Assembly: GCA_003235365.1 (NCBI GenBank)
Contig: QJWJ01000114.1
Location: 1-64,000, forward strand
Reading direction: 5' to 3'
Length of the DNA: 64,000 nucleotides
Source of the DNA: Deltaproteobacteria bacterium
GTDB lineage: Bacteria; Myxococcota_A; Polyangia; Polyangiales; Polyangiaceae
The translations under genes were made by a program, and so were the position numbers. The stretch's first letter is position 1, and each line of letters begins with the position of its first letter. This document shows, in pieces, positions 1 to 64,000 of this stretch. Under the pieces are notes generated by a model. That model saw nothing but the letters and a program-made list of their open reading frames with translations. It was not told the DNA's origin and ran no database searches.

Positions 1-90
1 CCCGAAGAAGACGGCCAGCACGGTCAGTACCATCCACCGATAGCGTCGACGGAACTCCCCGACGTCACTTCGCTGAACCAGTAGCCTCAC
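1..90 (-). CDS. mrdA: Penicillin-binding protein 2, N-terminal fragment
   Basis: Only the first 30 codons are inside the window; the gene runs off the left edge. A GTG start at 90 gives a basic N-terminus (LLVQRSDVGEFRRRYRW) followed by a hydrophobic stretch (MVLTVLAVFFG), the short cytoplasmic tail and single membrane anchor expected of the elongation-specific transpeptidase PBP2. The GTG overlaps the TGA stop of mreD (GTGA), so translation is probably coupled. Position directly after mreBCD is the classic mre-mrd order, in which PBP2 crosslinks lateral-wall peptidoglycan within the Rod complex. The call rests mainly on context and the N-terminal pattern, since no catalytic motif is visible. 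Confidence 0.75.
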   Translation of the reverse strand, partial: MRLLVQRSDVGEFRRRYRWMVLTVLAVFFG

Positions 91-617
91 GAGCTACCGC
101 CCCCCTCTGCGGCGCGAGGCGCGCCCACGCCTTGGTAGAGTCGATGGGCGATTCTGAAGACGAGCGGCGATACGATCCCCGTCGAAATGGCACGAGGAAC
201 GATCAACGTCGCGATCTCGAGCGGACGTTGCGCATCTACACCGAAGATCGCGAGCAAAGTCAGCAAGATCGCGCTTTCGATGAGCGAAAAGACGGCAGCC
301 AAGAACACCTGGGTCGGGAGTGTCTGAGCGCTCAGCCTGACTGCGGTCACCCGGGACAGCCACCACACGGCGACGGAAGAAAACGTAAACAGGCCAATCG
401 GCGCCGAAGCGAACAAGTCGGTAGCGTAGCCCAAGCCGAACGCCAACAACGCACCTCGCGCCATGGCGCTTTCGTGAACGCCCAAGAAAACGATCAGCGG
501 CAACACGAGGTTCGGCGTGATCCCGTGAACGTTCAAGCCACCGAGGAAGCGGAACAGGTTACCCTGAACCAGAAGTAGTGCGATTCCGATGGCGATGACG
601 GCGGCATTACGCATCAT
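87..617 (-). CDS. mreD: Rod shape-determining protein MreD
   Basis: This 176-residue, strongly hydrophobic protein has about five predicted membrane segments and the MreD look (NLVLPLIVFLGVHES, then FGLGYATDLFASAPIGLFTF). MreD is the integral membrane partner of MreC in the Rod elongasome that directs lateral wall synthesis. Its ATG follows the mreC stop with no gap (TGAATG), and its own stop overlaps the mrdA start, so mreC-mreD-mrdA should be translated in a coupled way. Length matches the usual 160-180 residues. A second ATG follows immediately, so the start could be one codon later. Confidence 0.93.
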   Translation of the reverse strand: MMRNAAVIAIGIALLLVQGNLFRFLGGLNVHGITPNLVLPLIVFLGVHESAMARGALLAFGLGYATDLFASAPIGLFTFSSVAVWWLSRVTAVRLSAQTLPTQVFLAAVFSLIESAILLTLLAIFGVDAQRPLEIATLIVPRAISTGIVSPLVFRIAHRLYQGVGAPRAAEGGGSS

Positions 618-1484
618 TCACCGCTGCGCGCTCGCCCGCTCCTGCGGGGTACAGTTCTCTTGCTCGCTCTGAATGATCAACACCTCGCCCAGTCGTGAGA
701 AGTCGACGGTGGGTTTGGCCTCGACGCGCTGGTAGATGCCGAACTCGCGTTTGACCACTTTCGTGACCTGAGCAACGGGAATCCCCGATGGGAAACGGCA
801 ACCGAACCCACTGGTGAGCAGGACGTCCCCGACGTCGATTTCGTCATCTCGACGGACGTATTCGACGTGGACGACGTACTGCCCCTCGTTGCCGATCCCG
901 CGCACGAAACCACGAGCCCGAGTGCGCTCCACGACGACGTCCACGCCAAAACCGCTATCCACTGCCAGCTGGACGTCGATCTTGGCGCCAGCCACGCGCT
1001 GAACGGTTCCGACGACGCCGCCGATGGCGACGACCGGCATGTTCTCTTTGACGCCACCGCCCGTCGAGTCGAGCGTCACTCGCGTCACTCGAAAGTAGTC
1101 GGTCGTGTCTTTCGAAACGACCACGGCACTGACAGTTTCTGCGTCGATTGACTCTCGAAGATTCAACAGCCCACGCAGCCGATTGTTCTCCACCTCCACG
1201 CCCACGAGCTCGCTGACGCGAGCCCTCAGCTGCGCGTTCTCGTACGCGAGCTTGTCGTTGTCAGCCCGCACGTCGACTAGATACACGTAGTCGCCGATGA
1301 GACTGCTCACACCTCGCGCCAACGCCGAGGCGGCATACTCGACGGGTGTTGCGATCCGCATCAGCGTGCGGTCGATGGGGTTCATCTCCTGTGGGTTGCG
1401 AATGCTGGCCCGCAAGAAGAAGAACGGAACCGCGAGAAGCAGAACCACAAGCGCGGTGTCTCTGTAGCGTCGAAAAGGAGCCAC
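618..1484 (-). CDS. mreC: Rod shape-determining protein MreC
   Basis: The 288-residue protein has one N-terminal membrane helix (about residues 9-25, ALVVLLLAVPFFFL), a coiled-coil segment (about 75-105, DNDKLAYENAQLRARV) and a C-terminal beta-rich region with the MreC signatures GVVGTVQRV and DVLLTSGFG near 170-235. MreC is the periplasmic scaffold that activates PBP2/RodA during elongation. The gene lies between mreB and mreD and abuts mreD directly. Length and domain order are normal. The C-terminal 20 residues (QENCTPQERASAQR) are polar and look disordered. Confidence 0.95.
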   Translation of the reverse strand: MAPFRRYRDTALVVLLLAVPFFFLRASIRNPQEMNPIDRTLMRIATPVEYAASALARGVSSLIGDYVYLVDVRADNDKLAYENAQLRARVSELVGVEVENNRLRGLLNLRESIDAETVSAVVVSKDTTDYFRVTRVTLDSTGGGVKENMPVVAIGGVVGTVQRVAGAKIDVQLAVDSGFGVDVVVERTRARGFVRGIGNEGQYVVHVEYVRRDDEIDVGDVLLTSGFGCRFPSGIPVAQVTKVVKREFGIYQRVEAKPTVDFSRLGEVLIIQSEQENCTPQERASAQR

Positions 1485-1594
1485 GACTCAACCTGAGGGT
1501 TCCGATGTGGCCTCGGACGGGGTTGGGATTGGGGGACTGAACATGGCTGGGACGAATGCCGACCCACCGAAGGAGCGCTCTCGGAGACGGACCG

Positions 1595-2632
<1,038 letters not shown>

Positions 2633-2782
2633 TTACTCAGCCGCGGATGGTCGTCGTCGCCCCGAAGGCACCCGAATCTGGCGGCGTTCGGCGGCTTAGC
2701 ACGCCGGTTGTCCCCAAAGCAATTTGCCCCGGAGGCAGCAACCTACATGTGGCGTGACTACAAAACGGCCGAACAGCCCAGC

Positions 2783-3670
2783 TCAGTCATCGTCCCAGTC
2801 GTCGACGTAATCGTCTGCCCGGGTCGAACGGAAGCTGCCGCTCCCGCCCCCCCGCCGTTTCTTTGGCTGGCGCTCTTCCGAGCCGAGCCGCTGTTTGCGT
2901 TTCTTGTCTTTCTTCTTTTCCCAGCGATTGGCACGACGTGCATCGCCAGCTTCCCCTCCAGCTTCGGCGGGGGGAAAACTCGGTGCAAAGCCAGGCCCAG
3001 GCTCGTTGGCCGGTGCGGTGGGCGGCGTACGCGGCCCAGCAGGCCGAGACATGGGGGGACGCGCCATCGGCGGTCGCGTCGGCCGCGGACCGCCTCCGCC
3101 GGCAGGGGCGCCACGCGCCCGTGCAACGCTCACGGACAGAGAACGTCCGCGAAGTTCCAGCGAAGTCAGTTCATCGGCAGCACGCCGCGCGCTGTCAGCA
3201 CTGTCGAGCGTGACGAACCCGAAACCACGAGCGCGCCCGTCCGCGTCCGTCGGCAGGTGAACGCGGCGAACGCGGTCGAAGCCGTTGTCGGCAAACAACT
3301 GCTCGACGTCGGCAGGCGAGCAGTCGAAGGGCAGATTGCCAAGATACAGCGTCGACTCCTCACTCGCGGCTGGCGGTTGCGAGGGACGGTTCGTGGGCCC
3401 ACCTCCTCGATCCCCGCGGAACTCACGAACGGAAATCGAACGTCCGCCCTGAATGCTCCCGTCCAGCTTCGCGCGCACGGCGCGCGCCTCCTCGGCTGTC
3501 GCCATCGTCAGGAAAGCAAAGCCGCGGGCGATACCCGTGGCTCGATCCCGAGGGACGCTGACCTCCTGAACGGTGCCCCCGACCGACTCGAATAGCTCGC
3601 GGAGCCCCTGCTCCGTCGCGGATTCGTCCAAACCTGCCACGAAGAGCTTGCGCTCGTCCTCGACCGACAT
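2783..3670 (-). CDS. Tandem-RRM RNA-binding protein with charged tail
   Basis: The 295-residue protein contains two RNA recognition motifs. RRM1 (about residues 6-85) has RNP2 KLFVAGL and RNP1 RGFAFLTM; RRM2 (about 108-186) has RNP2 LYLGNL and RNP1 RGFGFVTL. The rest is low complexity: a Pro/Arg/Met-rich stretch (TRPPMARPPMSRP), a basic patch (EKKKDKKRKQR) and an acidic end (DDYVDDWDDD). Bacterial RRM proteins are usually single-domain and about 80-100 residues, so two RRMs with a disordered, oppositely charged tail is unusual and resembles eukaryotic hnRNP-like layouts. It probably binds single-stranded RNA; targets are unknown. The gene stands alone, in the same direction as mreB but separated by 153 bp. 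Confidence 0.9.
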   Translation of the reverse strand: MSVEDERKLFVAGLDESATEQGLRELFESVGGTVQEVSVPRDRATGIARGFAFLTMATAEEARAVRAKLDGSIQGGRSISVREFRGDRGGGPTNRPSQPPAASEESTLYLGNLPFDCSPADVEQLFADNGFDRVRRVHLPTDADGRARGFGFVTLDSADSARRAADELTSLELRGRSLSVSVARARGAPAGGGGPRPTRPPMARPPMSRPAGPRTPPTAPANEPGPGFAPSFPPAEAGGEAGDARRANRWEKKKDKKRKQRLGSEERQPKKRRGGGSGSFRSTRADDYVDDWDDD

Positions 3671-3762
3671 TCTCGTACCTGCAACCTCGCGATGTACTTT
3701 TTTACTTCAGCAAGCGCCCAGCATCACGACCGCGGCGTCGCTGCATGAGCGGAGCGAAAAAC

Positions 3763-3804
3763 ACTGAGTGAAGCAAACTGAGTAGAGCAAACTGAGTGGA
3801 TCAA
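3763..3804. repeat. Three tandem 14-bp direct repeats
   Basis: Three contiguous imperfect copies, ACTGAGTGAAGCAA, ACTGAGTAGAGCAA and ACTGAGTGGATCAA, lie in the intergenic region between the divergently transcribed RRM protein and lipid kinase genes. The ACTGAGT core is invariant. No ORF uses them convincingly. They could be iterated protein-binding sites or just a short microsatellite-like duplication. Confidence 0.85.
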
Positions 3805-3946
3805 CGATGGTGGAGCAAGCACAGCGCACGGCAACCCAACCAGGAGGCGTAGTCTACTAGGGGTCGCGTCCGGCCGAAACAGCAAAAAACCAACTACTTC
3901 CGATTGGCAGCGCCAACTCGTTAGAGCATACGGCGGAGTAGCTTCC

Positions 3947-4873
3947 ATGAAAGTCCGACTGATCGTCAACCCCAACGCTGGAGCCGGGCGCGCGCGTGAC
4001 GGGATCCCGAGCGTCGTTGCCGCGTTCGCCCGCGCGGGAGAAAGCTGCGAAGTTGCGGAAACGGCTCGCCCGCGACACGCCGCAGAATTGCTGCGACAAG
4101 CGGCCAGCGACGGTGTGGAGCTCATTGCCGCGATGGGGGGCGACGGCACGCTCAACGAGGTCGCTCAAGCGTACCTGGACGAAGGCGGCAATCCGGTTAT
4201 CGGGCCGCAGCTCGGGGTCGTGCCTTTCGGTACGGGCGGCGATTTCCGCCGTAGCTTTGGCCTCAGCCACGATATCGACGAGGCGGTGAAGCGAATGCTC
4301 ACCTCGGAACCGAGAAGCCTCGATCTGGGCTTCGCCAGGTTGCACGACGATGATGGGCAGGTTTGCAGCCACGCCTTCATCAACGTCGGCAGCTTCGGAA
4401 TATCGGGGGTCGTCAGTCGCCTCGTGAACCGTGGGCCCAAATGGATGGGCGGCAAGACCACGTTCTATCTTGCGAGCGTCCGCGGAACGCTGGGCTACCG
4501 CAACCAACCGGTGCGACTGACGGTCGACGGCAAGGTCGTGTACGAGGGCCCCACGTACTTGGCCGCGTTTGCCAACGCTCGATACTTCGGCGGCGGAATG
4601 CGAATCGCGCCGGATGCCGACCCGGGCGACGGGGTGTTCGAGTGCATCGTGATCGGCGATGTGTCGCTGGCGGGCGCGTTCTCGCTGTCGTCGAAAATCT
4701 ACAAGGGCACTCATTTGCAGATGGACAAGGTTCACACGTTCCGGGGGCGTCACTTCACCGCATCCCCGTTGTACACGAGCGAACGAGTCTCGCTCGAGCT
4801 CGACGGTGAGAACCCGGGTCACCTACCGCTGGACGTCTCGGTGGTTCCAGGCGCTGTGACCTTGCGCGCCTGA
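3947..4873 (+). CDS. Diacylglycerol kinase catalytic-domain lipid kinase (YegS/BmrU type)
   Basis: The 308-residue protein has the DAGK_cat pattern: NPNAGAGRARD at residues 9-18, the nucleotide-binding GGDGTLNE at 64-71 and PFGTGGDFRRSFG at 93-105. Most homologues have GTGNDFAR at the last motif; here Asn is Gly. A C-terminal beta domain carries FANARYFGGGMRIAPDADPGDG, typical of YegS-like lipid kinases. It should phosphorylate a lipid such as diacylglycerol, feeding phosphatidate back into phospholipid synthesis; some relatives act on sphingoid bases, which myxobacteria contain, so substrate is open. The gene is monocistronic and convergent with the ferredoxin gene. Confidence 0.9.
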   Translation: MKVRLIVNPNAGAGRARDGIPSVVAAFARAGESCEVAETARPRHAAELLRQAASDGVELIAAMGGDGTLNEVAQAYLDEGGNPVIGPQLGVVPFGTGGDFRRSFGLSHDIDEAVKRMLTSEPRSLDLGFARLHDDDGQVCSHAFINVGSFGISGVVSRLVNRGPKWMGGKTTFYLASVRGTLGYRNQPVRLTVDGKVVYEGPTYLAAFANARYFGGGMRIAPDADPGDGVFECIVIGDVSLAGAFSLSSKIYKGTHLQMDKVHTFRGRHFTASPLYTSERVSLELDGENPGHLPLDVSVVPGAVTLRA

Positions 4874-4904
4874 CATCCGTACGCGCCCGTGGATCTGCCG
4901 AGAG

Positions 4905-5204
4905 CTACACGGGCCGAACCTTGATCATGCCCGCGCCCGCCTTCAACTTGACCTGGCACGCCAGGCGGCTGTGTGCAGGACCGCCAATCATCTGCAGCAG
5001 GTCGATCTCTTCGTCTTCGGGGGGCTCGAGGTACTCCTGCCCTTCCAAGACCTCGATGTGACAGGTGCCGCACGTGACTGAACGGCAGGAGAACGGTATC
5101 GGCAGCCAATGCTCGTCCGCGAGATCGACGAGCTCTTCGCCTCCCGCGGCCTCGACCTCCTTGCACGGGCCGATGCTGCTTTGCAGAACAATCAGTTTGG
5201 GCAC
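4905..5204 (-). CDS. 2Fe-2S ferredoxin (plant/adrenodoxin-like fold)
   Basis: From a GTG at 5204 the product is 99 residues, a normal ferredoxin length. The [2Fe-2S] ligands are Cys40, Cys45, Cys48 (CRSVTCGTC) and Cys83 (LACQV). The frame stays open upstream, but those codons are Arg/Pro-rich nonsense that would overlap the transporter gene, so the internal GTG is preferred although no strong ribosome-binding site is visible. The linker between the third and fourth Cys holds an acidic insert (LEPPEDEEIDLLQM). It is a soluble electron carrier; the redox partner cannot be told from context. It is divergent from the transporter gene at 5300. Confidence 0.9.
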   Translation of the reverse strand: MPKLIVLQSSIGPCKEVEAAGGEELVDLADEHWLPIPFSCRSVTCGTCHIEVLEGQEYLEPPEDEEIDLLQMIGGPAHSRLACQVKLKAGAGMIKVRPV

Positions 5205-5299
5205 CGGTTGAAGATACGGTAAGAGGGCACGACACCAAGCGCGAAAATGCGCGGCCTGGGTCGGGGTACGAGTTTCGAGAGCTAGGCCGAGTCGCCGCA

Positions 5300-6670
5300 A
5301 TGCAAACCATGCACAGACTGCTGCTCGGCCCCCTGCTGGCGATCGGCGTCGGCATCGCGTGCAGCGCGGCCGACCTGGCGCAACCCGCGGTCCTGACTGC
5401 CGCGCTGACCGCGTGGTGTGCGGCGTGGTGGGTGACCGAAGCCATACCGATCCCAGCCACGTCACTGATCCCCTTCGTCGGCTTTCCCGCTTTCGGTCTG
5501 CTGAGCCCCAAGGACCTGGCGGGCGCCTATGGGCACCCCCTCATCCTCTTGTTACTCGGCGGCTTCCTGCTGTCGTCGGCGATGGAGAGCAGCGGCGCGC
5601 ACCGCGGCGTAGCGCTCAGCTTGCTGCGCGCGATCGGCAACCGCAGCGAGAAGCAGCTCGTCCTGGCGTTCATGATCTGTTCAGCGGCACTCAGCATGTG
5701 GATATCGAACACGGCCACCACGTTGATGCTGCTGCCCGTGGCATTGGCGGTCATCGCCCAGCACGGCGCCCGACCAGAATTGGCCAAGTCACTGCTACTG
5801 GGGATCGCCTACGCCGCCAGCATCGGCGGACTCGGCACCCCCATCGGCACGCCTCCGAACGTGATCTTCATGGGGGTCTACCGCGAGCACTCGGGACAGG
5901 AGCTCAGCTTCCTGCAATGGATGGCCATCGGCATACCGGCCACGGTTACGTTGCTACCCGTGGCGTGGTTGGTCCTCACCAAGCGCTTGCGGGGGGTCGG
6001 TGCCGACATCCCCATTGAGCGGGTGAGATGGACTCGCGGACAGCGGCGAGTGCTGTGGGTGTTCGCTTTGACGGCAGCGTTGTGGATGACCCGCAAGGAG
6101 CCGTTCGGGGGCTGGGCGGCGTGGTTGCCTCAATCCACGGCGGACGACGGCACCGTAGCATTGGGGGCGGCCCTGTTGTTGTTCGTCCTGCCCAACGGCG
6201 AGGGCGGCAGGATGCTGGACTGGGAGCAAACACGGCGGCTGCCGTGGGGTCTGATGCTGCTGTTCGCCGGAGGGATAGCCATCGCGAAGGCGTTCGATGC
6301 CTCGGGGTTGTCCCAGACCATCGGGTACGGATTGGCCGGCTTCGCCAGCCTTCCGAAAGTCGTGATGATCGGTTTGCTCTGCTTGCTGGTGACGTTCCTG
6401 ACCGAAGTGACGAGCAACACGGCAATCACCACCCTGTTGATGCCGATCTTGGCCGCTGCCGCCGCGGCAGCCGGTCAGGATGCCCGCCTGATGATGGTCC
6501 CCGCCGCGCTCAGCGCCAGCTGCGCGTTCATGCTGCCGGTAGCGACGGTTCCGAACGCGATAGTATTTGGGACCGAGCACATCACCATCACCGACATGTC
6601 GCGGGCTGGGCTGAAACTGAACCTGCTAGGCACCTGCGCGCTGACGCTACTGTGTACGGTTCTGCTTTGA
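5300..6670 (+). CDS. DASS (SLC13) family anion transporter
   Basis: The 456-residue polytopic membrane protein has about 11-12 hydrophobic segments. The DASS family Ser-Asn-Thr signatures that bind sodium and carboxylate are both present: WISNTATTLMLLP near residue 135 and TEVTSNTAITTLLMP near 375. WWVTEAIPIPATSLIPF near 43 is also characteristic. Family members import dicarboxylates, citrate or sulfate with sodium; the substrate cannot be assigned from sequence here. There is no operon partner. The SGNH gene follows about 90 bp later on the same strand but functionally belongs to the next locus. Confidence 0.92.
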   Translation: MQTMHRLLLGPLLAIGVGIACSAADLAQPAVLTAALTAWCAAWWVTEAIPIPATSLIPFVGFPAFGLLSPKDLAGAYGHPLILLLLGGFLLSSAMESSGAHRGVALSLLRAIGNRSEKQLVLAFMICSAALSMWISNTATTLMLLPVALAVIAQHGARPELAKSLLLGIAYAASIGGLGTPIGTPPNVIFMGVYREHSGQELSFLQWMAIGIPATVTLLPVAWLVLTKRLRGVGADIPIERVRWTRGQRRVLWVFALTAALWMTRKEPFGGWAAWLPQSTADDGTVALGAALLLFVLPNGEGGRMLDWEQTRRLPWGLMLLFAGGIAIAKAFDASGLSQTIGYGLAGFASLPKVVMIGLLCLLVTFLTEVTSNTAITTLLMPILAAAAAAAGQDARLMMVPAALSASCAFMLPVATVPNAIVFGTEHITITDMSRAGLKLNLLGTCALTLLCTVLL

Positions 6671-6758
6671 AGCGCTCGGGAGTCGTTGCGACGAGCAGGG
6701 CGAAGCCGATACACCTTGCGGTTTGACATCCCGCGCCGCCCGCGCTTTGCTGAACGGC

Positions 6759-8267
6759 GTGACGCTCGACACCCGCCGCGGCCTGTTTCTCACCGCGTGG
6801 CTGTCGTTGTCGTGTGCGGCGCCACCGGAGCGCCTGCCGCGGGCTGAATCACCCCAAGCGCGGCCAACGCCGGCGCCGCCCCCGCCCGCCCCGGCCGTGA
6901 CTCCGGTACCGCAACCAGCTCCCGAACAGGCGCCCAGCTCGGTCGACGCGGACTCGCCGAGTTACAACCACGAGGTCCTGGCACTGCGCGCTCGGGCGCA
7001 GGCGCGGATCCTCGGTGATTCGAAGCTAATCGAGGACGAGGCGGGGCGGGTCGTCGAATCGAGCGACATCCCCGTCGACGAAGCGGGCATCCCTGCCTGG
7101 GTGAACGGTAATACCCTGGGCCAATTCATCCCCGTCGAGAACGAATCGGCGCTCGAGCATTTCAACGACGCCCTCGAACGTCTCGCGACGGGTCGCGACG
7201 AAGACAAGAAGCTCCGCATTGCCGTCTACGGTGCCTCACACACGCAAGGCGACCTGTACACCGGCTACCTCCGCTACTACCTGCAGAGCCGTTTCGGCAA
7301 TGGTGGCCCGGGGTTCATGCAGATGGCGTTGATTAACCCCTGGTACCGAAAGTTCGACTTTCGCGTCAAGAGCACCGGATTTCGAACCGAGTACGCCCAG
7401 AAGAAGGAACCGCCCCCGCACGGCCTCTTCGGCCTGTTTGGTCTGAGCGTCGTCGGACGCTTCCCTTACGCCTACGCCGAGGTTTCTCCGGCCAACGACC
7501 GCGACCTGGAGTTGGCCGCCGATCACTACGAGCTGTACTATGCAGCCGAACCGCGAGGCGGCGATCTGAAGCTGAGCATCGACAGTCAGAAGCCGATCAT
7601 TCTCACGGGTGCGGCCGATCAAGTCGAGGCCCGGTACGAGACGATTCAACTGGGCTTGGGCTGGCACGAAGTCCAAGTGAGGCCGCGAGGCAACGGCCCG
7701 ATCCGCCTGTATGGCATCAGCATCGAACGCAGCGCGCCAGGCATCGTCGTCGATACGCTCGGCATCAACGGCACCCGCGCGGCCAACATGCTCACCTGGG
7801 ACATGCCGTTGTGGGTCGAACATCTCACCCGGCGCTCACCCGATCTCGTCGTCTTCGCCTACGGGACGAACGAAACGACGGACGTCGGTGAACCGATCGA
7901 AGTCTACGAGACGCAGCTGGGTGAGGTGTTGAAGCGCCTACGCACCGCCCTTCCCACCACGAGCTGCGTGCTGATGGGGCCGGGCGACTTCCCCCGCGAG
8001 GGAGACGACGGCTGGAAGACTCGCAGCAGACTTCTGGACATCATCGACGTCCAGCGCAAGCTCGCGCCGCGCTATGATTGTGCATTCTGGGACACGTTCG
8101 AGTTCATGGGTGGCGAAGGCTCGATGCACCGCTGGGTGGAGGCAAAACCAGCGTTGGGCGCGCCCGACCACATTCATTTCACGGCGCGGGGTTACGTCAA
8201 GCTGGGCATGGCGTTCGGCGACGCACTGATGCGCAGCTACGACGCTTTCCATCTGCAGCCCGACTGA
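6759..8267 (+). CDS. Exported SGNH/GDSL-family hydrolase or O-acyltransferase (paralogue 1)
   Basis: With a GTG start at 6759 the 502-residue product begins with a signal sequence (basic DTRRG, then LFLTAWLSLSC), possibly a lipoprotein, although the box is not canonical. A TTG at 6723 is an alternative start. A Pro/Ala-rich linker (about residues 30-65) precedes an SGNH domain: block I GASHTQGD with the nucleophile Ser near residue 160, block III AYGTNE, and the catalytic DxxH in PDHIHF near the C-terminus. It is a clear paralogue of the protein at 9346-11049. Such proteins work with MBOAT acyltransferases to move acetyl groups onto exopolysaccharide or cell-wall sugars; that role is inferred from the MBOAT gene at 11142. 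Confidence 0.85.
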   Translation: MTLDTRRGLFLTAWLSLSCAAPPERLPRAESPQARPTPAPPPPAPAVTPVPQPAPEQAPSSVDADSPSYNHEVLALRARAQARILGDSKLIEDEAGRVVESSDIPVDEAGIPAWVNGNTLGQFIPVENESALEHFNDALERLATGRDEDKKLRIAVYGASHTQGDLYTGYLRYYLQSRFGNGGPGFMQMALINPWYRKFDFRVKSTGFRTEYAQKKEPPPHGLFGLFGLSVVGRFPYAYAEVSPANDRDLELAADHYELYYAAEPRGGDLKLSIDSQKPIILTGAADQVEARYETIQLGLGWHEVQVRPRGNGPIRLYGISIERSAPGIVVDTLGINGTRAANMLTWDMPLWVEHLTRRSPDLVVFAYGTNETTDVGEPIEVYETQLGEVLKRLRTALPTTSCVLMGPGDFPREGDDGWKTRSRLLDIIDVQRKLAPRYDCAFWDTFEFMGGEGSMHRWVEAKPALGAPDHIHFTARGYVKLGMAFGDALMRSYDAFHLQPD

Positions 8268-8295
8268 ATGCATCGCGGTTGCAACGAGGAAACCT

Positions 8296-9099
8296 TCAAC
8301 ACACTCGGTTGCGCCCCTCCGCTTTGGCGCAGTACAGACGTTCGTCGGCCCGAGCGACGGTGGCCATCGGCGCTTCTGCGGCCGCCATCTCGGCAACTCC
8401 AGCGGAAATGGTCAGTGGAACGCGTGTCGGGAGTTCGGCGATCGCCGCGCGCGCGCGCTCGCAAAATAGCTTTGCACCACGCAACCAGACTGGAAGCACA
8501 GCAAGAAACTCTTCGCCGCCCCAACGCGCGACGAGGTGAAGCGCTTGCTCCGCGGCGCGTCGATTTCCGATGCCCGTGAGCGGGTCGACGTAGAGCTGCC
8601 GCTCGCGCTGATCGAGCAGGTCGCGCTCGGCCGTCACATCGTGCCAAACGACGAGAAAGCCGTCCCCCGACAACAGGCGTCCAGGAACGACGCAACCCAC
8701 GACGACGCGGTCGGCTCAAGATCAACTCGGTGGTCGACCGCTGTGCGCCCGTGACCAAGCGGCCTTCGACCTGTTCGGGCTCTTGCGCACGTTGGCGTAC
8801 GTGATCGACGAACCGCTCCCGATTCAAATCGTTCATGGTTTCATGATCGAGCGCAAACATCTCAGCATCGGCGCGATTGGCCAAGACGATTCGCCGCTCG
8901 GCATCGAGCAATGCGCGACCAATGCGCGCGGTATGTTGGCCGCGAGCGTCGTATACGTGCGCTCGTTGCGTTTCGATTCCGCGTGAGCAAGCAGCAACTC
9001 GGCTTCCTCGCGTCGACGAGCCGTGACACCCCTCACGATCAAAATGAACGCCGAGTCTTCGTGGACTGCAACGCTTCCGAGCGTCACTTCCACGGCCAT
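8296..9099 (-). pseudogene. Decayed PAS-GGDEF diguanylate cyclase
   Basis: Homology runs through three frames. The end of one PAS domain (VEVTLGSVAVHEDSA then ILIVRGVTARRREEAEL) is in the frame starting at 9099. A second PAS core (ALLDAERRIVLANRADAEMF) continues in the frame ending at 8237. The GGDEF part (WHDVTAERDLLDQR, YVDPLTGIGNRRAAEQ, ARWGGEEFLAVLP) is in the frame 8700-8296. Two frameshifts are therefore needed. Only about 13 residues separate DPLTGIGNRR from GGEEF, where about 60 are normal, so the metal-binding segment is deleted. The 5' end is also missing: a stop lies just upstream of the first ATG. The gene cannot make active cyclase. The alternative, several sequencing errors, does not explain the internal deletion. 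Confidence 0.85.
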
Positions 9100-9345
9100 C
9101 GCTCACCTTCCACGTAGAAGGGCCCTATGGCTCCGGGGGCTAGGAGGCATCGAGGACGGCCGCTGTAGGTTTGGCTCCACCCGGCGGTACTCGGGATTGG
9201 GCTTGCCCACCGACCTCGCTACGTCGCGCTCGGTCGGCTGCTGAGCCGCAGCTGTTGGCCCTCGCGATCCCCACTGTGCCGTGCCCGGTGAGCGGACCAG
9301 CTCGACCCGACTGGTCGAATCACCACCGCGGGAGCGACCGGGACC

Positions 9346-11049
9346 TCACGGCGTCGACGCGGCGGCGTCGACTTCGCCGCGTGGCCGCCCGACGCCAGCG
9401 TTGTTCGGGGGCAGTTCCAATTGCGGCAACGGATTACCTTCGTGTTGCTTGCGGAACTGCACATATCCTCCCATCAGCGCGCGGTAGAAGAGGGTCGCGA
9501 GGACTTCCTGTCCTGCCAAAGTCGGATGGGAGAAATCCGGATTCGCCAACCTGGGGTTGGCGTGGTACCAGCGCCCGATGGAATCGGCGCCCCCCATCGC
9601 ACTGAACGTGTCGAAAAACGCGCAGCCGCCTTCGAGCGCGACTTTGCGCTGAGATTCAACGAGCTTTGGAACGATTCGACGCGTTTGAATGCCATACTTT
9701 CCGACGCGCTCGCCGTGATCGATCAACGACATGATCAGGCAAGATGCGTTCGGACGGCCCGCGCGAAACTTCGCGATCACACGCGAGTACTCGTCCTCGT
9801 ATGGCTGCATCGTTCGGTACAGGTCCATCTTCTGGCGTTGCACGTCATTTCCGCCAAACATGAACACCATCAGATCGACATCGCGCCGCGCGACCTGCCA
9901 CGCGATGTGCTCGGGTCTCTGGTAGTCCAACCGTTGCGTGAACGAGCCAATCAACGACAGCTCGTCCCAAACGGCCCCTGGCACATCTCGCTCCAGAACC
10001 ACACCGTAGCCCCGCGCTTCACCCTGGCCGATGGCGCGAACCTCGAACCGGTGCGGTCCGTCGGGAACCTCGATGGTCTCGACGGCGTCGCCAGGCTCCG
10101 CCGAACGCGTGTCCACGACACGTTCTACCTCACCGTCGACTTTGATCTGAAAACGCCCACCGTCCGGGTCCTGCGCGTACCACAACTCGAAGCGCGAAAC
10201 GCTCGACCCAAAGCCCTCCTTCGACGTTCGCCAGCGGCTGGTACCGCCACCGGATGACCGCGAGCTGACGCCCGCATAGCCATATCTCCCGTCCGACTCA
10301 CACTTGAAGATGATTTCGCAGGATCGCCAGCCTCCACGGTCGGCATATACGACCCCTCGGTGTGAGTAAGCCAAGTTGTAGCGTCCCAGAGCGTGAAACC
10401 CGTGCCCCGCATCCCCGAAGCGCGCCTGGAGCTGGCGGCGAATCGCGTGAGTCAGACCATCGCCACCGAGAACGGAGTCTCCCCAATGGCTACCCCGAGT
10501 GATCGCACCGGGAACCTGCAACTCCGTGAGCGTGAGCTGACCGTAGTAATGGTCCAGACGGTCGAGGCCTTCGATGGGGACTGCCACCTCCTGGTCGTCT
10601 TCCGCGTGGGGCTCGTATGGCGGGTACAGTTTCACCGGGGCCGAGAGCTGTGACGGAACTGCAGAAGCGGCGGTCGTACTCATCACGGTGCTCGGGGCTG
10701 CGTTTGGTAGGGCCGGCGCCCGCGCGACTTGGCTCGCGAGCGCTTCGAACTCGGCCATACTCCGCTGTTCTTTTTCCGCGGCCACACCCTGCCCCAGAAG
10801 CTCGCGCCCGACGATGTTCCAAAATGGGATGTAGTCTTCATCGGGGCTCCAGGGACGTAGCCCATGCAGCGCCGGTACGACGTAGGTCGATGCGATGAGC
10901 ACCCCGAGCGCAGCCCCAGCACCGAGCAGGCGGCGGCGTGCCCCATCAGCAATGCTGCCGCGACTCGGCGCGTCTTCGGACAGCTCGACGCTAGCGTGTT
11001 GCTGCTCGCCGTCGAGCAGTCCTTCTGGCGTCGGTCGATCCTCGGTCAT
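9346..11049 (-). CDS. Membrane-anchored SGNH/GDSL-family protein (paralogue 2, AlgJ/AlgX-like role)
   Basis: Translation from the ATG at 11049 gives 567 residues; the frame is open further upstream but would overlap the MBOAT gene. A short cytoplasmic tail is followed by one membrane helix (about residues 40-60, RLLGAGAALGVLIASTYVV), then a periplasmic domain. SGNH motifs: GSHWGDS at 186-192, FMFGGNDV, and a C-terminal DFSHPTLAG (DxxH). It is related to the protein at 6759-8267. It lies 92 bp downstream of the AlgI-like gene on the same strand, and membrane MBOAT plus periplasmic SGNH partner is the known architecture of polysaccharide O-acetylation machines (AlgI/AlgJ/AlgX, PatA/PatB). The polymer is unknown. 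Confidence 0.87.
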   Translation of the reverse strand: MTEDRPTPEGLLDGEQQHASVELSEDAPSRGSIADGARRRLLGAGAALGVLIASTYVVPALHGLRPWSPDEDYIPFWNIVGRELLGQGVAAEKEQRSMAEFEALASQVARAPALPNAAPSTVMSTTAASAVPSQLSAPVKLYPPYEPHAEDDQEVAVPIEGLDRLDHYYGQLTLTELQVPGAITRGSHWGDSVLGGDGLTHAIRRQLQARFGDAGHGFHALGRYNLAYSHRGVVYADRGGWRSCEIIFKCESDGRYGYAGVSSRSSGGGTSRWRTSKEGFGSSVSRFELWYAQDPDGGRFQIKVDGEVERVVDTRSAEPGDAVETIEVPDGPHRFEVRAIGQGEARGYGVVLERDVPGAVWDELSLIGSFTQRLDYQRPEHIAWQVARRDVDLMVFMFGGNDVQRQKMDLYRTMQPYEDEYSRVIAKFRAGRPNASCLIMSLIDHGERVGKYGIQTRRIVPKLVESQRKVALEGGCAFFDTFSAMGGADSIGRWYHANPRLANPDFSHPTLAGQEVLATLFYRALMGGYVQFRKQHEGNPLPQLELPPNNAGVGRPRGEVDAAASTP

Positions 11050-11141
11050 CTCGGTGCGGTGGCCTCGTGGGGCGGACCGTGGCGCGGCCGTGCAGAAAAA
11101 GCAAGTGTATGCACTCGGGGTACCGCCGGCGCCCAGGGCGT

Positions 11142-12839
11142 TCAGAAGGCGAAGTAGATGTTGGCGCGAGGGCCATCGAGCGCGTGGGCGACGAGGGCCG
11201 CAACCATGCCCAATGCCAGCCCCAGCGCCGGTGCCGGCAATGCCCGGACGGCCCGAGTCCCCAACCGCTCGGTCCAATCTGCCGGAGTGAAGTGATACGC
11301 AAGACCGCACGCGAGCAACAGGGCGATCCCGTTGTGTGCCAACAGGGACAGCGCCGGGGCGAGCCCTCCCAGCCACGCCTGATGGTGCTCGACCCAGGTG
11401 AACATCCCCTGAATGCGAAACAAACCGGGACGCACCCCGAACCCATCCCAGTGGACCAGCTTGCCCACCATGGCTGAAGCGTGTTCGAGATCGTCGGCGC
11501 GGAAGAAGACACGCGACAGCGTCGTGAAGTGAAACGACAGCAACACGTGCAGCGGGATCGTCCATGGCGCGGTCCTGGCGCGCGGCAGTAGGGAGTTGAG
11601 CAGAGCCACTGCGCCCGCAGCCCCACCGAGCCAAAGCCCCGCCACGGTATCGAGTTCGAGTACGAATACCCCCAGCACGGCAACCAAACAGGCCGCAACG
11701 CCGCTCACCGACAGTGGCCCGAGTCCCACACCTTCCACGCCGGTACTCGCCCGCTGACGGTTGTAGCGATTGTAGAGCATGGCCAATGCCTGAAGATTTC
11801 CGTAGACCACGAAGTTCCAACTCGCGCCATGCCACATGCCGACGAGAAACATCGTGAGCCACAGGTTGAAGTAGACCCGACCAGACGAGCCGCGACTTCC
11901 GCCCAGAGGGAAGAACAAGTAGTCCCGCAGCCACGTGGACAACGTCATGTGCCACCGGCGCCAGAACTCCGCGACGTCTCTCGCCTGATATGGCCGGTCG
12001 AAGTTCTCCGGAAGGCGAAATCCGAGCAAACGCGCTATGCCGATGGCGATGTCGGAGTACCCGGAAAAATCCGCGTAGATCTGCAGGGTAAACGCGTACA
12101 GAGCCAGGAGGTTCTCCAGCGACGAGTAGTCATCGGGAGATGTAAACACGACGTCGGTGAAGTACGCCGCGATGAAGTCGCCGAGAATGACCTTCTTCAG
12201 CAACCCCTTGAGGATCCGGTGCACGGCGAAGTTGACGTCCTCAGCATCGACTCGCAACGGCTTGCGGAGTTGGGGCAGAAACTCCGAAGCGCGAACGATC
12301 GGCCCCGCCACGAGTTGCGGGAAGAAGGAAACGAACAAGGAGAAACGCAGTAAGCTGCGCTCAGCCGACAACTGGCCTCGGTACACGTCGATCGTGTAGC
12401 TGAGACTCTGAAAGGTGTAGAAACTGATCCCAATGGGTAGCGCAGTCTCGAAAACCCCCGCGCTCCACGGAAGGCCCAATACCCCAGCGATGTCCCCACC
12501 CGCACGCAGGGCAAATCCTGTGTACTTGAAGTAGGCAAGTAGTCCGAGGTTGCCAATCAAGCTTGCCCCGAGCCCGACGTGCCGGCGAAACGCTGGTCGC
12601 GGGGCGGACGCGATGATCAGGGCCGCACAGTAGTCCAGAAGGGTTGACGCGACGAGCAGTCCGACGAAGTACCACGGAGTTGGTAGTCCCCCACCCGTCG
12701 GCTTCGCGCTCGCCGCGTAGAAGAAGTAACTGGCGACCAGCAGCAACGACCAACGTGCTCGAATCGTGCCGCGTGCAATCCAGTACAAGAGCAGTACGGG
12801 CGCGAAGAACAGCAAGAAATCGAAGCTGGCGAACAGCAT
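11142..12839 (-). CDS. MBOAT family O-acyltransferase (AlgI/PatA-like)
   Basis: The 565-residue protein has 10 or more membrane segments and the AlgI signature regions: SYFFYA near residue 38, FPQLVAGPIVRASEF near 173, ADFSGYSDIAIGIARLLGF near 256, and the two catalytic His candidates, His297 in RRWHMTLSTWLRDY and His337 in GMWHGASWN. AlgI-type MBOATs pass acetyl groups across the inner membrane to a periplasmic SGNH partner for exopolysaccharide or peptidoglycan O-acetylation. The SGNH gene downstream (9346-11049) is the likely partner. The last 80 residues extend past the usual AlgI end with three more hydrophobic segments. No polysaccharide synthase gene is in view. Confidence 0.93.
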   Translation of the reverse strand: MLFASFDFLLFFAPVLLLYWIARGTIRARWSLLLVASYFFYAASAKPTGGGLPTPWYFVGLLVASTLLDYCAALIIASAPRPAFRRHVGLGASLIGNLGLLAYFKYTGFALRAGGDIAGVLGLPWSAGVFETALPIGISFYTFQSLSYTIDVYRGQLSAERSLLRFSLFVSFFPQLVAGPIVRASEFLPQLRKPLRVDAEDVNFAVHRILKGLLKKVILGDFIAAYFTDVVFTSPDDYSSLENLLALYAFTLQIYADFSGYSDIAIGIARLLGFRLPENFDRPYQARDVAEFWRRWHMTLSTWLRDYLFFPLGGSRGSSGRVYFNLWLTMFLVGMWHGASWNFVVYGNLQALAMLYNRYNRQRASTGVEGVGLGPLSVSGVAACLVAVLGVFVLELDTVAGLWLGGAAGAVALLNSLLPRARTAPWTIPLHVLLSFHFTTLSRVFFRADDLEHASAMVGKLVHWDGFGVRPGLFRIQGMFTWVEHHQAWLGGLAPALSLLAHNGIALLLACGLAYHFTPADWTERLGTRAVRALPAPALGLALGMVAALVAHALDGPRANIYFAF

Positions 12840-13447
12840 GGGCGACTCTGAACAGGGGTCCCAATTTCAGCGAGACAGTGAAGGACGCTCGACCGGAAGG
12901 TCGGGGGCGGTCTATCAGATTAGGCCTCCCAACGTGTACGATTTGGCTGTCATGGCCCCTCCCGGGGCGCGCCCGCACAGAGCAGAATGTCGGCTGCCGC
13001 GTCAAATCGAGCCCCAGCAGCACGGCTGTGTGCCTGCTGACGGGTGCCCCGGCAACACATGTGAGATCCGACGATCTGCCCCCCAGACCGCTGCCGACAT
13101 GTGCAGCACGTCGGCGATTTCGGCGATCGCGCCCGTTCCGGGGAGAACCCCGTTCCGGGGAGGCGGAACCGTTAACGGAGTGGGTTGAATTAGGCAAACC
13201 CGAGGGTTACTCAGCAAGGCGACGACGTATCATCTGCAGCGCACGATGGGCGCAGGCGATTCACGATGCACCAACGTGGCAGATGGCAAGACAGGTCGGC
13301 GCCGCGTCGGTGGCGATGAAGCAAAGGATGTGTTCGATGAGTAGTGATAGCCGCCGTACCCTGCAGCCGGGAGCAAGCCATCCTCAACCCTGGGCGTCCG
13401 GCGCAGAAGAGCACACCACGAGCGCCGCTCGCTCGACCACCGGTCCC
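12840..13447. other. Intergenic region with a duplicated CCCGTTCCGGGGAG
   Basis: The 608-bp gap lies between the divergent MBOAT and CBM3 genes and has no convincing gene. It holds a close direct repeat (CCCGTTCCGGGGAG at 13132-13145 and 13149-13162), each copy containing the palindrome CCCCGTTCCGGGG or near it. Promoters for both flanking genes must lie here, but I cannot pick them. Confidence 0.5.
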
Positions 13448-14608
13448 ATGACGGACGGGCGCGGTGCCGACGGTGTTCCCGGGCATCGTGGCCGAGCCCG
13501 GAGCACGTGGGCTTGGGGCGGTGCGCTGGTTACAGCGAGCGTCGTTTGCGCCTGCGGGGAGGAGAGCTCGAGCCCTGCTCCCGAAACGCTGCCGACCACG
13601 TCGAGCACGACCAGCTCCTCGTCGTCGACGAGTTCCAGTTCGACCGGAAGCACCCCGACGACCAGCGCCAGCCCCACATCGACGGAGCCGAACGCCACTG
13701 TTGCGCCGATGCCCACACCGACGGCACCGAGCGACCCGACCGCCGAGCCCTCTGAACCGACCCCGACCAACCCGCTCGCACCGACACAGCCGAGCGCGAC
13801 ACAACCCGTCGCGGCGGGGGGAATGCCCCCAGTCGCGGCAGGAGGCTCCGCTGGAGCCGGAGGCGACGGCGGCGCAATGGGCATCGGAGGAGCAGGCGGT
13901 ACCAATTCGAGCGCGGGCGGCGCAGGCGGAATGGATGGTCGAGGCGGTTCGATCGTGATTGTGGACGCTGGCGTGATGTGGGACGACGGCGGCGCGGACT
14001 CCGACGGGGGAATGGTCATGGATGCGGCGGTGGACTCCGGAACGATGCCCATCGACGCGGCGGAGCCAGAACCAGAGCCGGAGCCGGAGCCGGAGCCAGA
14101 ACCAGAGCCGGAGCCAGAACCAGAGCCAGAACCGGAGACGCCGGTGACGCTCGCGTGCACGTGGGCGCAAGACGGCGCGAGTACGTACTACTTCGGCATC
14201 AACCTGACATTGACCAATCTCGATGCGGCGGATCTCGATTTGACCAAGGTCGAGATTCGCTACTACCTGTCGGAAGACGGCAATACCAACACGATGGTAC
14301 AACCCAACTACGTGCCACACGGCGCAGTTGCGACGTTGAGCCCAATGGGTGCACAGGCAACCACCGGCGCAGATCTGTTGCTGAGCGTCGAGTTCTCCGG
14401 TTGTGATCCACAAGACGGTTTGCCCTGCATGCTGAGTCAGAATCAGTCCACGAGTACCGTTCAGCTCGGCATCAACGGCAGCGGCCCCTACGACAACACG
14501 AACGACTATTCGTATACGCCGCAGGCAGGCAACCCCTGCGAGTACGCTGCGGTATTCTACGACGGCAATCTCGTCTTCGGAGTCCCGCCGCAGGTGCCAA
14601 ACCCCTGA
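13448..14608 (+). CDS. Lipoprotein with low-complexity linkers and a CBM3-like C-terminal domain
   Basis: From the ATG at 13448 (386 residues) the product has a signal peptide with basic start and lipobox-like VVCAC. Earlier in-frame ATGs exist, so the start is uncertain. Next come a Ser/Thr/Pro-rich linker (about 40-125), a Gly/Ala-rich part (GGAGGTNSSAGGAGG) and a run of twelve Glu-Pro pairs at 14063-14134. The C-terminal 150 residues resemble family 3 carbohydrate-binding modules: LTLTNLDAADLDLTKVEIRY, then the ending YDGNLVFGVPP. CBM3 domains bind cellulose or act as structural modules in cellulases. No catalytic domain is present, so this is probably a surface carbohydrate-binding lipoprotein. 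Linker composition is typical of myxobacterial exported proteins. Confidence 0.8.
   Translation: MTDGRGADGVPGHRGRARSTWAWGGALVTASVVCACGEESSSPAPETLPTTSSTTSSSSSTSSSSTGSTPTTSASPTSTEPNATVAPMPTPTAPSDPTAEPSEPTPTNPLAPTQPSATQPVAAGGMPPVAAGGSAGAGGDGGAMGIGGAGGTNSSAGGAGGMDGRGGSIVIVDAGVMWDDGGADSDGGMVMDAAVDSGTMPIDAAEPEPEPEPEPEPEPEPEPEPEPEPETPVTLACTWAQDGASTYYFGINLTLTNLDAADLDLTKVEIRYYLSEDGNTNTMVQPNYVPHGAVATLSPMGAQATTGADLLLSVEFSGCDPQDGLPCMLSQNQSTSTVQLGINGSGPYDNTNDYSYTPQAGNPCEYAAVFYDGNLVFGVPPQVPNP
14063..14134 (+). repeat. Glu-Pro coding repeat, (EP)12
   Basis: Twelve consecutive GAR-CCR dicodons encode (EP)12 inside the CBM3-like lipoprotein. The codons vary between GAG/GAA and CCA/CCG, so the DNA is not a perfect repeat and the array is probably kept as a rigid, extended protein spacer. 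Confidence 0.9.
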
Positions 14609-14827
14609 GCATCCAGGTATCCGAGCAGCTGCAGCCATCCGTCGAGCCACCGAAGGCGACCTGGAGTGGTACCGCTGCCGAGGAGCGGCGGGTCTGAGTG
14701 AGAGTTCGCGTACACTCACTCGATGCAACCCAGAACGGAGTCGACAAGACGACTGCAACGGGTCGGCTTTGGGGAACCTCACCCAACGAGGGTTCGAAAA
14801 ACCGCCCGACAATCGTGCTCGCCCATT

Positions 14828-15277
14828 CTAGAAGGCTCGCTCCGAATCGAGAAGGAGCGTGACGGGTCCACTGTTGTTCAGGGACACCTCCATCTGCGCC
14901 CGGAACCGGCCCGTCTCGACCGGCACGCCCAGCTTTCGACAATCGTCGCAGAAATACTCGAACAGCTCGCGCGCCACTTGCGGCTCCATCGCGCGAGAGA
15001 AGCTCGGGCGGTTGCCACGGCGACAGTCACCCAGAAGCGTGAACTGCGAGATGGCCAGGACTCGACCGCCGATGTCGACTACCGACTTGTTCATCTTATC
15101 GGCCTCGTCCTCGAAGATGCGCGCACTGACAACTTTGCGAGCGAGCCACTCGGCGTCCGACTTCTTGTCCGACTCGGCGACACCGACGAGAGCGCACAGG
15201 CCCTGACGGATCTCGCCGATGACATCCCCGTCCACCTCGACTTTGGCCCAACTTACCCGCTGAAGCACCGCGCGCAT
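14828..15277 (-). CDS. dtd: D-aminoacyl-tRNA deacylase
   Basis: The 149-residue protein has the DTD signatures: N-terminal MRAVLQRVSWAKVEVDG, the catalytic SQFTLLGDCRRGNRPSF (Ser-Gln-Phe-Thr) near residues 77-93 and the C-terminal chirality-proofreading NSGPVT near 134-139. It hydrolyses D-amino acids from mischarged tRNA, and glycine from tRNA-Ala. Length matches the family (about 145-150). It converges with the CBM3 lipoprotein gene and has no operon partner. Confidence 0.96.
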   Translation of the reverse strand: MRAVLQRVSWAKVEVDGDVIGEIRQGLCALVGVAESDKKSDAEWLARKVVSARIFEDEADKMNKSVVDIGGRVLAISQFTLLGDCRRGNRPSFSRAMEPQVARELFEYFCDDCRKLGVPVETGRFRAQMEVSLNNSGPVTLLLDSERAF

Positions 15278-15492
15278 GGGCGCGTGCTACCCTTCCACGA
15301 CACGAGTGACAACGTCAAACCGCCTCGTGGGCACACCATTTGCTAGCATCCGAATCCAAGCGCGCTGCGTCCAAGCGGCTCGCAACGAGCAACGTACGAC
15401 GCCTTCAACATTCCCCCGGTCGACAAGGCATCCGATTCAACACGAGCGACGAGCCTTCAGACCGCGCAAGCCTTTCTCCACCACATCGCTCC

Positions 15493-16260
15493 GTGCCACC
15501 CATCGACTCCGAGTTTCCACCACAGGTGCGCTGCGCGCGCTGCGACCAAGCCGAATGCCAGGGCTGCTCCCCTCCGCGACGCGTCGAGGTGACGTGCATC
15601 GAATGGGAGAGTGCTGCTGTGCCAGGTCCGCGGGCGCTGTGGAGGACGACGTGCCAGAGTGTCACGGCATGGAGCGCCTGGTTACCCGAGCTGTCGAGAT
15701 GCCGCCCCCGACGCGCCTGGACCTTTGCGCTCCTGAGTGAACTGACCGCCAGCACCTCCTTGTGTGCCATCGGTGCACTCGCCATCGGGCTGGTGTTCCC
15801 GAACTTCGCACGAATTCTGGCCCAACGAACGAGCACGTGGCTTTGGCTGCTGACAGCCACGCTGGGGTTCGCACTGTTCATGGTCGCACTTCACGCCCTG
15901 TGGGCACTTTGCCTCGAGCTCCTGTTGCGCTTGGAAGGCAAGAGAGCGGATACGGACAGCAGCCTCAGCTTTGGGCTGTACGCCTGTGGGTGGGACTTGT
16001 TGACATCCCCGGCTGGGTTGCTACTTGCGGTCGTGACGCTCGGCCCGAAATCGGGATGGCAGTGTGTGCGACAAGCGGCATTGGTCCCCAAGCACGCACT
16101 GACCGACTATCTCTTGCATCAACGAGACGTGAGGCCAGACCGTGCAATGACCATCGCGGTGTTGTCGTTCCTGGCTTCGGTGCTCGTCTTGATTCTGACG
16201 TGTGGGTTACCGATCTTCGCTTCCGTGTTTGGGCAACTCTCACTCCTGCGGCTGCTGTAG
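15493..16260 (+). CDS. Membrane protein with N-terminal Cys4 cluster, unknown function
   Basis: A GTG at 15493 gives 255 residues; the frame is open back to 15340, but the extra segment is Arg/Ser-rich without structure. Residues near 10-25 contain CARCDQAECQGC (C-x2-C-x4-C-x2-C), which could bind zinc. After a soluble segment with further Cys residues come four hydrophobic stretches: TSLCAIGALAIGLVF, LWLLTATLGFALFMVALHAL, SPAGLLLAVVTLG and MTIAVLSFLASVLVLILTCGLP. The layout resembles zinc-ribbon/Yip1-like membrane proteins common in myxobacteria, but I do not recognise the family. It is convergent with the lipoprotein gene 7 bp downstream. Confidence 0.7.
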   Translation: MPPIDSEFPPQVRCARCDQAECQGCSPPRRVEVTCIEWESAAVPGPRALWRTTCQSVTAWSAWLPELSRCRPRRAWTFALLSELTASTSLCAIGALAIGLVFPNFARILAQRTSTWLWLLTATLGFALFMVALHALWALCLELLLRLEGKRADTDSSLSFGLYACGWDLLTSPAGLLLAVVTLGPKSGWQCVRQAALVPKHALTDYLLHQRDVRPDRAMTIAVLSFLASVLVLILTCGLPIFASVFGQLSLLRLL

Positions 16261-16267
16261 AACGCCC

Positions 16268-16915
16268 TCAGAGATCGTCCTCACGCACGAATCGTCCCCA
16301 ACCGTGCGTCGAACCCACCGAGGACGGGTCGTCCGCAGCTTCGACCTCAGCGCTGAACGTGACCAGCGTGCCTTCCAACGCGGGCAAGCGATTGAGGTGA
16401 CTGATCTCGACGAGCAACGGCGCCAAATAACACCAGCCATCTTCGCGGCAGTCCCACCGACGCACGACTCCGGGCCCATTGTTTGGAGCGGGTTCACGTT
16501 CTCGGTCGAGGTAGTTGACGAGAGTGACTCTCGCGTAGGCGTCACGCGAGGGCTCCGACTCGGTTCGGAAGCGCAGCGCAAGACGCGCCGTGAGCCCAGC
16601 TTGGCCTACACCACCAATGGGGATCGAACAGCCGTCGTTCAAGGGCAACAAATCGACACCGGTCAGCGGATCGAGCGCCCCGAGTTCGACTTCCAGCGGC
16701 CCGGTAGCTTCGGGCAACGGCTCGGCACCAAGAGGTGTTTCGAAACACGACTCGGGCAACTCGGACGACGCATCGCTGACGGGCGGCGTGCCCGAGTCGT
16801 GCAGCGACGTTCCGACCTCGGTCCCTTTGCCAGCCACGTCGCGAGTAGGCTGCGGGTCGCCCGCGCAACCAGTGCACAGAACGATCAAGGCGCTGTATCT
16901 ACACTTCCGAAGCAT
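16268..16915 (-). CDS. Predicted lipoprotein of unknown function
   Basis: The 215-residue product starts with a signal peptide and lipobox (SALIVLCTGC, acylated Cys17), followed by a polar linker and a compact C-terminal part of mixed composition (RLALRFRTESEP, FVREDDL at the end). Two Cys in WDCREDGWCYLAP may form a disulfide. I do not recognise a family. The stop lies 7 bp from the convergent membrane-protein gene. Confidence 0.7.
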   Translation of the reverse strand: MLRKCRYSALIVLCTGCAGDPQPTRDVAGKGTEVGTSLHDSGTPPVSDASSELPESCFETPLGAEPLPEATGPLEVELGALDPLTGVDLLPLNDGCSIPIGGVGQAGLTARLALRFRTESEPSRDAYARVTLVNYLDREREPAPNNGPGVVRRWDCREDGWCYLAPLLVEISHLNRLPALEGTLVTFSAEVEAADDPSSVGSTHGWGRFVREDDL

Positions 16916-17155
16916 GAACGCTCACCCGAACTGTACCAGCCATTCGGCTGACCTCCAGGCTCTTCCTGTCGCTGATGCGTGGCATGCCAGAACGCGCGCG
17001 GAACAGCCAGGAATCGATGAAACGCACAGGATTGTCCCGCTTGCGCGAGGGTGGAGGGCACCGCAGCGCCGCTACCGGGGGCGTGCCGGAAGCTCTCACC
17101 TCCGCGGCGAGACAAGCAGCGGTGGCGGGGCGGCCGAGGCCCGCCTGTCGCCGCC

Positions 17156-18328
17156 TCAGGGCTCGAGCGCGGCGACGGCGGAGCCGATGAGATTCGCCTC
17201 ATCGGTGCGCACCACCTTTGCAGTGTGTCCGGCCGACAACAACGTTCGCAACGTACTGTCGACTCGGGTCGCGTACGCGGGATCGCCCCAGAAGAACGTG
17301 CCCTCGGCGAGAATGCCGACCGCATCCTCACTGGGCCCGTACAACTCGATCACTCCGGCGAGCGACGCTGCGACCAAGTCCGCAGAGCGAGCCAGCAACG
17401 CCGCAGCAACATCGCGCGCTTCTCCTGACCCAGTATCACGCAACTGAACCAACTGCCCGGTGCCCGCATACGGGTCGAACCCTGGAGTGTTTGGCAACGC
17501 CTTGGCGAAGACGAACGGCAAGTAGAACCCCGACACTGCTTTCTCGAAGCGCTGAAAGCTGGGGTTGTCGCTCTCGGCATCCACCTCGTCATCGAAGGGC
17601 GTGAGGTGTGGCGGAGCGAAGTTACCGGACTCGAGATTGACCGCCATCTTGCCGCGATAGTCTTTCGGGATCTTGCTCGACTGGCCGGCATCGAAGAAGC
17701 CAGCCATGTTGTTACCCGTTCCGACGATGAGCCCGATCGTGCGCTCGCTGGGAACCTCGGCGTGAACCGATGCACCGCCGAGCATGCTCGCCACCGTATC
17801 GTTCAACACGCGCACTGCGCCGGGTGCACACCCCACACTCTGTAGGGAGGCGCGCAGGCTGCTACCTACCAATGTCCCCTCGACGCCAGGTATGTCGATG
17901 CCTTTCGTCCAGCGCAGCAGGCGACTGTCGCGATCGGGGGAGTTCTCCGAAGGGTAGGAAAAGCAATAACCGACGGGAAGTCCAGGTGCGGGGGCGACTT
18001 CCTTTGCAAGCCCAGCCTGTGCGTCGAAGAACTCTTGCCCACTGAGCTTCTCGCCCTCGCGCATCGGGAGCGTGCGCTTGACGGGACCGGAAACACAGGT
18101 TCCGCGCCCTTGCTCGAGCTCCACCACTGCCGCCCGCATGTTCGTCCCGCCCGTGTCGATGACGAGCGCCCTCCCCTCAATCTCGCGGTTCGGCGCGCCG
18201 AAATAGGACGGAAGCGCTTTGATTTCCGCTCCGTGGCTCTCGAGCCCTTCTTTGATCCGCTCAGTGAGGGCCTGTTTGATGTCGACTAGTTGGGCGTGAG
18301 AAAGCTCGAGTTGTCGTGCCAACGTCAT
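17156..18328 (-). CDS. Hexokinase (eukaryotic-type family)
   Basis: Starting at the ATG at 18328 gives 390 residues. The hexokinase-family motifs are intact: phosphate-1 DTGGTNMRAAVVE near residue 58, sugar-binding CFSYPSEN near 117, WTKGIDIPGVEG near 135, NDTVASMLGG near 170 and GLIVGTGNNMAGF near 195, then an adenosine segment near the C-terminus. The SYPSEN/NDT pattern belongs to the eukaryotic hexokinase family, which is rare in bacteria; most bacteria use ROK or Glk glucokinases. It would make glucose-6-phosphate from glucose and ATP. Its position beside glycogen-branching, debranching and amylomaltase genes fits re-phosphorylation of glucose released from glycogen. Confidence 0.92.
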   Translation of the reverse strand: MTLARQLELSHAQLVDIKQALTERIKEGLESHGAEIKALPSYFGAPNREIEGRALVIDTGGTNMRAAVVELEQGRGTCVSGPVKRTLPMREGEKLSGQEFFDAQAGLAKEVAPAPGLPVGYCFSYPSENSPDRDSRLLRWTKGIDIPGVEGTLVGSSLRASLQSVGCAPGAVRVLNDTVASMLGGASVHAEVPSERTIGLIVGTGNNMAGFFDAGQSSKIPKDYRGKMAVNLESGNFAPPHLTPFDDEVDAESDNPSFQRFEKAVSGFYLPFVFAKALPNTPGFDPYAGTGQLVQLRDTGSGEARDVAAALLARSADLVAASLAGVIELYGPSEDAVGILAEGTFFWGDPAYATRVDSTLRTLLSAGHTAKVVRTDEANLIGSAVAALEP

Positions 18329-18573
18329 GATTCGTGCTCCGAGTTTGCAGCCATCCCGAAGTTCGAATGCCAAAGCCCGACGCTGTCGGAGCGATCGTCA
18401 CGGTCGTAGACCGCGAGGACCGTTGGGTTCGAAGTCCGGTGATGGTGGTTCATCTGTATCGTTGAAAGCGCTGTTCGATTTCCCCGCCTCGGTGAGGTGC
18501 CCGGTAACTCGGAGCGGCGCGACGCGCGATGCTCGAGTGACGGCCCAGCGGAACGGTTCAAAGTCGGCCCCCG

Positions 18574-20211
18574 CTACTTGGTGGTGCGCAGCTGCACGGG
18601 CCGAGTGTCCGAAAAGAAGTCGTTGCCCTTGTCGTCGACCACGATGAAAGCGGGAAAATCCTCGACTTGAATGCGCCACACGGCCTCCATCCCCAGCTCG
18701 GGGTATTCGAGGACCTCCACCTTCTTGATGCTGTGCTGAGCCAACTGCGCGGCAGGTCCGCCGATGGAACCCAGGTAGAACCCACCGTGCGCCTTGCACG
18801 CATCGGTGACCGCCGTGCTGCGATTGCCCTTGGCCAACATCACCAGACTGCCGCCCGCCGCCTGAAACTGGTCGACATAGGCGTCCATGCGCCCGGCGGT
18901 GGTCGGCCCGAACGACCCCGACGCCAAGCCCGCGGGCGTCTTGGCGGGTCCGGCGTAGTACACCGGGTGATCGCGAAGGTACTGGGGCATGCTTTCCCCC
19001 CGATCGAGCCGCTCTTTGATCTTCGCGTGTGCGATGTCGCGAGCGACAACCAGCGTTCCACTCAGCGACAGGCGGGTCTTGACCGGGTATTTCGCCAGCT
19101 GAGCGCGAACCTCAGCCATCGGGCGGTTGAGATCGACCGCAATCACTTCGCCGCCCAAGTCCCCGTCCGACACTTCGGGCAGATACTGAGCAGGATTGAA
19201 CTCCAACTGCTCGAGGAAGATCCCCTCGTTCGTGATCTTGGCTCGCGCCTGACGATCCGCCGAGCAACTGACGCCGATGCCCACCGGACACGACGCGCCG
19301 TGCCGCGGCAAGCGGATCACGCGGACGTCGTGGGCAAAGTACTTGCCCCCGAACTGTGCCCCGATGCCTGTCTTTTGGGCCAAGGACAACACCTCGGCTT
19401 CGAGCTCGAGGTCCCTGAATGCTCGCCCCAAAGCGTTGCCACTCGTCGGCAGCGCGTCCAAGTATCGCGCGCTAGCGAGCTTCACCGTCTTGAGCGTGTC
19501 TTCGGCAGAGGTGCCTCCGATGACGATGGCCAGGTGGTACGGGGGACAGGCAGCCGTGCCAAGACCCCGGATCTCCTGGTCGATGAACGACAGCAGCGAT
19601 TGGGGATTGAGCAGCGCCTTGGTCTTCTGGAAGAGGAAGCTCTTGTTCGCCGAGCCGCCGCCCTTGGCCATGAACAGGAACTCGTATTTGGCACCGTCTG
19701 TCGCATACAGGTCGATTTGCGCAGGCAGATTGCTGCCGGTGTTCTTCTCTTCGTACATGGTCAGCGGCGCCATCTGCGAGTAGCGCAGGTTCGCGCGCTG
19801 ATAGGCGTCGTAGATGCCTCGGGACAGCGCCGAGGCATCGTTGCCTTCGGTGAACACCCACTGACCCTTCTTGCCTACGACGATGGCGGTTCCGGTGTCT
19901 TGACACATCGGAAGCACACCTGCAGCGGAGATGTTCGCATTCTTGAGCAGCTCCATCGCCACGAAGCGGTCATTCGGCGTTGCCTCGGGGTCCTCCATGA
20001 TACGCGAAAGTTGGCGCAGGTGACCGGGCCGCAGAAAGTGGGCGATGTCGAACATCGCCTGCTCCGCCAAAAGCCGCAGGCCCTCCGGCGCGACCTTCAA
20101 CACGTCGCACCCCTCAAACCGGCTTACCGACACGTGCTGGTCAGTCAGCAGGCGGTACGCTGTATCGTCGGACCCGAGTTCCAGCAGGGGCTGATAGGCA
20201 AATTCCGTCAT
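18574..20211 (-). CDS. Fumarate hydratase, class I (4Fe-4S)
   Basis: The 545-residue single-chain enzyme matches class I fumarases. The alpha part contains PMCQDTGTA with iron-sulfur ligand Cys103, [14 protein letters not shown], and a second Cys region [20 protein letters not shown] near 220. The third ligand is probably in [16 protein letters not shown] near 315. The beta part (from about 350) carries YYAGPAKTP and the [15 protein letters not shown] motif. It interconverts fumarate and malate in the TCA cycle; the oxygen-sensitive cluster suits low-oxygen or iron-replete growth. It is transcribed in the same direction as hexokinase but separated by about 245 bp without a gene. Confidence 0.96.
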
Positions 20212-20410
20212 CGCAAACGTCTCGCTTCGCGCCGCACCCTAGCGGCCCCGCGAATCGATCCCTAGCAGAATTGTCGTGGTTCTTTCCTGGGCGGACGCCC
20301 AGCTGCGCTCGCGATCGACCACCGCTCGAATGCCGGGCACGCGGCGTTCGAGAGGAAAATCAACTCGGACTCAAGATTTTGCGGCCGAAGCCGTCTGATT
20401 CAACGCAGAG

Positions 20411-20695
20411 ATGGACGTTCAGTGCTGGTTCGTGTTGGGCAGCGATGGAGAGCGACGGGGTCCGCTGACCACGGCCGAATTGTTGGACGAACTGGGCCAC
20501 GGTCGATCGAACGCCGCAACCTGGGTCAGCCCCCTCCCTGCCGGGCAGTGGCGTCCGTTGGCGGCGACCCCTCCCTTTGCTGACGCGTTGGTCGCCGGGG
20601 CAACTCACACCCAACGGGTAGCGCTGACCGTGCGCATGGTCGGTTGTCTCACACCGGTACTGCTGGCGTTCGCAGTAGGGATCTGGGTCCTGTAA
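20411..20695 (+). CDS. Small GYF_2-like domain protein with C-terminal membrane helix
   Basis: The 94-residue product begins with CWFVLGSDGERRGPLTTAEL, matching the WY-x-DG-x-x-GP-x-t-x-x-el pattern of GYF_2/DUF4339 domains, followed by TWVSPLPAGQWRPLAATPPF. The last 25 residues (VRMVGCLTPVLLAFAVGIWVL) form one membrane helix. GYF_2 domains are thought to mediate protein contacts in membrane proteins; the function here is unknown. It is divergent from fumarase and convergent with glgX. Confidence 0.75.
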   Translation: MDVQCWFVLGSDGERRGPLTTAELLDELGHGRSNAATWVSPLPAGQWRPLAATPPFADALVAGATHTQRVALTVRMVGCLTPVLLAFAVGIWVL

Positions 20696-20772
20696 ACCGG
20701 GCGCGTCTCGAGCCAGCCACCGCAGCGGCGCCATTCGATTGGGCGGTCATCCATGCCGCGCTGGCTCCGTGC

Positions 20773-22953
20773 TCAACGCTGATTGTGTCGAAAGACTTTC
20801 CAACGCCGCATGTAGTTGACTGGAGCGCGACGAGACTCGTTCTCCTCCGCCTCGTGCCTGCGCAACACCCGGACCGAGTGTCCAGTGACCGGTACGAGCT
20901 GGCCGGCATGAAACGTCTGCTTCTGCGTCAGCGGCGGCGAGTCCCACGCGGTCGACAGTTCGTCGTACCAGAAGTGGTGATTGAGGTTCGCGGGGATCCG
21001 AAAGCGCACCTCGTCGTTGTGCGCATTGATCAGCAGCAGGAAGCTATCGTCGTGATAGCGCTGGCCGTGACTGTCGCGGCTGCCCAACCCGCGCCCGTTG
21101 AGGAACACTGCTATGGCTTTCGCGAAATGGGCGCCCCAATCCGCGTCGCTCATTTCCCTGCCGTCGGGGCGGAACCAACCGATGTCGGTCAATTCCGAGC
21201 CACGAATGGACCCGCCGTCGAAAAACTCGGCGCGGCGAAAGATGGGGTGAGCCTGGCGCAACGAGATCAAGGTTTTGGTGAATGCGAGCAGTTGCGTATC
21301 GAGCCGCCCCCAGTCCATCCACGACAGGTCGTTGTCCTGACAGTAGGCGTTGTTGTTGCCGTTCTGAGTTCTGCCCGCTTCATCCCCTGCACACAACATC
21401 GGAACTCCCTGCGACAGGATGAGCGTCAACAACAGGTTGCGTTGCTGACGCGCTCGCAACGCCAACACGGCAGGATCGTCGGTGTGTCCTTCTACGCCGC
21501 AGTTCCACGAGCGATTGTGCGATTCGCCATCGCGGTTGTCTTCCCCGTTGTCCAGGTTGTGCTTGTGATCGTACGAGACGAGGTCACGCAGAGTGAACCC
21601 ATCGTGCGCAGTGATGAAATTGATGCTCGCGTGAGGACTGCGACCCGCTCCCTGGTACAAGTCGGAGCTCCCGGTGAAACGGAAGCCGAACTCTCCGAGG
21701 CTTCGCTCTTGGCCTCGCCAAAAGTCGCGCACGCTGTCGCGATAGCGGCCGTTCCACTCGGACCACTTGGCGGGGAAGTTCCCGACCTGATACCCCCCTT
21801 CGCCCAAGTCCCAAGGCTCGGCGATGAGTTTGACCGTCTGCAGCACCGGGTCCTGCTGGATTAGATCGAAGAAGGCGCTGAGACGGTCGACCGCGTACAA
21901 CTCGCGAGCCAGCGCTGAAGCCAAGTCGAAGCGGAAGCCATCGACGTGCATCTCGACGACCCAATAGCGGAGCGAATCCATCATCAGCTGCAGCACGTAG
22001 GGCTCGCGCATGTTCAGCGTGTTGCCGCAGCCGGTGAAGTCGACGTAGTGGCGTCGGTCTTGTTCCGACAGCCGATAGTAGTGCGCGTTGTCTATCCCTC
22101 GAAAACACAGCGTGGGTCCCCCCCTGCCCCCCTCGGACGTGTGATTGTAGACCACGTCCAGGATCACCTCGAGCCCGGCCGCGTGCAGCTCCCGGACCAT
22201 GTACTTGAACTCGTTTACTTGATAGCCACCCTTGCGTCGCGCGTAGTCGCTGTGCGGCGCGAAGTAACTCAGCGTGTTGTAACCCCAGTAGTTCGTCTTG
22301 CCTTGGCGAGCGAGCATTGGTTCGGTGACGAACTGGTGCACGGGTAGAAGCTCGACTGCGGTCACCCCCAAACCTTTCAAATAGCGAATGACGGACGGGT
22401 GCGCCAAACCAGCGTAGGTTCCTCGCAACTCTGCGGGCACGTCGGGATGGCGTTTGGTGAATCCCTTGACGTGCAGCTCGTAGATGATGGTGTCTTGCCA
22501 AGGGACTCGAGGGAAGCGCTCGTCCTTCCAGTCGAAGTACGGGTTGACGACGATGGATTTGGGTACGTACGGCGCGGTGTCTTTCTTGTATTGCCGTTCC
22601 GTACCGGTGTGCGCGTCGAAGTCGTGCAGACTGTCGTGCCAGCGCACCTGCCCGTCGACTGCCTTGGCGTATGGATCGACCAGCAGCTTGTTTGGATTGC
22701 ACAGATGACCGTGTGCAGGAGCGAACGGCCCGTGAACGCGAAACCCGTAGCGCTGTCCCGGAAACACGTCCGGTAAGTAACCGTGCCAAGTGTGGCCGGT
22801 CACTTCAGGAAGCGTCACCCGTTGCTCGTGACCCGAATCGTCGAACAAGCACAACTCCACACGGGCCGCGACTTGTGCGTGAATGGCAAAGTTCGTCCCT
22901 GCGCCATCGTATGTCGCGCCAAGAGGGTAAGGGTCACCGGGCCAAATTTCCAT
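20773..22953 (-). CDS. glgX: Glycogen debranching enzyme (isoamylase type)
   Basis: The 726-residue protein starts with a CBM48-type N-domain (PYPLGATYDGAGTNFAIHA) and a GH13 barrel: region I VVYNHTSEGG, region II GFRFDLASALARE with the catalytic Asp, region III IAEPWDLGEGGYQ with the acid/base Glu and region IV NFITAHDGFTLRDLVSYD. The Trp-Tyr-Asp-Asp-like tail (WYDELSTAWDSPPL) is also typical. GlgX removes alpha-1,6 branches from phosphorylase-limit glycogen. It is divergent from glgB across a 157-bp shared promoter region and part of the glycogen block 17156-28321. Confidence 0.96.
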   Translation of the reverse strand: MEIWPGDPYPLGATYDGAGTNFAIHAQVAARVELCLFDDSGHEQRVTLPEVTGHTWHGYLPDVFPGQRYGFRVHGPFAPAHGHLCNPNKLLVDPYAKAVDGQVRWHDSLHDFDAHTGTERQYKKDTAPYVPKSIVVNPYFDWKDERFPRVPWQDTIIYELHVKGFTKRHPDVPAELRGTYAGLAHPSVIRYLKGLGVTAVELLPVHQFVTEPMLARQGKTNYWGYNTLSYFAPHSDYARRKGGYQVNEFKYMVRELHAAGLEVILDVVYNHTSEGGRGGPTLCFRGIDNAHYYRLSEQDRRHYVDFTGCGNTLNMREPYVLQLMMDSLRYWVVEMHVDGFRFDLASALARELYAVDRLSAFFDLIQQDPVLQTVKLIAEPWDLGEGGYQVGNFPAKWSEWNGRYRDSVRDFWRGQERSLGEFGFRFTGSSDLYQGAGRSPHASINFITAHDGFTLRDLVSYDHKHNLDNGEDNRDGESHNRSWNCGVEGHTDDPAVLALRARQQRNLLLTLILSQGVPMLCAGDEAGRTQNGNNNAYCQDNDLSWMDWGRLDTQLLAFTKTLISLRQAHPIFRRAEFFDGGSIRGSELTDIGWFRPDGREMSDADWGAHFAKAIAVFLNGRGLGSRDSHGQRYHDDSFLLLINAHNDEVRFRIPANLNHHFWYDELSTAWDSPPLTQKQTFHAGQLVPVTGHSVRVLRRHEAEENESRRAPVNYMRRWKVFRHNQR

Positions 22954-23110
22954 GCGTCAACCAACTCCAATCACGGGCCGAGACCGTGCAAACCAAGCCT
23001 GGTTGTCTATCGCTTCCGGCTCTTCCGTGGTAGTCCAGAAAAGTGCTCGCGGCGACGGCTGACCCGAACCTGGTCACCGTGGACCGACCGAGCGACGAAG
23101 CCCGACGAAA

Positions 23111-25009
23111 ATGACTGATCTCGAAATCTTCGGCCCCCAAGACCTCCACCTCTTCAACGAAGGAACCCACAGGCATCTCTGGGAGAAGCTGGGCGCTCAC
23201 CCGATGCAGCAGAACGGGCAGCACGGCACACACTTCGCGGTGTGGGCCCCCAACGCCGAACGCGTCGAGGTCACGGGCGACTTCTCGTGCTGGGGCGAAG
23301 GTCCAACGCTTCAGCCGGTGAGCAGCTCGGGGGTTTGGGCGGGCTTCGTCCCGGGCCTGGGCAAGGGAACGCTGTACAAGTATCGAATCACTCCCCGTCA
23401 CGGCGGCCGCCCCCTCGAAAAAGCCGACCCTTTCGGTTTCATGCACGAAACACCACCACGCACCGCGTCGGTAGTCTGGGACCTGAACTACGAGTGGCAT
23501 GACGCGGAATGGATGCGCACGCGGGGCGGGCGCAACGCGCTGGAAGCGCCGATCTCCGTCTACGAAGTGCACTTGGGGTCGTGGATGCGAAACGACGAAC
23601 GCGGAAACGAGTCACTGTCGTACTCCGAGCTAGCGCAGCACTTGATTCCCTACGTGCAACGAATGGGTTTCACGCACGTCGAATTCATGCCGGTCATGGA
23701 GCACCCGTTTTTCGGATCCTGGGGCTACCAGGTGACGGGCTACTTCGCCCCAACCAGCCGGCACGGCACGCCCCAGGAGTTCATGATGCTGGTGGACGCG
23801 CTACACCAAGCGGGGATCGGCGTGATCCTCGATTGGGTTCCTTCGCATTTTCCCAACGACGCGCACGGCTTGGCCGAATTCGACGGCACCCATCTCTTCG
23901 AGCACGCCGACCCGCGACAAGGCTTTCACCCCGACTGGCGCAGCGCGATCTTCAACTACGGCCGCAACGAGGTGAAGAGCTTCCTGACCTCCAGTGCCAT
24001 CTTCTGGCTCAAGGTCTTCCACGCGGACGGGCTTCGAGTCGATGGCGTGGCCTCGATGCTGTACCTGGATTACTCGCGAAGCGAAGGCGAGTGGATCCCA
24101 AACAGGTACGGTGGGCGGGAGAACATCGAAGCCATCGACCTGCTCAGGCAGGTTAACACCGCATGCTACGCCGAGTGTCCCGACATCCAGATGATCGCCG
24201 AAGAGTCGACGGCGTGGGGCGGCGTCAGCCACCCCACCGACGTTGGCGGTTTGGGTTTTGGGATGAAGTGGGACATGGGCTGGATGCACGATACCCTCCA
24301 ATACTTCGCTAGGGACCCGATCTACCGTCGTCATCACCACAACGAGCTGACGTTCCGCGCCGTCTACGCACTCAACGAGAACTTCATGCTTCCGCTGTCG
24401 CACGACGAAGTCGTCCACGGCAAAGGCTCACTCGTCGACAAGATGCCAGGCGACGACTGGCAACGCTTCGCGAACCTGCGTCTGCTCTATTCTTACATGT
24501 GGACCGTGCCCGGGAAGAAGCTGCTGTTCATGGGGGGTGAGTTTGCGCAGTGGAGTGAGTGGAAGCACGACCAGAGCTTGCAGTGGCATCTGACCGAGTA
24601 CGATCGCCACTACAAGATGCAGGCCCTGGTGACCCAACTCAATGCGCTGTACTGTGAACAGACCGCTCTGCACAGCCGGGAGTTCGAGTCCGATGGGTTC
24701 GAATGGGTGCAGCTCAACTCCAGCAACGATAGCGTGCTGTGCTATCTGCGACGCGGCATGGCGGCGGACGACTGGTTGCTCGTCGTGCTGAACTTCACTC
24801 CCGTCGTCCGCGACGACTACCAGGTCGGCGTTCCTTCAGGCGGAAAGTGGCGTGAACTCTTCAACTCCGACGCCGACGATTACGGCGGCAGCGGAGTCGG
24901 CAACGCCGGCGCGGCGTTCGCGACGAGCGAGCCTTACGACGGTCGCCCGTACAGCGTGAGGCTGATGCTTCCCCCGCTCGCGGGACTCATCTTCAAGCCA
25001 GCAGGCTGA
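23111..25009 (+). CDS. glgB: 1,4-alpha-glucan branching enzyme
   Basis: The 632-residue GH13 enzyme has an N-terminal CBM48 (HFAVWAPNAERVEVTGDFS near residue 40) and the barrel motifs MPVMEHPFFGSWGYQVTGYF, DWVPSHFPND, nucleophile Asp in GLRVDGVASMLYLDYSR, acid/base Glu in IAEESTAWGGVSHP and LSHDEVVHGKGSL. It moves alpha-1,4 chains to 1,6 branch points in glycogen. Length suits the shorter class of branching enzymes lacking the extra N1 module. It is transcribed away from glgX and converges with the GT4 gene at a shared terminator. Confidence 0.97.
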   Translation: MTDLEIFGPQDLHLFNEGTHRHLWEKLGAHPMQQNGQHGTHFAVWAPNAERVEVTGDFSCWGEGPTLQPVSSSGVWAGFVPGLGKGTLYKYRITPRHGGRPLEKADPFGFMHETPPRTASVVWDLNYEWHDAEWMRTRGGRNALEAPISVYEVHLGSWMRNDERGNESLSYSELAQHLIPYVQRMGFTHVEFMPVMEHPFFGSWGYQVTGYFAPTSRHGTPQEFMMLVDALHQAGIGVILDWVPSHFPNDAHGLAEFDGTHLFEHADPRQGFHPDWRSAIFNYGRNEVKSFLTSSAIFWLKVFHADGLRVDGVASMLYLDYSRSEGEWIPNRYGGRENIEAIDLLRQVNTACYAECPDIQMIAEESTAWGGVSHPTDVGGLGFGMKWDMGWMHDTLQYFARDPIYRRHHHNELTFRAVYALNENFMLPLSHDEVVHGKGSLVDKMPGDDWQRFANLRLLYSYMWTVPGKKLLFMGGEFAQWSEWKHDQSLQWHLTEYDRHYKMQALVTQLNALYCEQTALHSREFESDGFEWVQLNSSNDSVLCYLRRGMAADDWLLVVLNFTPVVRDDYQVGVPSGGKWRELFNSDADDYGGSGVGNAGAAFATSEPYDGRPYSVRLMLPPLAGLIFKPAG

Positions 25010-25024
25010 TAGTTCGACGCAAAA

Positions 25025-25049
25025 ACGCCGGGCTTCAGGGGCCCGGCGT
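25025..25049 (-). terminator. Rho-independent terminator between glgB and GT4 gene
   Basis: ACGCCGGGC at 25025-25033 pairs perfectly with GCCCGGCGT at 25041-25049. On the minus strand the hairpin is followed by TTTTT (complement of 25021-25025), so it terminates the glycosyltransferase transcript. It could also slow glgB transcription from the other side. Confidence 0.85.
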
Positions 25050-25074
25050 GAACGATGAAGCCGTCGAGGGGAGG

Positions 25075-26421
25075 TCAGACAGCAAGCGCGCTTCGGAGTC
25101 GGCTGCGCGGCGGCGTGATGGTGGAATCTTCCTCGTCGATTCCGGTGACCAACGACAGCGCGCGGGACGGCAACGGTCGAACGGTGCGGATGTTGCTGTC
25201 GACGCGCGGAAGCAGCGCGCGATCGACGACGCGGTCCCACGCGTACTGGTGCGCCGTGCTTCGCCCCGCAAGCCGCAGTGCGTGCTCGTCCGCCGGATCC
25301 ATACGCTCGAACAACTGCACGAACTCCTGCGGGTCGTTCGTCTCGAGCACCAGCGCGTTCTGCCCGGGTACGGCGTAGTCTTCGCCGGAACAACCAGTGC
25401 ACGCCACACCGCCTGCTGCCATGACCTCCAACCCGACCAGACCGAACGGCTCGTGACCGCTGTTGGCGAGCACGGCATTTGCGGAGCGAAACAATACGCG
25501 CCGCGCGTCCGGGTCGACGTGTGAGTCGATCATCACGATGTCAGCCGAATCGGTATCCTGCAGCGCACCGAGCAACCCGGCCGGACCAGCCTGCCCGAGC
25601 TTTCGGAGCGACACGTTCAATCCGCGCTGGCGTGCTCGCGCCATGACCTCCACACCGTGGGCTTCCATGCCACCGCGCGCAACGAGCAGCGGTTGACGCC
25701 CGCGCCGTTTCAGCTCCGCGATGGTGTCGATCGCCAACGTCCAGCGCTTGTCCGGATCGAAGCGCGCCATCTTCACGAGCAGCGGCCGATCGGCGAAACG
25801 GTGGTGCATCTCCACCAGCGCCTCTCGATCGGGGACGGCAAAGGCTTCTGAATCCAGCCCGTTCGGGATGACCAGCGGGTCGACGTTCAGTGGGCGCATC
25901 CGATACTTCATGTAGCGACTGACCGTCGTGATTGTCGACGCCTTGTCGAGCCGCGCCCAGTCGATCAGGTTGAACCCGAAGGTGTTGTTCGCATTCCACA
26001 ACATGTGGACCCGGTCTCGAATCCCAGCGCGACACGCCAGCCAATCCAAGTGCAAGACCGCGTGAACCGTGTGCCACTCTTCGGCGAGCACCGCGACTCT
26101 ACCGCCCTTGCGCGCATGCTTGAACATGTGCTCCCGGATCATGTACGGCGGTAGCGAAGAGGCGTAATCGTCTGCTTTTGAGAGCTCCCCGTCGTAGACA
26201 CCGCCAGCGTGATGAGCGCTAATCCATTGGCACCATCGATGCAGGTGCAGGTTACCTTGCGATTCATGCCCGGGCAGATTCGGATCACCGACAAACCAAA
26301 GGTGGGTCTCGAAGCCCGATTCAGCCAGCGTGGTTGCGAGACCAGTGATACGACTCGCGATACCACCCGCACGGGAGTACCCATCTGGCCCCTCGAACGA
26401 CAGAATGTGAAACTGAAGCAT
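25075..26421 (-). CDS. GT4-family glycosyltransferase
   Basis: The ATG at 26421 begins a 448-residue GT-B protein; upstream in-frame codons lack coding character. The N-terminal domain opens MLQFHILSFEGPDGYSRAGG, the usual glycine-rich acceptor loop of starch-synthase-like and GT4 enzymes. The C-terminal domain has KMARFDPDKRWTLAIDTIAE and the E-x7-E donor motif EPFGLVGLE near residue 355. It transfers a sugar from an activated nucleotide donor. Its position inside the glycogen gene block suggests an alpha-glucan synthase-like role, but the sequence is not a classic GlgA and the acceptor is open. Confidence 0.88.
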   Translation of the reverse strand: MLQFHILSFEGPDGYSRAGGIASRITGLATTLAESGFETHLWFVGDPNLPGHESQGNLHLHRWCQWISAHHAGGVYDGELSKADDYASSLPPYMIREHMFKHARKGGRVAVLAEEWHTVHAVLHLDWLACRAGIRDRVHMLWNANNTFGFNLIDWARLDKASTITTVSRYMKYRMRPLNVDPLVIPNGLDSEAFAVPDREALVEMHHRFADRPLLVKMARFDPDKRWTLAIDTIAELKRRGRQPLLVARGGMEAHGVEVMARARQRGLNVSLRKLGQAGPAGLLGALQDTDSADIVMIDSHVDPDARRVLFRSANAVLANSGHEPFGLVGLEVMAAGGVACTGCSGEDYAVPGQNALVLETNDPQEFVQLFERMDPADEHALRLAGRSTAHQYAWDRVVDRALLPRVDSNIRTVRPLPSRALSLVTGIDEEDSTITPPRSRLRSALAV

Positions 26422-26800
26422 GAACGTCCCTGTGGTTACGGGTTGGCTTGGTGCGCCGAGTATTGAGCTTTTGCGCGGTGGATGCCAGCAGTTATCCGCA
26501 GCGGCACGCAGAATGGCGGCTCGGTTACGGGAACGTTGCGGCGGACTTTGCGCGAGTTTTGCGCGAGAGTTCTCGCGAAACGAGCGTAACGTCACCACGG
26601 GGGTGTGCCGTAGGTGAGCTCCCTGATGGGCGTTCAGTCGTTGCGACCTGCAACCCTCCGTGGCGCGCGACGTCGTCACCGCCTGGAACGCACGACGTTC
26701 CGCAATCCCCGAAGCAGCAGTATGCGTGTGATGATGTGCGAGGCAAGGCTAGAAAAAGTACCGTGCCTGCATTACGCCCACATTCAGTTCGGAATAAGCG
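26422..26800. other. Divergent promoter region, no gene seen
   Basis: These 379 bp separate the divergently transcribed GT4 and malQ genes. I see no convincing ORF, repeat or RNA structure; promoters for both genes must lie here. Confidence 0.6.
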
Positions 26801-28321
26801 ATGTTCAAAAGAGAAAGCGGAATTCTCCTTCACCCAACCAGCCTGCCCGGACGCTTCGGTGTTGGCGACCTCGGTCCCAGCGCGTTGCGATGGGTCAAGC
26901 TGCTGACCGAAGCTCAACAAAAGCTTTGGCAAATCCTGCCGCTGAGCCCGGTTGGAAACGGCTTTTCCCCCTACCACTGCACGTCCAGTCTGGCGGGAAA
27001 CACGCTGCTTCTCAGCCTCGAGCGTCTTCAGGAGCGCGGCTACCTCCACGAGGAAGAGCTCGCTCGGTGCGCGATCGGAGATGGCAACATCCAACCGGAG
27101 CTGGTGCTGGCGAAAAAGCCCGCACTGCTGCTCGAGGCGGCGCGGCGCTTCATCGATGCGGCGCGCGGCGAGTCTCGTGACGGCTTCGAGCACTTCAAGG
27201 CAAACCAAGCCGACTGGCTACAAGACTTCGCGCGGTTCGAGGTAATGGGCTGGAAAGGGCACGGATTGTGGACGACCTGGCCGCAAGACCTGCGCTCTCG
27301 GCATCCCGATGCGTTGCAGGCGCTGGACAGAGATCTAGGTGAGGAGATCGAGCTGTCCAAGGCGCTGCAGTTCCTGTTCGAGGAGCAGTGGCAGTCCGTG
27401 CGACGACTCGCGAACTTGAAACACATCCGGGTGATCGGCGATCTGCCAATTTTCGTGTCGCTGCACAGCGCCGACGTGTGGGCGAACCAGCACTTGTTCC
27501 GCCTGCGCCCTGACGGCAGTCCGGACGTCGTGGCGGGCGTGCCCCCTGACTACTTCTCGGAGTCCGGCCAACGTTGGGGTAACCCGCTGTACGACTGGAA
27601 CGCACACGAGGCCGAAGGTTTCCGTTGGTGGATTCGTCGGATCAGTCGCTCGTTCGAACTGACGGACATCCTGCGCATCGACCACTTCCGGGGCTTCGCC
27701 GCGTGCTGGGAGATCCCAGCGGAAGAGCCAACAGCGATCAACGGCCACTGGGAGCCCTCGCCAGGCTACGCCCTGTTCGAAGCCGTGCGAGCAGCCCTGG
27801 GCAGCGATTTGCCGATCATCGCCGAAGACTTGGGCATCATCACCGATGACGTCGTAGAGCTTCGCGAACACTTCGGTTTTCCGACGATGCGTGTCCTCCA
27901 ATTCTCCTTCGGCGGGGAACCGAAACTCCTGCCTCACAACTACCCTCGCAATTGCGTGGCGTACACCGGCACCCACGACAACGAGACGATGGTGCAATGG
28001 TACGAGTCGGACCCCGTTACGAACGGCATCGCGACGGCCGAACAAGTCGAAGCACAGCGCGATCACTTTCGACGGTACTACTCGACCGATGGCTCCAACG
28101 TGAACTGGACGGGGATCCACCGATTGATGGCCGCGCACACCGACGCAGTGATCTACCCTTTCCAAGACATCCTGGGGCTCGGCGCGGAGGGGCGAATGAA
28201 CACTCCTGGCACGATGGGAGAGCACAACTGGACTTGGCGGTTTCGATGGGAGCAAGTCTCCCCTCACATGTTGGAGACGTTGCGAGTCATCACCCGGGAA
28301 ACCGACCGCAACGCGGAGTGA
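26801..28321 (+). CDS. malQ: 4-alpha-glucanotransferase (amylomaltase)
   Basis: The 506-residue GH77 enzyme begins RESGILLHPTSLPGRFGVGDLG and has the catalytic regions DILRIDHFRGFAACWEIP (nucleophile Asp), IIAEDLGIITDDV (Glu) and AYTGTHDNETMVQWY (Asp). GH77 enzymes disproportionate maltodextrins, recycling the short chains left by GlgX and phosphorylase and releasing glucose for hexokinase. Length is typical for the bacterial type without the long N-terminal extension. The terB-like gene follows 32 bp later on the same strand and may be co-transcribed. Confidence 0.97.
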   Translation: MFKRESGILLHPTSLPGRFGVGDLGPSALRWVKLLTEAQQKLWQILPLSPVGNGFSPYHCTSSLAGNTLLLSLERLQERGYLHEEELARCAIGDGNIQPELVLAKKPALLLEAARRFIDAARGESRDGFEHFKANQADWLQDFARFEVMGWKGHGLWTTWPQDLRSRHPDALQALDRDLGEEIELSKALQFLFEEQWQSVRRLANLKHIRVIGDLPIFVSLHSADVWANQHLFRLRPDGSPDVVAGVPPDYFSESGQRWGNPLYDWNAHEAEGFRWWIRRISRSFELTDILRIDHFRGFAACWEIPAEEPTAINGHWEPSPGYALFEAVRAALGSDLPIIAEDLGIITDDVVELREHFGFPTMRVLQFSFGGEPKLLPHNYPRNCVAYTGTHDNETMVQWYESDPVTNGIATAEQVEAQRDHFRRYYSTDGSNVNWTGIHRLMAAHTDAVIYPFQDILGLGAEGRMNTPGTMGEHNWTWRFRWEQVSPHMLETLRVITRETDRNAE

Positions 28322-28353
28322 GCCCACCAATCGAGAGGAGCCCAACGGTTCAG

Positions 28354-28851
28354 ATGTTTTTTCGACGCAGCCAACCACCAGCCCAGTCCGAACTCGAAGC
28401 ACTCGTCGCCAAAGCGTTGCCCGACGCCGACGCCGACACGCGGCAGATCGTCGTCGCCATCTCCGGCCTGCTCGGCTGCGTCAGCTATGCCGATCGCGAC
28501 TTCTCCGACCAGGAGCGGGCAACTGTCGAACGCCTCCTACAGTCGATCAACGGCTTGCGTGAGCGCGACGCCCGGGCGATCACGCAGGCGCTGCACGACG
28601 ACATCGTGAACATCTCAACCGTCGAAGCGCCGCGATTTGCTAGAACGCTCAAGCAAAAGGCAGATCGGGACCTGCGCTTGCACGTGCTGGGGCTACTGCT
28701 CGAAGTGGCCGCGGGAGACGAGGACCTCGCGCACACGGAAACCGTCGTGCTCCGGCAGCTGACGACGTCACTGGGCCTCGAGCAGAGCGATTACAACGAC
28801 CTGCAGAGCGCACATCGACAGGCCCTCGCGCTGCTCAAGGGCGACTCCTAG
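28354..28851 (+). CDS. TerB-like (tellurite resistance/DjlA) domain protein
   Basis: The ATG at 28354 follows a good ribosome-binding sequence (GAGAGGAG) and gives 165 residues. The all-helical product matches TerB/TerB-like domains: ISGLLGCVSYADRDFSDQER (acidic first repeat) and LLLEVAAGDEDLAHTETVVL, two similar acidic helices thought to bind metal. Biological roles of this family are poorly known. The stop codon TAG at 28849-28851 is part of the CTAG target of the adjacent insertion sequence, so the reading frame survived the insertion. Confidence 0.85.
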   Translation: MFFRRSQPPAQSELEALVAKALPDADADTRQIVVAISGLLGCVSYADRDFSDQERATVERLLQSINGLRERDARAITQALHDDIVNISTVEAPRFARTLKQKADRDLRLHVLGLLLEVAAGDEDLAHTETVVLRQLTTSLGLEQSDYNDLQSAHRQALALLKGDS

Positions 28852-30467
28852 GAGCGTGTAGGGGATAGATTGCACTTTCGCCCAGGGCGCGAGTGTGATC
28901 TACGGGGGCGATGCGCACCTACCTGCCCTGGGACCATAGCCAGACGTACCTGTTGCCGCCGTCGTTGACGGAATGGTTGCCGAGTGATCACCTGGCGTAT
29001 TTCGTCCTGGATGTGGTGAAGGGGTTGGATCTGAGGGGAATTCTCTCGGCGGACCGTGGCAAGGACGCTCGAGGACAAAAGGCGTATCAACCGGCGATGA
29101 TGGTTGCGGTCTTGGTCTACGGGTACTGCACGGGGGTGTTTTCGTCACGACGACTGGAGCAAGCGACCTACGTCGATGTGGCTTTCCGGGTGCTGAGCGG
29201 GAATCAACAGCCTCATTTCACGACGATCAACGAGTTTCGGCGCGTTCATCGTGAGGCGCTCGGAGGCCTGTTCCTTCAGGTTCTGAAACTCTGTCGGAGT
29301 GCAGGTCTGGTGAAGTTGGGTCAAGTCGCTGTGGACGGCACCAAGATGCAAGCCAATGCCAGCAAACACAAAGCGATGAGCCACGTACGGATGCAGGCGG
29401 AAGAGGAGCGACTGCGGGCGGAAATCGAGGGACTGCTGAAGAGCGCAGACGAGATCGACGAGCGAGAGGACGCCCTCTACGGCAAAGGTCAAAGGGAGTT
29501 CGAACTTCCCGAAGAGTTGAAGAATCGCGAGACGCGTTTGAAAAAGATTCGTGAGGCCAAGGCGGCTCTGGAGCAAGAAGCCAGAGAACAACGAGCCAAC
29601 GAATTGCGCAAACAGGCCAAAGTGCGTGAGGCGGCAGCACAAACGCTACCCAAGAAGCGTGACGCTAAAGGCCAGGCGACAGCTGCCAAGAAAGCTCGCG
29701 ACAAGGCGCGCGAGCTCGACGGACTGGACGAAACACCGGGTCGTGCGCCAGACGAACTGCAGAAGCGGACGATGGAGGTGCAGACGGATGGCAAGCCGAA
29801 GCCCACCTCACAACGCAACTTCACCGACCCCGAAAGCAGCATCATGCCGGGACGTCATGGCTTCATTCAGGCCTACAACTGTCAGGCCGCAGTGGACGCA
29901 GCTCATCAGATCATCGTTGCAGCGGACGTCACCAATCAGTCGGTCGACAACGCTCACCTGGGCCCGCTCACCGAGCAAATCCAGTGCAATACGTCGGCGT
30001 TGCCCGCTGTCATGCTGGCAGACAGCGGCTATTGGAACCCATCGGTTGTCGCCGAAGTCCGTGCGAGGGGGGTCGAAGTGCTAGTCGCGTTGAAACGCGA
30101 AAGGCATCGCGCCCCATCAACGGAAGGGGTGACCGGACCTCCACCCGCAGAGCTCGGCGACAGAGACCGCATGCGCTGGATGCTCGATACCGCCGAGGGC
30201 CGCGCGCTCTACTCCCGACGCAAAGCCGTCGTCGAACCTGTATTCGGTCAGATTCGAGTAGGCCAACGCTTCAATCGCCTGTCATTCAGAGGTCTGCGGG
30301 CAGTATCCAGCGAATGGAAGCTGGTCGCCGCATGCCACAACCTTCTGAAGCTATTCCGACTCACACCGGCGATGGCCAGTTGAGGGGGCGGCCCGGGGCG
30401 GCGGCCACGCGGTACCGCCTGGCCGTGCATTCCATCTCCATCCTTCGGCGCTATCCCATACACGCTC
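28852..30467 (+). mobile_element. IS1182-type insertion sequence, apparently complete
   Basis: The element is 1616 bp. Its left end GAGCGTGTAGGGGATAG (28852-28868) and right end CTATCCCATACACGCTC (30451-30467) are 17-bp inverted repeats with one mismatch. Both sides are flanked by CTAG (28848-28851 and 30468-30471), read as a 4-bp target duplication, although CTAG is itself a palindrome. One intact transposase gene fills the interior. The left CTAG supplies the terB stop codon and the right CTAG is the first four bases of a 158-bp repeat whose other copy (40805) has the same CTAG without an insertion, a natural empty-site comparison. Confidence 0.9.
28911..30383 (+). CDS. IS1182-family DDE transposase
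   Basis: The 490-residue protein has the IS1182 N-terminal domain (YLLPPSLTEWLPSDHLAYFV; then RRLEQATYVDVAFRVLSG), a long charged coiled-coil insert (about residues 150-290, Glu/Arg/Lys/Ala-rich) and a DDE catalytic part: first Asp in QVAVDGTKMQANASKHK, second in VMLADSGYWNP, Glu in AVVEPVFGQIR. No frameshift or stop interrupts it and the inverted repeats are intact, so the element may still be active. Confidence 0.95.
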   Translation: MRTYLPWDHSQTYLLPPSLTEWLPSDHLAYFVLDVVKGLDLRGILSADRGKDARGQKAYQPAMMVAVLVYGYCTGVFSSRRLEQATYVDVAFRVLSGNQQPHFTTINEFRRVHREALGGLFLQVLKLCRSAGLVKLGQVAVDGTKMQANASKHKAMSHVRMQAEEERLRAEIEGLLKSADEIDEREDALYGKGQREFELPEELKNRETRLKKIREAKAALEQEAREQRANELRKQAKVREAAAQTLPKKRDAKGQATAAKKARDKARELDGLDETPGRAPDELQKRTMEVQTDGKPKPTSQRNFTDPESSIMPGRHGFIQAYNCQAAVDAAHQIIVAADVTNQSVDNAHLGPLTEQIQCNTSALPAVMLADSGYWNPSVVAEVRARGVEVLVALKRERHRAPSTEGVTGPPPAELGDRDRMRWMLDTAEGRALYSRRKAVVEPVFGQIRVGQRFNRLSFRGLRAVSSEWKLVAACHNLLKLFRLTPAMAS

Positions 30468-30625
30468 CTAGAGCAGCAATCAGGTTGATTGCTGCGACAA
30501 ATCAGACACCAAGAGCACCGAGCGGCGCGCAGAGGGGGCCGAACGTGGCCCCGAAAAACGCCCTCACCCATCCTAGGGTGATTCTTCGGGGCAATTCCGT
30601 GCGGTGGCAAGCCGCTCGGTGCTCT
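30468..30625 (+). repeat. Structured 158-bp interspersed repeat, copy A
   Basis: An ungapped alignment with 40805-40962 gives about 127 of 158 identical bases (hand count). It folds into a 10-bp hairpin (30473-30482 with 30486-30495, loop GGT), then an outer stem of 16 perfect pairs (30511-30526 with 30611-30626) enclosing a hairpin GCCCCGAA/TTCGGGGC (30548-30555 with 30585-30592) topped by TCACCC/GGGTGA. Substitutions between copies keep pairing at several positions. It has no convincing ORF. It starts at the right target site of the insertion sequence. It may be a structured RNA, a REP/MITE-like element or a bidirectional terminator. Confidence 0.8.
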
Positions 30626-30830
30626 TGCCGCTCAGCTCTACCCACTGACGTTCTTCCCACTCAGGTCTGCCTGACTCGCGTCGTTCGCCGGCTCGTCACC
30701 CGGTGTCCTCCAAGCAGACTTTCCTTTCAATTTCAGGAAGTTGCTCCACCGACGGCAACAAGTCGTCCGAATGCGCGCCGCAACCGTGCTCGAAACCCTT
30801 GATTGCGACCGCTGTGGCATTCACCCTTTC

Positions 30831-30846
30831 ATCCGGATTGACGGAT
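30831..30846 (+). promoter_or_regulatory. Palindromic ATCCG-N6-CGGAT, candidate autoregulatory operator
   Basis: ATCCG at 30831 and CGGAT at 30842-30846 form an inverted repeat 4 bp before the regulator's start codon; the left half is itself inside the palindrome ATCCGGAT. A TACAAT (30846-30851) could be a -10 element. Placement suits an ArsR-family dimer repressing its own gene and ahcY. Motif identity is not confirmed. Confidence 0.45.
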
Positions 30847-30849
30847 ACA

Positions 30850-31764
30850 ATGTTCACGTGGATGTCCACCGTGGCCGACCCGTTGCGGGCGCGGCTGATG
30901 CGCCTGGTCGAGCGGCAGGAGTTGAGCGTCGGCGAGATCGCCTCGGTGCTACAGCTACCTCAATCGACGACCAGCCGTCATCTCAAGGCATTGAGCGACG
31001 AGACGTGGCTCAGCTCGCGCCGCGAGGGCACGAGCCGCTTGTACCGTCTGGTGATGGACCAGTTGCCACCGAAGAAGGCGCAACTGTGGCGCCTGCTGAG
31101 GGAAGACACTCCGGAGGCAAACGAAGACGAACTGCGACTCGCCCAAGTGCTTCGAGCACGCCAAACCCGGAGCCAGGCTTTCTTTGCGGGCGCCGCCCAA
31201 CAATGGGGACGCCTGCGCAGTGAGCTGTTCGGTGAGAACCTCGACCGGAACCTGTTGCCGGGGCTGCTGGACCCGACAACGATCGTCGCTGACTTGGGTT
31301 GCGGCATTGGACGGCTGAGCGAACTGCTCTCCCCGTTCGTCCGGCGCGTCGTCGCGGTGGACTCGTCGCCCGCGATGATCAGCGCCGCCCGCGATCGTCT
31401 GGGCACGCTGGCGAACGTCGAGTTCGTCACCGCTGATCTACAGAACCTGCCACTCGCCGACGCGACCGCCGATCTCGCGATGTTGGTGCTGGTCCTGCAC
31501 TACGCATCCAGCCCTCGAGGAGTACTCGCCGAGGCCAAACGCATTTTGAAGCCGGGGGGCCGGCTCGTACTCGTCGACATGCAGCCGCACACGCGGGACG
31601 AGTACCGCGCGCAGATGGGCCACCAGTGGCTGGGCTTCGACCGGGAGCAGATTCGAGAGTGGATATCGGCTGTCGGCTTGGCGCATCCACGCTACACACC
31701 GCTTCGGCCGGATCCCTCAGCAAAGGGACCGCCACTGTTCGTGGCCAGTGCGACCACGGCTTGA
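30850..31764 (+). CDS. ArsR-type HTH regulator fused to a SAM-methyltransferase-fold domain (SahR-like)
   Basis: The ATG at 30850 gives 304 residues; ATG 30862 is equally possible and neither has a clear ribosome-binding site. Residues 8-70 form an ArsR winged helix ([22 protein letters not shown]). Residues about 140-250 form a class I methyltransferase fold with motif [16 protein letters not shown], acidic motif [13 protein letters not shown] and the later [14 protein letters not shown]. There is no ArsR metal-binding Cys pair. Next downstream is ahcY. Known proteobacterial SahR proteins have exactly this two-domain plan, sense S-adenosylhomocysteine and repress ahcY and methionine-cycle genes, so that role is likely here. 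Confidence 0.88.
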
Positions 31765-31773
31765 AACTTCGAC

Positions 31774-31798
31774 GGCGGGGGACTCGAATCCCGTCGCC
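31774..31798 (+). other. Intercistronic hairpin before ahcY
   Basis: GGCG...CGCC (31774-31777 with 31795-31798) continues inward with GGGA/TCCC across a small internal loop, giving a stable hairpin in the 98-bp gap between the SahR-like gene and ahcY. There is no U-tract. It may stabilise the ahcY mRNA end or attenuate read-through. It does not match the SAH riboswitch consensus. Confidence 0.5.
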
Positions 31799-31862
31799 AC
31801 GTTCGACGAGACCAAACACTCAGCTCGTCTTCATCAGAAACAACCCAAGGAGAACGACACCC

Positions 31863-33308
31863 ATGTCCAAGCGCCCCCCGTTCAAAGTGCACGACTTGAG
31901 TTTGCACGAACTCGGCCGCAAAGAGATCCGCCTCGCCGAGCAGGAGATGCCCGGCCTGATGGCACTGCGCGAGCAGTACGGCAGCAAGAAGCCTCTCAAA
32001 GGCGCACGCATCGCTGGTTCGTTGCACATGACCGTGCAGACGGCGGTGCTGATCGAAACGCTCGTCGAGCTCGGCGCGGACGTGCGCTGGGCGTCCTGCA
32101 ACATCTTCAGCACCCAAGACTCGGCAGCAGCAGCCGTAGTCGTCGGCCCCAAAGGCACCCCCGATTCACCGAAAGGTGTGCCCGTCTTTGCCTGGAAGGG
32201 CGAAACGCTCGAAGAGTATTGGTGGTGCACCAACGAAATGCTCACTTGGCCAGACGGCAGTGGCCCCCAACAGATCGTCGATGACGGTGGCGACGCGACG
32301 CTGCTGATCATCAAAGGCATGGAGTTCGAAAAAGCTGGCAAGGTCCCGCAGTACGACGAGAAGACGGACTCCGAAGAATGGGGTGAAGTGCTCAAGCTTC
32401 TCGCCCGCACCCAAACCGAGAGCCCCAAGAAGTGGACGCAGTTCGCCAGCCAGTGCCAGGGCGTGACCGAAGAGACCACGACCGGCGTCAAACGCCTGTA
32501 CCAGATGCAGCACGACGGGGTGCTGCCGTTCCCCGCCATCAACGTCAACGACTCGGTGACCAAGAGCAAGTTCGACAACCTCTACGGCTGCCGTCACTCC
32601 CTGATTGATGGCATCAACCGCGCAACCGACGTGATGATGGCAGGCAAGGTCGCCGTGGTCTGCGGATACGGTGACGTCGGCAAGGGCTGTGCTCAATCCC
32701 TCAAGGGACAGGGCGCGCGCGTCGTCGTGACGGAGATCGATCCGATCTGTGCGCTGCAGGCGGCAATGGAAGGCTACGAGGTCAAGCGCCTCGAAGACGT
32801 CGTCGGCACGGCGGACATGTTCATCACCACCACCGGTAACAAGGACATCATCATGGCCACACACATGGCCCAGATGAAGGACAAGGCCATCGTGGGAAAC
32901 ATCGGCCACTTCGACAACGAAGTGGACATGGCGGGTCTGGCCAAGACCCCCGGCATCAAGCGGATCAACATCAAGCCGCAGTACGACGAGTGGGTATTCC
33001 CCGACGGTCACAGCGTGCTGATCCTCGCCGAGGGGCGTCTGCTGAACTTGGGTTGCGCAACCGGACACCCCAGTTTCGTGATGAGCGCCTCGTTCACGAA
33101 CCAGGTGATTGCGCAGCTCGAGCTGTGGGAGAATCAGGACAAGTACGGAAACGAGGTCCGAGTTCTTCCCAAGAAACTGGATGAAATGGTCGCACGGCTG
33201 CACTTGGACAAGTTGGGAGTCACGCTGACCGAGCTGACCAAGGAGCAGTCGAGCTACCTCGGCATCCCCGTCGACGGTCCGTACAAGCCCGACCACTACC
33301 GCTACTGA
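31863..33308 (+). CDS. ahcY: Adenosylhomocysteinase
   Basis: The ATG at 31863 sits 8-12 bp after AAGGAG and gives 481 residues. Signatures are complete: [67 protein letters not shown], the NAD loop [30 protein letters not shown] and the C-terminal KPDHYRY whose Lys-Tyr reach the neighbouring NAD site. It cleaves S-adenosylhomocysteine to adenosine and homocysteine, relieving product inhibition of methyltransferases. It contains the roughly 40-residue insert ([18 protein letters not shown]) of the longer bacterial class. Control by the upstream SahR-like protein is likely. Confidence 0.98.
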
Positions 33309-33831
33309 GCGCGCTCTTTCGCCATGTTCCGCGTCAGCCCACCAGCATCGCGCTGACGGACCCTGGCGTTCGACGACATCGGGAGGCACCCATCAGGCTG
33401 CCTCCCGATGCTTTGTGGGGGTAGTACGTCGTTGCCGACGTGAACGACGCTGCGACACCGCTTTCTTTCGCTCGCTGGGTGGGTGAGCGTCTCACCGAAC
33501 GCCCGCTGGCGACTCTGCGTTGGCGCCGCCCGTCGCCGCCGTAGCGAAGTCTGGGGTTTCCCCTCCTAAACGGCACACGCAGACGCCCTCAGGTTTCAAG
33601 TTTGAAATGTCCTGCGGCACGTCGGCGCACCCGTAGCGTAAACTCACGCAGTCCAGATACGTTGCCGCCGTAGCGGCAATTGCGCTTCGACGATTGAGCG
33701 CTACGCTGAAGTTGTCCCCTTAACTTCGCGCGGCTCTTCAGATCGATCAGCAACGGCCGATCCTATTTGAAGCAGCAGTTGGTTTCGCCTGCACAGTTCG
33801 CAGACCCGAGCCGACGAGCCGCCAACGTGTC
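33309..33831. other. Non-coding region after ahcY with two hairpins
   Basis: The 523-bp gap has no convincing gene. It contains the ahcY terminator hairpin (33377-33410), a palindrome TTTCAAGTTTGAAA near 33595-33608, and a hairpin TTGCCGC-CGTA-GCGGCAA at 33662-33679. The rest has no recognisable feature. Confidence 0.55.
33377..33410 (+). terminator. Terminator hairpin of ahcY
   Basis: CATCGGGAGGCA (33377-33388) pairs perfectly with TGCCTCCCGATG (33399-33410) around a 10-base loop, followed by CTTTGT. The 12-bp GC-rich stem lies about 70 bp after the ahcY stop. The U-tract is short. Confidence 0.75.
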
Positions 33832-35121
33832 ATGACCCCCGCCTGGACTCTCGCGTCGCTCACCGCTCCTTCCCTCCTGGGTGTACTCCTTCACGGTGTG
33901 GTCGAGCTGTACGCTGAAGTCGCCAGTGAGCCCCTGCTGGATCAACCGGCCGTGGCGATCCAGCCTGCCAGTGTTGGGGGCGCGAAGGTAAGCGGAGTCG
34001 ACGGAGTCGACGTTGGCGTCGCGACCTGGTCGAACCCGGGTCCACTCAACGAGAAACTGGACAGTTTCGACGCGGTCACGGCGATGCGTCACGCGGGTCG
34101 GGTCTACCTTGGCTTCGTCAGCCATTCGGTCGAAGACCCCAGCTTGTCGCGCGTGGCGGTGCTGAGTAGCGCCGACGAAGTCTCGTGGCGTACCGAGTTC
34201 GAGCAAACCTCGGCGGGCACCATACACGGGCCGCACTTGCTTCTGGTTGGCGAGGAGCTGTTCGCCTACCTGTCAGTGGAATCGGAGGGGCGCGACGACA
34301 GCCGAACACCGCTGTCGTTCTACGTCAAAAGAGGAGCTAGCGGCGCGTGGACAGCACCGACGACGCTGGACCTCGGTGATCAACTGATGTCGAGCGTGCG
34401 CACGGTCGGCGGTAGGCACCTGATGACCACCTACACCGGCGGCAGCAGCGTGTATCACGTCGACGGCGACCACCGCGACGTCCGAATGCTGATGTCGGCT
34501 GACGGAGTGAATTGGCGCCCCCCGTTGGCGGGTGACGTGTCGATGTACCGCGGTGGGGGCTCGGACAGCACGGTAAGCAGCGGCGACGACGGCAACCTGC
34601 TCGCCGTGGTTCGCAACGAAGCGGGGGATTCGTCAGGTTGGGGAGCATCGGTGTGCGTCGCACACGCGCCACAGTGGTCCAGCTGGGACTGCGTGAACGA
34701 TCCCCGCAACTATGGTGCAGCAACGTTGTTCTCGCACGCCGATCAGGTCTACCTGGTTGGCGAACGCCAGTTGAGCGATACTGGCAACTACGATCAAGCA
34801 CGCGGAGCGCGTTGGTGGCGTCTGCTCCGCAATCAGGCCGAACGTCTGACGACCGGCAAGCGCTGTGCCCTCTACCGATTCGAACGTGCTGCGAAGAAGT
34901 TCGCCTTCGTCGTCGACCTGCCTTCGCGCGGAGATACTTGCTCGCCCGCGGTGATCGACGGGGACGGACCGGGGCGATACGTCGTGTATGCGCAGAGTTC
35001 AGACATCACCGGCCCGGATCTGCCGCTGCAAATGGCCAAGCAGCGGCCCAATCGCATCTACCGCTACGAGTTGACTCTCGAGGGGGAACCTTCGGTGCGC
35101 AACGCCGCCTGGCTGCAGTAA
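33832..35121 (+). CDS. Predicted exported beta-propeller-like protein, unknown function
   Basis: The 429-residue product has a short hydrophobic N-terminus (TLASLTAPSLLGVLLHGVV), likely a signal sequence. The body alternates beta-rich repeats that resemble sialidase/propeller blades: MRHAGRVYLGFVSHS, SSADEVSWRTEF, MSADGVNWRPP, LFSHADQVYLVGERQ. The S-x-D-G-x-x-W pattern (SADGVNW) is the Asp-box-type turn of exo-sialidases, but catalytic residues are not evident. Enzyme activity is therefore not claimed. It stands alone on the + strand. Confidence 0.7.
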   Translation: MTPAWTLASLTAPSLLGVLLHGVVELYAEVASEPLLDQPAVAIQPASVGGAKVSGVDGVDVGVATWSNPGPLNEKLDSFDAVTAMRHAGRVYLGFVSHSVEDPSLSRVAVLSSADEVSWRTEFEQTSAGTIHGPHLLLVGEELFAYLSVESEGRDDSRTPLSFYVKRGASGAWTAPTTLDLGDQLMSSVRTVGGRHLMTTYTGGSSVYHVDGDHRDVRMLMSADGVNWRPPLAGDVSMYRGGGSDSTVSSGDDGNLLAVVRNEAGDSSGWGASVCVAHAPQWSSWDCVNDPRNYGAATLFSHADQVYLVGERQLSDTGNYDQARGARWWRLLRNQAERLTTGKRCALYRFERAAKKFAFVVDLPSRGDTCSPAVIDGDGPGRYVVYAQSSDITGPDLPLQMAKQRPNRIYRYELTLEGEPSVRNAAWLQ

Positions 35122-35313
35122 CCACGGCCCGCGAAGACTGTGCGAATCGAGCGACGCGACATGTCGCCCCGAAGCACACAGTATTGGGCGCGTGGAATGC
35201 CTCCGATATCTCCAGCGTTGCATCAGCAATGGTTTCGACCGGTGATTCGGCACGGGCGCTGGGTCTTGCGCGCGAAACGCCCAGCGAGGGCGCAGGCCGT
35301 CGGAGGTCGTGGT

Positions 35314-35350
35314 ACCCTGCCGAGGGGAGTCCTCAGTCACCCGGCAGGGT
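35314..35350 (+). promoter_or_regulatory. Leader hairpin 22 bp upstream of the lipoprotein start
   Basis: ACCCTGCCG (35314-35322) pairs perfectly with CGGCAGGGT (35342-35350) and encloses a smaller AGG/CCT hairpin. It lies between the preceding gene and the ATG at 35372, so it may be the terminator of the former or a translational control element of the latter. There is no U-tract. Confidence 0.5.
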
Positions 35351-35371
35351 CAGTCGGGGTCACGAACGAAC

Positions 35372-37111
35372 ATGATACTCGGAGCAAATCGCACATTCCG
35401 TGGACTACCTGCGTCACTCGCCGGTGTACTGCTCTGTTGCTGGACCCAGCTCGGCTGCGAACACGAGAACTCGCCGAGCAGGGAGTCACCGCAAGACGTC
35501 ATCAGCAGCATGGCTGCCGAGCCCGCCGCGACGGCACCGACGCCCAGTGCTGCTGCCACGTCAGTGGCTCCAAGTGCACCGCCCGCGCCGAGCGTGGGAA
35601 CCCGCGACGCGTACCGGAGCGCATCAGCCAAAATCGAAGAAGCGCTTGCACGTCCCGGCATGGCCGGAGCACCGGGCTTCGAAAAAAATCGGACCCAACT
35701 CGTAGCACGAGCGAAATCGGAGCCGGTCTTCTTCGTGAAACGTCCCGAACCCGATCCGACGATGTCCAAAGGCATCGCAGCCCAGAGGCAGTTCTTCGAA
35801 CGAACCGATTTCTCCTGGAGGACTCTGAAGCAGCTGAGGAAGAGGTTCAAAAACGAAAAAGAAACCATGCGTCAGCTGTTCCTCAGTGATGGCTACTTGT
35901 ACAGCGAAGACGCCAATCGCGCGTTCACACTCGTCAGCCTACTCCGACCGTCGATGCTGTTCGACGAACCCGAGCTGTGGATTCAACGCGGACAGAACGT
36001 CTTTCATGCGAACAAGGGGGAAAAGGGTGAGTACTTCTTCTCTGACGGCTCCGAAAGTGGCCAGCGCGTACGCCTGCTGCACTTGGACAGGATTGGCGTC
36101 GGCACCCCACCCGCGCCTCTGCACGTCGACTTTCGCGACCTGAGGTATCGCGCCTACTTCGACCGCGCCAAGGTCCGCCACATCAGTGAGACGCATCTGG
36201 TTGCCGACCTGCGCTACGGGGAACATTGGGTGCGTACCCTGCTCGCGCGCGATGGCGCCCGACTCACCATCGAGGCCGAAGCGCTGGAGCCCGAACGTCT
36301 GGAGAAGGTGACGGCCGCCAAAGAACGCCAGCGTCGACAACTCGTGGCCGTAACCCTGTTGCGCCGTTCGATGCGTGCGGCCATCGACGAGGGGTTGCCC
36401 TTCGACGAACCCAAGGCGGAGTTTGGGCAAGAGGACGGAAAGCTTCGTCGTTTGTGGACGAAGGCCTACTTCGCGGGCGACACCAGCTTCAAGTTCAACG
36501 ATGACCGCTACCACGTGTTCGGCAAAGAGGGGCAGGCGCTCGTCCCCCAGGTGTGCATCGACTTCATGGTCGACACGTTCCAGCGGGCTTCCGGCTCGTG
36601 GTTTCTACCCAAAGACGCCAACAAACGCGAACGACCGCCGGGCAAGTTGAGCTGGGGTGACGTGGAACCCGAGAAGCTGCGGCGCACGAAGTTCTTCGTT
36701 CGCTTTGCGCGGGAGCACCAGGACTGGTTCGAAACTCTGAACTTCCCCGAGTCGAGCCGGGTGGAGCTCGGCTACAAAGATCGCTTCTTCAAGTGGCTCG
36801 AAAAGCGAGTCGACGACTTTGCCGCTGGAGACATCGTACTGATCCGAGGCTACACGCCGTGGGACGAAGAAGACGAACACACGCACTCCTTCTTCGTGTA
36901 CGAGACGGATCCGATGTCGGGAGTGCCGATCGCCATCGCCGGTAACGCCGGACCGGCCAACTTGTGGTCGTGGGAGACGGAAGCCCGTCGCACCCCGCAC
37001 CGCACACTGCGCACACGGGTGCGGCCCAAGCTCGAATGGCTCGAGAGCTTTCTCGATACCGACGGCGCCGCGACACTGGAGCCGCCGGTGTTGATTTCTG
37101 GCAGACGATGA
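35372..37111 (+). CDS. Lipoprotein with possible NlpC/P60-like Cys-His domain
   Basis: The ATG at 35372 gives 579 residues with a signal peptide and lipobox-like WTQLGC (Cys near residue 29). A Pro/Ala/Ser linker follows. The middle region (about 120-350) is charged and unrecognised. The C-terminal 200 residues contain QVCIDFMVDTF, later FAAGDIVLIRGY and DEHTHSFFVYETDP, the spacing of Cys, GDIV and His seen in NlpC/P60 and CHAP-type cysteine peptidases and amidases. That assignment is inference from motif order. The stop overlaps the AlkB start (ATGA), so the two genes are translationally coupled. Confidence 0.7.
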   Translation: MILGANRTFRGLPASLAGVLLCCWTQLGCEHENSPSRESPQDVISSMAAEPAATAPTPSAAATSVAPSAPPAPSVGTRDAYRSASAKIEEALARPGMAGAPGFEKNRTQLVARAKSEPVFFVKRPEPDPTMSKGIAAQRQFFERTDFSWRTLKQLRKRFKNEKETMRQLFLSDGYLYSEDANRAFTLVSLLRPSMLFDEPELWIQRGQNVFHANKGEKGEYFFSDGSESGQRVRLLHLDRIGVGTPPAPLHVDFRDLRYRAYFDRAKVRHISETHLVADLRYGEHWVRTLLARDGARLTIEAEALEPERLEKVTAAKERQRRQLVAVTLLRRSMRAAIDEGLPFDEPKAEFGQEDGKLRRLWTKAYFAGDTSFKFNDDRYHVFGKEGQALVPQVCIDFMVDTFQRASGSWFLPKDANKRERPPGKLSWGDVEPEKLRRTKFFVRFAREHQDWFETLNFPESSRVELGYKDRFFKWLEKRVDDFAAGDIVLIRGYTPWDEEDEHTHSFFVYETDPMSGVPIAIAGNAGPANLWSWETEARRTPHRTLRTRVRPKLEWLESFLDTDGAATLEPPVLISGRR

Positions 37112-37692
37112 CTGTCCGGCACCGAGTGCAGCCGCTGCCCGGCGCGTATCTCGATTTGTTTCCCGGGTGGCTCCCCTCCGCCGAGGCAACTACGTCGTTG
37201 ACAGGCCTGCTCGCGGAGATGGAGTGGGAGCAGCGTTCGGTACGCCTGTTCGGCAAGGACGTGCCCCAGCCACGCCTCATCGCCTGGGCAGCAACGCACA
37301 GCTATCGCTACAGCGGCCTGACTCTGGCGCCGCGCACATACCCACCAACGCTGCAGGTGATCTCCGACGCAGTGCGGGATCATTGCCGGGTCCCGTTCAA
37401 TCACGTGTTGCTCAATCGCTACCGCGACGGCAACGACCACATGGGCTGGCACTCAGACGACGAACCGGAGTTGGGCAACGAGCCCAGCGTGGCGTGTCTC
37501 TCGCTCGGCGCGACGCGAGACCTCTTGTTCAAGCAGCGCCGCCACTCGAAGGAGATCACCACCGTCCCGCTCTCCCACGGCGACCTCCTGCTCATGCATG
37601 GTTCGGTTCAGCACACGCTAGTCCACCGCCTGCCCCCGCGCCGCAAGGTCGAAGGTGAACGTGTGAGCTTGACGTTCCGCTACGTGCGATAG
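37108..37692 (+). CDS. AlkB-like 2-oxoglutarate/Fe(II) dioxygenase
   Basis: The 194-residue protein has the AlkB core: NHVLLNRYRDGNDHMGWHSDDE with iron ligands His115 and Asp117, LSLGATRDLLFKQ, then HGSVQHTLVHRLP with His173 and RVSLTFR with the 2-oxoglutarate/substrate Arg pair near 185-191. This is closest in pattern to the ALKBH2/3-like bacterial group. Such enzymes oxidatively remove N-alkyl lesions from DNA or RNA bases. The ATG overlaps the stop of the preceding lipoprotein, an odd coupling of a cytosolic repair enzyme to an envelope gene. Confidence 0.94.
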   Translation: MTVRHRVQPLPGAYLDLFPGWLPSAEATTSLTGLLAEMEWEQRSVRLFGKDVPQPRLIAWAATHSYRYSGLTLAPRTYPPTLQVISDAVRDHCRVPFNHVLLNRYRDGNDHMGWHSDDEPELGNEPSVACLSLGATRDLLFKQRRHSKEITTVPLSHGDLLLMHGSVQHTLVHRLPPRRKVEGERVSLTFRYVR

Positions 37693-37720
37693 CTCGGTCG
37701 CCCGCTTGCGCCGCAAGGAG

Positions 37721-38521
37721 TCAGTCCTTCTCGGAAAACGCCGGAGCCCCGTACAACGGCTGGATCTGCGGCGGCTCCGGGTCGATCCCCGCTTGACCGC
37801 CAGTGGTGTCGGTCGCCCCTGCATCCAGGCCATCGTTGCCCATCCCTCCCGCGCCGCCGGCTCCGTCACCTTCGTCGATCGGAGCGATGACGGCACCGTA
37901 CAAGGCCACGGCTGTGGGCACGTCACCTGGCCCCAAGTCGCCGCCTGGATCGGTCGCGTCTGGTCGAGGCTTCGTCGGACGCGCCGACGTCTCCGGCTGC
38001 GTCGGCTCAGCGGAACCGGGTACGGTGCCCTCGGAGGGGCTGACGCTGCTGGGTTCGGGTCGTCCGTCACTGGAAGCAGTGCCGGGCCCGGCGGGCCCCG
38101 GTGTCGTCGGCGATTCACTCCCCGACTGCGGGTTAGACGCCGTCGGTTGAGCTGATTGCTCCCCACCCTGCTTCTGCATCACGTCCGAACTCGAATCATC
38201 ATCGCTGCCGCACGCCGCCGCGGCCAAGGACGCGCCCAGCACGGAACCGAGCAACACCGCCGTGGTGCGACGCCCCGCCCTGGCAATCGCTTCGTTCGCA
38301 GAGGGGACGCCCGCGGAGCCGACGCCCTCACGCTGGGCCGCCTCGCGATTGCTGCGGTCCCCCAGCGCGAACAAACTGGCGCGTTTCAACCCGCTCAACG
38401 TGGGCATCGGCTCCACCGCCTCGCCAAATCCCGAAGGCAACGCTTGCTCGCAAAATGGGCAGACGGTCTCGGCCGCGCGCAAGTGACGTTGGCATTGAGG
38501 ACAAGGCGTGAGGCGGGTCAT
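37721..38521 (-). CDS. Zinc-ribbon/TM protein with two C-terminal LYGA motifs; possible radical SAM substrate
   Basis: The 266-residue protein begins with a zinc ribbon (Cys7, Cys10, Cys21, Cys24). One membrane helix ends in a lipobox-like AAAACG near residue 104. A long Pro/Ser/Thr/Gly-rich tail follows, with two similar short motifs: VALYGAVIAP at 205-214 and QPLYGAPAF at 254-262, the second close to the C-terminus. Its ATG overlaps the stop of the radical SAM/SPASM gene by 4 bp, so the two are translated together. Enzymes of that class usually modify a neighbouring small peptide, and the repeated aromatic LYGA motifs would be natural target sites. This is inference; it could also be an unrelated sensor-like membrane protein. 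Confidence 0.75.
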   Translation of the reverse strand: MTRLTPCPQCQRHLRAAETVCPFCEQALPSGFGEAVEPMPTLSGLKRASLFALGDRSNREAAQREGVGSAGVPSANEAIARAGRRTTAVLLGSVLGASLAAAACGSDDDSSSDVMQKQGGEQSAQPTASNPQSGSESPTTPGPAGPGTASSDGRPEPSSVSPSEGTVPGSAEPTQPETSARPTKPRPDATDPGGDLGPGDVPTAVALYGAVIAPIDEGDGAGGAGGMGNDGLDAGATDTTGGQAGIDPEPPQIQPLYGAPAFSEKD

Positions 38522-39843
38522 GGCGATGCAGGCTCCTGAGCGTTTGGAGGTATGGGCTCTTCGATCAAGTCGAACCTACCGCGGTCGAAAGGCAACCCGG
38601 GGGCAGTTTCACTGAGAACGACACGTTCTCGTTTACCAGCTCGCTGCATTTCCAGGGCCCGATGATGACAGTAGGGGTTATTTCCCGGCCTGCCGAAAAG
38701 GCTGTGCCCCATCCACGTGCACCCGGCTCGACACTCGTTGGCGTAATAGCAGGTACGACAATACCCCCAAAGATCCTCCACGGTTCTGTCGCGGGTGTAG
38801 CGCAGCCGCGCCGAGCGCTCCCAAACGTCGCGCAGCGAGGAATCGAGAATGTTTCCCCCTGCCCAATCTTCGGTTTGCAGGGACGGGCATCCTTTCAACG
38901 TTCCATCGGCCTCGATGCCCAACGTGGCCCGCCCAGCCCCGCACGACCCGGAGTGCCCGCCGGGGACGTGCTGGCGCAGCAGCCGTTCGTGGGGTCCGAA
39001 GTAGCCCACGTTGTTTCCCGGGTAGATCCTGACCTTGCCGGCGCGGGCTCGCGGCACGAGGTCGGCGAGCAGGGGGAACACCGTGAGCAACTCGTAGGGC
39101 TGCAACATCACGTCTGGTTGGTCCGCGGCGCGGCCCATCGGCACCGTCAATTGCAATTGCCAGCCGTGGGCCCCGTGGGCGACCAGCACGTCGAGCAACG
39201 GCGGAAGGGCGGTGTACGTCCAACGGTTGATCTGGGTATTGACCGAAACGGGAATGCCCGAGGTGCGCAGGTTCTTCAGCGCAGCCAGTGCAGCGTCGTA
39301 GGACCCTTCGACGCCGCGCAGCCGGTCGTGTGCCTCCCGCAAGCCATCGATCGACACGCTGACGCTCATGAGGCCGGCCGCTTTCGCCTGCCGTGCGCGT
39401 TCTGGAGTAACTCCGCGCCCGCCCGTGGTCATCGTACAGTCCATGCCCAACCGGCGCACTTCCCCGACAATCTGCGTCCAATCCTCACGGAGGTAGGCTT
39501 CGCCTCCGATGAGCGTCACTTCCTTGATCCCCAGCTCGGCCATTTGTCGGGCAAGATCGAAGCATTGTTCCGTGCTCAATTCGCTGGGTCTCGAGCGCCC
39601 CGCACGCGATCCACAGTGGCGACAAGCCAAATCACACGCAAGCGTGATCTCCCACACGGCGTAGATCGGGCGCGTCCGCTGATCCTTGACACGCGCCGTC
39701 GCTTCGAGCGGTAAGTCGCGACGCGCCGCTGGAGCTAGAGGTGCCAACGGCAGAGACCGTTTCGGGGGGCGACGCAACAGCCGCGGATCGATGGTTTCGT
39801 TCGTGACGTCGGCGCGATCGGGAGTCTTCCTCCCGTCAGTCAC
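38518..39843 (-). CDS. Radical SAM/SPASM-domain enzyme
   Basis: A GTG at 39843, overlapping the upstream stop (GTGA), gives 441 residues; longer readings enter the upstream gene. The radical SAM cluster is C-x3-C-x2-C (Cys70, Cys74, Cys77 in ITLACDLACRHCGSR). VTLIGGEAYLREDW is the GGE motif and SVSIDGLREAHDRLRG the beta-5 segment. The C-terminal SPASM region is complete: CGAGRATLGIEADGTLKGCP, GNILDSSLRDVWERS, then CRTCYYANECRAGCTW. SPASM enzymes bind extra 4Fe-4S clusters and typically modify peptides (anaerobic sulfatase maturases, sactipeptide and cyclophane synthases). The two neighbours are coupled by 4-bp overlaps. Confidence 0.93.
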   Translation of the reverse strand: MTDGRKTPDRADVTNETIDPRLLRRPPKRSLPLAPLAPAARRDLPLEATARVKDQRTRPIYAVWEITLACDLACRHCGSRAGRSRPSELSTEQCFDLARQMAELGIKEVTLIGGEAYLREDWTQIVGEVRRLGMDCTMTTGGRGVTPERARQAKAAGLMSVSVSIDGLREAHDRLRGVEGSYDAALAALKNLRTSGIPVSVNTQINRWTYTALPPLLDVLVAHGAHGWQLQLTVPMGRAADQPDVMLQPYELLTVFPLLADLVPRARAGKVRIYPGNNVGYFGPHERLLRQHVPGGHSGSCGAGRATLGIEADGTLKGCPSLQTEDWAGGNILDSSLRDVWERSARLRYTRDRTVEDLWGYCRTCYYANECRAGCTWMGHSLFGRPGNNPYCHHRALEMQRAGKRERVVLSETAPGLPFDRGRFDLIEEPIPPNAQEPASP

Positions 39844-40499
39844 GTCTCGAACCCCTCGGGGTCCACCGTTGGGTGGTGGGTCAGCACCGGGTACAGGGAC
39901 TCGATCAGCAAGGGATCGACGCGGCACAACTGCAGGCGCGCGTGACAACGATTGTAACCGCGACACGCTGCCTCGATGGCCTCGTTGCGCCGCGCAACGG
40001 CACGCGACTCCGGCTCGAAGCACGCCTCACGGCGCGCGAGAGCCCCCTCCAGTTCCGTTTGTCTCGCTTTGACCTCCGCGGTCAACTCCACCAGTGGTTG
40101 GCAGCGCGGGTCCTCCTCCAGGCGTCCGATCAGCCCGCGCACGAACTCATTCTGTCGATGACCCGCAGTCGAAGCGATCGCCACGTTGAGATCGATTGGA
40201 AACAAGAACTTGAACAGGGGCGCGTCGCGGCGACCGTCACACGCCTGCAGCGCAGCATCGGCGAGGTGGGTGACGGCTCGATCGACGAGTTCGTCGCGAT
40301 AGGCGATCTCCGCCGTCGCCGCCAAGCGCTGGGTGCGCGTCGCTTCGTAGTTTTGCTGGGCGGCCACCAATTCGTCACGGACGTACAACAGCTCGTCGAC
40401 GATCGGCGGTGCCAGCTCGTGCGCCTGCATACGCGCGACCAGAAACGACACAGCTCGCAGGATGGTCGGCACGCCATGGTCTTCGCTCAAACGGTGCAC
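39840..40499 (-). CDS. Coiled-coil protein of unknown function, first gene of the radical SAM operon
   Basis: A GTG at 40499 starts 219 residues. The sequence is mainly helical, with heptad-like stretches around residues 35-75 (LYVRDELVAAQQNYEATRTQR) and 135-175 (ELTAEVKARQTELEGALARR). Three Cys lie near the C-terminus (EAACRGYNRCHARLQLCRVD). I do not recognise a family. Its TGA overlaps the radical SAM GTG, so it is co-translated with the enzyme and may be an accessory or partner protein. Confidence 0.7.
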   Translation of the reverse strand: MHRLSEDHGVPTILRAVSFLVARMQAHELAPPIVDELLYVRDELVAAQQNYEATRTQRLAATAEIAYRDELVDRAVTHLADAALQACDGRRDAPLFKFLFPIDLNVAIASTAGHRQNEFVRGLIGRLEEDPRCQPLVELTAEVKARQTELEGALARREACFEPESRAVARRNEAIEAACRGYNRCHARLQLCRVDPLLIESLYPVLTHHPTVDPEGFET

Positions 40500-40804
40500 T
40501 CGTGCGTCTTATCACTCCTCGGGGCAGAGCACCAATGGCCCCGAGCGGGGCGATTGGCGGGATACGATGTAAGACATCGACCAACGCTGGACTCGCGCCC
40601 CGGGCCAGGTTGATGGTAGTAACCGATCCCCAGACGCCACCACGTCGGTCGTTCGAGGTCCGCACGCGGTCGGACTTCTCGGTGTTGGTTGGTGTGGGCG
40701 CGAAACGATGAATTTGTGTAGGTGGAGTCGAAACAGGCAAGCTGCAACGGCCCCCCCGCGCTACTCGATGGCCGCCACGGCAACGGATTGTACGCCCGAG
40801 GCCG
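40500..40804. other. Divergent upstream region of the radical SAM operon
   Basis: These 305 bp hold no convincing gene. The region must contain the promoter of the minus-strand radical SAM operon. On its right it abuts copy B of the structured repeat. Confidence 0.5.
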
Positions 40805-40962
40805 CTAGAGCGGCAATCAGGTTGATTGCTGCGACGAATCAAACCTCTGGCGCACCGAGCAGCGCGCAACGGGAGCCGACGGTGGCCCCGAAGAGCGCGA
40901 TCGCCGATCTCAGGGCGACTTTTCGGGGCGATTCCGTGTCGTGGCAAGCTGATCGGTGCTCC
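40805..40962 (+). repeat. Structured 158-bp interspersed repeat, copy B
   Basis: Same length as copy A (30468-30625), aligned without gaps. The hairpin at 40810-40832 has a G-T in place of an A-T pair (40812/40830), which is a G-U wobble only if the + strand is transcribed. Outer stem 40849-40863 with 40948-40962 shows A-T to G-C change at 40849/40962 and G-C to A-T change at 40861/40950, each compensated, plus two mismatches. The inner stem has A-T changed to G-C at 40903/40916. Copy B begins with the same CTAG that copy A offered to the insertion sequence. Confidence 0.8.
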
Positions 40963-41052
40963 AAATGGGCGAGCACGATTGTCGGGCAACCTGGAACGCG
41001 ACCCCGACGTCGTTGCATTTCGGCGTGGTCCGCCGCCTGGTGCGGCTGCTTT

Positions 41053-42285
41053 GTGGCGCTCACCACGGCCTGGACGGCGGAGGCCTCCCCTTCGGACCTT
41101 TTCGGCCTGGGTTCACGCAGCCAAGGCATGGCCGCAACCGGGGCAAGTCACGAAACCGGGTTTGCCGCCACCTACCTCAACCCGGCAATGTTGTCCCGGA
41201 CGCCGCAGCGACGGCTCGCCCTCGGCGCTGCATCGACGCTAATGTCGTTGGACGCGACCTGGGCGACACCTGACCAAGCCCCCTTCCAGTCGCTCGACGA
41301 TGACACCGAGGCACTGGTATTCGGCGTGACCGCGCCGCTGCCGCTCCCCGCTCCCGTGGAAGATCGCCTGGTGCTCGGCCTGGGCGTATCGACGCCGGGC
41401 TCGACGATCGCGCGCGTCGACATCGCCGCGCCGACCCAGCCGCGCTTCCCCCTGGTGAGCAGCCGGGCCGAGTCCCTTTCGTTCAATTTGGGCGTAGGAG
41501 CCCGGCTCAGTTCGGAGTTGACGGTGGGAGTTGGCACCATGCTGCTGGCCAGTCTCGAAGGGAGCGTGGCACTGGACGCCGGCGGGGACGGCACGGCGCG
41601 CAGCCTGACCGACGACCAGTTGGTCTTGACACAGGCGCCGTTGGTTGGCGTCGCCTATTCGCCCACCGACGAGCTGAGCGCCGCGCTCGTTTGGCATTCG
41701 GAATTGCGGTCGGACTTCGACATGGTCGTCACCGTCAACGACCTGGGCTCGCTCGTCATCCCGGACCTGAACGTGGTCGGTCTCGCCCAGGTCGATCCGG
41801 CACAACTGGTTGCGGAGGCAAGCTACCGCACCGAATCGTGGACGGCGGCCTTCGGTCTCGCCTACAAGCGCTGGTCGAACATCGATGGCTTCGCCGGCGC
41901 AACGGTACGCTGTCCGGCACAACGCCCGGACTGCGACGCGCCATCATCGAGAAGCCTCGGTCTACGCGATATCTGGGTTCCGCGAGTCGCCCTGGAACGA
42001 GCGGTGAAACTTCCGGGCGCGACAGCGTTGATCCGCGCCGGATACTTCTACGAACCCAGCCCGCTACCGGCGGCGTCGAGCGACCTGCGCGTGTTCGACA
42101 ACCCGAGGCATGCGCTGACTGCCGGCTACGGACTGGACCTGGGCAATGCACCAGCGAGCGTGGCGTTGGGGATCGCCGCCCAATACCACGTGCTGGTCGA
42201 ACGCGAACACCCAACGACCCCCACCACGGTACGCACGAGCGGCAACGTCTGGTCCATCGCTTTCGACGCGGAGGTGACGTTCTGA
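41053..42285 (+). CDS. FadL/OmpP1-like outer membrane protein 1 (start uncertain)
   Basis: The GTG at 41053 gives 410 residues of outer-membrane beta-barrel with the FadL-type beginning SPSDLFGLGSRSQGMAATGASHE and LNPAMLSR. The residues just upstream in frame (RPRRRCISAWSAAWCGCF) complete a convincing signal peptide, so the true start is probably further 5', yet there is no ATG/GTG/TTG in frame there until the region before the structured repeat (ATG 40768). A frameshift from ATG 40964 is possible. FadL-type porins move hydrophobic molecules across the outer membrane. The stop overlaps the next FadL-like gene's start (TGATG). Confidence 0.8.
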   Translation: MALTTAWTAEASPSDLFGLGSRSQGMAATGASHETGFAATYLNPAMLSRTPQRRLALGAASTLMSLDATWATPDQAPFQSLDDDTEALVFGVTAPLPLPAPVEDRLVLGLGVSTPGSTIARVDIAAPTQPRFPLVSSRAESLSFNLGVGARLSSELTVGVGTMLLASLEGSVALDAGGDGTARSLTDDQLVLTQAPLVGVAYSPTDELSAALVWHSELRSDFDMVVTVNDLGSLVIPDLNVVGLAQVDPAQLVAEASYRTESWTAAFGLAYKRWSNIDGFAGATVRCPAQRPDCDAPSSRSLGLRDIWVPRVALERAVKLPGATALIRAGYFYEPSPLPAASSDLRVFDNPRHALTAGYGLDLGNAPASVALGIAAQYHVLVEREHPTTPTTVRTSGNVWSIAFDAEVTF

Positions 42286-43691
42286 TGTTGCCCGACGACA
42301 GAAGGTTCGTGAAGGGTCTGCCCCATATCGCTACCGTCGTCGCACTGTTGCTCGGCGAGCGCTCTGCGATGGCCAACCCGGTCGACAGCTTCGGCCTCGG
42401 CAGTCGCTCTACGGCGATGGGCGGAGCTGTCACTGCTCGCGTCACAGACCCGAGTGCAACCTACTACAACGTCTCGGGGTTGGCGTTGGCGAAGCACACG
42501 TCGGTCAGCGGCGGCTACGTGCACCTAGCGCCCAACCTGTCACTCTCGGACGAGCCAGCACGGCTGCCGAGCATCGATGCGTGGCAAGTCGGGCTGCTCG
42601 TGCCCGGCACCCTGTTCGACCTCCCGCTGGCCTTTGGGTTGTCCGGCCAGATCGCAGGCGACACGCTCTCACGCGTCGTCACGTTCGCCGAGGAAGACCA
42701 ACGCTGGTTTCTCTACGACACGCGCCCGGAGCAGATCTACCTCAGCGCGGCTCTCGCGGTTCGGCCTTTGCCCTGGTTGGCCATCGGCGGCGGGTTCACG
42801 TTCCTGGCCTCCACTCGCGGGCAGCTCCAAATCACCGGCACCGCGGTGCAGCCGTTTGGAGACACTGACGAGTACGATTCGCAGCTGAACCACGGCGTCG
42901 AAGCCCGCCTGACGAGCGTGCGCTACCCGTGTTTCGGGGCGACGTTTTCCCCGTCGCCCCGAGTAGACCTCGGTGTGTCGTACCGTGGCGAAGGCAGCGT
43001 GGTGTTGGACGTCGACTCGAACATCGAGGGCGACGTCCAACTCGCACCCGCCCTGCGTATCCCGATAGCCTACGCGCTGACATCGGAGACGGTTCAGTCC
43101 TTCGTTCCACGCCAGTTGACGGTAGGCGGTCGGGTCGGGGTCGACGCCGATGTCGACGTGCATCTCGATCTGTCGTGGGTCGACTGGTCCGAGTATCCCA
43201 GCCCACTGAGCGCCACCAGCAGTGAACTCACCGCACGACTTCCGCCAGGGCTGACGTACACCTTGCCCGAGCTGCCGCCGCCGACTCGGTTGACCTCCGC
43301 GCGGTTGAGCGATCGGTTCGTTCCGCGAGTCGGTGCCGAGTGGCGCCCGGCAGAACGGCGATTCGGCGCCTGGGCCATTCGGGCGGGCTACGTATTCGAG
43401 CGCAGTCCCGTCGTTCGATCGAGTGCACCCCAACTGGTCGACGCCGATCGCCACACCGTCTCGCTAGGCGTCGGCGTGAGCCTGCTACCCGTCGATTACC
43501 CCGCCACGGATCCGCCCTCCGGTGCATCCGACGGTCGCTCCCAGTGGCGAGGGCACCACCTGATGTCCATCGACGCTCACGCTCAGTTGGGCATCTTGCC
43601 CACGCGCCGCCTGCCCAACACACCGGACCCTGACGACACCGCGGGAGGCAACACCGTCTCGGCGGGCTTGTCGTTGTCCTTGCGCCTCTGA
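42285..43691 (+). CDS. FadL/OmpP1-like outer membrane protein 2
   Basis: The 468-residue protein starts with a signal peptide (HIATVVALLLGERSAMA) followed by NPVDSFGLGSRSTAMGGAVTA and ATYYNVSGLALAK, the N-terminal hatch pattern of FadL/TodX channels. Alternating beta segments and the terminal LSLSLRL fit a barrel. It is a paralogue of the preceding gene and is coupled to it by a one-base TGATG overlap, so the two channels are made together. Substrate is unknown; hydrophobic compounds are usual. Confidence 0.88.
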   Translation: MLPDDRRFVKGLPHIATVVALLLGERSAMANPVDSFGLGSRSTAMGGAVTARVTDPSATYYNVSGLALAKHTSVSGGYVHLAPNLSLSDEPARLPSIDAWQVGLLVPGTLFDLPLAFGLSGQIAGDTLSRVVTFAEEDQRWFLYDTRPEQIYLSAALAVRPLPWLAIGGGFTFLASTRGQLQITGTAVQPFGDTDEYDSQLNHGVEARLTSVRYPCFGATFSPSPRVDLGVSYRGEGSVVLDVDSNIEGDVQLAPALRIPIAYALTSETVQSFVPRQLTVGGRVGVDADVDVHLDLSWVDWSEYPSPLSATSSELTARLPPGLTYTLPELPPPTRLTSARLSDRFVPRVGAEWRPAERRFGAWAIRAGYVFERSPVVRSSAPQLVDADRHTVSLGVGVSLLPVDYPATDPPSGASDGRSQWRGHHLMSIDAHAQLGILPTRRLPNTPDPDDTAGGNTVSAGLSLSLRL

Positions 43692-44173
43692 CGCGCGAGG
43701 TGTGCCCACACGACGACGGAAGTGGCTTCGCTCGTGCCGCGCGGTGTGACTCCACGCGCGGCGAGCCTTCACGTGGCCCCCTTCGACAGAGCCGGACGCG
43801 CGCGTCCAATCGCCCCCGGGGCGCCTCACGCAGGGCCGATTGCAGCGGTTCGCGCATGCGGAGCCGCGACCCACGCTCGGAGCGCAGCGGCCCGACCCGC
43901 GATCCACTGCCTCCCAGCGCTGATAACCCCGCGAATCGGCTGAGCGATCAATCTGCAAGGCGCCACCGGCGGGTCGACACGGTCTACGCTCGCCGTTGTG
44001 AAACGCTCTGGAAAGAGAGTCGCAAGGGAAGTTGTGGCAAGCTGACATTACTCGCCGTGTAACACCGAGTCGTGCTACAGGCGCTAGCTCAATCCTGCCG
44101 CGCCAAAACTGCAAGAAGTTCGTGCGCTGGCCTTCACCTATTCCCCGAGAACCTCGAGAAGAGAAGAGTTGCC
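43692..44173. other. Intergenic region upstream of fba, no gene seen
   Basis: The 482-bp gap lacks a convincing ORF or RNA gene. It should carry the fba promoter and leader; AGAGAAGAG at 44160-44168 is a plausible ribosome-binding sequence. Confidence 0.5.
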
Positions 44174-45247
44174 ATGACCGCGTTGAAACTGAAGCCCGGA
44201 GTCATCACTGGAAAAGCACTGGTGGAGCTGTTCGACTACTGCCGCGAGAACGAGTGTGCCCTCCCCGCGGTCAACGTGATCGGGTCGCACAGCGCCAACG
44301 CTGCCCTCGCGGCTGCTCGCGAAGCGAAAGCGCCCATCATCGTGCAGCTCTCGCACGGCGGAGCCTCGTTCTACGCAGGCAAGTTCCTGCCCAACGACGG
44401 TCAAAAGGCGGCCATCGCCGGGGGTGTCGCCGGCGCACATCACGTGCGTTTGATGGCCGAAGCTTACGGTGTTCCGGTCATTCTGCACACGGACCACGCC
44501 GCCAAGAAGCTACTGCCGTGGATCGACGGGCTGCTGGACGCAGGAGAACGCTACTACGAGCTGCACAAGCAGCCGCTGTTCAGTTCGCACATGCTTGATT
44601 TGTCGGAAGAACCGCTCGACGAGAACCTGGAGATCTGCGCCAAGTATCTGTCGCGCATGAACAAGATCGACATGTTGATCGAAATCGAGCTCGGCGTAAC
44701 CGGCGGTGAAGAGGACGGCGTGGACAACACCGACATCGACAACTCGAAGCTCTACACGCAACCTTCCGAAGTCCTCGCATCCTACGACAAGCTGTCCGCA
44801 GCCGGCAACTTCACCATCGCCGCATCGTTCGGAAACACACACGGCGTGTACAAGCCCGGCAACGTGAAGCTGACGCCGGTAATCCTGAAAAACTCACAGG
44901 TCGAGATCAAGAAGCAGCGCAACACCGGCGACAAGCCCGTCAACTTCGTGTTTCACGGCGGCTCGGGTTCGAGCAAGGAGGAGATCAAGGAAGCCGTCTC
45001 CTACGGCGTGATCAAGATGAACATCGACACGGACACCCAGTGGGCGTTCCTGCATCCGATCAAGAGCTACATGGACGAGCGCGACGCCTACCTCAAGTCG
45101 CAACTGGGTAATCCAGAAGGCCCCGATGCCCCGAACAAGAAGTACATCGACCCACGCGGTTGGTTGCACCTGGGCGAGAAGGGGATGGCCGACCGTCTCG
45201 TTGAGGCATTCAAGGACCTGGGCTCCGCCGGCAAGTTCGAATTCTGA
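44174..45247 (+). CDS. fbaA: Fructose-bisphosphate aldolase, class II
   Basis: The ATG at 44174 follows a purine-rich ribosome-binding site and gives 357 residues. Class IIA signatures are complete: PAVNVIGSHSANAALAAARE, LHTDHAAKKLLPW with zinc and catalytic residues, EIELGVTGGEEDGVDN, AASFGNTHGVYKPGN and FHGGSGSSKEEI. It interconverts fructose-1,6-bisphosphate and the two triose phosphates in glycolysis and gluconeogenesis. Length and motifs match the E. coli FbaA type. A strong hairpin follows the stop. Confidence 0.97.
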   Translation: MTALKLKPGVITGKALVELFDYCRENECALPAVNVIGSHSANAALAAAREAKAPIIVQLSHGGASFYAGKFLPNDGQKAAIAGGVAGAHHVRLMAEAYGVPVILHTDHAAKKLLPWIDGLLDAGERYYELHKQPLFSSHMLDLSEEPLDENLEICAKYLSRMNKIDMLIEIELGVTGGEEDGVDNTDIDNSKLYTQPSEVLASYDKLSAAGNFTIAASFGNTHGVYKPGNVKLTPVILKNSQVEIKKQRNTGDKPVNFVFHGGSGSSKEEIKEAVSYGVIKMNIDTDTQWAFLHPIKSYMDERDAYLKSQLGNPEGPDAPNKKYIDPRGWLHLGEKGMADRLVEAFKDLGSAGKFEF

Positions 45248-45263
45248 GCAATAATCGACGCCT

Positions 45264-45293
45264 CGTCTCCGACGCCCCATCGCGTCGGAGACG
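45264..45293 (+). terminator. Terminator-like hairpin after fbaA
   Basis: CGTCTCCGACGC (45264-45275) pairs perfectly with GCGTCGGAGACG (45282-45293) around a 6-base loop, 16 bp after the stop codon. No U-tract follows, so it may instead protect the 3' end. Confidence 0.65.
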
Positions 45294-45402
45294 CGTAGAC
45301 GTCGAACGGACCTCGGGCGTTGGGCCGCCCGAATCACCGCCGCGACATGCCGCGACAGCCCGCGTGGCGTCATGGGCACCGCGCGTGTAGGCTCGCTGAG
45401 CC

Positions 45403-46269
45403 ATGAACGCGCCGAAGACGCCCGAGGCACGCTGCGGCCAGGTGGTGGGGGAACGCTACGAGTTGCTCGAACTCGTCGCGTCGGGCGGACAGGGCAACGT
45501 TTACCGCGCTCGGGACAAGCGACAAGGCGACTTCGTTGCGTGCAAGGTGTTGCAGAGTCAGTTCGCCCACGACACGCACTGGCGGGAGCGCATGCTGCGA
45601 GAGGCCAAAGCACTGACCATTCTCAGCAACACGGCCGCCGTGCGCGTCTACGATCAAAAGTGGACCCGGGATGGCGCCCTGTGCCTGATCATGGAATGGT
45701 TGGACGGCACGCCACTCGAAGACCGGCTGTGCCTCGCCGAAGAGCAAGGCGTGACACTGACGCCCAAGGATCTCGTCCCACTGCTGGAGCCGATCGTCAG
45801 GACGTTGGAGGTGGCCCACGTCAACGGCATCGTGCACCGCGACTTGAAACCCAGCAACGTCTTCGTGCTCAGCGACGGGAGCGTTCGACTCATCGACTTC
45901 GGATTCGCGAAGTTCGAACGCCTGCGCGCGATGACGGCCATCGGACAAATCGCCGGGTCTCCCACCTACCTTGCTCCCGAGTGCTGGAAGGTCCAACAAG
46001 CCCAGCTCACCAAGAAGATCGACGTCTACGCCTTGGGCGTGTTGATCTTCCGTGCGCTGGCGGGTCGACCACCCTTCGAGGGAACGATGCTACAGCTGAT
46101 GCGTGACGTCCCGCATCGGCCGCGCCCGAGCTTGCACGAGATCCGCAGAGACCTCCCAATCGAGCTCGACGACTGGGTGCAGGGGGCGCTGGCGATTGAC
46201 CCAGACCAACGCTTCGACAGCGTCACGGCCCTATGGGCAGCGTTTCGCTCGGCAGCTGGTTTGAGCTGA
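45403..46269 (+). CDS. Eukaryote-like Ser/Thr protein kinase
   Basis: The 288-residue protein is a minimal kinase domain with no transmembrane or sensor part. Motifs: P-loop VASGGQGNVYRARD near residue 26, Lys in FVACKVLQ, catalytic HRDLKPSNVFV near 147, LIDFGFAK near 165, and the activation-segment end GSPTYLAPECW near 187. All catalytic residues are present, so it should be active and cytosolic. Such short free kinases are numerous in myxobacteria and control development and stress. There is no evident operon partner; it converges with the aldehyde dehydrogenase gene. Confidence 0.93.
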   Translation: MNAPKTPEARCGQVVGERYELLELVASGGQGNVYRARDKRQGDFVACKVLQSQFAHDTHWRERMLREAKALTILSNTAAVRVYDQKWTRDGALCLIMEWLDGTPLEDRLCLAEEQGVTLTPKDLVPLLEPIVRTLEVAHVNGIVHRDLKPSNVFVLSDGSVRLIDFGFAKFERLRAMTAIGQIAGSPTYLAPECWKVQQAQLTKKIDVYALGVLIFRALAGRPPFEGTMLQLMRDVPHRPRPSLHEIRRDLPIELDDWVQGALAIDPDQRFDSVTALWAAFRSAAGLS

Positions 46270-46357
46270 GGCCTACCACGCGGCCCCTTCGAAAGGCCCA
46301 GGGTTCGCCGCGACACGGCCCGTGCTCTACCGTTTCGCTGGGCTCTGGGGCGGAGCG

Positions 46358-47935
46358 TTACGTACCGAGTTTCAATACGCCGTCGATGCTTCGCCACAGC
46401 GGCGTCCCCGCGTAGTCGTCACGCAACTCGGGGGGTAGGCGATGGGACCGCACCCCATCGTAGCAACGTCGAGCAACGAATCTGTCCATCGCCGCGGGCA
46501 GCCCCACCGATGTAAACCCGGGATGACCGGTCGACGGGTGAGGTCCCCCGTGGTGCATGGCCGGCGAAACCGCAACGCCCGTCGGCATCTTGTCGTTGAG
46601 CAGGCGCCCCACCCTGGGACGCAGCAAGGCGGCGACCCGCTCGTACAACGCATCATCCGTTTCGTCACTGGCGCTGTAAACCGACCCGGTGAGGTTGCCC
46701 TCCAAAGCCGAAGCGACGCCCAGCAGCTGCGCCTCGTCGTCCGCCACGACGTGCAAGTGCACCGGGCCGAACGCCTCGGTCTGCAATGACTCCGACCGTT
46801 CGAGGAACCGCTTCGCGGGCACGATGAGCAGCGTGTTGTCGTAGCTGAACGCATTCTCGCGACGCACCTGACCACCAACGGACAACTGCGCACCGGCGTC
46901 GACGAGTGTCCTCACCGACGTGTCGAGATTGCGCAGCACCGCTTCGCCGAACAACACACCGACTCCGGCGGTCGTCAAGTGCTGCCCCAGCGCAGCAGCG
47001 AAGCGGTCCGCCGCCTCGTCAGCGACCACTACCGAGAGCCCTGGATTGGTGCAGAACTGCCCGACGCCGAGCGTACAAGAACCGGCAAGCTCACCCGCGA
47101 TGGCCTCCCCTCGCTCCTCGAGCGCGCCGGGTAAGATGAACACGGGATTGATGCTCGACAGCTCGAGGTAGATCGGCTTGCCCGCCGCGTCGGCAGCGGC
47201 CTTGAGTTTCAGCCCCGCGGGCTTTCCGCCGGTGAACGCCGATGCTCCGATCGCCGGATGAGCCACCAACGCCAACCCAGTCTCTTCGCGCATGTGATAC
47301 AGCATCTGAAAGGTCGCTGGGGGTAATCCTTCCGCGACGACGGCGTCGAAGACGGCCTGAGCCAGTAGGCGCGTCGTCTCCGGGTGACTGGGGTGCGCCT
47401 TTGCAATCACGGGGTTGCCGGCGGCTATCGCCGCCGCGAAGTCGCCGCCCGTGGCAGCGTTGAACGCAAACGGGAAGTTGTTTGGACCAAAGACGACGAC
47501 AGGGCCGAGTGGTTCGAGCCGTGTGCGCAGATTGGCCTGGGTATCGATCACGATGCGCTGCCAGGTGCGGCGTCTCGCGGCATCGGCCGCCTGTCGTAGC
47601 TGGCCGGTCGTTCGCGGCAGCTCCACGTCGCGGAGCCGCGGAGCCGCGGGGAGTCCCGTTTCGAGCGCCGCAGCTTCGACCAGAGCCGACGCGCGCGCTT
47701 CGAGGTTGCCCGCGACGCGTTCGAGGAAGCTCGCCAATCGTGTCCCGTCGCTGCTCGCCAGAGCCGATGCCCCCTCGGACGCGGCGGCAACCGCTCGACG
47801 CACTTCGTCATCGCTCGACACCGGAAATCGTTGCGAAAGCGGCATTGTGGTGCGTGGGTTTACGGCGACGAAAGTGTCCACGGGCTGCCGCGATGGCTGC
47901 CAACGCCCTTCGATCAATACGTCCTGGAGCGTCAT
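46358..47935 (-). CDS. NAD(P)-dependent aldehyde dehydrogenase (2-oxoglutarate semialdehyde type)
   Basis: The ATG at 47935 gives 525 residues. The ALDH motifs are [20 protein letters not shown] near 150, ELSS (general base Glu) near 262, and the catalytic Cys in [10 protein letters not shown] near 300. The GxNNFPFAF and QFCTNPG variants are typical of 2-oxoglutarate semialdehyde dehydrogenases in oxidative sugar pathways. It is coupled by ATGA overlap to an upstream fumarylacetoacetase-fold gene, the usual dehydratase or hydrolase partner in L-arabinose, D-xylose or hydroxyproline breakdown to 2-oxoglutarate. The substrate itself is inferred. Confidence 0.9.
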
Positions 47936-48762
47936 GCATTCACCCCGGCGACCGGTGTCTCCAATTGCAGCGGACCGATACGGATCACGATGTCGTCCCC
48001 CGCCTCGAGCGTGAAGTCGTCGGGGGGCACGATACCGGTTCCCGTCATCAGAAACACCCCGTAGGGGAAGCTCAGCTCGCGGGTCAGGTACCCGACGAGT
48101 TCGCTCATCTCTCGCTTGATGCGTGCGGTACTGGTCTGTCCTTCGAACACACACACCGAACTGCGCAGGATGCGCAGTTCGATCGGCAAGTCGCGTAGCT
48201 CCTGCTCCGTACACAGGACGATCTCCGGACCGAGGGCACAGGAGCCGTCGAACACTTTGGCCTGGGGCAGATAGAGCGGGTTGTCGCCCTCGATGTCGCG
48301 AGACGAAACGTCATCTCCAATCGTAAACCCGACGATTTCGTCGTGCGCATTGACGACCAACGTCAGCTCGGGCTCCGGGACGTTCCACTTGGAGTCGGCG
48401 CGAAGACGGATGGGTTGGCCTGGTCCGACGACACGAAACCCGGTCGCTTTGAAGAACAGCTCAGGACGCGCCGCGCTGTACACTCGCTCGTAGACATCTG
48501 CTGCGTTCGACTCCGCTTCGCGCGCTTCGCGGCTGCGCAGGTAGGTAACGCCGCTTGCCCACACCTCCTGCTGAGCATCGACTGGGGCGCACCGTGGCCC
48601 GCTCGCCGCTTCCCCGCGACCGAAACTGGACAGGGTTTCGCTCAGGCGGGCTCGAGGGATCTGCATCAACTGTGCGAGGTCGACCGCCGGGGCGAGAAAC
48701 TCCCCATCGTGTGCCCAACGAAAACCGGTCGGCGTCTGGTGGCGGGTGAGGCGGCTATCCAT
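47932..48762 (-). CDS. Fumarylacetoacetate hydrolase-family protein (2-keto-3-deoxy sugar acid dehydratase-like)
   Basis: The ATG at 48762 has AAGGGA upstream and gives 276 residues. FAH-fold signatures: [40 protein letters not shown] with metal-binding Glu residues, [24 protein letters not shown] and [20 protein letters not shown]. Such proteins paired with an aldehyde dehydrogenase usually dehydrate 2-keto-3-deoxy-arabonate or a similar acid to 2-oxoglutarate semialdehyde. The stop overlaps the ALDH start, supporting one pathway. The specific sugar cannot be told. Confidence 0.9.
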
Positions 48763-49055
48763 GACTGATTCCCTTCTCGAGGCGACGTATTCCGACTGCC
48801 GCGGGTGGCGCGTTTCAGTCGGGAAGAACAGCGCACGAGTATAGGCGGGCTCAGCGCTCGCGAACAATCGTCACGTGGTAGACCGCGCGGCGACGGCCGG
48901 CGCGAACGCCATGAACCACGCTCCGTTCGCAGGGCGACGAGCGCGCCCAGGGCGACGCCCCCTGGACGTAGAGCCCCAGAGCGTCGGGCCTCGTGCTGCC
49001 GGCCGCCTGTCTGTCGTTCAGGCGCAGCAAGCAGCACGGCGGCGCACCATTGCGC

Positions 49056-50003
49056 TCACAAAGACGCGACGTACTCGGCGATCAGGGTCAGCTCGTCATC
49101 CGAAAGGGTCTGCTCGTCATACGCCGGCATGTACCCGCCACGGTTGTCGAATTCTCCGCCGTGGTGACCTCGGCGCGCGTTCATGATGTACTCCGATGCA
49201 GTGGCTTTCATCGCCCCGCCAATGCCGTGGTTGGGCACCGCATTGCCATCATCGCCGTGGCAGTTCTTGCAATAGTCGACGTACAACCCCTCGCCGTCCG
49301 TCGGCTTTTCGGGTTCGTCGAGGTAGTCCCAAATCTCGTTGAGCAGCTCGGTGGACACGACGTTTTCGTCCATCGCCGGCATGTCCTCCATGTAGTCTTC
49401 GTGGCTGCGACCGTTGCGCACGAGGTATTCACCAAACTCGCGCACCGGGTGTTCGATCGCCGGTCCCTTCTCATCAACCCCTTCTCCCGAATCGCCGTGG
49501 CAGCGCGCGCAGAAGTCCATGTAGAACTGGACGGCTTCGCTGAGCATCTCGACCGGTTCGGTCGGGAGGTCCGGCCCCGGATCCATCGGCGACGTGGCAT
49601 CCGGCCCGGGCATGTCTCCAGTACCATCAGGCGTGGGTGTCGTCGCGTCCGGCGCGGGTAGCGTCGCCGATGGCGTGGGCTGCGTGGCGTCAGGCCCGCC
49701 GGGCGGCGTCGTTTGAACCGTCGTCGGTGTGGTCGGCCTCGGCGTCGACACGGTGGGAATGGCTGGCGTCTGCTGCGATGGCTGACCGGCGGGGTTCGTC
49801 TGCACCGGGCCGGGCGTGGGAGTCGGAGCCACGCCGGAGGGGACGCCGGACGGGGTGCCGCTTGCCGCGGGAACGGTCGTGCTGGGAGTCGTGGTGACCG
49901 AGGGCATCGTCTCGGAACTACTTTCGCCGGACTCGCCACTGCAGGCAGCGGCCCAGCCAATCAATACGAGCAACCAGGCAAATTTCGGTGTGGTGACGTT
50001 CAT
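49056..50003 (-). CDS. Di-heme c-type cytochrome lipoprotein
   Basis: The 315-residue product has a signal peptide with lipobox WAAACSG (Cys21), a long Thr/Pro-rich linker (about residues 30-145) and two cytochrome c domains with heme motifs CARCHGD and CKNCHGD. Likely axial Met ligands lie in EDMPAMDE and GGYMPAYDE. It would be an outer- or inner-membrane-anchored periplasmic electron carrier. No oxidase or dehydrogenase partner is adjacent, so the electron path is unknown. Confidence 0.9.
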   Translation of the reverse strand: MNVTTPKFAWLLVLIGWAAACSGESGESSSETMPSVTTTPSTTVPAASGTPSGVPSGVAPTPTPGPVQTNPAGQPSQQTPAIPTVSTPRPTTPTTVQTTPPGGPDATQPTPSATLPAPDATTPTPDGTGDMPGPDATSPMDPGPDLPTEPVEMLSEAVQFYMDFCARCHGDSGEGVDEKGPAIEHPVREFGEYLVRNGRSHEDYMEDMPAMDENVVSTELLNEIWDYLDEPEKPTDGEGLYVDYCKNCHGDDGNAVPNHGIGGAMKATASEYIMNARRGHHGGEFDNRGGYMPAYDEQTLSDDELTLIAEYVASL

Positions 50004-50362
50004 CTTCTCACTCTCTTCTTTCGGGCGGTCGGTGCCCTCGGGTCGTTATCCGCGAACGACTCGCATCGTTCGCCAGGTCATCGGGTGACGCACGCGGCGA
50101 GCACGCACCGACAAACCGTAGAGTGCGCGTACTTAGTCAACGCAGTCGATGAATCGGACACCTCGTAGCTTTTCTCGACACCACAGGCGTTAACCGCGGA
50201 AGTTTGCCGCAGGTTCGTAAGAACGCCGATGACCACTTTTCCAACCTGCAACGGGGCTTGTTGGAAATGAAGTTCAACTGGACTTCGATCACATCGACGC
50301 AAGGGCGGTTTCGGTCCACTGTGGCCCGACGAGCAAAGCGAAATCCCGCGAAGTTACGCCCA
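50004..50362. other. Intergenic region, no gene seen
   Basis: This 359-bp gap between the cytochrome start and the end of the MacB-like permease gene holds no convincing ORF, repeat or RNA gene. The cytochrome promoter should be at its left end. Confidence 0.5.
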
Positions 50363-51613
50363 TCACTCGGAGCGTAAAGCTTCAATGGGATCGAGCCCCG
50401 CAGCGCGACGGGCCGGCAGAAAGCCAAAGGCGATGCCGATCGCGCTGCTGACGCCAAGCGCCGTGACCAACGCCCGCGGCGAGACGCGCATCGGCAATTG
50501 CAGCACGGGACCGAGCAACGAGACGCCAACCACGGCCACCAGAGCCCCTAGGGCTCCCCCCAGGACGCTCAGAACCAGCGCTTCGACGAGGAATTGCAAC
50601 AAGATGTCGTTGCGTCGAGCGCCAATGGCCATGCGGATCCCGATCTCGCGCGTGCGTTCGCTGACCGACACCAACAGGATGTTCATGATCCCCACTCCAC
50701 CGACGACTAGGCTGACGAGCGCGATCGACACCAGCAACGTGTTGAGCACGCCGAGGATCCTGCCCTGAACCTCGCGAAACTCCTCCTGCGAACGAATTCG
50801 AAAATCGTTTTCGACCCCTTCGGCCAGTCCATGCCGTTGACGTAGAAGCTGGCTGACCGCCCGCTTGGCGCGTTCCGACTCGTCGGCAGATCGCGCGCTG
50901 ACCAGCAGTGTGTCGACCTGCCCGAAGGCCGCCGGTCGGAGTTTGGAGCGTGCCGTCTTGATCGGCATCAGGACTCGAGCATCTTCATCCCGACCAAAAG
51001 CGTCTTGTCCCTTGGGCTCGAGCAACCCGATGATCGTGAACGGGTGACGGCCGATTCGAACCACCCGCCCGACGGGATCAGCGTCTCCGAAGAGTTCCTC
51101 TCGTACTGTCTGGCCGATCACGCAGACTCTGCTGCCGGTGTTCTGCGCCTGCTCATCCCACAGCGTCCCCGCGAGCGTCGCCCAGTTGCGGATCGGAAAG
51201 AACCCCAGGGTGGTGCCCATCACTTCGGCGTCGACGTTGCCTGTCGCAAACACGATCTGTTCTCGACTCATCAGCACCGGTGCGACGTGACTGACTTCCG
51301 CGATGCCACGCCCAATGGCCTCCGCGTCCCCTTCCGACAGCAATGCGAGGTCGTCAGAGGTCACCGCACCGCTACTGACCCGGGACGAGGCCTGGATCAT
51401 CAAAGCGTTGGAGCCCAGCTTGTCGACTTGTTGTGCGACCTTCGCTCGAGTGCCTTCGCCCAACGACACCGTGATCGTGACAGCAGCAACGCCGATCAGG
51501 ATCCCGAAGGCCGTCAATGCCGCACGCAGGGGCCAGCGCGCCAACGCCGCGAACGCCATGAAGACCGCATTTGCGAGCTGACCGAACCAACGCAAGCCGA
51601 CCGGTTCACTCAT
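50363..51613 (-). CDS. MacB/FtsX-family ABC transporter permease 2
   Basis: The ATG at 51613 gives 416 residues. Order: N-terminal membrane helix (RAALTAFGILIGVAAVTITVSLG), a large periplasmic MacB-type domain (about 60-285) and three C-terminal helices with GGVGIMNILLVSVSERTREIGIRMAIGA near 310 and the ending DPIEALRSE. The sequence is the FtsX/MacB permease pattern without an ATPase domain. It is paralogous to the upstream permease, whose end it overlaps by 8 bp. Together with the ATPase and adaptor genes it forms a four-gene export system. Confidence 0.94.
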   Translation of the reverse strand: MSEPVGLRWFGQLANAVFMAFAALARWPLRAALTAFGILIGVAAVTITVSLGEGTRAKVAQQVDKLGSNALMIQASSRVSSGAVTSDDLALLSEGDAEAIGRGIAEVSHVAPVLMSREQIVFATGNVDAEVMGTTLGFFPIRNWATLAGTLWDEQAQNTGSRVCVIGQTVREELFGDADPVGRVVRIGRHPFTIIGLLEPKGQDAFGRDEDARVLMPIKTARSKLRPAAFGQVDTLLVSARSADESERAKRAVSQLLRQRHGLAEGVENDFRIRSQEEFREVQGRILGVLNTLLVSIALVSLVVGGVGIMNILLVSVSERTREIGIRMAIGARRNDILLQFLVEALVLSVLGGALGALVAVVGVSLLGPVLQLPMRVSPRALVTALGVSSAIGIAFGFLPARRAAGLDPIEALRSE

Positions 51614-52832
51614 GACGCAACGCCTCGATGGGGTCGAGTTGAGCAGCACGGTGCGCCGGCAAGAAGCCAAATGTCACGCCAGTGATCAAGCTCGTCGCGA
51701 GCGCGACACCGACGCTCATCACGTTGAACCTCAACACGCCGGCAAACAGTCCTTGCAGGGACAACACGACCGCACCGGCGAGGAGCAACCCGAGGATTCC
51801 CCCCAAGAGAGTCAACGCGATCGCCTCGACCAGAAACTGCATGCGTATGTCGGCCGCGCGCGCACCGATGGCCATCCGCACGCCGATCTCGCGCTTTCGT
51901 TCGTTCACGCTGACGAGCATGATGTTCATCACTCCCACTCCGCCAACGAACAGCGCAATGCCCGCGACGCTGAGTAGCAGCAAGGAGATCACCTCGGCAA
52001 TTTGGTTTTGCGTGTCTTGAAACTGCTTCTGGGTGCGGATCTGAAAGTCGGGGTCTTCGCCCTCGCCAATGGCATGCCGCTGGCGCATGATGTCTCGAAC
52101 CTGAGTTTCGGCCTGCTCGACCAACGCATCCTGCTTGGCCTGACCCATGATGATTTGCACGCGCTGGATAGGGTTCGGCGAAATGCGCGCAAACCAACTG
52201 CTGATTGGCATCACCATCCGGTCGTCCTGATCGACGCCGAACGGCGACTGCCCCTTGGTTTGAAGCAAGCCGACGACCAAGTAGCTGTGGCGGCCAATGC
52301 GCACGCGGTGCCCCACGGGATCGATCTCGCCGAACAGTTTCTGTTGAACGGTTTGCCCGATCAAAACGACCTTGGTCTTGTTTGCCAAGTCCGCCGGCGT
52401 CAAATCGCGTCCCGATGCCAGTCGATAACCTCGAACCTGCAAGTAGGACTCGTCGCCCCCGACGATGTCCACCTGCTCGTTGGCGAAGCTGCTTTGCACG
52501 GGAAGCCGCACCGACGAGTAGACGGTCACGGCCGACAGGGCCGAGGCCTCGGCGCGCAACGCTTCCGCATCGCCGAGGGTGAGGCCACCCGGCCCTTCGA
52601 ACACGGAGCGGGCGCCGCTCTTCGCAGTCGGCTCGGGGAAGATGTAGATCAGATTCTCTCCGAGACTCTGCAGTTGCGAGCCGACTCGCTCTCTTGCGCC
52701 CTCGCCCAGGGACACCACGATGACGACCGCGGCGATGCCGATCAGTATACCGAGCGACGTCAACACGCTCCGTAAACGCTGGGCAACCAACGCCTGCACC
52801 GCCAGGCGAATCGCTGCCCACAAGGCCGTCAC
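51606..52832 (-). CDS. MacB/FtsX-family ABC transporter permease 1
   Basis: A GTG at 52832 gives 408 residues with the MacB layout: first helix SVLTSLGILIGIAAVVIVVSLGEGA, periplasmic domain, then GGVGVMNIMLVSVNERKREIGVRMAIGA and ending DPIEALRHE. The GTG overlaps the ATPase stop (GTGA). Having two different permease chains suggests a heterodimeric transporter, whereas MacB itself is a homodimer of fused ATPase-permease. Confidence 0.94.
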   Translation of the reverse strand: MTALWAAIRLAVQALVAQRLRSVLTSLGILIGIAAVVIVVSLGEGARERVGSQLQSLGENLIYIFPEPTAKSGARSVFEGPGGLTLGDAEALRAEASALSAVTVYSSVRLPVQSSFANEQVDIVGGDESYLQVRGYRLASGRDLTPADLANKTKVVLIGQTVQQKLFGEIDPVGHRVRIGRHSYLVVGLLQTKGQSPFGVDQDDRMVMPISSWFARISPNPIQRVQIIMGQAKQDALVEQAETQVRDIMRQRHAIGEGEDPDFQIRTQKQFQDTQNQIAEVISLLLLSVAGIALFVGGVGVMNIMLVSVNERKREIGVRMAIGARAADIRMQFLVEAIALTLLGGILGLLLAGAVVLSLQGLFAGVLRFNVMSVGVALATSLITGVTFGFLPAHRAAQLDPIEALRHE

Positions 52833-53572
52833 GTGCCGACGTTCCTCAGTGACCGGAGCAACGCGTGGGCGTCGTTGGCGACGTGACGTTCGTCACTTTC
52901 GATCAGGCCGTCCCGAACAGACACCACGCGCCCTGCGCAGGCTGCGATGTCCGGTTCGTGGGTGACCAAGATCAGGGTGATCCCCTGCTCGCGCACCAAG
53001 TCTTGGAGCAATGCCATCAGCTCGTAGCTCGTGGCCGTATCGAGATTGCCCGTCGGTTCGTCGGCGAGCAGTAGCGGGGGGCGCGTAACCAACGCGCGCG
53101 CGATAGCAACCCGCTGTTGCTGACCACCTGACAGCTGGTTCGGCGTATGTCCGGCGCGCTCGAGCAGACCGACGTCGGCCAGCGCCTGCAACGCGGCACG
53201 ACGCCGCTCCGTGCTCGGGCTACCGCGGTACAACAACGGCAACTCGACGTTCTCGAGCGCCGTGGTCCGACTGAGCAGGTTGAACCCTTGAAACACGAAG
53301 CCGATGAGTCGGTTGCGAACCAGAGCGCGACTGTCGGCGGATTGGTTTCCGACGTCGACCTCCGCCAGCTCGTAGCGACCGACGCTGGGCCTGTCGAGGC
53401 AGCCGAGGATGTTCATCAACGTGCTCTTGCCCGAACCGCTCGGACCGACCAACGCCACGAACTCGCCGCGCTCGACGTTCAGATCGACACCGCGCAGCGC
53501 ACGGACCACTTCGGGCCCGCTGTGGTAGTGCTTCTCGACGCCCGAAAGGCGTATGATCGGCGCTTCGCTCAT
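52829..53572 (-). CDS. MacB/LolD-type ABC transporter ATPase
   Basis: The ATG at 53572 gives 247 residues. Walker A GPSGSGKST at 43-51, Q-loop FVFQGFNLL, signature LSGGQQQR near 146, Walker B LLLADEPTGNLD near 165 and switch His in VTHEPD are complete. It powers the two permeases. Mechanotransmission-type ABC proteins drive periplasmic export of lipoproteins, peptides or macrolides. The order adaptor-ATPase-permease-permease is on one strand with 4-8-bp overlaps, except a 36-bp gap after the adaptor. Confidence 0.96.
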   Translation of the reverse strand: MSEAPIIRLSGVEKHYHSGPEVVRALRGVDLNVERGEFVALVGPSGSGKSTLMNILGCLDRPSVGRYELAEVDVGNQSADSRALVRNRLIGFVFQGFNLLSRTTALENVELPLLYRGSPSTERRRAALQALADVGLLERAGHTPNQLSGGQQQRVAIARALVTRPPLLLADEPTGNLDTATSYELMALLQDLVREQGITLILVTHEPDIAACAGRVVSVRDGLIESDERHVANDAHALLRSLRNVGT

Positions 53573-53608
53573 GGTACCTCGAACAACCGGTGCTCCCACG
53601 ACGACGGC

Positions 53609-54934
53609 TCAGAACAGGCCCATGAAACGCCGACGCTCTCGTTCCTTGTCGAGCTGCTCGACGACCAGCGACGCGCCCTCGTCGAGTGCATCGGATTCAA
53701 TCACCGTCCACAAGCCGTCGGTGATCCCCGTGCGCACCACCGTCGCGGAAAGGTGCTGTTGGTCGGGCGGGCCGTCGCTGGCCTGATAGACTCGTGCCTG
53801 ACGGTGCTCGAGCGGCGTCAGCTCACCCCGTTCCTTCTCGTCCGGTTTGAAACGCAGCGCGGCGTTGGGTGCGGCCAACGCACCTTCCGCCCTCCGCGTC
53901 GTGATCGCGACGGTAGCCGTCATCCCCGGGCGGAGCTTCAGCTCGGGGTTGCTCACGTCGATGACCGCCGAGTACGTGACCACACCCTGAATCTCGTTGG
54001 GGCTGTAACGAATCTGGGTAACCTTGCCCTCGAAGTGTTCACCAGCGAACGCATCAACGGTGACCTTTGCCGCCATTCCTTCAGCCAACTTGCCGACGTC
54101 GGCCTCGTCGATGTCCGCAAGGACCTGCATTTGCGCCAAGTCCTCGGCAATCACGAACAGCACGGGGGCAGAGAAACTCGCGGCGACCGTCTGTCCGGGT
54201 TCGACGGCGCGGGTGATCACCACTCCGTCGATCGGCGAGTAGATCTTGGTGTAACCGAGTGTCGTTCGCGCACTGGTGAGTTGAGCTTTGAGCCCGTCGA
54301 TGGTCGCGTTGGCCGCCAACACCTCCGCTTCTGCGATGTCTGCCGCACTCTGCGCTTGATCCAACTCGATCTGAGTGGCGAGCCCCTCGCGCGCCAATTG
54401 CTGCATGCGAGTCAGCTCGGTTTTCGTCGCGGCGCGACGCGCGGTGGCACTTTGGAGACTGGCTTTGGCCGCTTGCAGTTGGCCGGTGACTTGCCCCACT
54501 TGTGAGCCAAAAAGCTGCGAGTCGATCTCCGCCAGCAAATCACCCTTCTTCACACGGCTGTTGAAGTCGACGTGAACTCCGGCAACCCGCCCCGATACCT
54601 GCGCTCCAACTTGCACCTCGGTGACCGGTTTGAGTTTTCCTGTCGACTCCACCTGTTCGACCACGTCGCGGATCTCCAAGGCCTGGGATCGAAAGCGCGC
54701 CTGAGGCGGCGGTTCCTTCGAACGCCGGTACAACGCCACGCCGACCACCACGGCTGCGACCGCGAGCAACCAGGCGAGCCGTCGAACCCAACGCCGGGCG
54801 CCTTGACGGGCCAGATCCCGCTCGAGAGCGTGGACGACGTCGGTGACGGGAGCGCCTCCCGGAGCGGCGGGGCGTACGGGCGCCACGCTGGAGGACTCGG
54901 GATTCGAACTCGCGGCGCTGGGGGCTCGAGCCAT
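53609..54934 (-). CDS. MacA-like periplasmic adaptor (membrane fusion protein)
   Basis: The ATG at 54934 gives 441 residues. A cytoplasmic tail precedes one membrane helix (about residues 50-68, LAWLLAVAAVVVGVALY), then the lipoyl-like half GAQVSGRVAGVHVDFNSRVKKGDLLAEID, a helical hairpin rich in Ala/Gln/Glu (about 130-215), YTKIYSPIDGVVITR and the beta-barrel region LKLRPGMTATVAI. It would link the ABC permeases to an outer membrane channel of TolC type, which is not in view. It is the first gene of the exporter operon. Confidence 0.95.
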   Translation of the reverse strand: MARAPSAASSNPESSSVAPVRPAAPGGAPVTDVVHALERDLARQGARRWVRRLAWLLAVAAVVVGVALYRRSKEPPPQARFRSQALEIRDVVEQVESTGKLKPVTEVQVGAQVSGRVAGVHVDFNSRVKKGDLLAEIDSQLFGSQVGQVTGQLQAAKASLQSATARRAATKTELTRMQQLAREGLATQIELDQAQSAADIAEAEVLAANATIDGLKAQLTSARTTLGYTKIYSPIDGVVITRAVEPGQTVAASFSAPVLFVIAEDLAQMQVLADIDEADVGKLAEGMAAKVTVDAFAGEHFEGKVTQIRYSPNEIQGVVTYSAVIDVSNPELKLRPGMTATVAITTRRAEGALAAPNAALRFKPDEKERGELTPLEHRQARVYQASDGPPDQQHLSATVVRTGITDGLWTVIESDALDEGASLVVEQLDKERERRRFMGLF

Positions 54935-54988
54935 GGGCTGGATCTGTAGTGGTTGACGGAAGCTGGCAACAGCTCGTCGCCACAAACC

Positions 54989-55019
54989 GCCCCACGACCG
55001 CCGTCATCGGCCGTGGGGC
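54989..55019 (-). terminator. Hairpin downstream of the lytic transglycosylase gene
   Basis: GCCCCACGACC (54989-54999) pairs with GGCCGTGGGGC (55009-55019) with one mismatch, loop of 9 bases. It lies 25 bp beyond the transglycosylase stop and upstream of the MacA-like gene, so it likely ends the first transcript. On the minus strand it is followed by GGTTTGT, a weak U-tract. Confidence 0.6.
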
Positions 55020-55043
55020 TGGTCTGGACGGACCTCAACGCGC

Positions 55044-57467
55044 TCAACCGCCACGCGGGCGCAGCTCGATCGGGGGCGCCCAATCACCGTCGAGACCGTC
55101 GTACAGCACGGTGTAAGCCCCGCGGCTCGCCAACACTCGCTTCGTGTAGCGGCGCGTCTCCCGGAAGGGGATTAACTCCACCCAGACGTCGAAAGGCAGG
55201 TTTGGGCGCTCCTTGAGCCAACGCTTCGGGCGCCCCGGGCCGGCGTTGTACGCGGGGATCCCCAGCACCGGGTTGTCGGGAAACTTGTCGCTGTAGCTGC
55301 GCAGCACTTTGCTCCCCAGCGCGATGTTGACCCGAGGGAGCAGCAATCGCGACCGGGTTACCTTCATTCCCAATGCCTTGCCGAAGTGGCGTGCAGTCGG
55401 CTCGATGAGCTGCATCAGTCCGTACGCATCGGCGTGGCTGACCGCGCGTGGATCGAACACCGACTCTTCGCGCATCACGCCGTAGACGAGCGCCTCGGGA
55501 ACGCCTTGCTTGGCGGTCTCGCGCTGAACGATCGGGTGGTACGGGCGCGGAAACGCCAGCTCCCAAGCCTTGCGCCAGTCCCCTGCCGGCCACCTCGACA
55601 ACCAGTCGGTGAGGCGGCCACGCAGCAGTTGTTGCGACAAGTGAGCAGATCCGGCGCGGTCGTAGAGCAACGCGACGGCCCACAGCAGGCCCGGTGCAGC
55701 CTTCTCGCCCGCTGCCCCCATGCCGTCCACTTCGGCGGCCGCAAGCTCGACCTCACCCAACCGCAACAGCTGGAGGGCTCGCGCAAACGCAGGCGCTTCG
55801 AACTCCGGGCGCCATTGGAACGCGAACGGCTCGGCCTCGGTGGCAGCCCACGCCTCATCGAGGGCAGCCTTGGCGCGCGCGGGATCCTCGGCGCGCAGCC
55901 GCGAATACGCCAGCTGCATGTAGTATGAGAGCGGCCGCTCTCGGATCAGCGCTGCGTACTCGGCGAGGCCGCGCTCGACTTCCCCGGTCTCGATCCACGC
56001 TCGCGCCAGAAAGTAACGCTCGCGCCCCGCGTACTCGTGCTCGCGGGTCGTGTCTGCTCGCTTGGCAACGGACAGCCCCCGCCCGAGCACGTTGGCGGCC
56101 GCCGACCAATCGCCTTTTTCGATCTGGCGCAACGCCAACTCGAACGCTCCGTCCAAGGCCAAGTCACCAGCCGGATAGTCTTCGACGATGGTGCTGAGCA
56201 TGCTCGTGAAGCGCGCCGCGTCGCCGAGTTCCAAGAACGCCTGGGCCCCGGCCAAGCGCGCGTCGTCGGCCAAACGGTGCCCGGGTGCTTCCTGTTCCAG
56301 CTGGGCGTAGAGACGCGTTGCCTGAGCGTAACGCTTGTCGCTCAACGCGTAGCGCCCGGCGAGGAACAACGCGCGAGCGCGCAGGTCGGGGTCGACGCAA
56401 TGACGGATCACGTCGTCGAAGTGATCGACCGCCTCCCCCCATTTGCGTCGCGCCGCCAGTGCCTTGTTGCGAAGCACTCGAGCCTCACAGGCCATCTGCG
56501 AAAAGCGCCGCTCGCGGCCGAGATTCGCGAGCAATTCGTCAGCCGCGACCAACACGTCGTCATGACGGCGGGCGTCGGACAACGCCTGCAATCGCACCAG
56601 TTGATCTTCGACACTCAGGGGTTGATGGGCGGCGAACTGCTCCGGCGTCAGACCCGCCAGCACTTCGCGCTCCAACTCTGCCGCATCCGCCGCCGAGTCG
56701 TTGCCCGCCGTTTCGATTGCAACGCGGCGAACGAGGCGCAACGCTTCGAGACGGTCGGCTTCGGGAGCGGGCTTCCCTGCTTCGCCCCGGCTGAGCAATC
56801 GCGCCAGCGTCAACGCGGCCCGCACCCAGCCGTTGGGGTGCTCACCCGACCCCAGAAACTGACGCAGATCCTCGATACCCGATCTCCGCTCGCCGAGCAG
56901 GGCGTGCGCTTCTCCGGAGTGCAACTTCACGGGCAACGCGTGGTCACTCGGAACGCGCTGCAACCACTCGAGACTTCGGCGCGCGTCACCGCCGGTGAGC
57001 GCCGCCCTGCCGGCAAAGTACGCCGCGTAGCCGCTCAACTCCCACTCGCTTTGGGCGGCGGCGGCATAGCTCTGCACCGCGTCGGTCAGCTTGCCCGCGG
57101 CTTCCTGCAGGCGGGCTAGCTGCAGGGTGTGCAAGGGATCTCGACGCAGCGCGGACGGACCGGCGTCGATTGCCGCCAAGTAGAGCGACAGCGCCTCCTC
57201 GTGTCGCTCCTCCAAGCGCGCGCGAGCTGCCTCACCGAACCGTTCCGACAACAGCAGCGGTGAAAAGTGTTCGAGTTCGAGCGCTGCCCCTGATTGAGGC
57301 GTACTCGGCGACGGCGCCGCCCGTGGCCGCTCGGCGGCCAGTGGCGTGTCGATTCCGTGCGAGCCGGCATCCGGTTTCTGTTGCGCCGAGCAGGCGAGCA
57401 CACCGCCCACCACCGCGGCGCCGATCCACCGCCACACGACCGCGCCGCATCCGCGCCGACCGTTCAT
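55044..57467 (-). CDS. Soluble lytic murein transglycosylase-like lipoprotein (Slt70 type)
   Basis: The ATG at 57467 gives 807 residues. The signal peptide ends in lipobox GVLACSA (Cys near 27). Residues about 60-600 are helical TPR-like repeats that form the Slt ring or tail. The C-terminal SLT domain (about 650-790) has REESVFDPRAVSHADAYGLMQ with the catalytic Glu, and IPAYNAGPGRPKRWL. It cleaves peptidoglycan to 1,6-anhydro-muropeptides in the periplasm. Its start overlaps the stop of the FliJ-like gene by 4 bp. Confidence 0.93.
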   Translation of the reverse strand: MNGRRGCGAVVWRWIGAAVVGGVLACSAQQKPDAGSHGIDTPLAAERPRAAPSPSTPQSGAALELEHFSPLLLSERFGEAARARLEERHEEALSLYLAAIDAGPSALRRDPLHTLQLARLQEAAGKLTDAVQSYAAAAQSEWELSGYAAYFAGRAALTGGDARRSLEWLQRVPSDHALPVKLHSGEAHALLGERRSGIEDLRQFLGSGEHPNGWVRAALTLARLLSRGEAGKPAPEADRLEALRLVRRVAIETAGNDSAADAAELEREVLAGLTPEQFAAHQPLSVEDQLVRLQALSDARRHDDVLVAADELLANLGRERRFSQMACEARVLRNKALAARRKWGEAVDHFDDVIRHCVDPDLRARALFLAGRYALSDKRYAQATRLYAQLEQEAPGHRLADDARLAGAQAFLELGDAARFTSMLSTIVEDYPAGDLALDGAFELALRQIEKGDWSAAANVLGRGLSVAKRADTTREHEYAGRERYFLARAWIETGEVERGLAEYAALIRERPLSYYMQLAYSRLRAEDPARAKAALDEAWAATEAEPFAFQWRPEFEAPAFARALQLLRLGEVELAAAEVDGMGAAGEKAAPGLLWAVALLYDRAGSAHLSQQLLRGRLTDWLSRWPAGDWRKAWELAFPRPYHPIVQRETAKQGVPEALVYGVMREESVFDPRAVSHADAYGLMQLIEPTARHFGKALGMKVTRSRLLLPRVNIALGSKVLRSYSDKFPDNPVLGIPAYNAGPGRPKRWLKERPNLPFDVWVELIPFRETRRYTKRVLASRGAYTVLYDGLDGDWAPPIELRPRGG

Positions 57468-57940
57468 CGACGAGACCGCGCGCTCCACGTTTGCTGCGCC
57501 TCCTCGTCGGCGACCAGTTCCGCGGCGCGCGCACTCTCGGAACGGCGCCGCTCCGCCAGCTGGTGCGCGGCCTGGTGTTCGGCTTCCGCACGTCCGAGTT
57601 CACTCATGGCGTCTCGTTCGGCGTCAGCTGCCGCGACGAGCCTCTGGGCGGCACGCTGAGCCGCGACCGCCAGTGACTGCTCCCGGGCGCGGGAGTGGTC
57701 AGCGCTGAGGTGAACGCGTTGCAGCTCGGCGATGCTGACCCCGTCGGAGCAGGCTCGATCATGCGCCTCTTGGTGCATCAGCTCACGCCGCTCACGTTCA
57801 TCGAATACGCGCTGCTGGCTCTGCTCTCGCTGGGTCGCCGCTTCGCGCGTTTGCTCGACGCAATGGGCCAAACGACGGCGAGCGACGTCACGCTGGTCTT
57901 CTCGATGGCGCAGGAGGATGTCCAGGGTCTCGCGCTTCAC
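57464..57940 (-). CDS. FliJ/YscO-like coiled-coil protein
   Basis: A GTG at 57940 gives 158 residues, almost all a long charged helical coiled coil (RRRLAHCVEQTREAATQREQ; ADAERDAMSELGRAEAEHQ). Length and N-terminal pattern (ETLDILLRHREDQRDVARRR) resemble FliJ and YscO, stalk proteins of flagellar and type III export ATPases. Coiled-coil similarity is weak evidence and no other export gene is near. Overlap with the transglycosylase gene (ATGA) suggests a shared envelope task. Confidence 0.65.
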   Translation of the reverse strand: MKRETLDILLRHREDQRDVARRRLAHCVEQTREAATQREQSQQRVFDERERRELMHQEAHDRACSDGVSIAELQRVHLSADHSRAREQSLAVAAQRAAQRLVAAADAERDAMSELGRAEAEHQAAHQLAERRRSESARAAELVADEEAQQTWSARSRR

Positions 57941-58214
57941 GACAAGACCTTACCCGACAACAGCTCGCCACGCGACTTCCTGGCACGCGGCGACCCGTCG
58001 CGAAAGCGGTGAGGTGAGAATCTAGCAAGGACGGTGTTGTCAATCGTCCGCTTGGCGTTCGGCGCGCAGTCGTGGTCGCGCGGGGCAGACGACACCGGCG
58101 CACACTCTGTTGACCCGTCATACCCTTCGCCTTTCGCTCACTTGCGTACCGGCCCCGCGTTAAACTGACCGTGCCTCCATCCGTACAATGCGGTATCTAT
58201 TCAAGCCCCGCAGC

Positions 58215-58886
58215 ATGACTACTCGCCGCTCGACATCGACAACCCAAGCCATTGCGTTCGTGGACATGGCCGGCTTCACGGCTCTGACCGAGACTCAGGG
58301 TGACGAGGACGCCGCAAAGATTGCTACGCGCTTTGCCGATCTGACCCGCGCGACACTGCAGCCCGGGGAACGGCTGGTCAAGACGATCGGCGATGCGGTA
58401 CTCGTAACATCACCCACGGCGCGCTCGGCGGTCTCCTTGGTCGAACGTCTCTTGGTGCGGGCGACAGGATTACCCTCGTTGCGGGCAGGTCTCCACCACG
58501 GTCCGGTCGTCGAACGCGACGACGACGTGTTCGGCGCCACGGTCAACCTCGCCGCCCGGGTCGCGGCGGAAGCAAACGCCGGAGAGGTTCTGGGTACCAA
58601 GGTCATCGCCGACGCCGCCAACGACGCCGGGATCCCGGTCATCGAGCTGGGCGACGTGCTGCTCAAGAACGTCACTGGCGCGGTGGCGCTGTACTCGTTG
58701 GGCTTGGTCCTGGGCGCATCGGAAACGCCGATCGATCCCGTCTGCCAGATGCCCATCGACCGGCGCAGCGCCGCAGGTAACCTGAAGTACAGCGGCAAGC
58801 AGTACTGGTTCTGTTCGCTCACTTGCGCTGCGGCATTTGCGAGCAACCCCGCCTGGCACGCGAGTACGACCTCCACGGCAGAGTGA
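58215..58886 (+). CDS. Class III nucleotide cyclase domain fused to a YHS domain
   Basis: The ATG at 58215 gives 223 residues; ATG 58188 is possible but lies inside a plausible promoter (TTAAAC, 18 bp, TACAAT). Residues 11-165 form a class III cyclase: metal Asp17 in FVDMAGFT, Asp60 in KTIGDAV, and the NxxxR transition-state motif in ATVNLAARVAAEA. Residues about 175-215 are a YHS domain (DPVCQMPID, YWFCSLTCAAAF) with three Cys suited to binding metal. A metal-responsive cyclase is a reasonable guess. Purine-specifying residues were not resolved, so cAMP or cGMP is open. Confidence 0.85.
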   Translation: MTTRRSTSTTQAIAFVDMAGFTALTETQGDEDAAKIATRFADLTRATLQPGERLVKTIGDAVLVTSPTARSAVSLVERLLVRATGLPSLRAGLHHGPVVERDDDVFGATVNLAARVAAEANAGEVLGTKVIADAANDAGIPVIELGDVLLKNVTGAVALYSLGLVLGASETPIDPVCQMPIDRRSAAGNLKYSGKQYWFCSLTCAAAFASNPAWHASTTSTAE

Positions 58887-58963
58887 CGGGCGCGTTCGAG
58901 TCGGTGGTCCTGCCCGCAACCTTGCTCCGCTGGGCACATCGACCGCAATGCCACGCTCTGAAC

Positions 58964-59971
58964 TCACTCGGACGAGACGATGCCGGCGTCGACCCAACAA
59001 TTGCGACCGCGCGCCTTGGCTCGGTACAGCGCACCATCGGCCACCGACACCAGCTCCGCGGACGTCAGCGCACCAGTGCCGTCGTAGTGAGCCAAGCCGA
59101 AGCTTGCGCTGATCGGCAGCTCCATCGTGCCCCAGTAGACGGCATTCTTCTCCAAGCGTGATCGAATGCGCTCCGCCACCCATTGGGCCTCACTGGTGGA
59201 GGCGTCGCGAAGCACGATGGCGAACTCCTCCCCGCCGTAACGAGCGAGAAGATCCTCGGGACGAAGCTCCCGTTGCATCACCGACGCGACGTGCCGCAAC
59301 GCCGCATCTCCCGCCTGGTGGCCGTAAGAGTCGTTGAAGCGCTTGAAGTGGTCGACGTCCACCATGATCAGCGTGACTCGTGATCGGTGCCGTCGAGCGT
59401 AGGCCATCTCCGAATGCATGCGCTGCTCGAAAACGCCGCGGTTGCTCACCCCGGTGAGCGCGTCGTGCAACGCCGAGCGGTGCACTTGCAGCAGCGCCTC
59501 CTGCTCGAGCATGTCTTGCACACCAAAACGGAGGAACGTTCGCCGCCCGAGGCCAACTCGAACCCCGTCGTCGAGCAGCGTCGGTCGCTCGATTCGGGAG
59601 CGGCCGACGAAGGTGCCGTTGGTACTACCGAGATCTTCGATGATGTACTGGGTCCCCGCTGGCCACTTGACGCGGCGGATACGGGCATGGGCGCGGGAGA
59701 GGCTCGGCTCGGGGATCACCACGTCGGCGTCGTCGGCGGAGCGGCCGATGACGAGACTGGGGCGATCGAGCTGGATGATCACGCCACGAGCCGGCCCGTT
59801 GAGGACGGTGAGCGTCGCCAAGTCCTTCTTGGAGGGCGGCAGCGATGACAGGCTGGACCGGTCCGTGTCGCTGAGCGTCTTTTGAGCGCGCCGAAAGCCA
59901 CTGTCGTCAGTTGCCGTTGCCTCCTCGCGGGCGGACAACTCGCACTCCGAGGCGTCTTTCGGTTGACTCAT
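58964..59971 (-). CDS. FHA-GGDEF protein (diguanylate cyclase)
   Basis: The 335-residue protein has a disordered N-terminus, an FHA domain (about residues 55-150: LVIGRSADDADVV, SLSRAHARI, DLGSTNGTFV) and a GGDEF domain (about 165-330: DALTGVSNRG, VDVDHFKRFNDSYGHQAGD, ARYGGEEFAIVL). The active-site GGEEF is intact and RPED, five residues before it, is a proper inhibitory I-site. FHA binds phosphothreonine, so cyclic di-GMP output may be switched by the Ser/Thr kinases encoded nearby (60436, 45403). Confidence 0.95.
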   Translation of the reverse strand: MSQPKDASECELSAREEATATDDSGFRRAQKTLSDTDRSSLSSLPPSKKDLATLTVLNGPARGVIIQLDRPSLVIGRSADDADVVIPEPSLSRAHARIRRVKWPAGTQYIIEDLGSTNGTFVGRSRIERPTLLDDGVRVGLGRRTFLRFGVQDMLEQEALLQVHRSALHDALTGVSNRGVFEQRMHSEMAYARRHRSRVTLIMVDVDHFKRFNDSYGHQAGDAALRHVASVMQRELRPEDLLARYGGEEFAIVLRDASTSEAQWVAERIRSRLEKNAVYWGTMELPISASFGLAHYDGTGALTSAELVSVADGALYRAKARGRNCWVDAGIVSSE

Positions 59972-60435
59972 CGAAATACCCTAACGGCAGATTGTGCCGA
60001 ATGCACAGGCGGAGCGCGCTGCCCGTATCAGCTCGGCATACCGGGTTGCACCGACATCGGGAAGTGGCGCGGCAATTCCAGTGTTAGTAGCGCTGACGCG
60101 AGAGCAAATCAGGTGCCGTGTAGACGATCGACTGACACCGGGCGGAGTCCTTCCGCAAGCCCCGACCGGAACACACACCTGAGCGCCACGTCACACCCAC
60201 TGCGCCCACGGACAGGGTCGGTGCCCCACGGGCGTCTGTCGAGCGTCGGGTTGGAAACGCAACGGCCGCGTCGCTCGCTCCCTCTCAGACGAGGTGGCGA
60301 CCCGATCCAAGTCGGGACGGTTGCGCGGGGCCGTCCCATGCGAGCGGGAAATCTTCATCACGGTCAACCGAAGCCCCCGCCTCGGTACGATGCCATCGCC
60401 GGTGCCCCGCCCGTCTGCTATTGAGTCACGTCTTC
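59972..60435. other. Divergent promoter region, no gene seen
   Basis: The 464 bp between the divergent FHA-GGDEF and kinase genes contain no convincing ORF or structured element. Confidence 0.5.
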
Positions 60436-61185
60436 ATGGCCAGCGCCCGCAGTCGTCTGCTGTCGTTCGACTTCACTCCCGGCACGATTCTCGTCGACAA
60501 GTACAGGGTCATCGCGAAGCTCGGCGGCGGTTGGGAGGGTGAAGTCTATCGGATCCGAGAGCTGTTGACGGGCATCGACCGCGCGGCGAAGTTCTTCTAT
60601 CCCCACCGAAACGAGCGCGACCGCGCCGTGAAGTACTACGCGAAGAAGCTCCATCAGCTCCGTGACTGTCCGATCCTCATCCAGTACGTCACGCAAGAAC
60701 GCATGCACGTCGGTGGGGTGCCCGTCACGTTCCTCGTTTCCGAATACGCCGAGGAGCAAGTGCTTCACGAATTCCTGGCACAGCAGCCAGGCAAGCGGCT
60801 GACACCCTTCGAAGCGCTACACCTGCTGCACGCGTTGGCACAAGGCATGGCGCTCATTCATGCCAAACGAGAGTTCCACGGCGATCTGCACACCGGCAAC
60901 GTCCTGGTGCGTCGGCGTGGGTTGGGCTTCGACGTCAAGCTCGTCGATTTCTACAACCTACACGGCTACAAGAAGACCGAGCAGATCCAAGACGACGTGA
61001 TCGGTCTGGTTCAGATCCTCCATGCATGCGTCGGCGGAGCGAAGCACTACGCGCGCCAACCACGTGAGATCAAGGAGATCGTCCGAGGTCTCAAGAGTTC
61101 GCTAATCCAGAAGCGCTTTCGCTCGGCGCTGCACCTGCGCGATCACCTCGAAGGCATGACCTGGGAAGGCCGCAACGGCCGGTAG
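60436..61185 (+). CDS. Atypical protein kinase-like protein
   Basis: The ATG at 60436 gives 249 residues; a TTG at 60421 is possible. It has a glycine loop LGGGWEGEVYRI near residue 31, Lys in RAAKFFYP, catalytic HGDLHTGNVLV near 155 and LVDFYNLHG in place of DFG, with metal Asp kept. The activation segment is very short and no APE motif is present. HGDLHTGN rather than HRDLKPEN resembles aminoglycoside/ABC1/Kdo-type kinases. It may phosphorylate a non-standard substrate. Its 3' end overlaps the convergent PP2C gene by 43 bp. Confidence 0.82.
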   Translation: MASARSRLLSFDFTPGTILVDKYRVIAKLGGGWEGEVYRIRELLTGIDRAAKFFYPHRNERDRAVKYYAKKLHQLRDCPILIQYVTQERMHVGGVPVTFLVSEYAEEQVLHEFLAQQPGKRLTPFEALHLLHALAQGMALIHAKREFHGDLHTGNVLVRRRGLGFDVKLVDFYNLHGYKKTEQIQDDVIGLVQILHACVGGAKHYARQPREIKEIVRGLKSSLIQKRFRSALHLRDHLEGMTWEGRNGR

Positions 61186-61979
61186 AGAACGAACGTCAGG
61201 TCGTCGGGTTTGGACGGTTTGTCGTCGCTGGGGGTGACCATGCGAGCGGTCGCCTGCCGGGCGAGTTCGTCGGCGGCAGCGTCGAGCGCTCCAGCTCGGA
61301 TCACGTCGATGATCTCGGCAAGGTGCAGATTGTCGAACAGGCCGTCTGTGCCCAGCAACACGGTGTCTTGTTCCGCCAGAGCGAAGGGGGTGCCGAGTTC
61401 GATGCGCATGCTCGAAGTGCCGAGCGTGTTGGAGACGAGGTTGAGCTCTTCGTGGTGCAGCGCTTCGTTGGCGTCGATCAGCCCCGCCTCCACCCCGTAG
61501 CCCACCGGCGAATGGGAGAGACTCAGGAACTTCACCTTGCCACGCGACCCACAGACCAGAATGCTCGAATCCCCAACGTGGTAGGGGCGCAGGACCCGGT
61601 CGCGCAGCTCGACGACGGCCAGGGTCGTCGCCGCGCCCACCGATAGTTCACGAATGGCGGCGTTGGCTGACTCGAACGCATCCAGGATGGGAGTCCGCGC
61701 GTCCTGGAGATCCGAGTCGGCCACCAGGCAGCGGCGCAGATGCTCCACGGCCAAGCGCGACGCGTCATGACCAGCCGGAGCTCCGCCGAGTCCGTCCGCG
61801 ACGGCCAAGACGCCGCCGCCCGAAGTCGGTGCGATTAGAGCACAATCCTGATTCGGCCCAGTGGCCTCGGGGTATGGCGCAGTGAATGCTGCGTAGACGC
61901 CGTCGGCGACGTAGCCGTCGACCCGCGTGGGCTGGCGTACATCAATCAGCAGTTGAGGCTCGCTCAGCACGGGCGACAT
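61143..61979 (-). CDS. PP2C-family protein phosphatase
   Basis: The 278-residue protein carries the PPM/PP2C metal motifs: GPNQDCALI near 42, VADGLGGAPAGHDASR near 60, GAATTLAVVEL near 113, HVGDSSILV near 132, LGTDGLFDN near 208 and KPDDLTFVLYR near 255. It removes phosphate from Ser/Thr. The last 43 bp overlap the end of the atypical kinase gene on the other strand, so the two would form antisense 3' ends. A PASTA protein gene lies next on the same strand. Confidence 0.95.
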   Translation of the reverse strand: MSPVLSEPQLLIDVRQPTRVDGYVADGVYAAFTAPYPEATGPNQDCALIAPTSGGGVLAVADGLGGAPAGHDASRLAVEHLRRCLVADSDLQDARTPILDAFESANAAIRELSVGAATTLAVVELRDRVLRPYHVGDSSILVCGSRGKVKFLSLSHSPVGYGVEAGLIDANEALHHEELNLVSNTLGTSSMRIELGTPFALAEQDTVLLGTDGLFDNLHLAEIIDVIRAGALDAAADELARQATARMVTPSDDKPSKPDDLTFVLYRPLRPSQVMPSR

Positions 61980-62087
61980 CGTTGTGCCGGGACTTTAGCA
62001 ATGTCGCCCGGAGATGGCCCAGTTTGCTCCCGGAGCCAAGTCTGGGGTCGGTGGTCACCAGCGACGCGTCAAACCCACCGCCGCTGT

Positions 62088-62801
62088 TCAGTCGCGGTTG
62101 ACGGAAAGCGTGACCTCGGTTCCCGGCTTGGTCTTGTCACCCGCCTTCGGCTCTTGGCTCAGCACGGCCATGTAGCCCGCCTCGTCGGCATAGACCCAAC
62201 GCAATTTCCCGACCTTCAGCCCCACCTTTTCGATCTGCGCTTTGGCGTTGCTCAGCGTCAACCCGACCACCTTCGGCGTTTCGACTTGATCGGCTCCGCT
62301 CGACAGGTGGATGAGAACGGTCTTGTTCTTGTCCAAAGGGTTGCCGGGTGGAGGTACCTGCTTGACGATCTTGCCCTCAGGCACCTTGTCGTCGGCAACG
62401 GGGTCGCCCTTCTGGACGCGGTACCCGGCCTGCTCGAGCATCAACGTCGCCTCGGATACCCCCTGACCGGTGACGTCCGGAACTACCGGCACCTCTTCAG
62501 CGATGGTCACCGCGATCGTCTGTCCCTTGGGAACCGTCTGCCCAGGAGGCATTGCCTGGCGAATGATGGTGCCGACCTTGGCGTCCGCGGTCGGTTCACG
62601 CCCGTCGATGATCATCACCAAACCCGCCGCGCGCAGGTTGTTCATGGCGTCCTCTTCGGGCAAGCCCTTGAGGTTGGGTACGGCGACCTGTTGCTCCGGC
62701 GGGGGCGCCAGAATGTTCGTTCGCTCGATGACCCAAACCGTACCCGTTGCGGTCAGCACGGAAGTAAAAAACGCGATCAGGAACACACTCGAATTGTTCA
62801 T
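62088..62801 (-). CDS. Stand-alone PASTA-domain membrane protein
   Basis: The 237-residue protein has one N-terminal helix (residues about 6-25, VFLIAFFTSVLTATGTVWVI) and three PASTA repeats (about 39-103, 107-173 and 174-237) with the P-x-V-x-G pattern: VPNLKGLPEEDA, VPDVTGQGVSEA, TPKVVGLTLSNA. PASTA domains bind peptidoglycan fragments and are normally fused to PknB-type kinases or PBPs. Here they are separate, 108 bp from a PP2C gene, which would fit a split sensor, although that is inference. Confidence 0.93.
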   Translation of the reverse strand: MNNSSVFLIAFFTSVLTATGTVWVIERTNILAPPPEQQVAVPNLKGLPEEDAMNNLRAAGLVMIIDGREPTADAKVGTIIRQAMPPGQTVPKGQTIAVTIAEEVPVVPDVTGQGVSEATLMLEQAGYRVQKGDPVADDKVPEGKIVKQVPPPGNPLDKNKTVLIHLSSGADQVETPKVVGLTLSNAKAQIEKVGLKVGKLRWVYADEAGYMAVLSQEPKAGDKTKPGTEVTLSVNRD

Positions 62802-62872
62802 CTGCCTTGCCTCACCCGGATTTACAGCTCACCAAGCTTAGGGCAGTTTTCACACTGGCGGAAACAAAAGAC

Positions 62873-63775
62873 ATGTCCGTTCGACCCCATGCAGCGCTTC
62901 GTGAACTGCATTCGGTGATTTTTGCAGCAGGTGCATGGTCGTTCGGGTGTGCTGCGAGCCCACAAACGGCCACGCGCACACAGCCGCCCGCAACGGTCGA
63001 ACAGCGCGACGAGGCACGTTCGACGCACTCGGACACCTTGGGCCCAGCGCCAGTGCCCAGCAGCGAGGAGCGGAGTTCCATCGACTTTTCGCTGCACGCT
63101 CACGCCACTGATCTGCGACGTGGGTCCGTCATTTGGTTCGCTGCACGCTTCGCATTGCCGCCGGGAGCGCACATCTACTGGACAAACCCCGGCGAGACCG
63201 GCCTGGCGACCACGGTTCGCTTCGAAGCGCCGCCTTCGCTGAGCATCAACGAAGTACGGTATCCCGGCCCGCGTCGATTCGCAGGGCTGGGCGGCTCAGT
63301 CGGTTACGGCTACGAAGGACGATTCGCGGTGGTCGCTCGGGCCGTCGTCAATACCACCGTCGATTCGCTGGACGTCGCCGTCGACGCCAGTTGGCTGTCG
63401 TGTGGCGACGTCTGCGCCAGAGAAGTGGAGCATCGCTCGCTACATTTGGACGCTCAGAACGCCACGCGCATCTCGGACTTGGACGCGTTGTTGGGCACGC
63501 TGCCGAAACCAGCTGCCGACGAGATCGACGAGGTCGCTTGGCTGACGCCCCACAGCTTTCGCCTCACGACCAAAGATGGGCTCACGCCCCTGGAGTTCTT
63601 TCCCCACGCCCCGCTGGGCCCGGACGACCGCGATTGTCTGGGCACAGCCGATCCCAACAACCGGGCCCTGACGGTGCAGCTTCGCTCCGTTCACTCATTA
63701 CGACCAACAGCGGGCCTCGTGCTCACCAGAGATGGTGGCGGCATGCTGCGCTACCTCGACGTCGTGATCCGTTGA
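62873..63775 (+). CDS. Exported protein with DsbD N-terminal-like domain
   Basis: The ATG at 62873 gives 300 residues. A signal peptide ends at a lipobox-like WSFGCAAS (Cys near 26). After a short linker comes a beta-sandwich matching the DsbD N-terminal domain: FALPPGAHIYWTNPGETGL, GYGYEGRFAVVA and ASWLSCGDVCARE with the CxxxC pair near 178-182. DsbD-N accepts electrons from the membrane part of DsbD and hands them to periplasmic thiol proteins. The membrane and thioredoxin parts are absent here, so this is a free domain or a catalytically unrelated relative. Confidence 0.85.
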   Translation: MSVRPHAALRELHSVIFAAGAWSFGCAASPQTATRTQPPATVEQRDEARSTHSDTLGPAPVPSSEERSSIDFSLHAHATDLRRGSVIWFAARFALPPGAHIYWTNPGETGLATTVRFEAPPSLSINEVRYPGPRRFAGLGGSVGYGYEGRFAVVARAVVNTTVDSLDVAVDASWLSCGDVCAREVEHRSLHLDAQNATRISDLDALLGTLPKPAADEIDEVAWLTPHSFRLTTKDGLTPLEFFPHAPLGPDDRDCLGTADPNNRALTVQLRSVHSLRPTAGLVLTRDGGGMLRYLDVVIR

Positions 63776-63788
63776 GTCGCGAGCAACA

Positions 63789-63836
63789 ACGAGGCCCCGC
63801 CGGTCTCCCCGCTCAGGGTGAACAGCCCTGCCTCGT
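63789..63836. terminator. Possible bidirectional hairpin between the DsbD-N-like gene and carB
   Basis: ACGAGGC (63789-63795) can pair with GCCTCGT (63830-63836), and CAGGG/CCCTG pair within. It lies in the 75-bp convergent gap between two stop codons. The loops are large and no U-tract is clear. Confidence 0.4.
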
Positions 63837-63850
63837 CAGTGGACGCCGGT

Positions 63851-64000
63851 TCAGTCCAGCGTGCTGTTCGAGCGCGCGTGCCACTCCTGCAAGCTTCGAA
63901 CCTGAGGTGCCGCACCAGCCGACATGGCCCACGCTTCCAGCGCGTCGATGGCAGCCGATGCAGCGGCCATCGTCGTGAAGTACGGGATGTTGGCGAGTAG
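63851..64000 (-). CDS. carB: Carbamoyl-phosphate synthase large subunit, C-terminal end
   Basis: The minus strand of the right edge encodes the last 49 residues of an ORF that continues off the window: it opens LLANIPYFTTMAAASAAIDA and ends VRSLQEWHARSNSTLD before a TGA at 63853-63851. The T-x-x-G/A-rich helix and the V-x-SLQE-x-H ending are those of the CarB MGS-like allosteric domain. CarB makes carbamoyl phosphate for arginine and pyrimidine synthesis. Only the C-terminus is visible. Confidence 0.85.
   Translation of the reverse strand, partial: LLANIPYFTTMAAASAAIDALEAWAMSAGAAPQVRSLQEWHARSNSTLD

Follow-up and report, generated by a model that had tools for sequence, protein, structure and literature searches.

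A myxobacterial radical SAM/SPASM enzyme, a predicted splicease, and its adjacent zinc-ribbon protein with two Leu-Tyr-Gly sites

We analyzed a stretch of 64,000 nucleotides from a bacterium of the Polyangiaceae (hereafter the window) and observed that it encodes a radical SAM/SPASM enzyme of 441 aa followed by a zinc-ribbon protein of 266 aa. Conservation and co-occurrence indicate that these two proteins are a real enzyme-substrate pair. The enzyme is a predicted splicease which, judging by homology, probably excises tyramine from the substrate backbone at two Leu-Tyr-Gly sites. The class of the enzyme, its cluster motifs, the architecture of the substrate, the association of the two proteins, the conservation of X-Tyr-Gly (XYG) sites and the absence of a PlpY-like partner were all read from sequence. 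The comparisons place the pair in a large family, whose proposed zinc-ribbon leader was not found beside the known enzymes.

The window carries three genes on the minus strand, of 219, 441 and 266 codons, joined by 4-bp overlaps (GTGA at 39843-39840 and ATGA at 38521-38518). This layout had been given in the preliminary description, and on re-checking its coordinates and lengths were exact. Gene bounds in the window were taken from the list of open reading frames, because a codon-based gene caller shortened some of the window genes. The genome of the window (G000) has 10.4 Mb. The closest named relatives of the enzyme came from metagenome-assembled genomes (MAGs) labelled Myxococcales, Polyangiaceae, Labilithrix and Polyangia. 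These labels point to a myxobacterial host, probably one of the Polyangiales. A plasmid search with the 266-aa substrate gave no match.

NCBIfam and Pfam searches with the 219-aa protein of the upstream gene (39840..40499, minus strand) returned no family match. Homologues were detected in 7 of 59 genomes at approximately 30% identity, none of them beside the enzyme, and the two clear ones (29-31% identity) did not adjoin a splicease. Further, a genome of the same genus (G001) keeps the 4-bp overlap of enzyme and substrate without the 219-aa gene. By its position this gene is probably co-transcribed with the enzyme, but, as the distribution of its homologues shows, the system does not include the putative coiled-coil gene as a conserved part. 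Since the homologues are sparse and lie away from the enzyme, we rejected the three-gene system with a coiled-coil protein that had been proposed before.

The enzyme gene starts with GTG (38518..39843, minus strand), and we assign its product to a myxobacterial subfamily of predicted spliceases. It contains the radical SAM [4Fe-4S] motif CDLACRHC (39636-39613, minus strand) and all seven SPASM cysteines (C301, C319, C362, C365, C371, C375 and C392), of which C362, C365, C371 and C375 lie in the SPASM core CRTCYYANECRAGC (38719..38760, minus strand). Pfam matches to Radical_SAM (3.8e-24) and SPASM (2.7e-07) agree with the earlier description of a radical SAM enzyme with a complete CxxxCxxC motif and SPASM region. 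The cysteines of the cluster motifs were invariant in an alignment of 36 relatives, which leaves out one row with a stop codon and a few others, and nearly invariant in a more divergent set. The best NCBIfam matches were TIGR04103, which we take to be the same as the InterPro entry of PlpX, IPR026482 (493 bits, cutoff 725), and TIGR03913 (469 bits, cutoff 591.75), with other families far behind. Both scores are under the curated cutoffs, and filing the enzyme in either family was rejected for this reason; the pair was not filed there because it departs from both families in some of the features tested. The sub-cutoff scores were counted against the splicease reading.

We found the enzyme to be 50-55% identical to cyanobacterial spliceases of the PlpX type (TIGR04103), and the comparison with PlpX was made via these relatives, PlpX itself not being among the sequences compared. 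The preliminary description had known of no family with this gene set; the enzyme turns out to be a relative of the PlpX spliceases, a class of maturases already characterised. Spliceases across bacteria were reportedly surveyed by Scott et al. in 2022 (Chem), and part of the present findings may already be described. In a tree of 133 relatives (midpoint root, deep forks resolved in part) the window enzyme fell inside a myxobacterial group. Separate supported groups (SH-aLRT at least 95) were formed by the GDL-type enzymes and by the TIGR04103 enzymes of cyanobacteria, and a divergent myxobacterial group branched outside all of these. The AlphaFold model of the enzyme was confident (mean pLDDT 84.8, pTM 0.85) and had as its nearest solved folds the peptide maturases SkfB, PqqE and SuiB and the sulfatase maturase anSME (query-normalised TM approximately 0.54-0.61). 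These share the fold of the window enzyme but differ in chemistry and substrates, and are 14-26% identical to it in the structural alignment. A second predicted splicease, 58% identical to the first, is encoded in G000 at C530.

The predicted substrate (37721..38521, minus strand) begins with the zinc ribbon CPQCQRHLRAAETVCPFC (CPQC..CPFC; 38450..38503, minus strand), the proposed docking leader. The ribbon is followed by a hydrophobic helix AVLLGSVLGASLAAAAC (38210..38260, minus strand), previously read as a transmembrane segment, which ends in a lipobox-like LAAAAC with Cys104, and by a disordered tail. The region ahead of the helix has 87 aa, which is long for a lipoprotein signal. The tail holds two predicted splice sites, LYG of AVALYGAV in TAVALYGAVIAP (37895..37903, minus strand) and LYG of IQPLYGAP in QIQPLYGAPAF (37748..37756, minus strand), with the sole two tyrosines behind the ribbon. 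Both sites resemble those of cyanobacterial precursors and published PlpXY splice tags, which include AVAAGYGVVFP and, for comparison with the second site, PIRPLYGLPI (PMC10533398). The first site has no Pro at +3, and this was counted against the splicease reading. The lipobox Cys is the only cysteine behind the ribbon and none is near the LYG sites. Maturation as a sactipeptide, ranthipeptide or cyclophane was rejected, as there is no Cys near the sites and the conserved pair is Tyr-Gly. An NCBIfam search with the 266-aa protein gave no match.

Across the order, genes for homologues of the 266-aa protein lie next to that of the enzyme. We scanned the loci of 65 enzymes at least 45% identical to that of the window for zinc-ribbon neighbours, by a plain pattern and then by a profile. 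The pattern found such a neighbour at 46 of the 65 loci and the profile added at least 3; approximately 49 of these close homologues thus have a recognised substrate next to them, and several of the remaining loci are at the end of a contig. Loci without a recognised adjacent substrate were counted against the splicease reading. The substrate set comprised 67 proteins, the window protein included, after a handful of plainly unrelated matches had been removed by eye; the homologues come mostly from MAGs and the gene calls were our own. All 67 follow a common plan of N-terminal zinc ribbon, hydrophobic helix, lipobox Cys and disordered tail with X-Y-G-x-P sites, within the following limits. Y-G behind the ribbon was present in 67/67. 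A Cys stood right after the helix in 66/67, preceded by Ala (32), Gly (32) or Ser (2). The lipobox pattern was passed by 60/67, and in a few proteins the residues ahead of the Cys fit poorly. Judged by this Cys, the hydrophobic segment resembles a lipoprotein signal more than a permanent anchor.

Tail tyrosines were followed by Gly in 134 of 162 cases in the 67 substrates, while shuffling predicted 26 (maximum 43 in 1000). YGxP was counted 94 times, against 2.7 expected by shuffling. The residue before X was Pro or Ala at 103 of the 134 predicted sites, and X was mostly Ala (50) or Leu (23). No conserved second residue that could be the partner in a cross-link was seen around the sites. The Tyr of LYG had been proposed as the target, and this appears likely from its place in PlpX-type X-Tyr-Gly sites. 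The motif itself needed revision, from LYGA to X-Y-G-[small]-P in the homologues. So did the expected mass: since the enzyme is kin to the PlpX spliceases, the change would be tyramine excision, -135.08 Da per site, and not the loss of 2 Da per motif suggested earlier.

We compared the surroundings of the enzyme with those of other genes. The density of YGxP was 1.32 per kb in the first kb downstream of enzymes with at least 53% identity to that of the window, and 0-0.04 per kb at 2-6 kb. As a control we took 20 further radical SAM genes from related genomes; around these, YGxP occurred at 0.04 per kb, and a zinc ribbon was not found. Among related genomes, the zinc-ribbon profile (threshold E ≤1e-8) matched 34 of the 39 that encode the enzyme and 0 of the 20 that do not (Fisher p = 1.9e-11). 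In a phylum-wide draw the figures were 19 of 39 and 0 of 76, respectively (p = 2.8e-11). These p-values overstate independence, because the two samples overlap in some genomes and the genomes are kin. Many zinc-ribbon proteins are encoded a long way from any enzyme gene. A sample of 40 regions of this kind showed YG in 50 of 52 profile rows, in 46 of them within 60 residues of the C-terminus. Two further zinc-ribbon proteins are encoded in G000 itself, one at C530 and one at C477, and each of them ends in ATPYGCVWPDDEFV. The preliminary description had expected the enzyme and the LYGA-tailed membrane protein to belong together, with such a neighbour beside homologues of the enzyme and without tailed proteins scattered over genomes that lack it. 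Adjacency and co-occurrence bear this out: the neighbours found are X-Y-G-tailed, and the family is missing from both enzyme-free samples.

We searched 19,699 ORFs with a profile built from the ribbons of the myxobacterial substrates. It matched almost only XYG proteins and the ends of related enzymes from other phyla. GDL-type enzymes of Burkholderiaceae, Pseudomonas, Chromobacterium, Azospirillum and others were matched at their C-terminus (E 3e-7 to 3e-3), more weakly in Aureibacter (E 0.04), and a Tropicibacter enzyme at its N-terminus (E 9e-8). Since one lineage has the ribbon as part of its substrate and another as part of its enzyme, a physical link between the two is suggested, and the ribbon may be a docking leader for the enzyme. 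Enzymes L100-L104 and L109 of the divergent group have no zinc-ribbon neighbours. They carry a hydrophobic stretch, a Cys and XYG sites on their own C-terminus, with five DAYGIP copies in L101 and seven of DYGV in L109. A PlpY-like partner gene was present in 17 of 18 cyanobacterial loci. No such gene was found in the window and the searched myxobacterial loci, where the one match, at E = 0.024, was rejected as a PlpY homologue for want of a meaningful E-value. The missing partner was counted against the splicease reading, as PlpX works with PlpY. At the same time, the lack of this partner and the tails fused to divergent enzymes were taken as signs that the ribbon may do the docking.

The nearest characterised system is PlpXY of the Pleurocapsa plp cluster (TIGR04103, nif11-class peptide radical SAM maturase 3), also with a radical SAM/SPASM enzyme. 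PlpXY acts at XYG, with MYG and LYG as natural sites and a mass change of -135.0757 Da (PMC10533398; PMC11002830). As in the present family, the X-Tyr-Gly sites of its spliceotides often number several per substrate, and their flanks are similar. The TIGR04103 cutoff was passed by enzymes of Nostoc C057, Nostoc carneum and Xenococcaceae (752-853 bits), which adjoin small proteins ending in SIALYGLPPELF, QPQPLYGIVIDPP and PVPLYGLPPSPV; the Nostoc C057 precursor is of the Nif11 type (TIGR03798, 4.8e-19). In contrast, the window enzyme lies in a separate clade, under the cutoff and without a PlpY-like partner, and its kind has predicted zinc-ribbon lipoproteins as substrates, many of them in trans, instead of Nif11/NHLP precursors. 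We conclude from these comparisons that the pair is related to PlpXY yet distinct in its zinc-ribbon leader, predicted lipoprotein tail, lack of PlpY and substrates both in cis and in trans. Going by its sites and by the kinship of its enzyme, it probably operates as a spliceotide system does.

The GDL motif peptide-associated radical SAM/SPASM maturases (TIGR03913) belong to the same superfamily, have a related zinc ribbon, and many of their peptides contain YG. In those systems the enzyme itself carries the ribbon, and short DUF1843 peptides serve as substrates, whereas in the window the ribbon is on the substrate; no DUF1843 match was detected among the neighbours of the window enzyme. DAG-RiPPs, hybrids of RiPP and lipoprotein made by MNIO enzymes, have a modified tail behind a lipobox and are modified in the cytoplasm before export (PMC12636315), as we propose here. 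By pattern and hydropathy, the window protein shares their defining arrangement, a lipobox Cys after a hydrophobic helix and upstream of the motif, here XYG. They differ in enzyme class and chemistry and have no zinc-ribbon leader. For MNIO enzymes, modification of the precursor in the cytoplasm followed by the lipoprotein pathway has been shown, and the authors expected more RiPP-lipoproteins beyond MNIOs (PMC12636315).

In the mechanism that we propose, the zinc ribbon would dock the substrate on the enzyme, and the splicease would remove tyramine at the two LYG sites of the tail in the cytoplasm. The modified protein would then be exported by the lipoprotein route and lipidated at Cys104, and signal peptidase would cut off the ribbon together with the helix. 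The disordered tail with its two ketoamides would thus be displayed on the membrane. We consider this whole explanation, from splicease to ketoamide tail, likely; the grade applies to the whole, and docking, lipidation and cleavage are suggested by the architecture of the substrate. The displayed tail may be a tethered inhibitor of serine proteases that prefer Ala/Pro followed by Ala/Leu. Elastase- and subtilisin-type proteases favour Ala or Pro and then Ala, Leu or Val. Since the residues of the sites agree with this and spliceotides have been reported as protease inhibitors (PMC10373908, PMC11117315), a surface-tethered inhibitor is our leading idea of the function, a tentative one which we hold at well under an even chance.

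Several other explanations were weighed. Splicing could occur as proposed and the ketoamide could serve as an electrophilic anchor, through which the lipoprotein would be bound covalently to amines of the surface or to other partners. In cells, PlpXY-made ketoamides readily react with reagents from outside (PMC10533398) and the tails carry several sites, but the known spliceotides are reported as inhibitors and the residues before Tyr resemble recognition sequences of serine proteases; we regard the anchor as rather unlikely. A different fate of the same spliced tail, for which we see a slightly smaller chance, is that the zinc-ribbon protein stays in the membrane permanently, N-terminus in and tail out, neither lipidated nor cleaved, with the tail spliced before insertion. 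Its n-region is indeed far longer than in usual lipoprotein signals, and the poor lipobox fit of a few homologues (60/67 passed) agrees with this. However, the Cys after the helix is kept in 66/67 and is preceded by Ala, Gly or Ser alone, as a lipobox requires, and the fused enzyme-substrate proteins retain the unit of helix and Cys.

Chemistry other than splicing at the same X-Y-G sites, such as Tyr cross-linking, epimerisation or dehydrogenation (-2 Da), seems improbable to us. The enzyme is outside the cutoffs of TIGR04103 and TIGR03913 and has no PlpY-like partner, so its chemistry could have diverged. Against this, the Y-G pair is kept as in characterised spliceases across the cyanobacterial, GDL-type and myxobacterial clades, and a cross-link would need the conserved second residue that was not seen around the sites. 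We give very little weight to the explanation in which the lipoprotein has its own function and shares an operon by chance with an enzyme acting on another substrate. It would account for the many zinc-ribbon proteins far from any enzyme gene, but those distant copies also keep XYG sites, the sampled genomes that lack the enzyme also lack the zinc-ribbon family, and the control radical SAM loci have neither feature.

The splicease reading can be extended to the whole organism. One or a few spliceases of a myxobacterium may serve up to approximately 20 lipoproteins through a detachable ribbon leader, which the lipoprotein signal peptidase would remove, and build arrays of alpha-ketoamides on the surface; one subclade would splice the lipobox Cys itself (ACYG), and another fuses the substrate to the enzyme. 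We consider this extension possible, at somewhat less than an even chance. If true, radical SAM enzymes would have a class of RiPP-lipoproteins of their own, with a new type of leader and without PlpY, and the idea of RiPP-lipoproteins would be extended from MNIOs to radical SAM enzymes. Spliceases put backbone beta-amino acids, otherwise beyond translation, in ribosomal proteins, and they are already tools for protein labelling. A large family that works through zinc-ribbon leaders, without PlpY and on many substrates in trans, would supply further natural enzymes, which may be simpler to use. The findings also suggest a modification for DUF1843 proteins, previously of unknown function. In summary, such splicing would place a reactive backbone group on the cell surface of predatory bacteria.

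We assigned the genes flanking the three-gene operon by eye from the sequence. A plus-strand gene at 36964-37692, which looks like an AlkB-type oxygenase gene, is convergent with the substrate gene, and the gap between their ends is approximately 30 bases. On the other side, two adjacent plus-strand ORFs (40708-43691) are divergent from the operon and look like genes of FadL-type outer membrane proteins.

Further, we observed variant sites at loci around homologues of the window enzyme. Proteins adjoining the enzymes at L105 and L106 carried YMAP, YNAP and YYAP repeats together with LYGAP sites, at equivalent positions (L106, 3280-5946, oriented). This mixture may reflect a relaxed or different site preference. 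Four YGIP repeats were present in divergently transcribed proteins at L096 (4498-5643, oriented) and L097 (4612-5433, oriented); most of these repeats have a cysteine four residues before the tyrosine, and the neighbouring enzymes share approximately 41% identity with the window enzyme.

The C-termini of divergent enzymes at L100-L104 and L109 contained a fused hydrophobic stretch, a cysteine and at least one XYG site (X-Tyr-Gly, the predicted splice site). These enzymes apparently carry their own putative substrate in cis.

DUF1843 ("GDL motif") peptides adjoined the related TIGR03913 enzymes at L134 (3037-3752), L135 (3171-3884), L195, L205, L211 and L215. They carry a YG motif close to the domain start (MLYGGA, PLYGVGLQQA) and therefore resemble splicease substrates. 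The structure of a DUF1842-DUF1843 protein has been solved, while its function is not known (PMC10994174).

On a Tropicibacter oceani plasmid (L136, 3695-6503), the gene of a splicease relative that bears a zinc ribbon at its N-terminus overlapped one for a trypsin-like protease. Another radical SAM gene lies upstream of them, and downstream is a gene for an M23 peptidase.

In one subclade (L082, L083, L085, L087, L088, L090, L091, L093), the lipobox cysteine, the presumed lipidation site, was the residue directly before Tyr-Gly, for example in TLMACYGAP and TLSACYGG. Therefore, at such sites the predicted splicing would change the same cysteine that is presumably lipidated.
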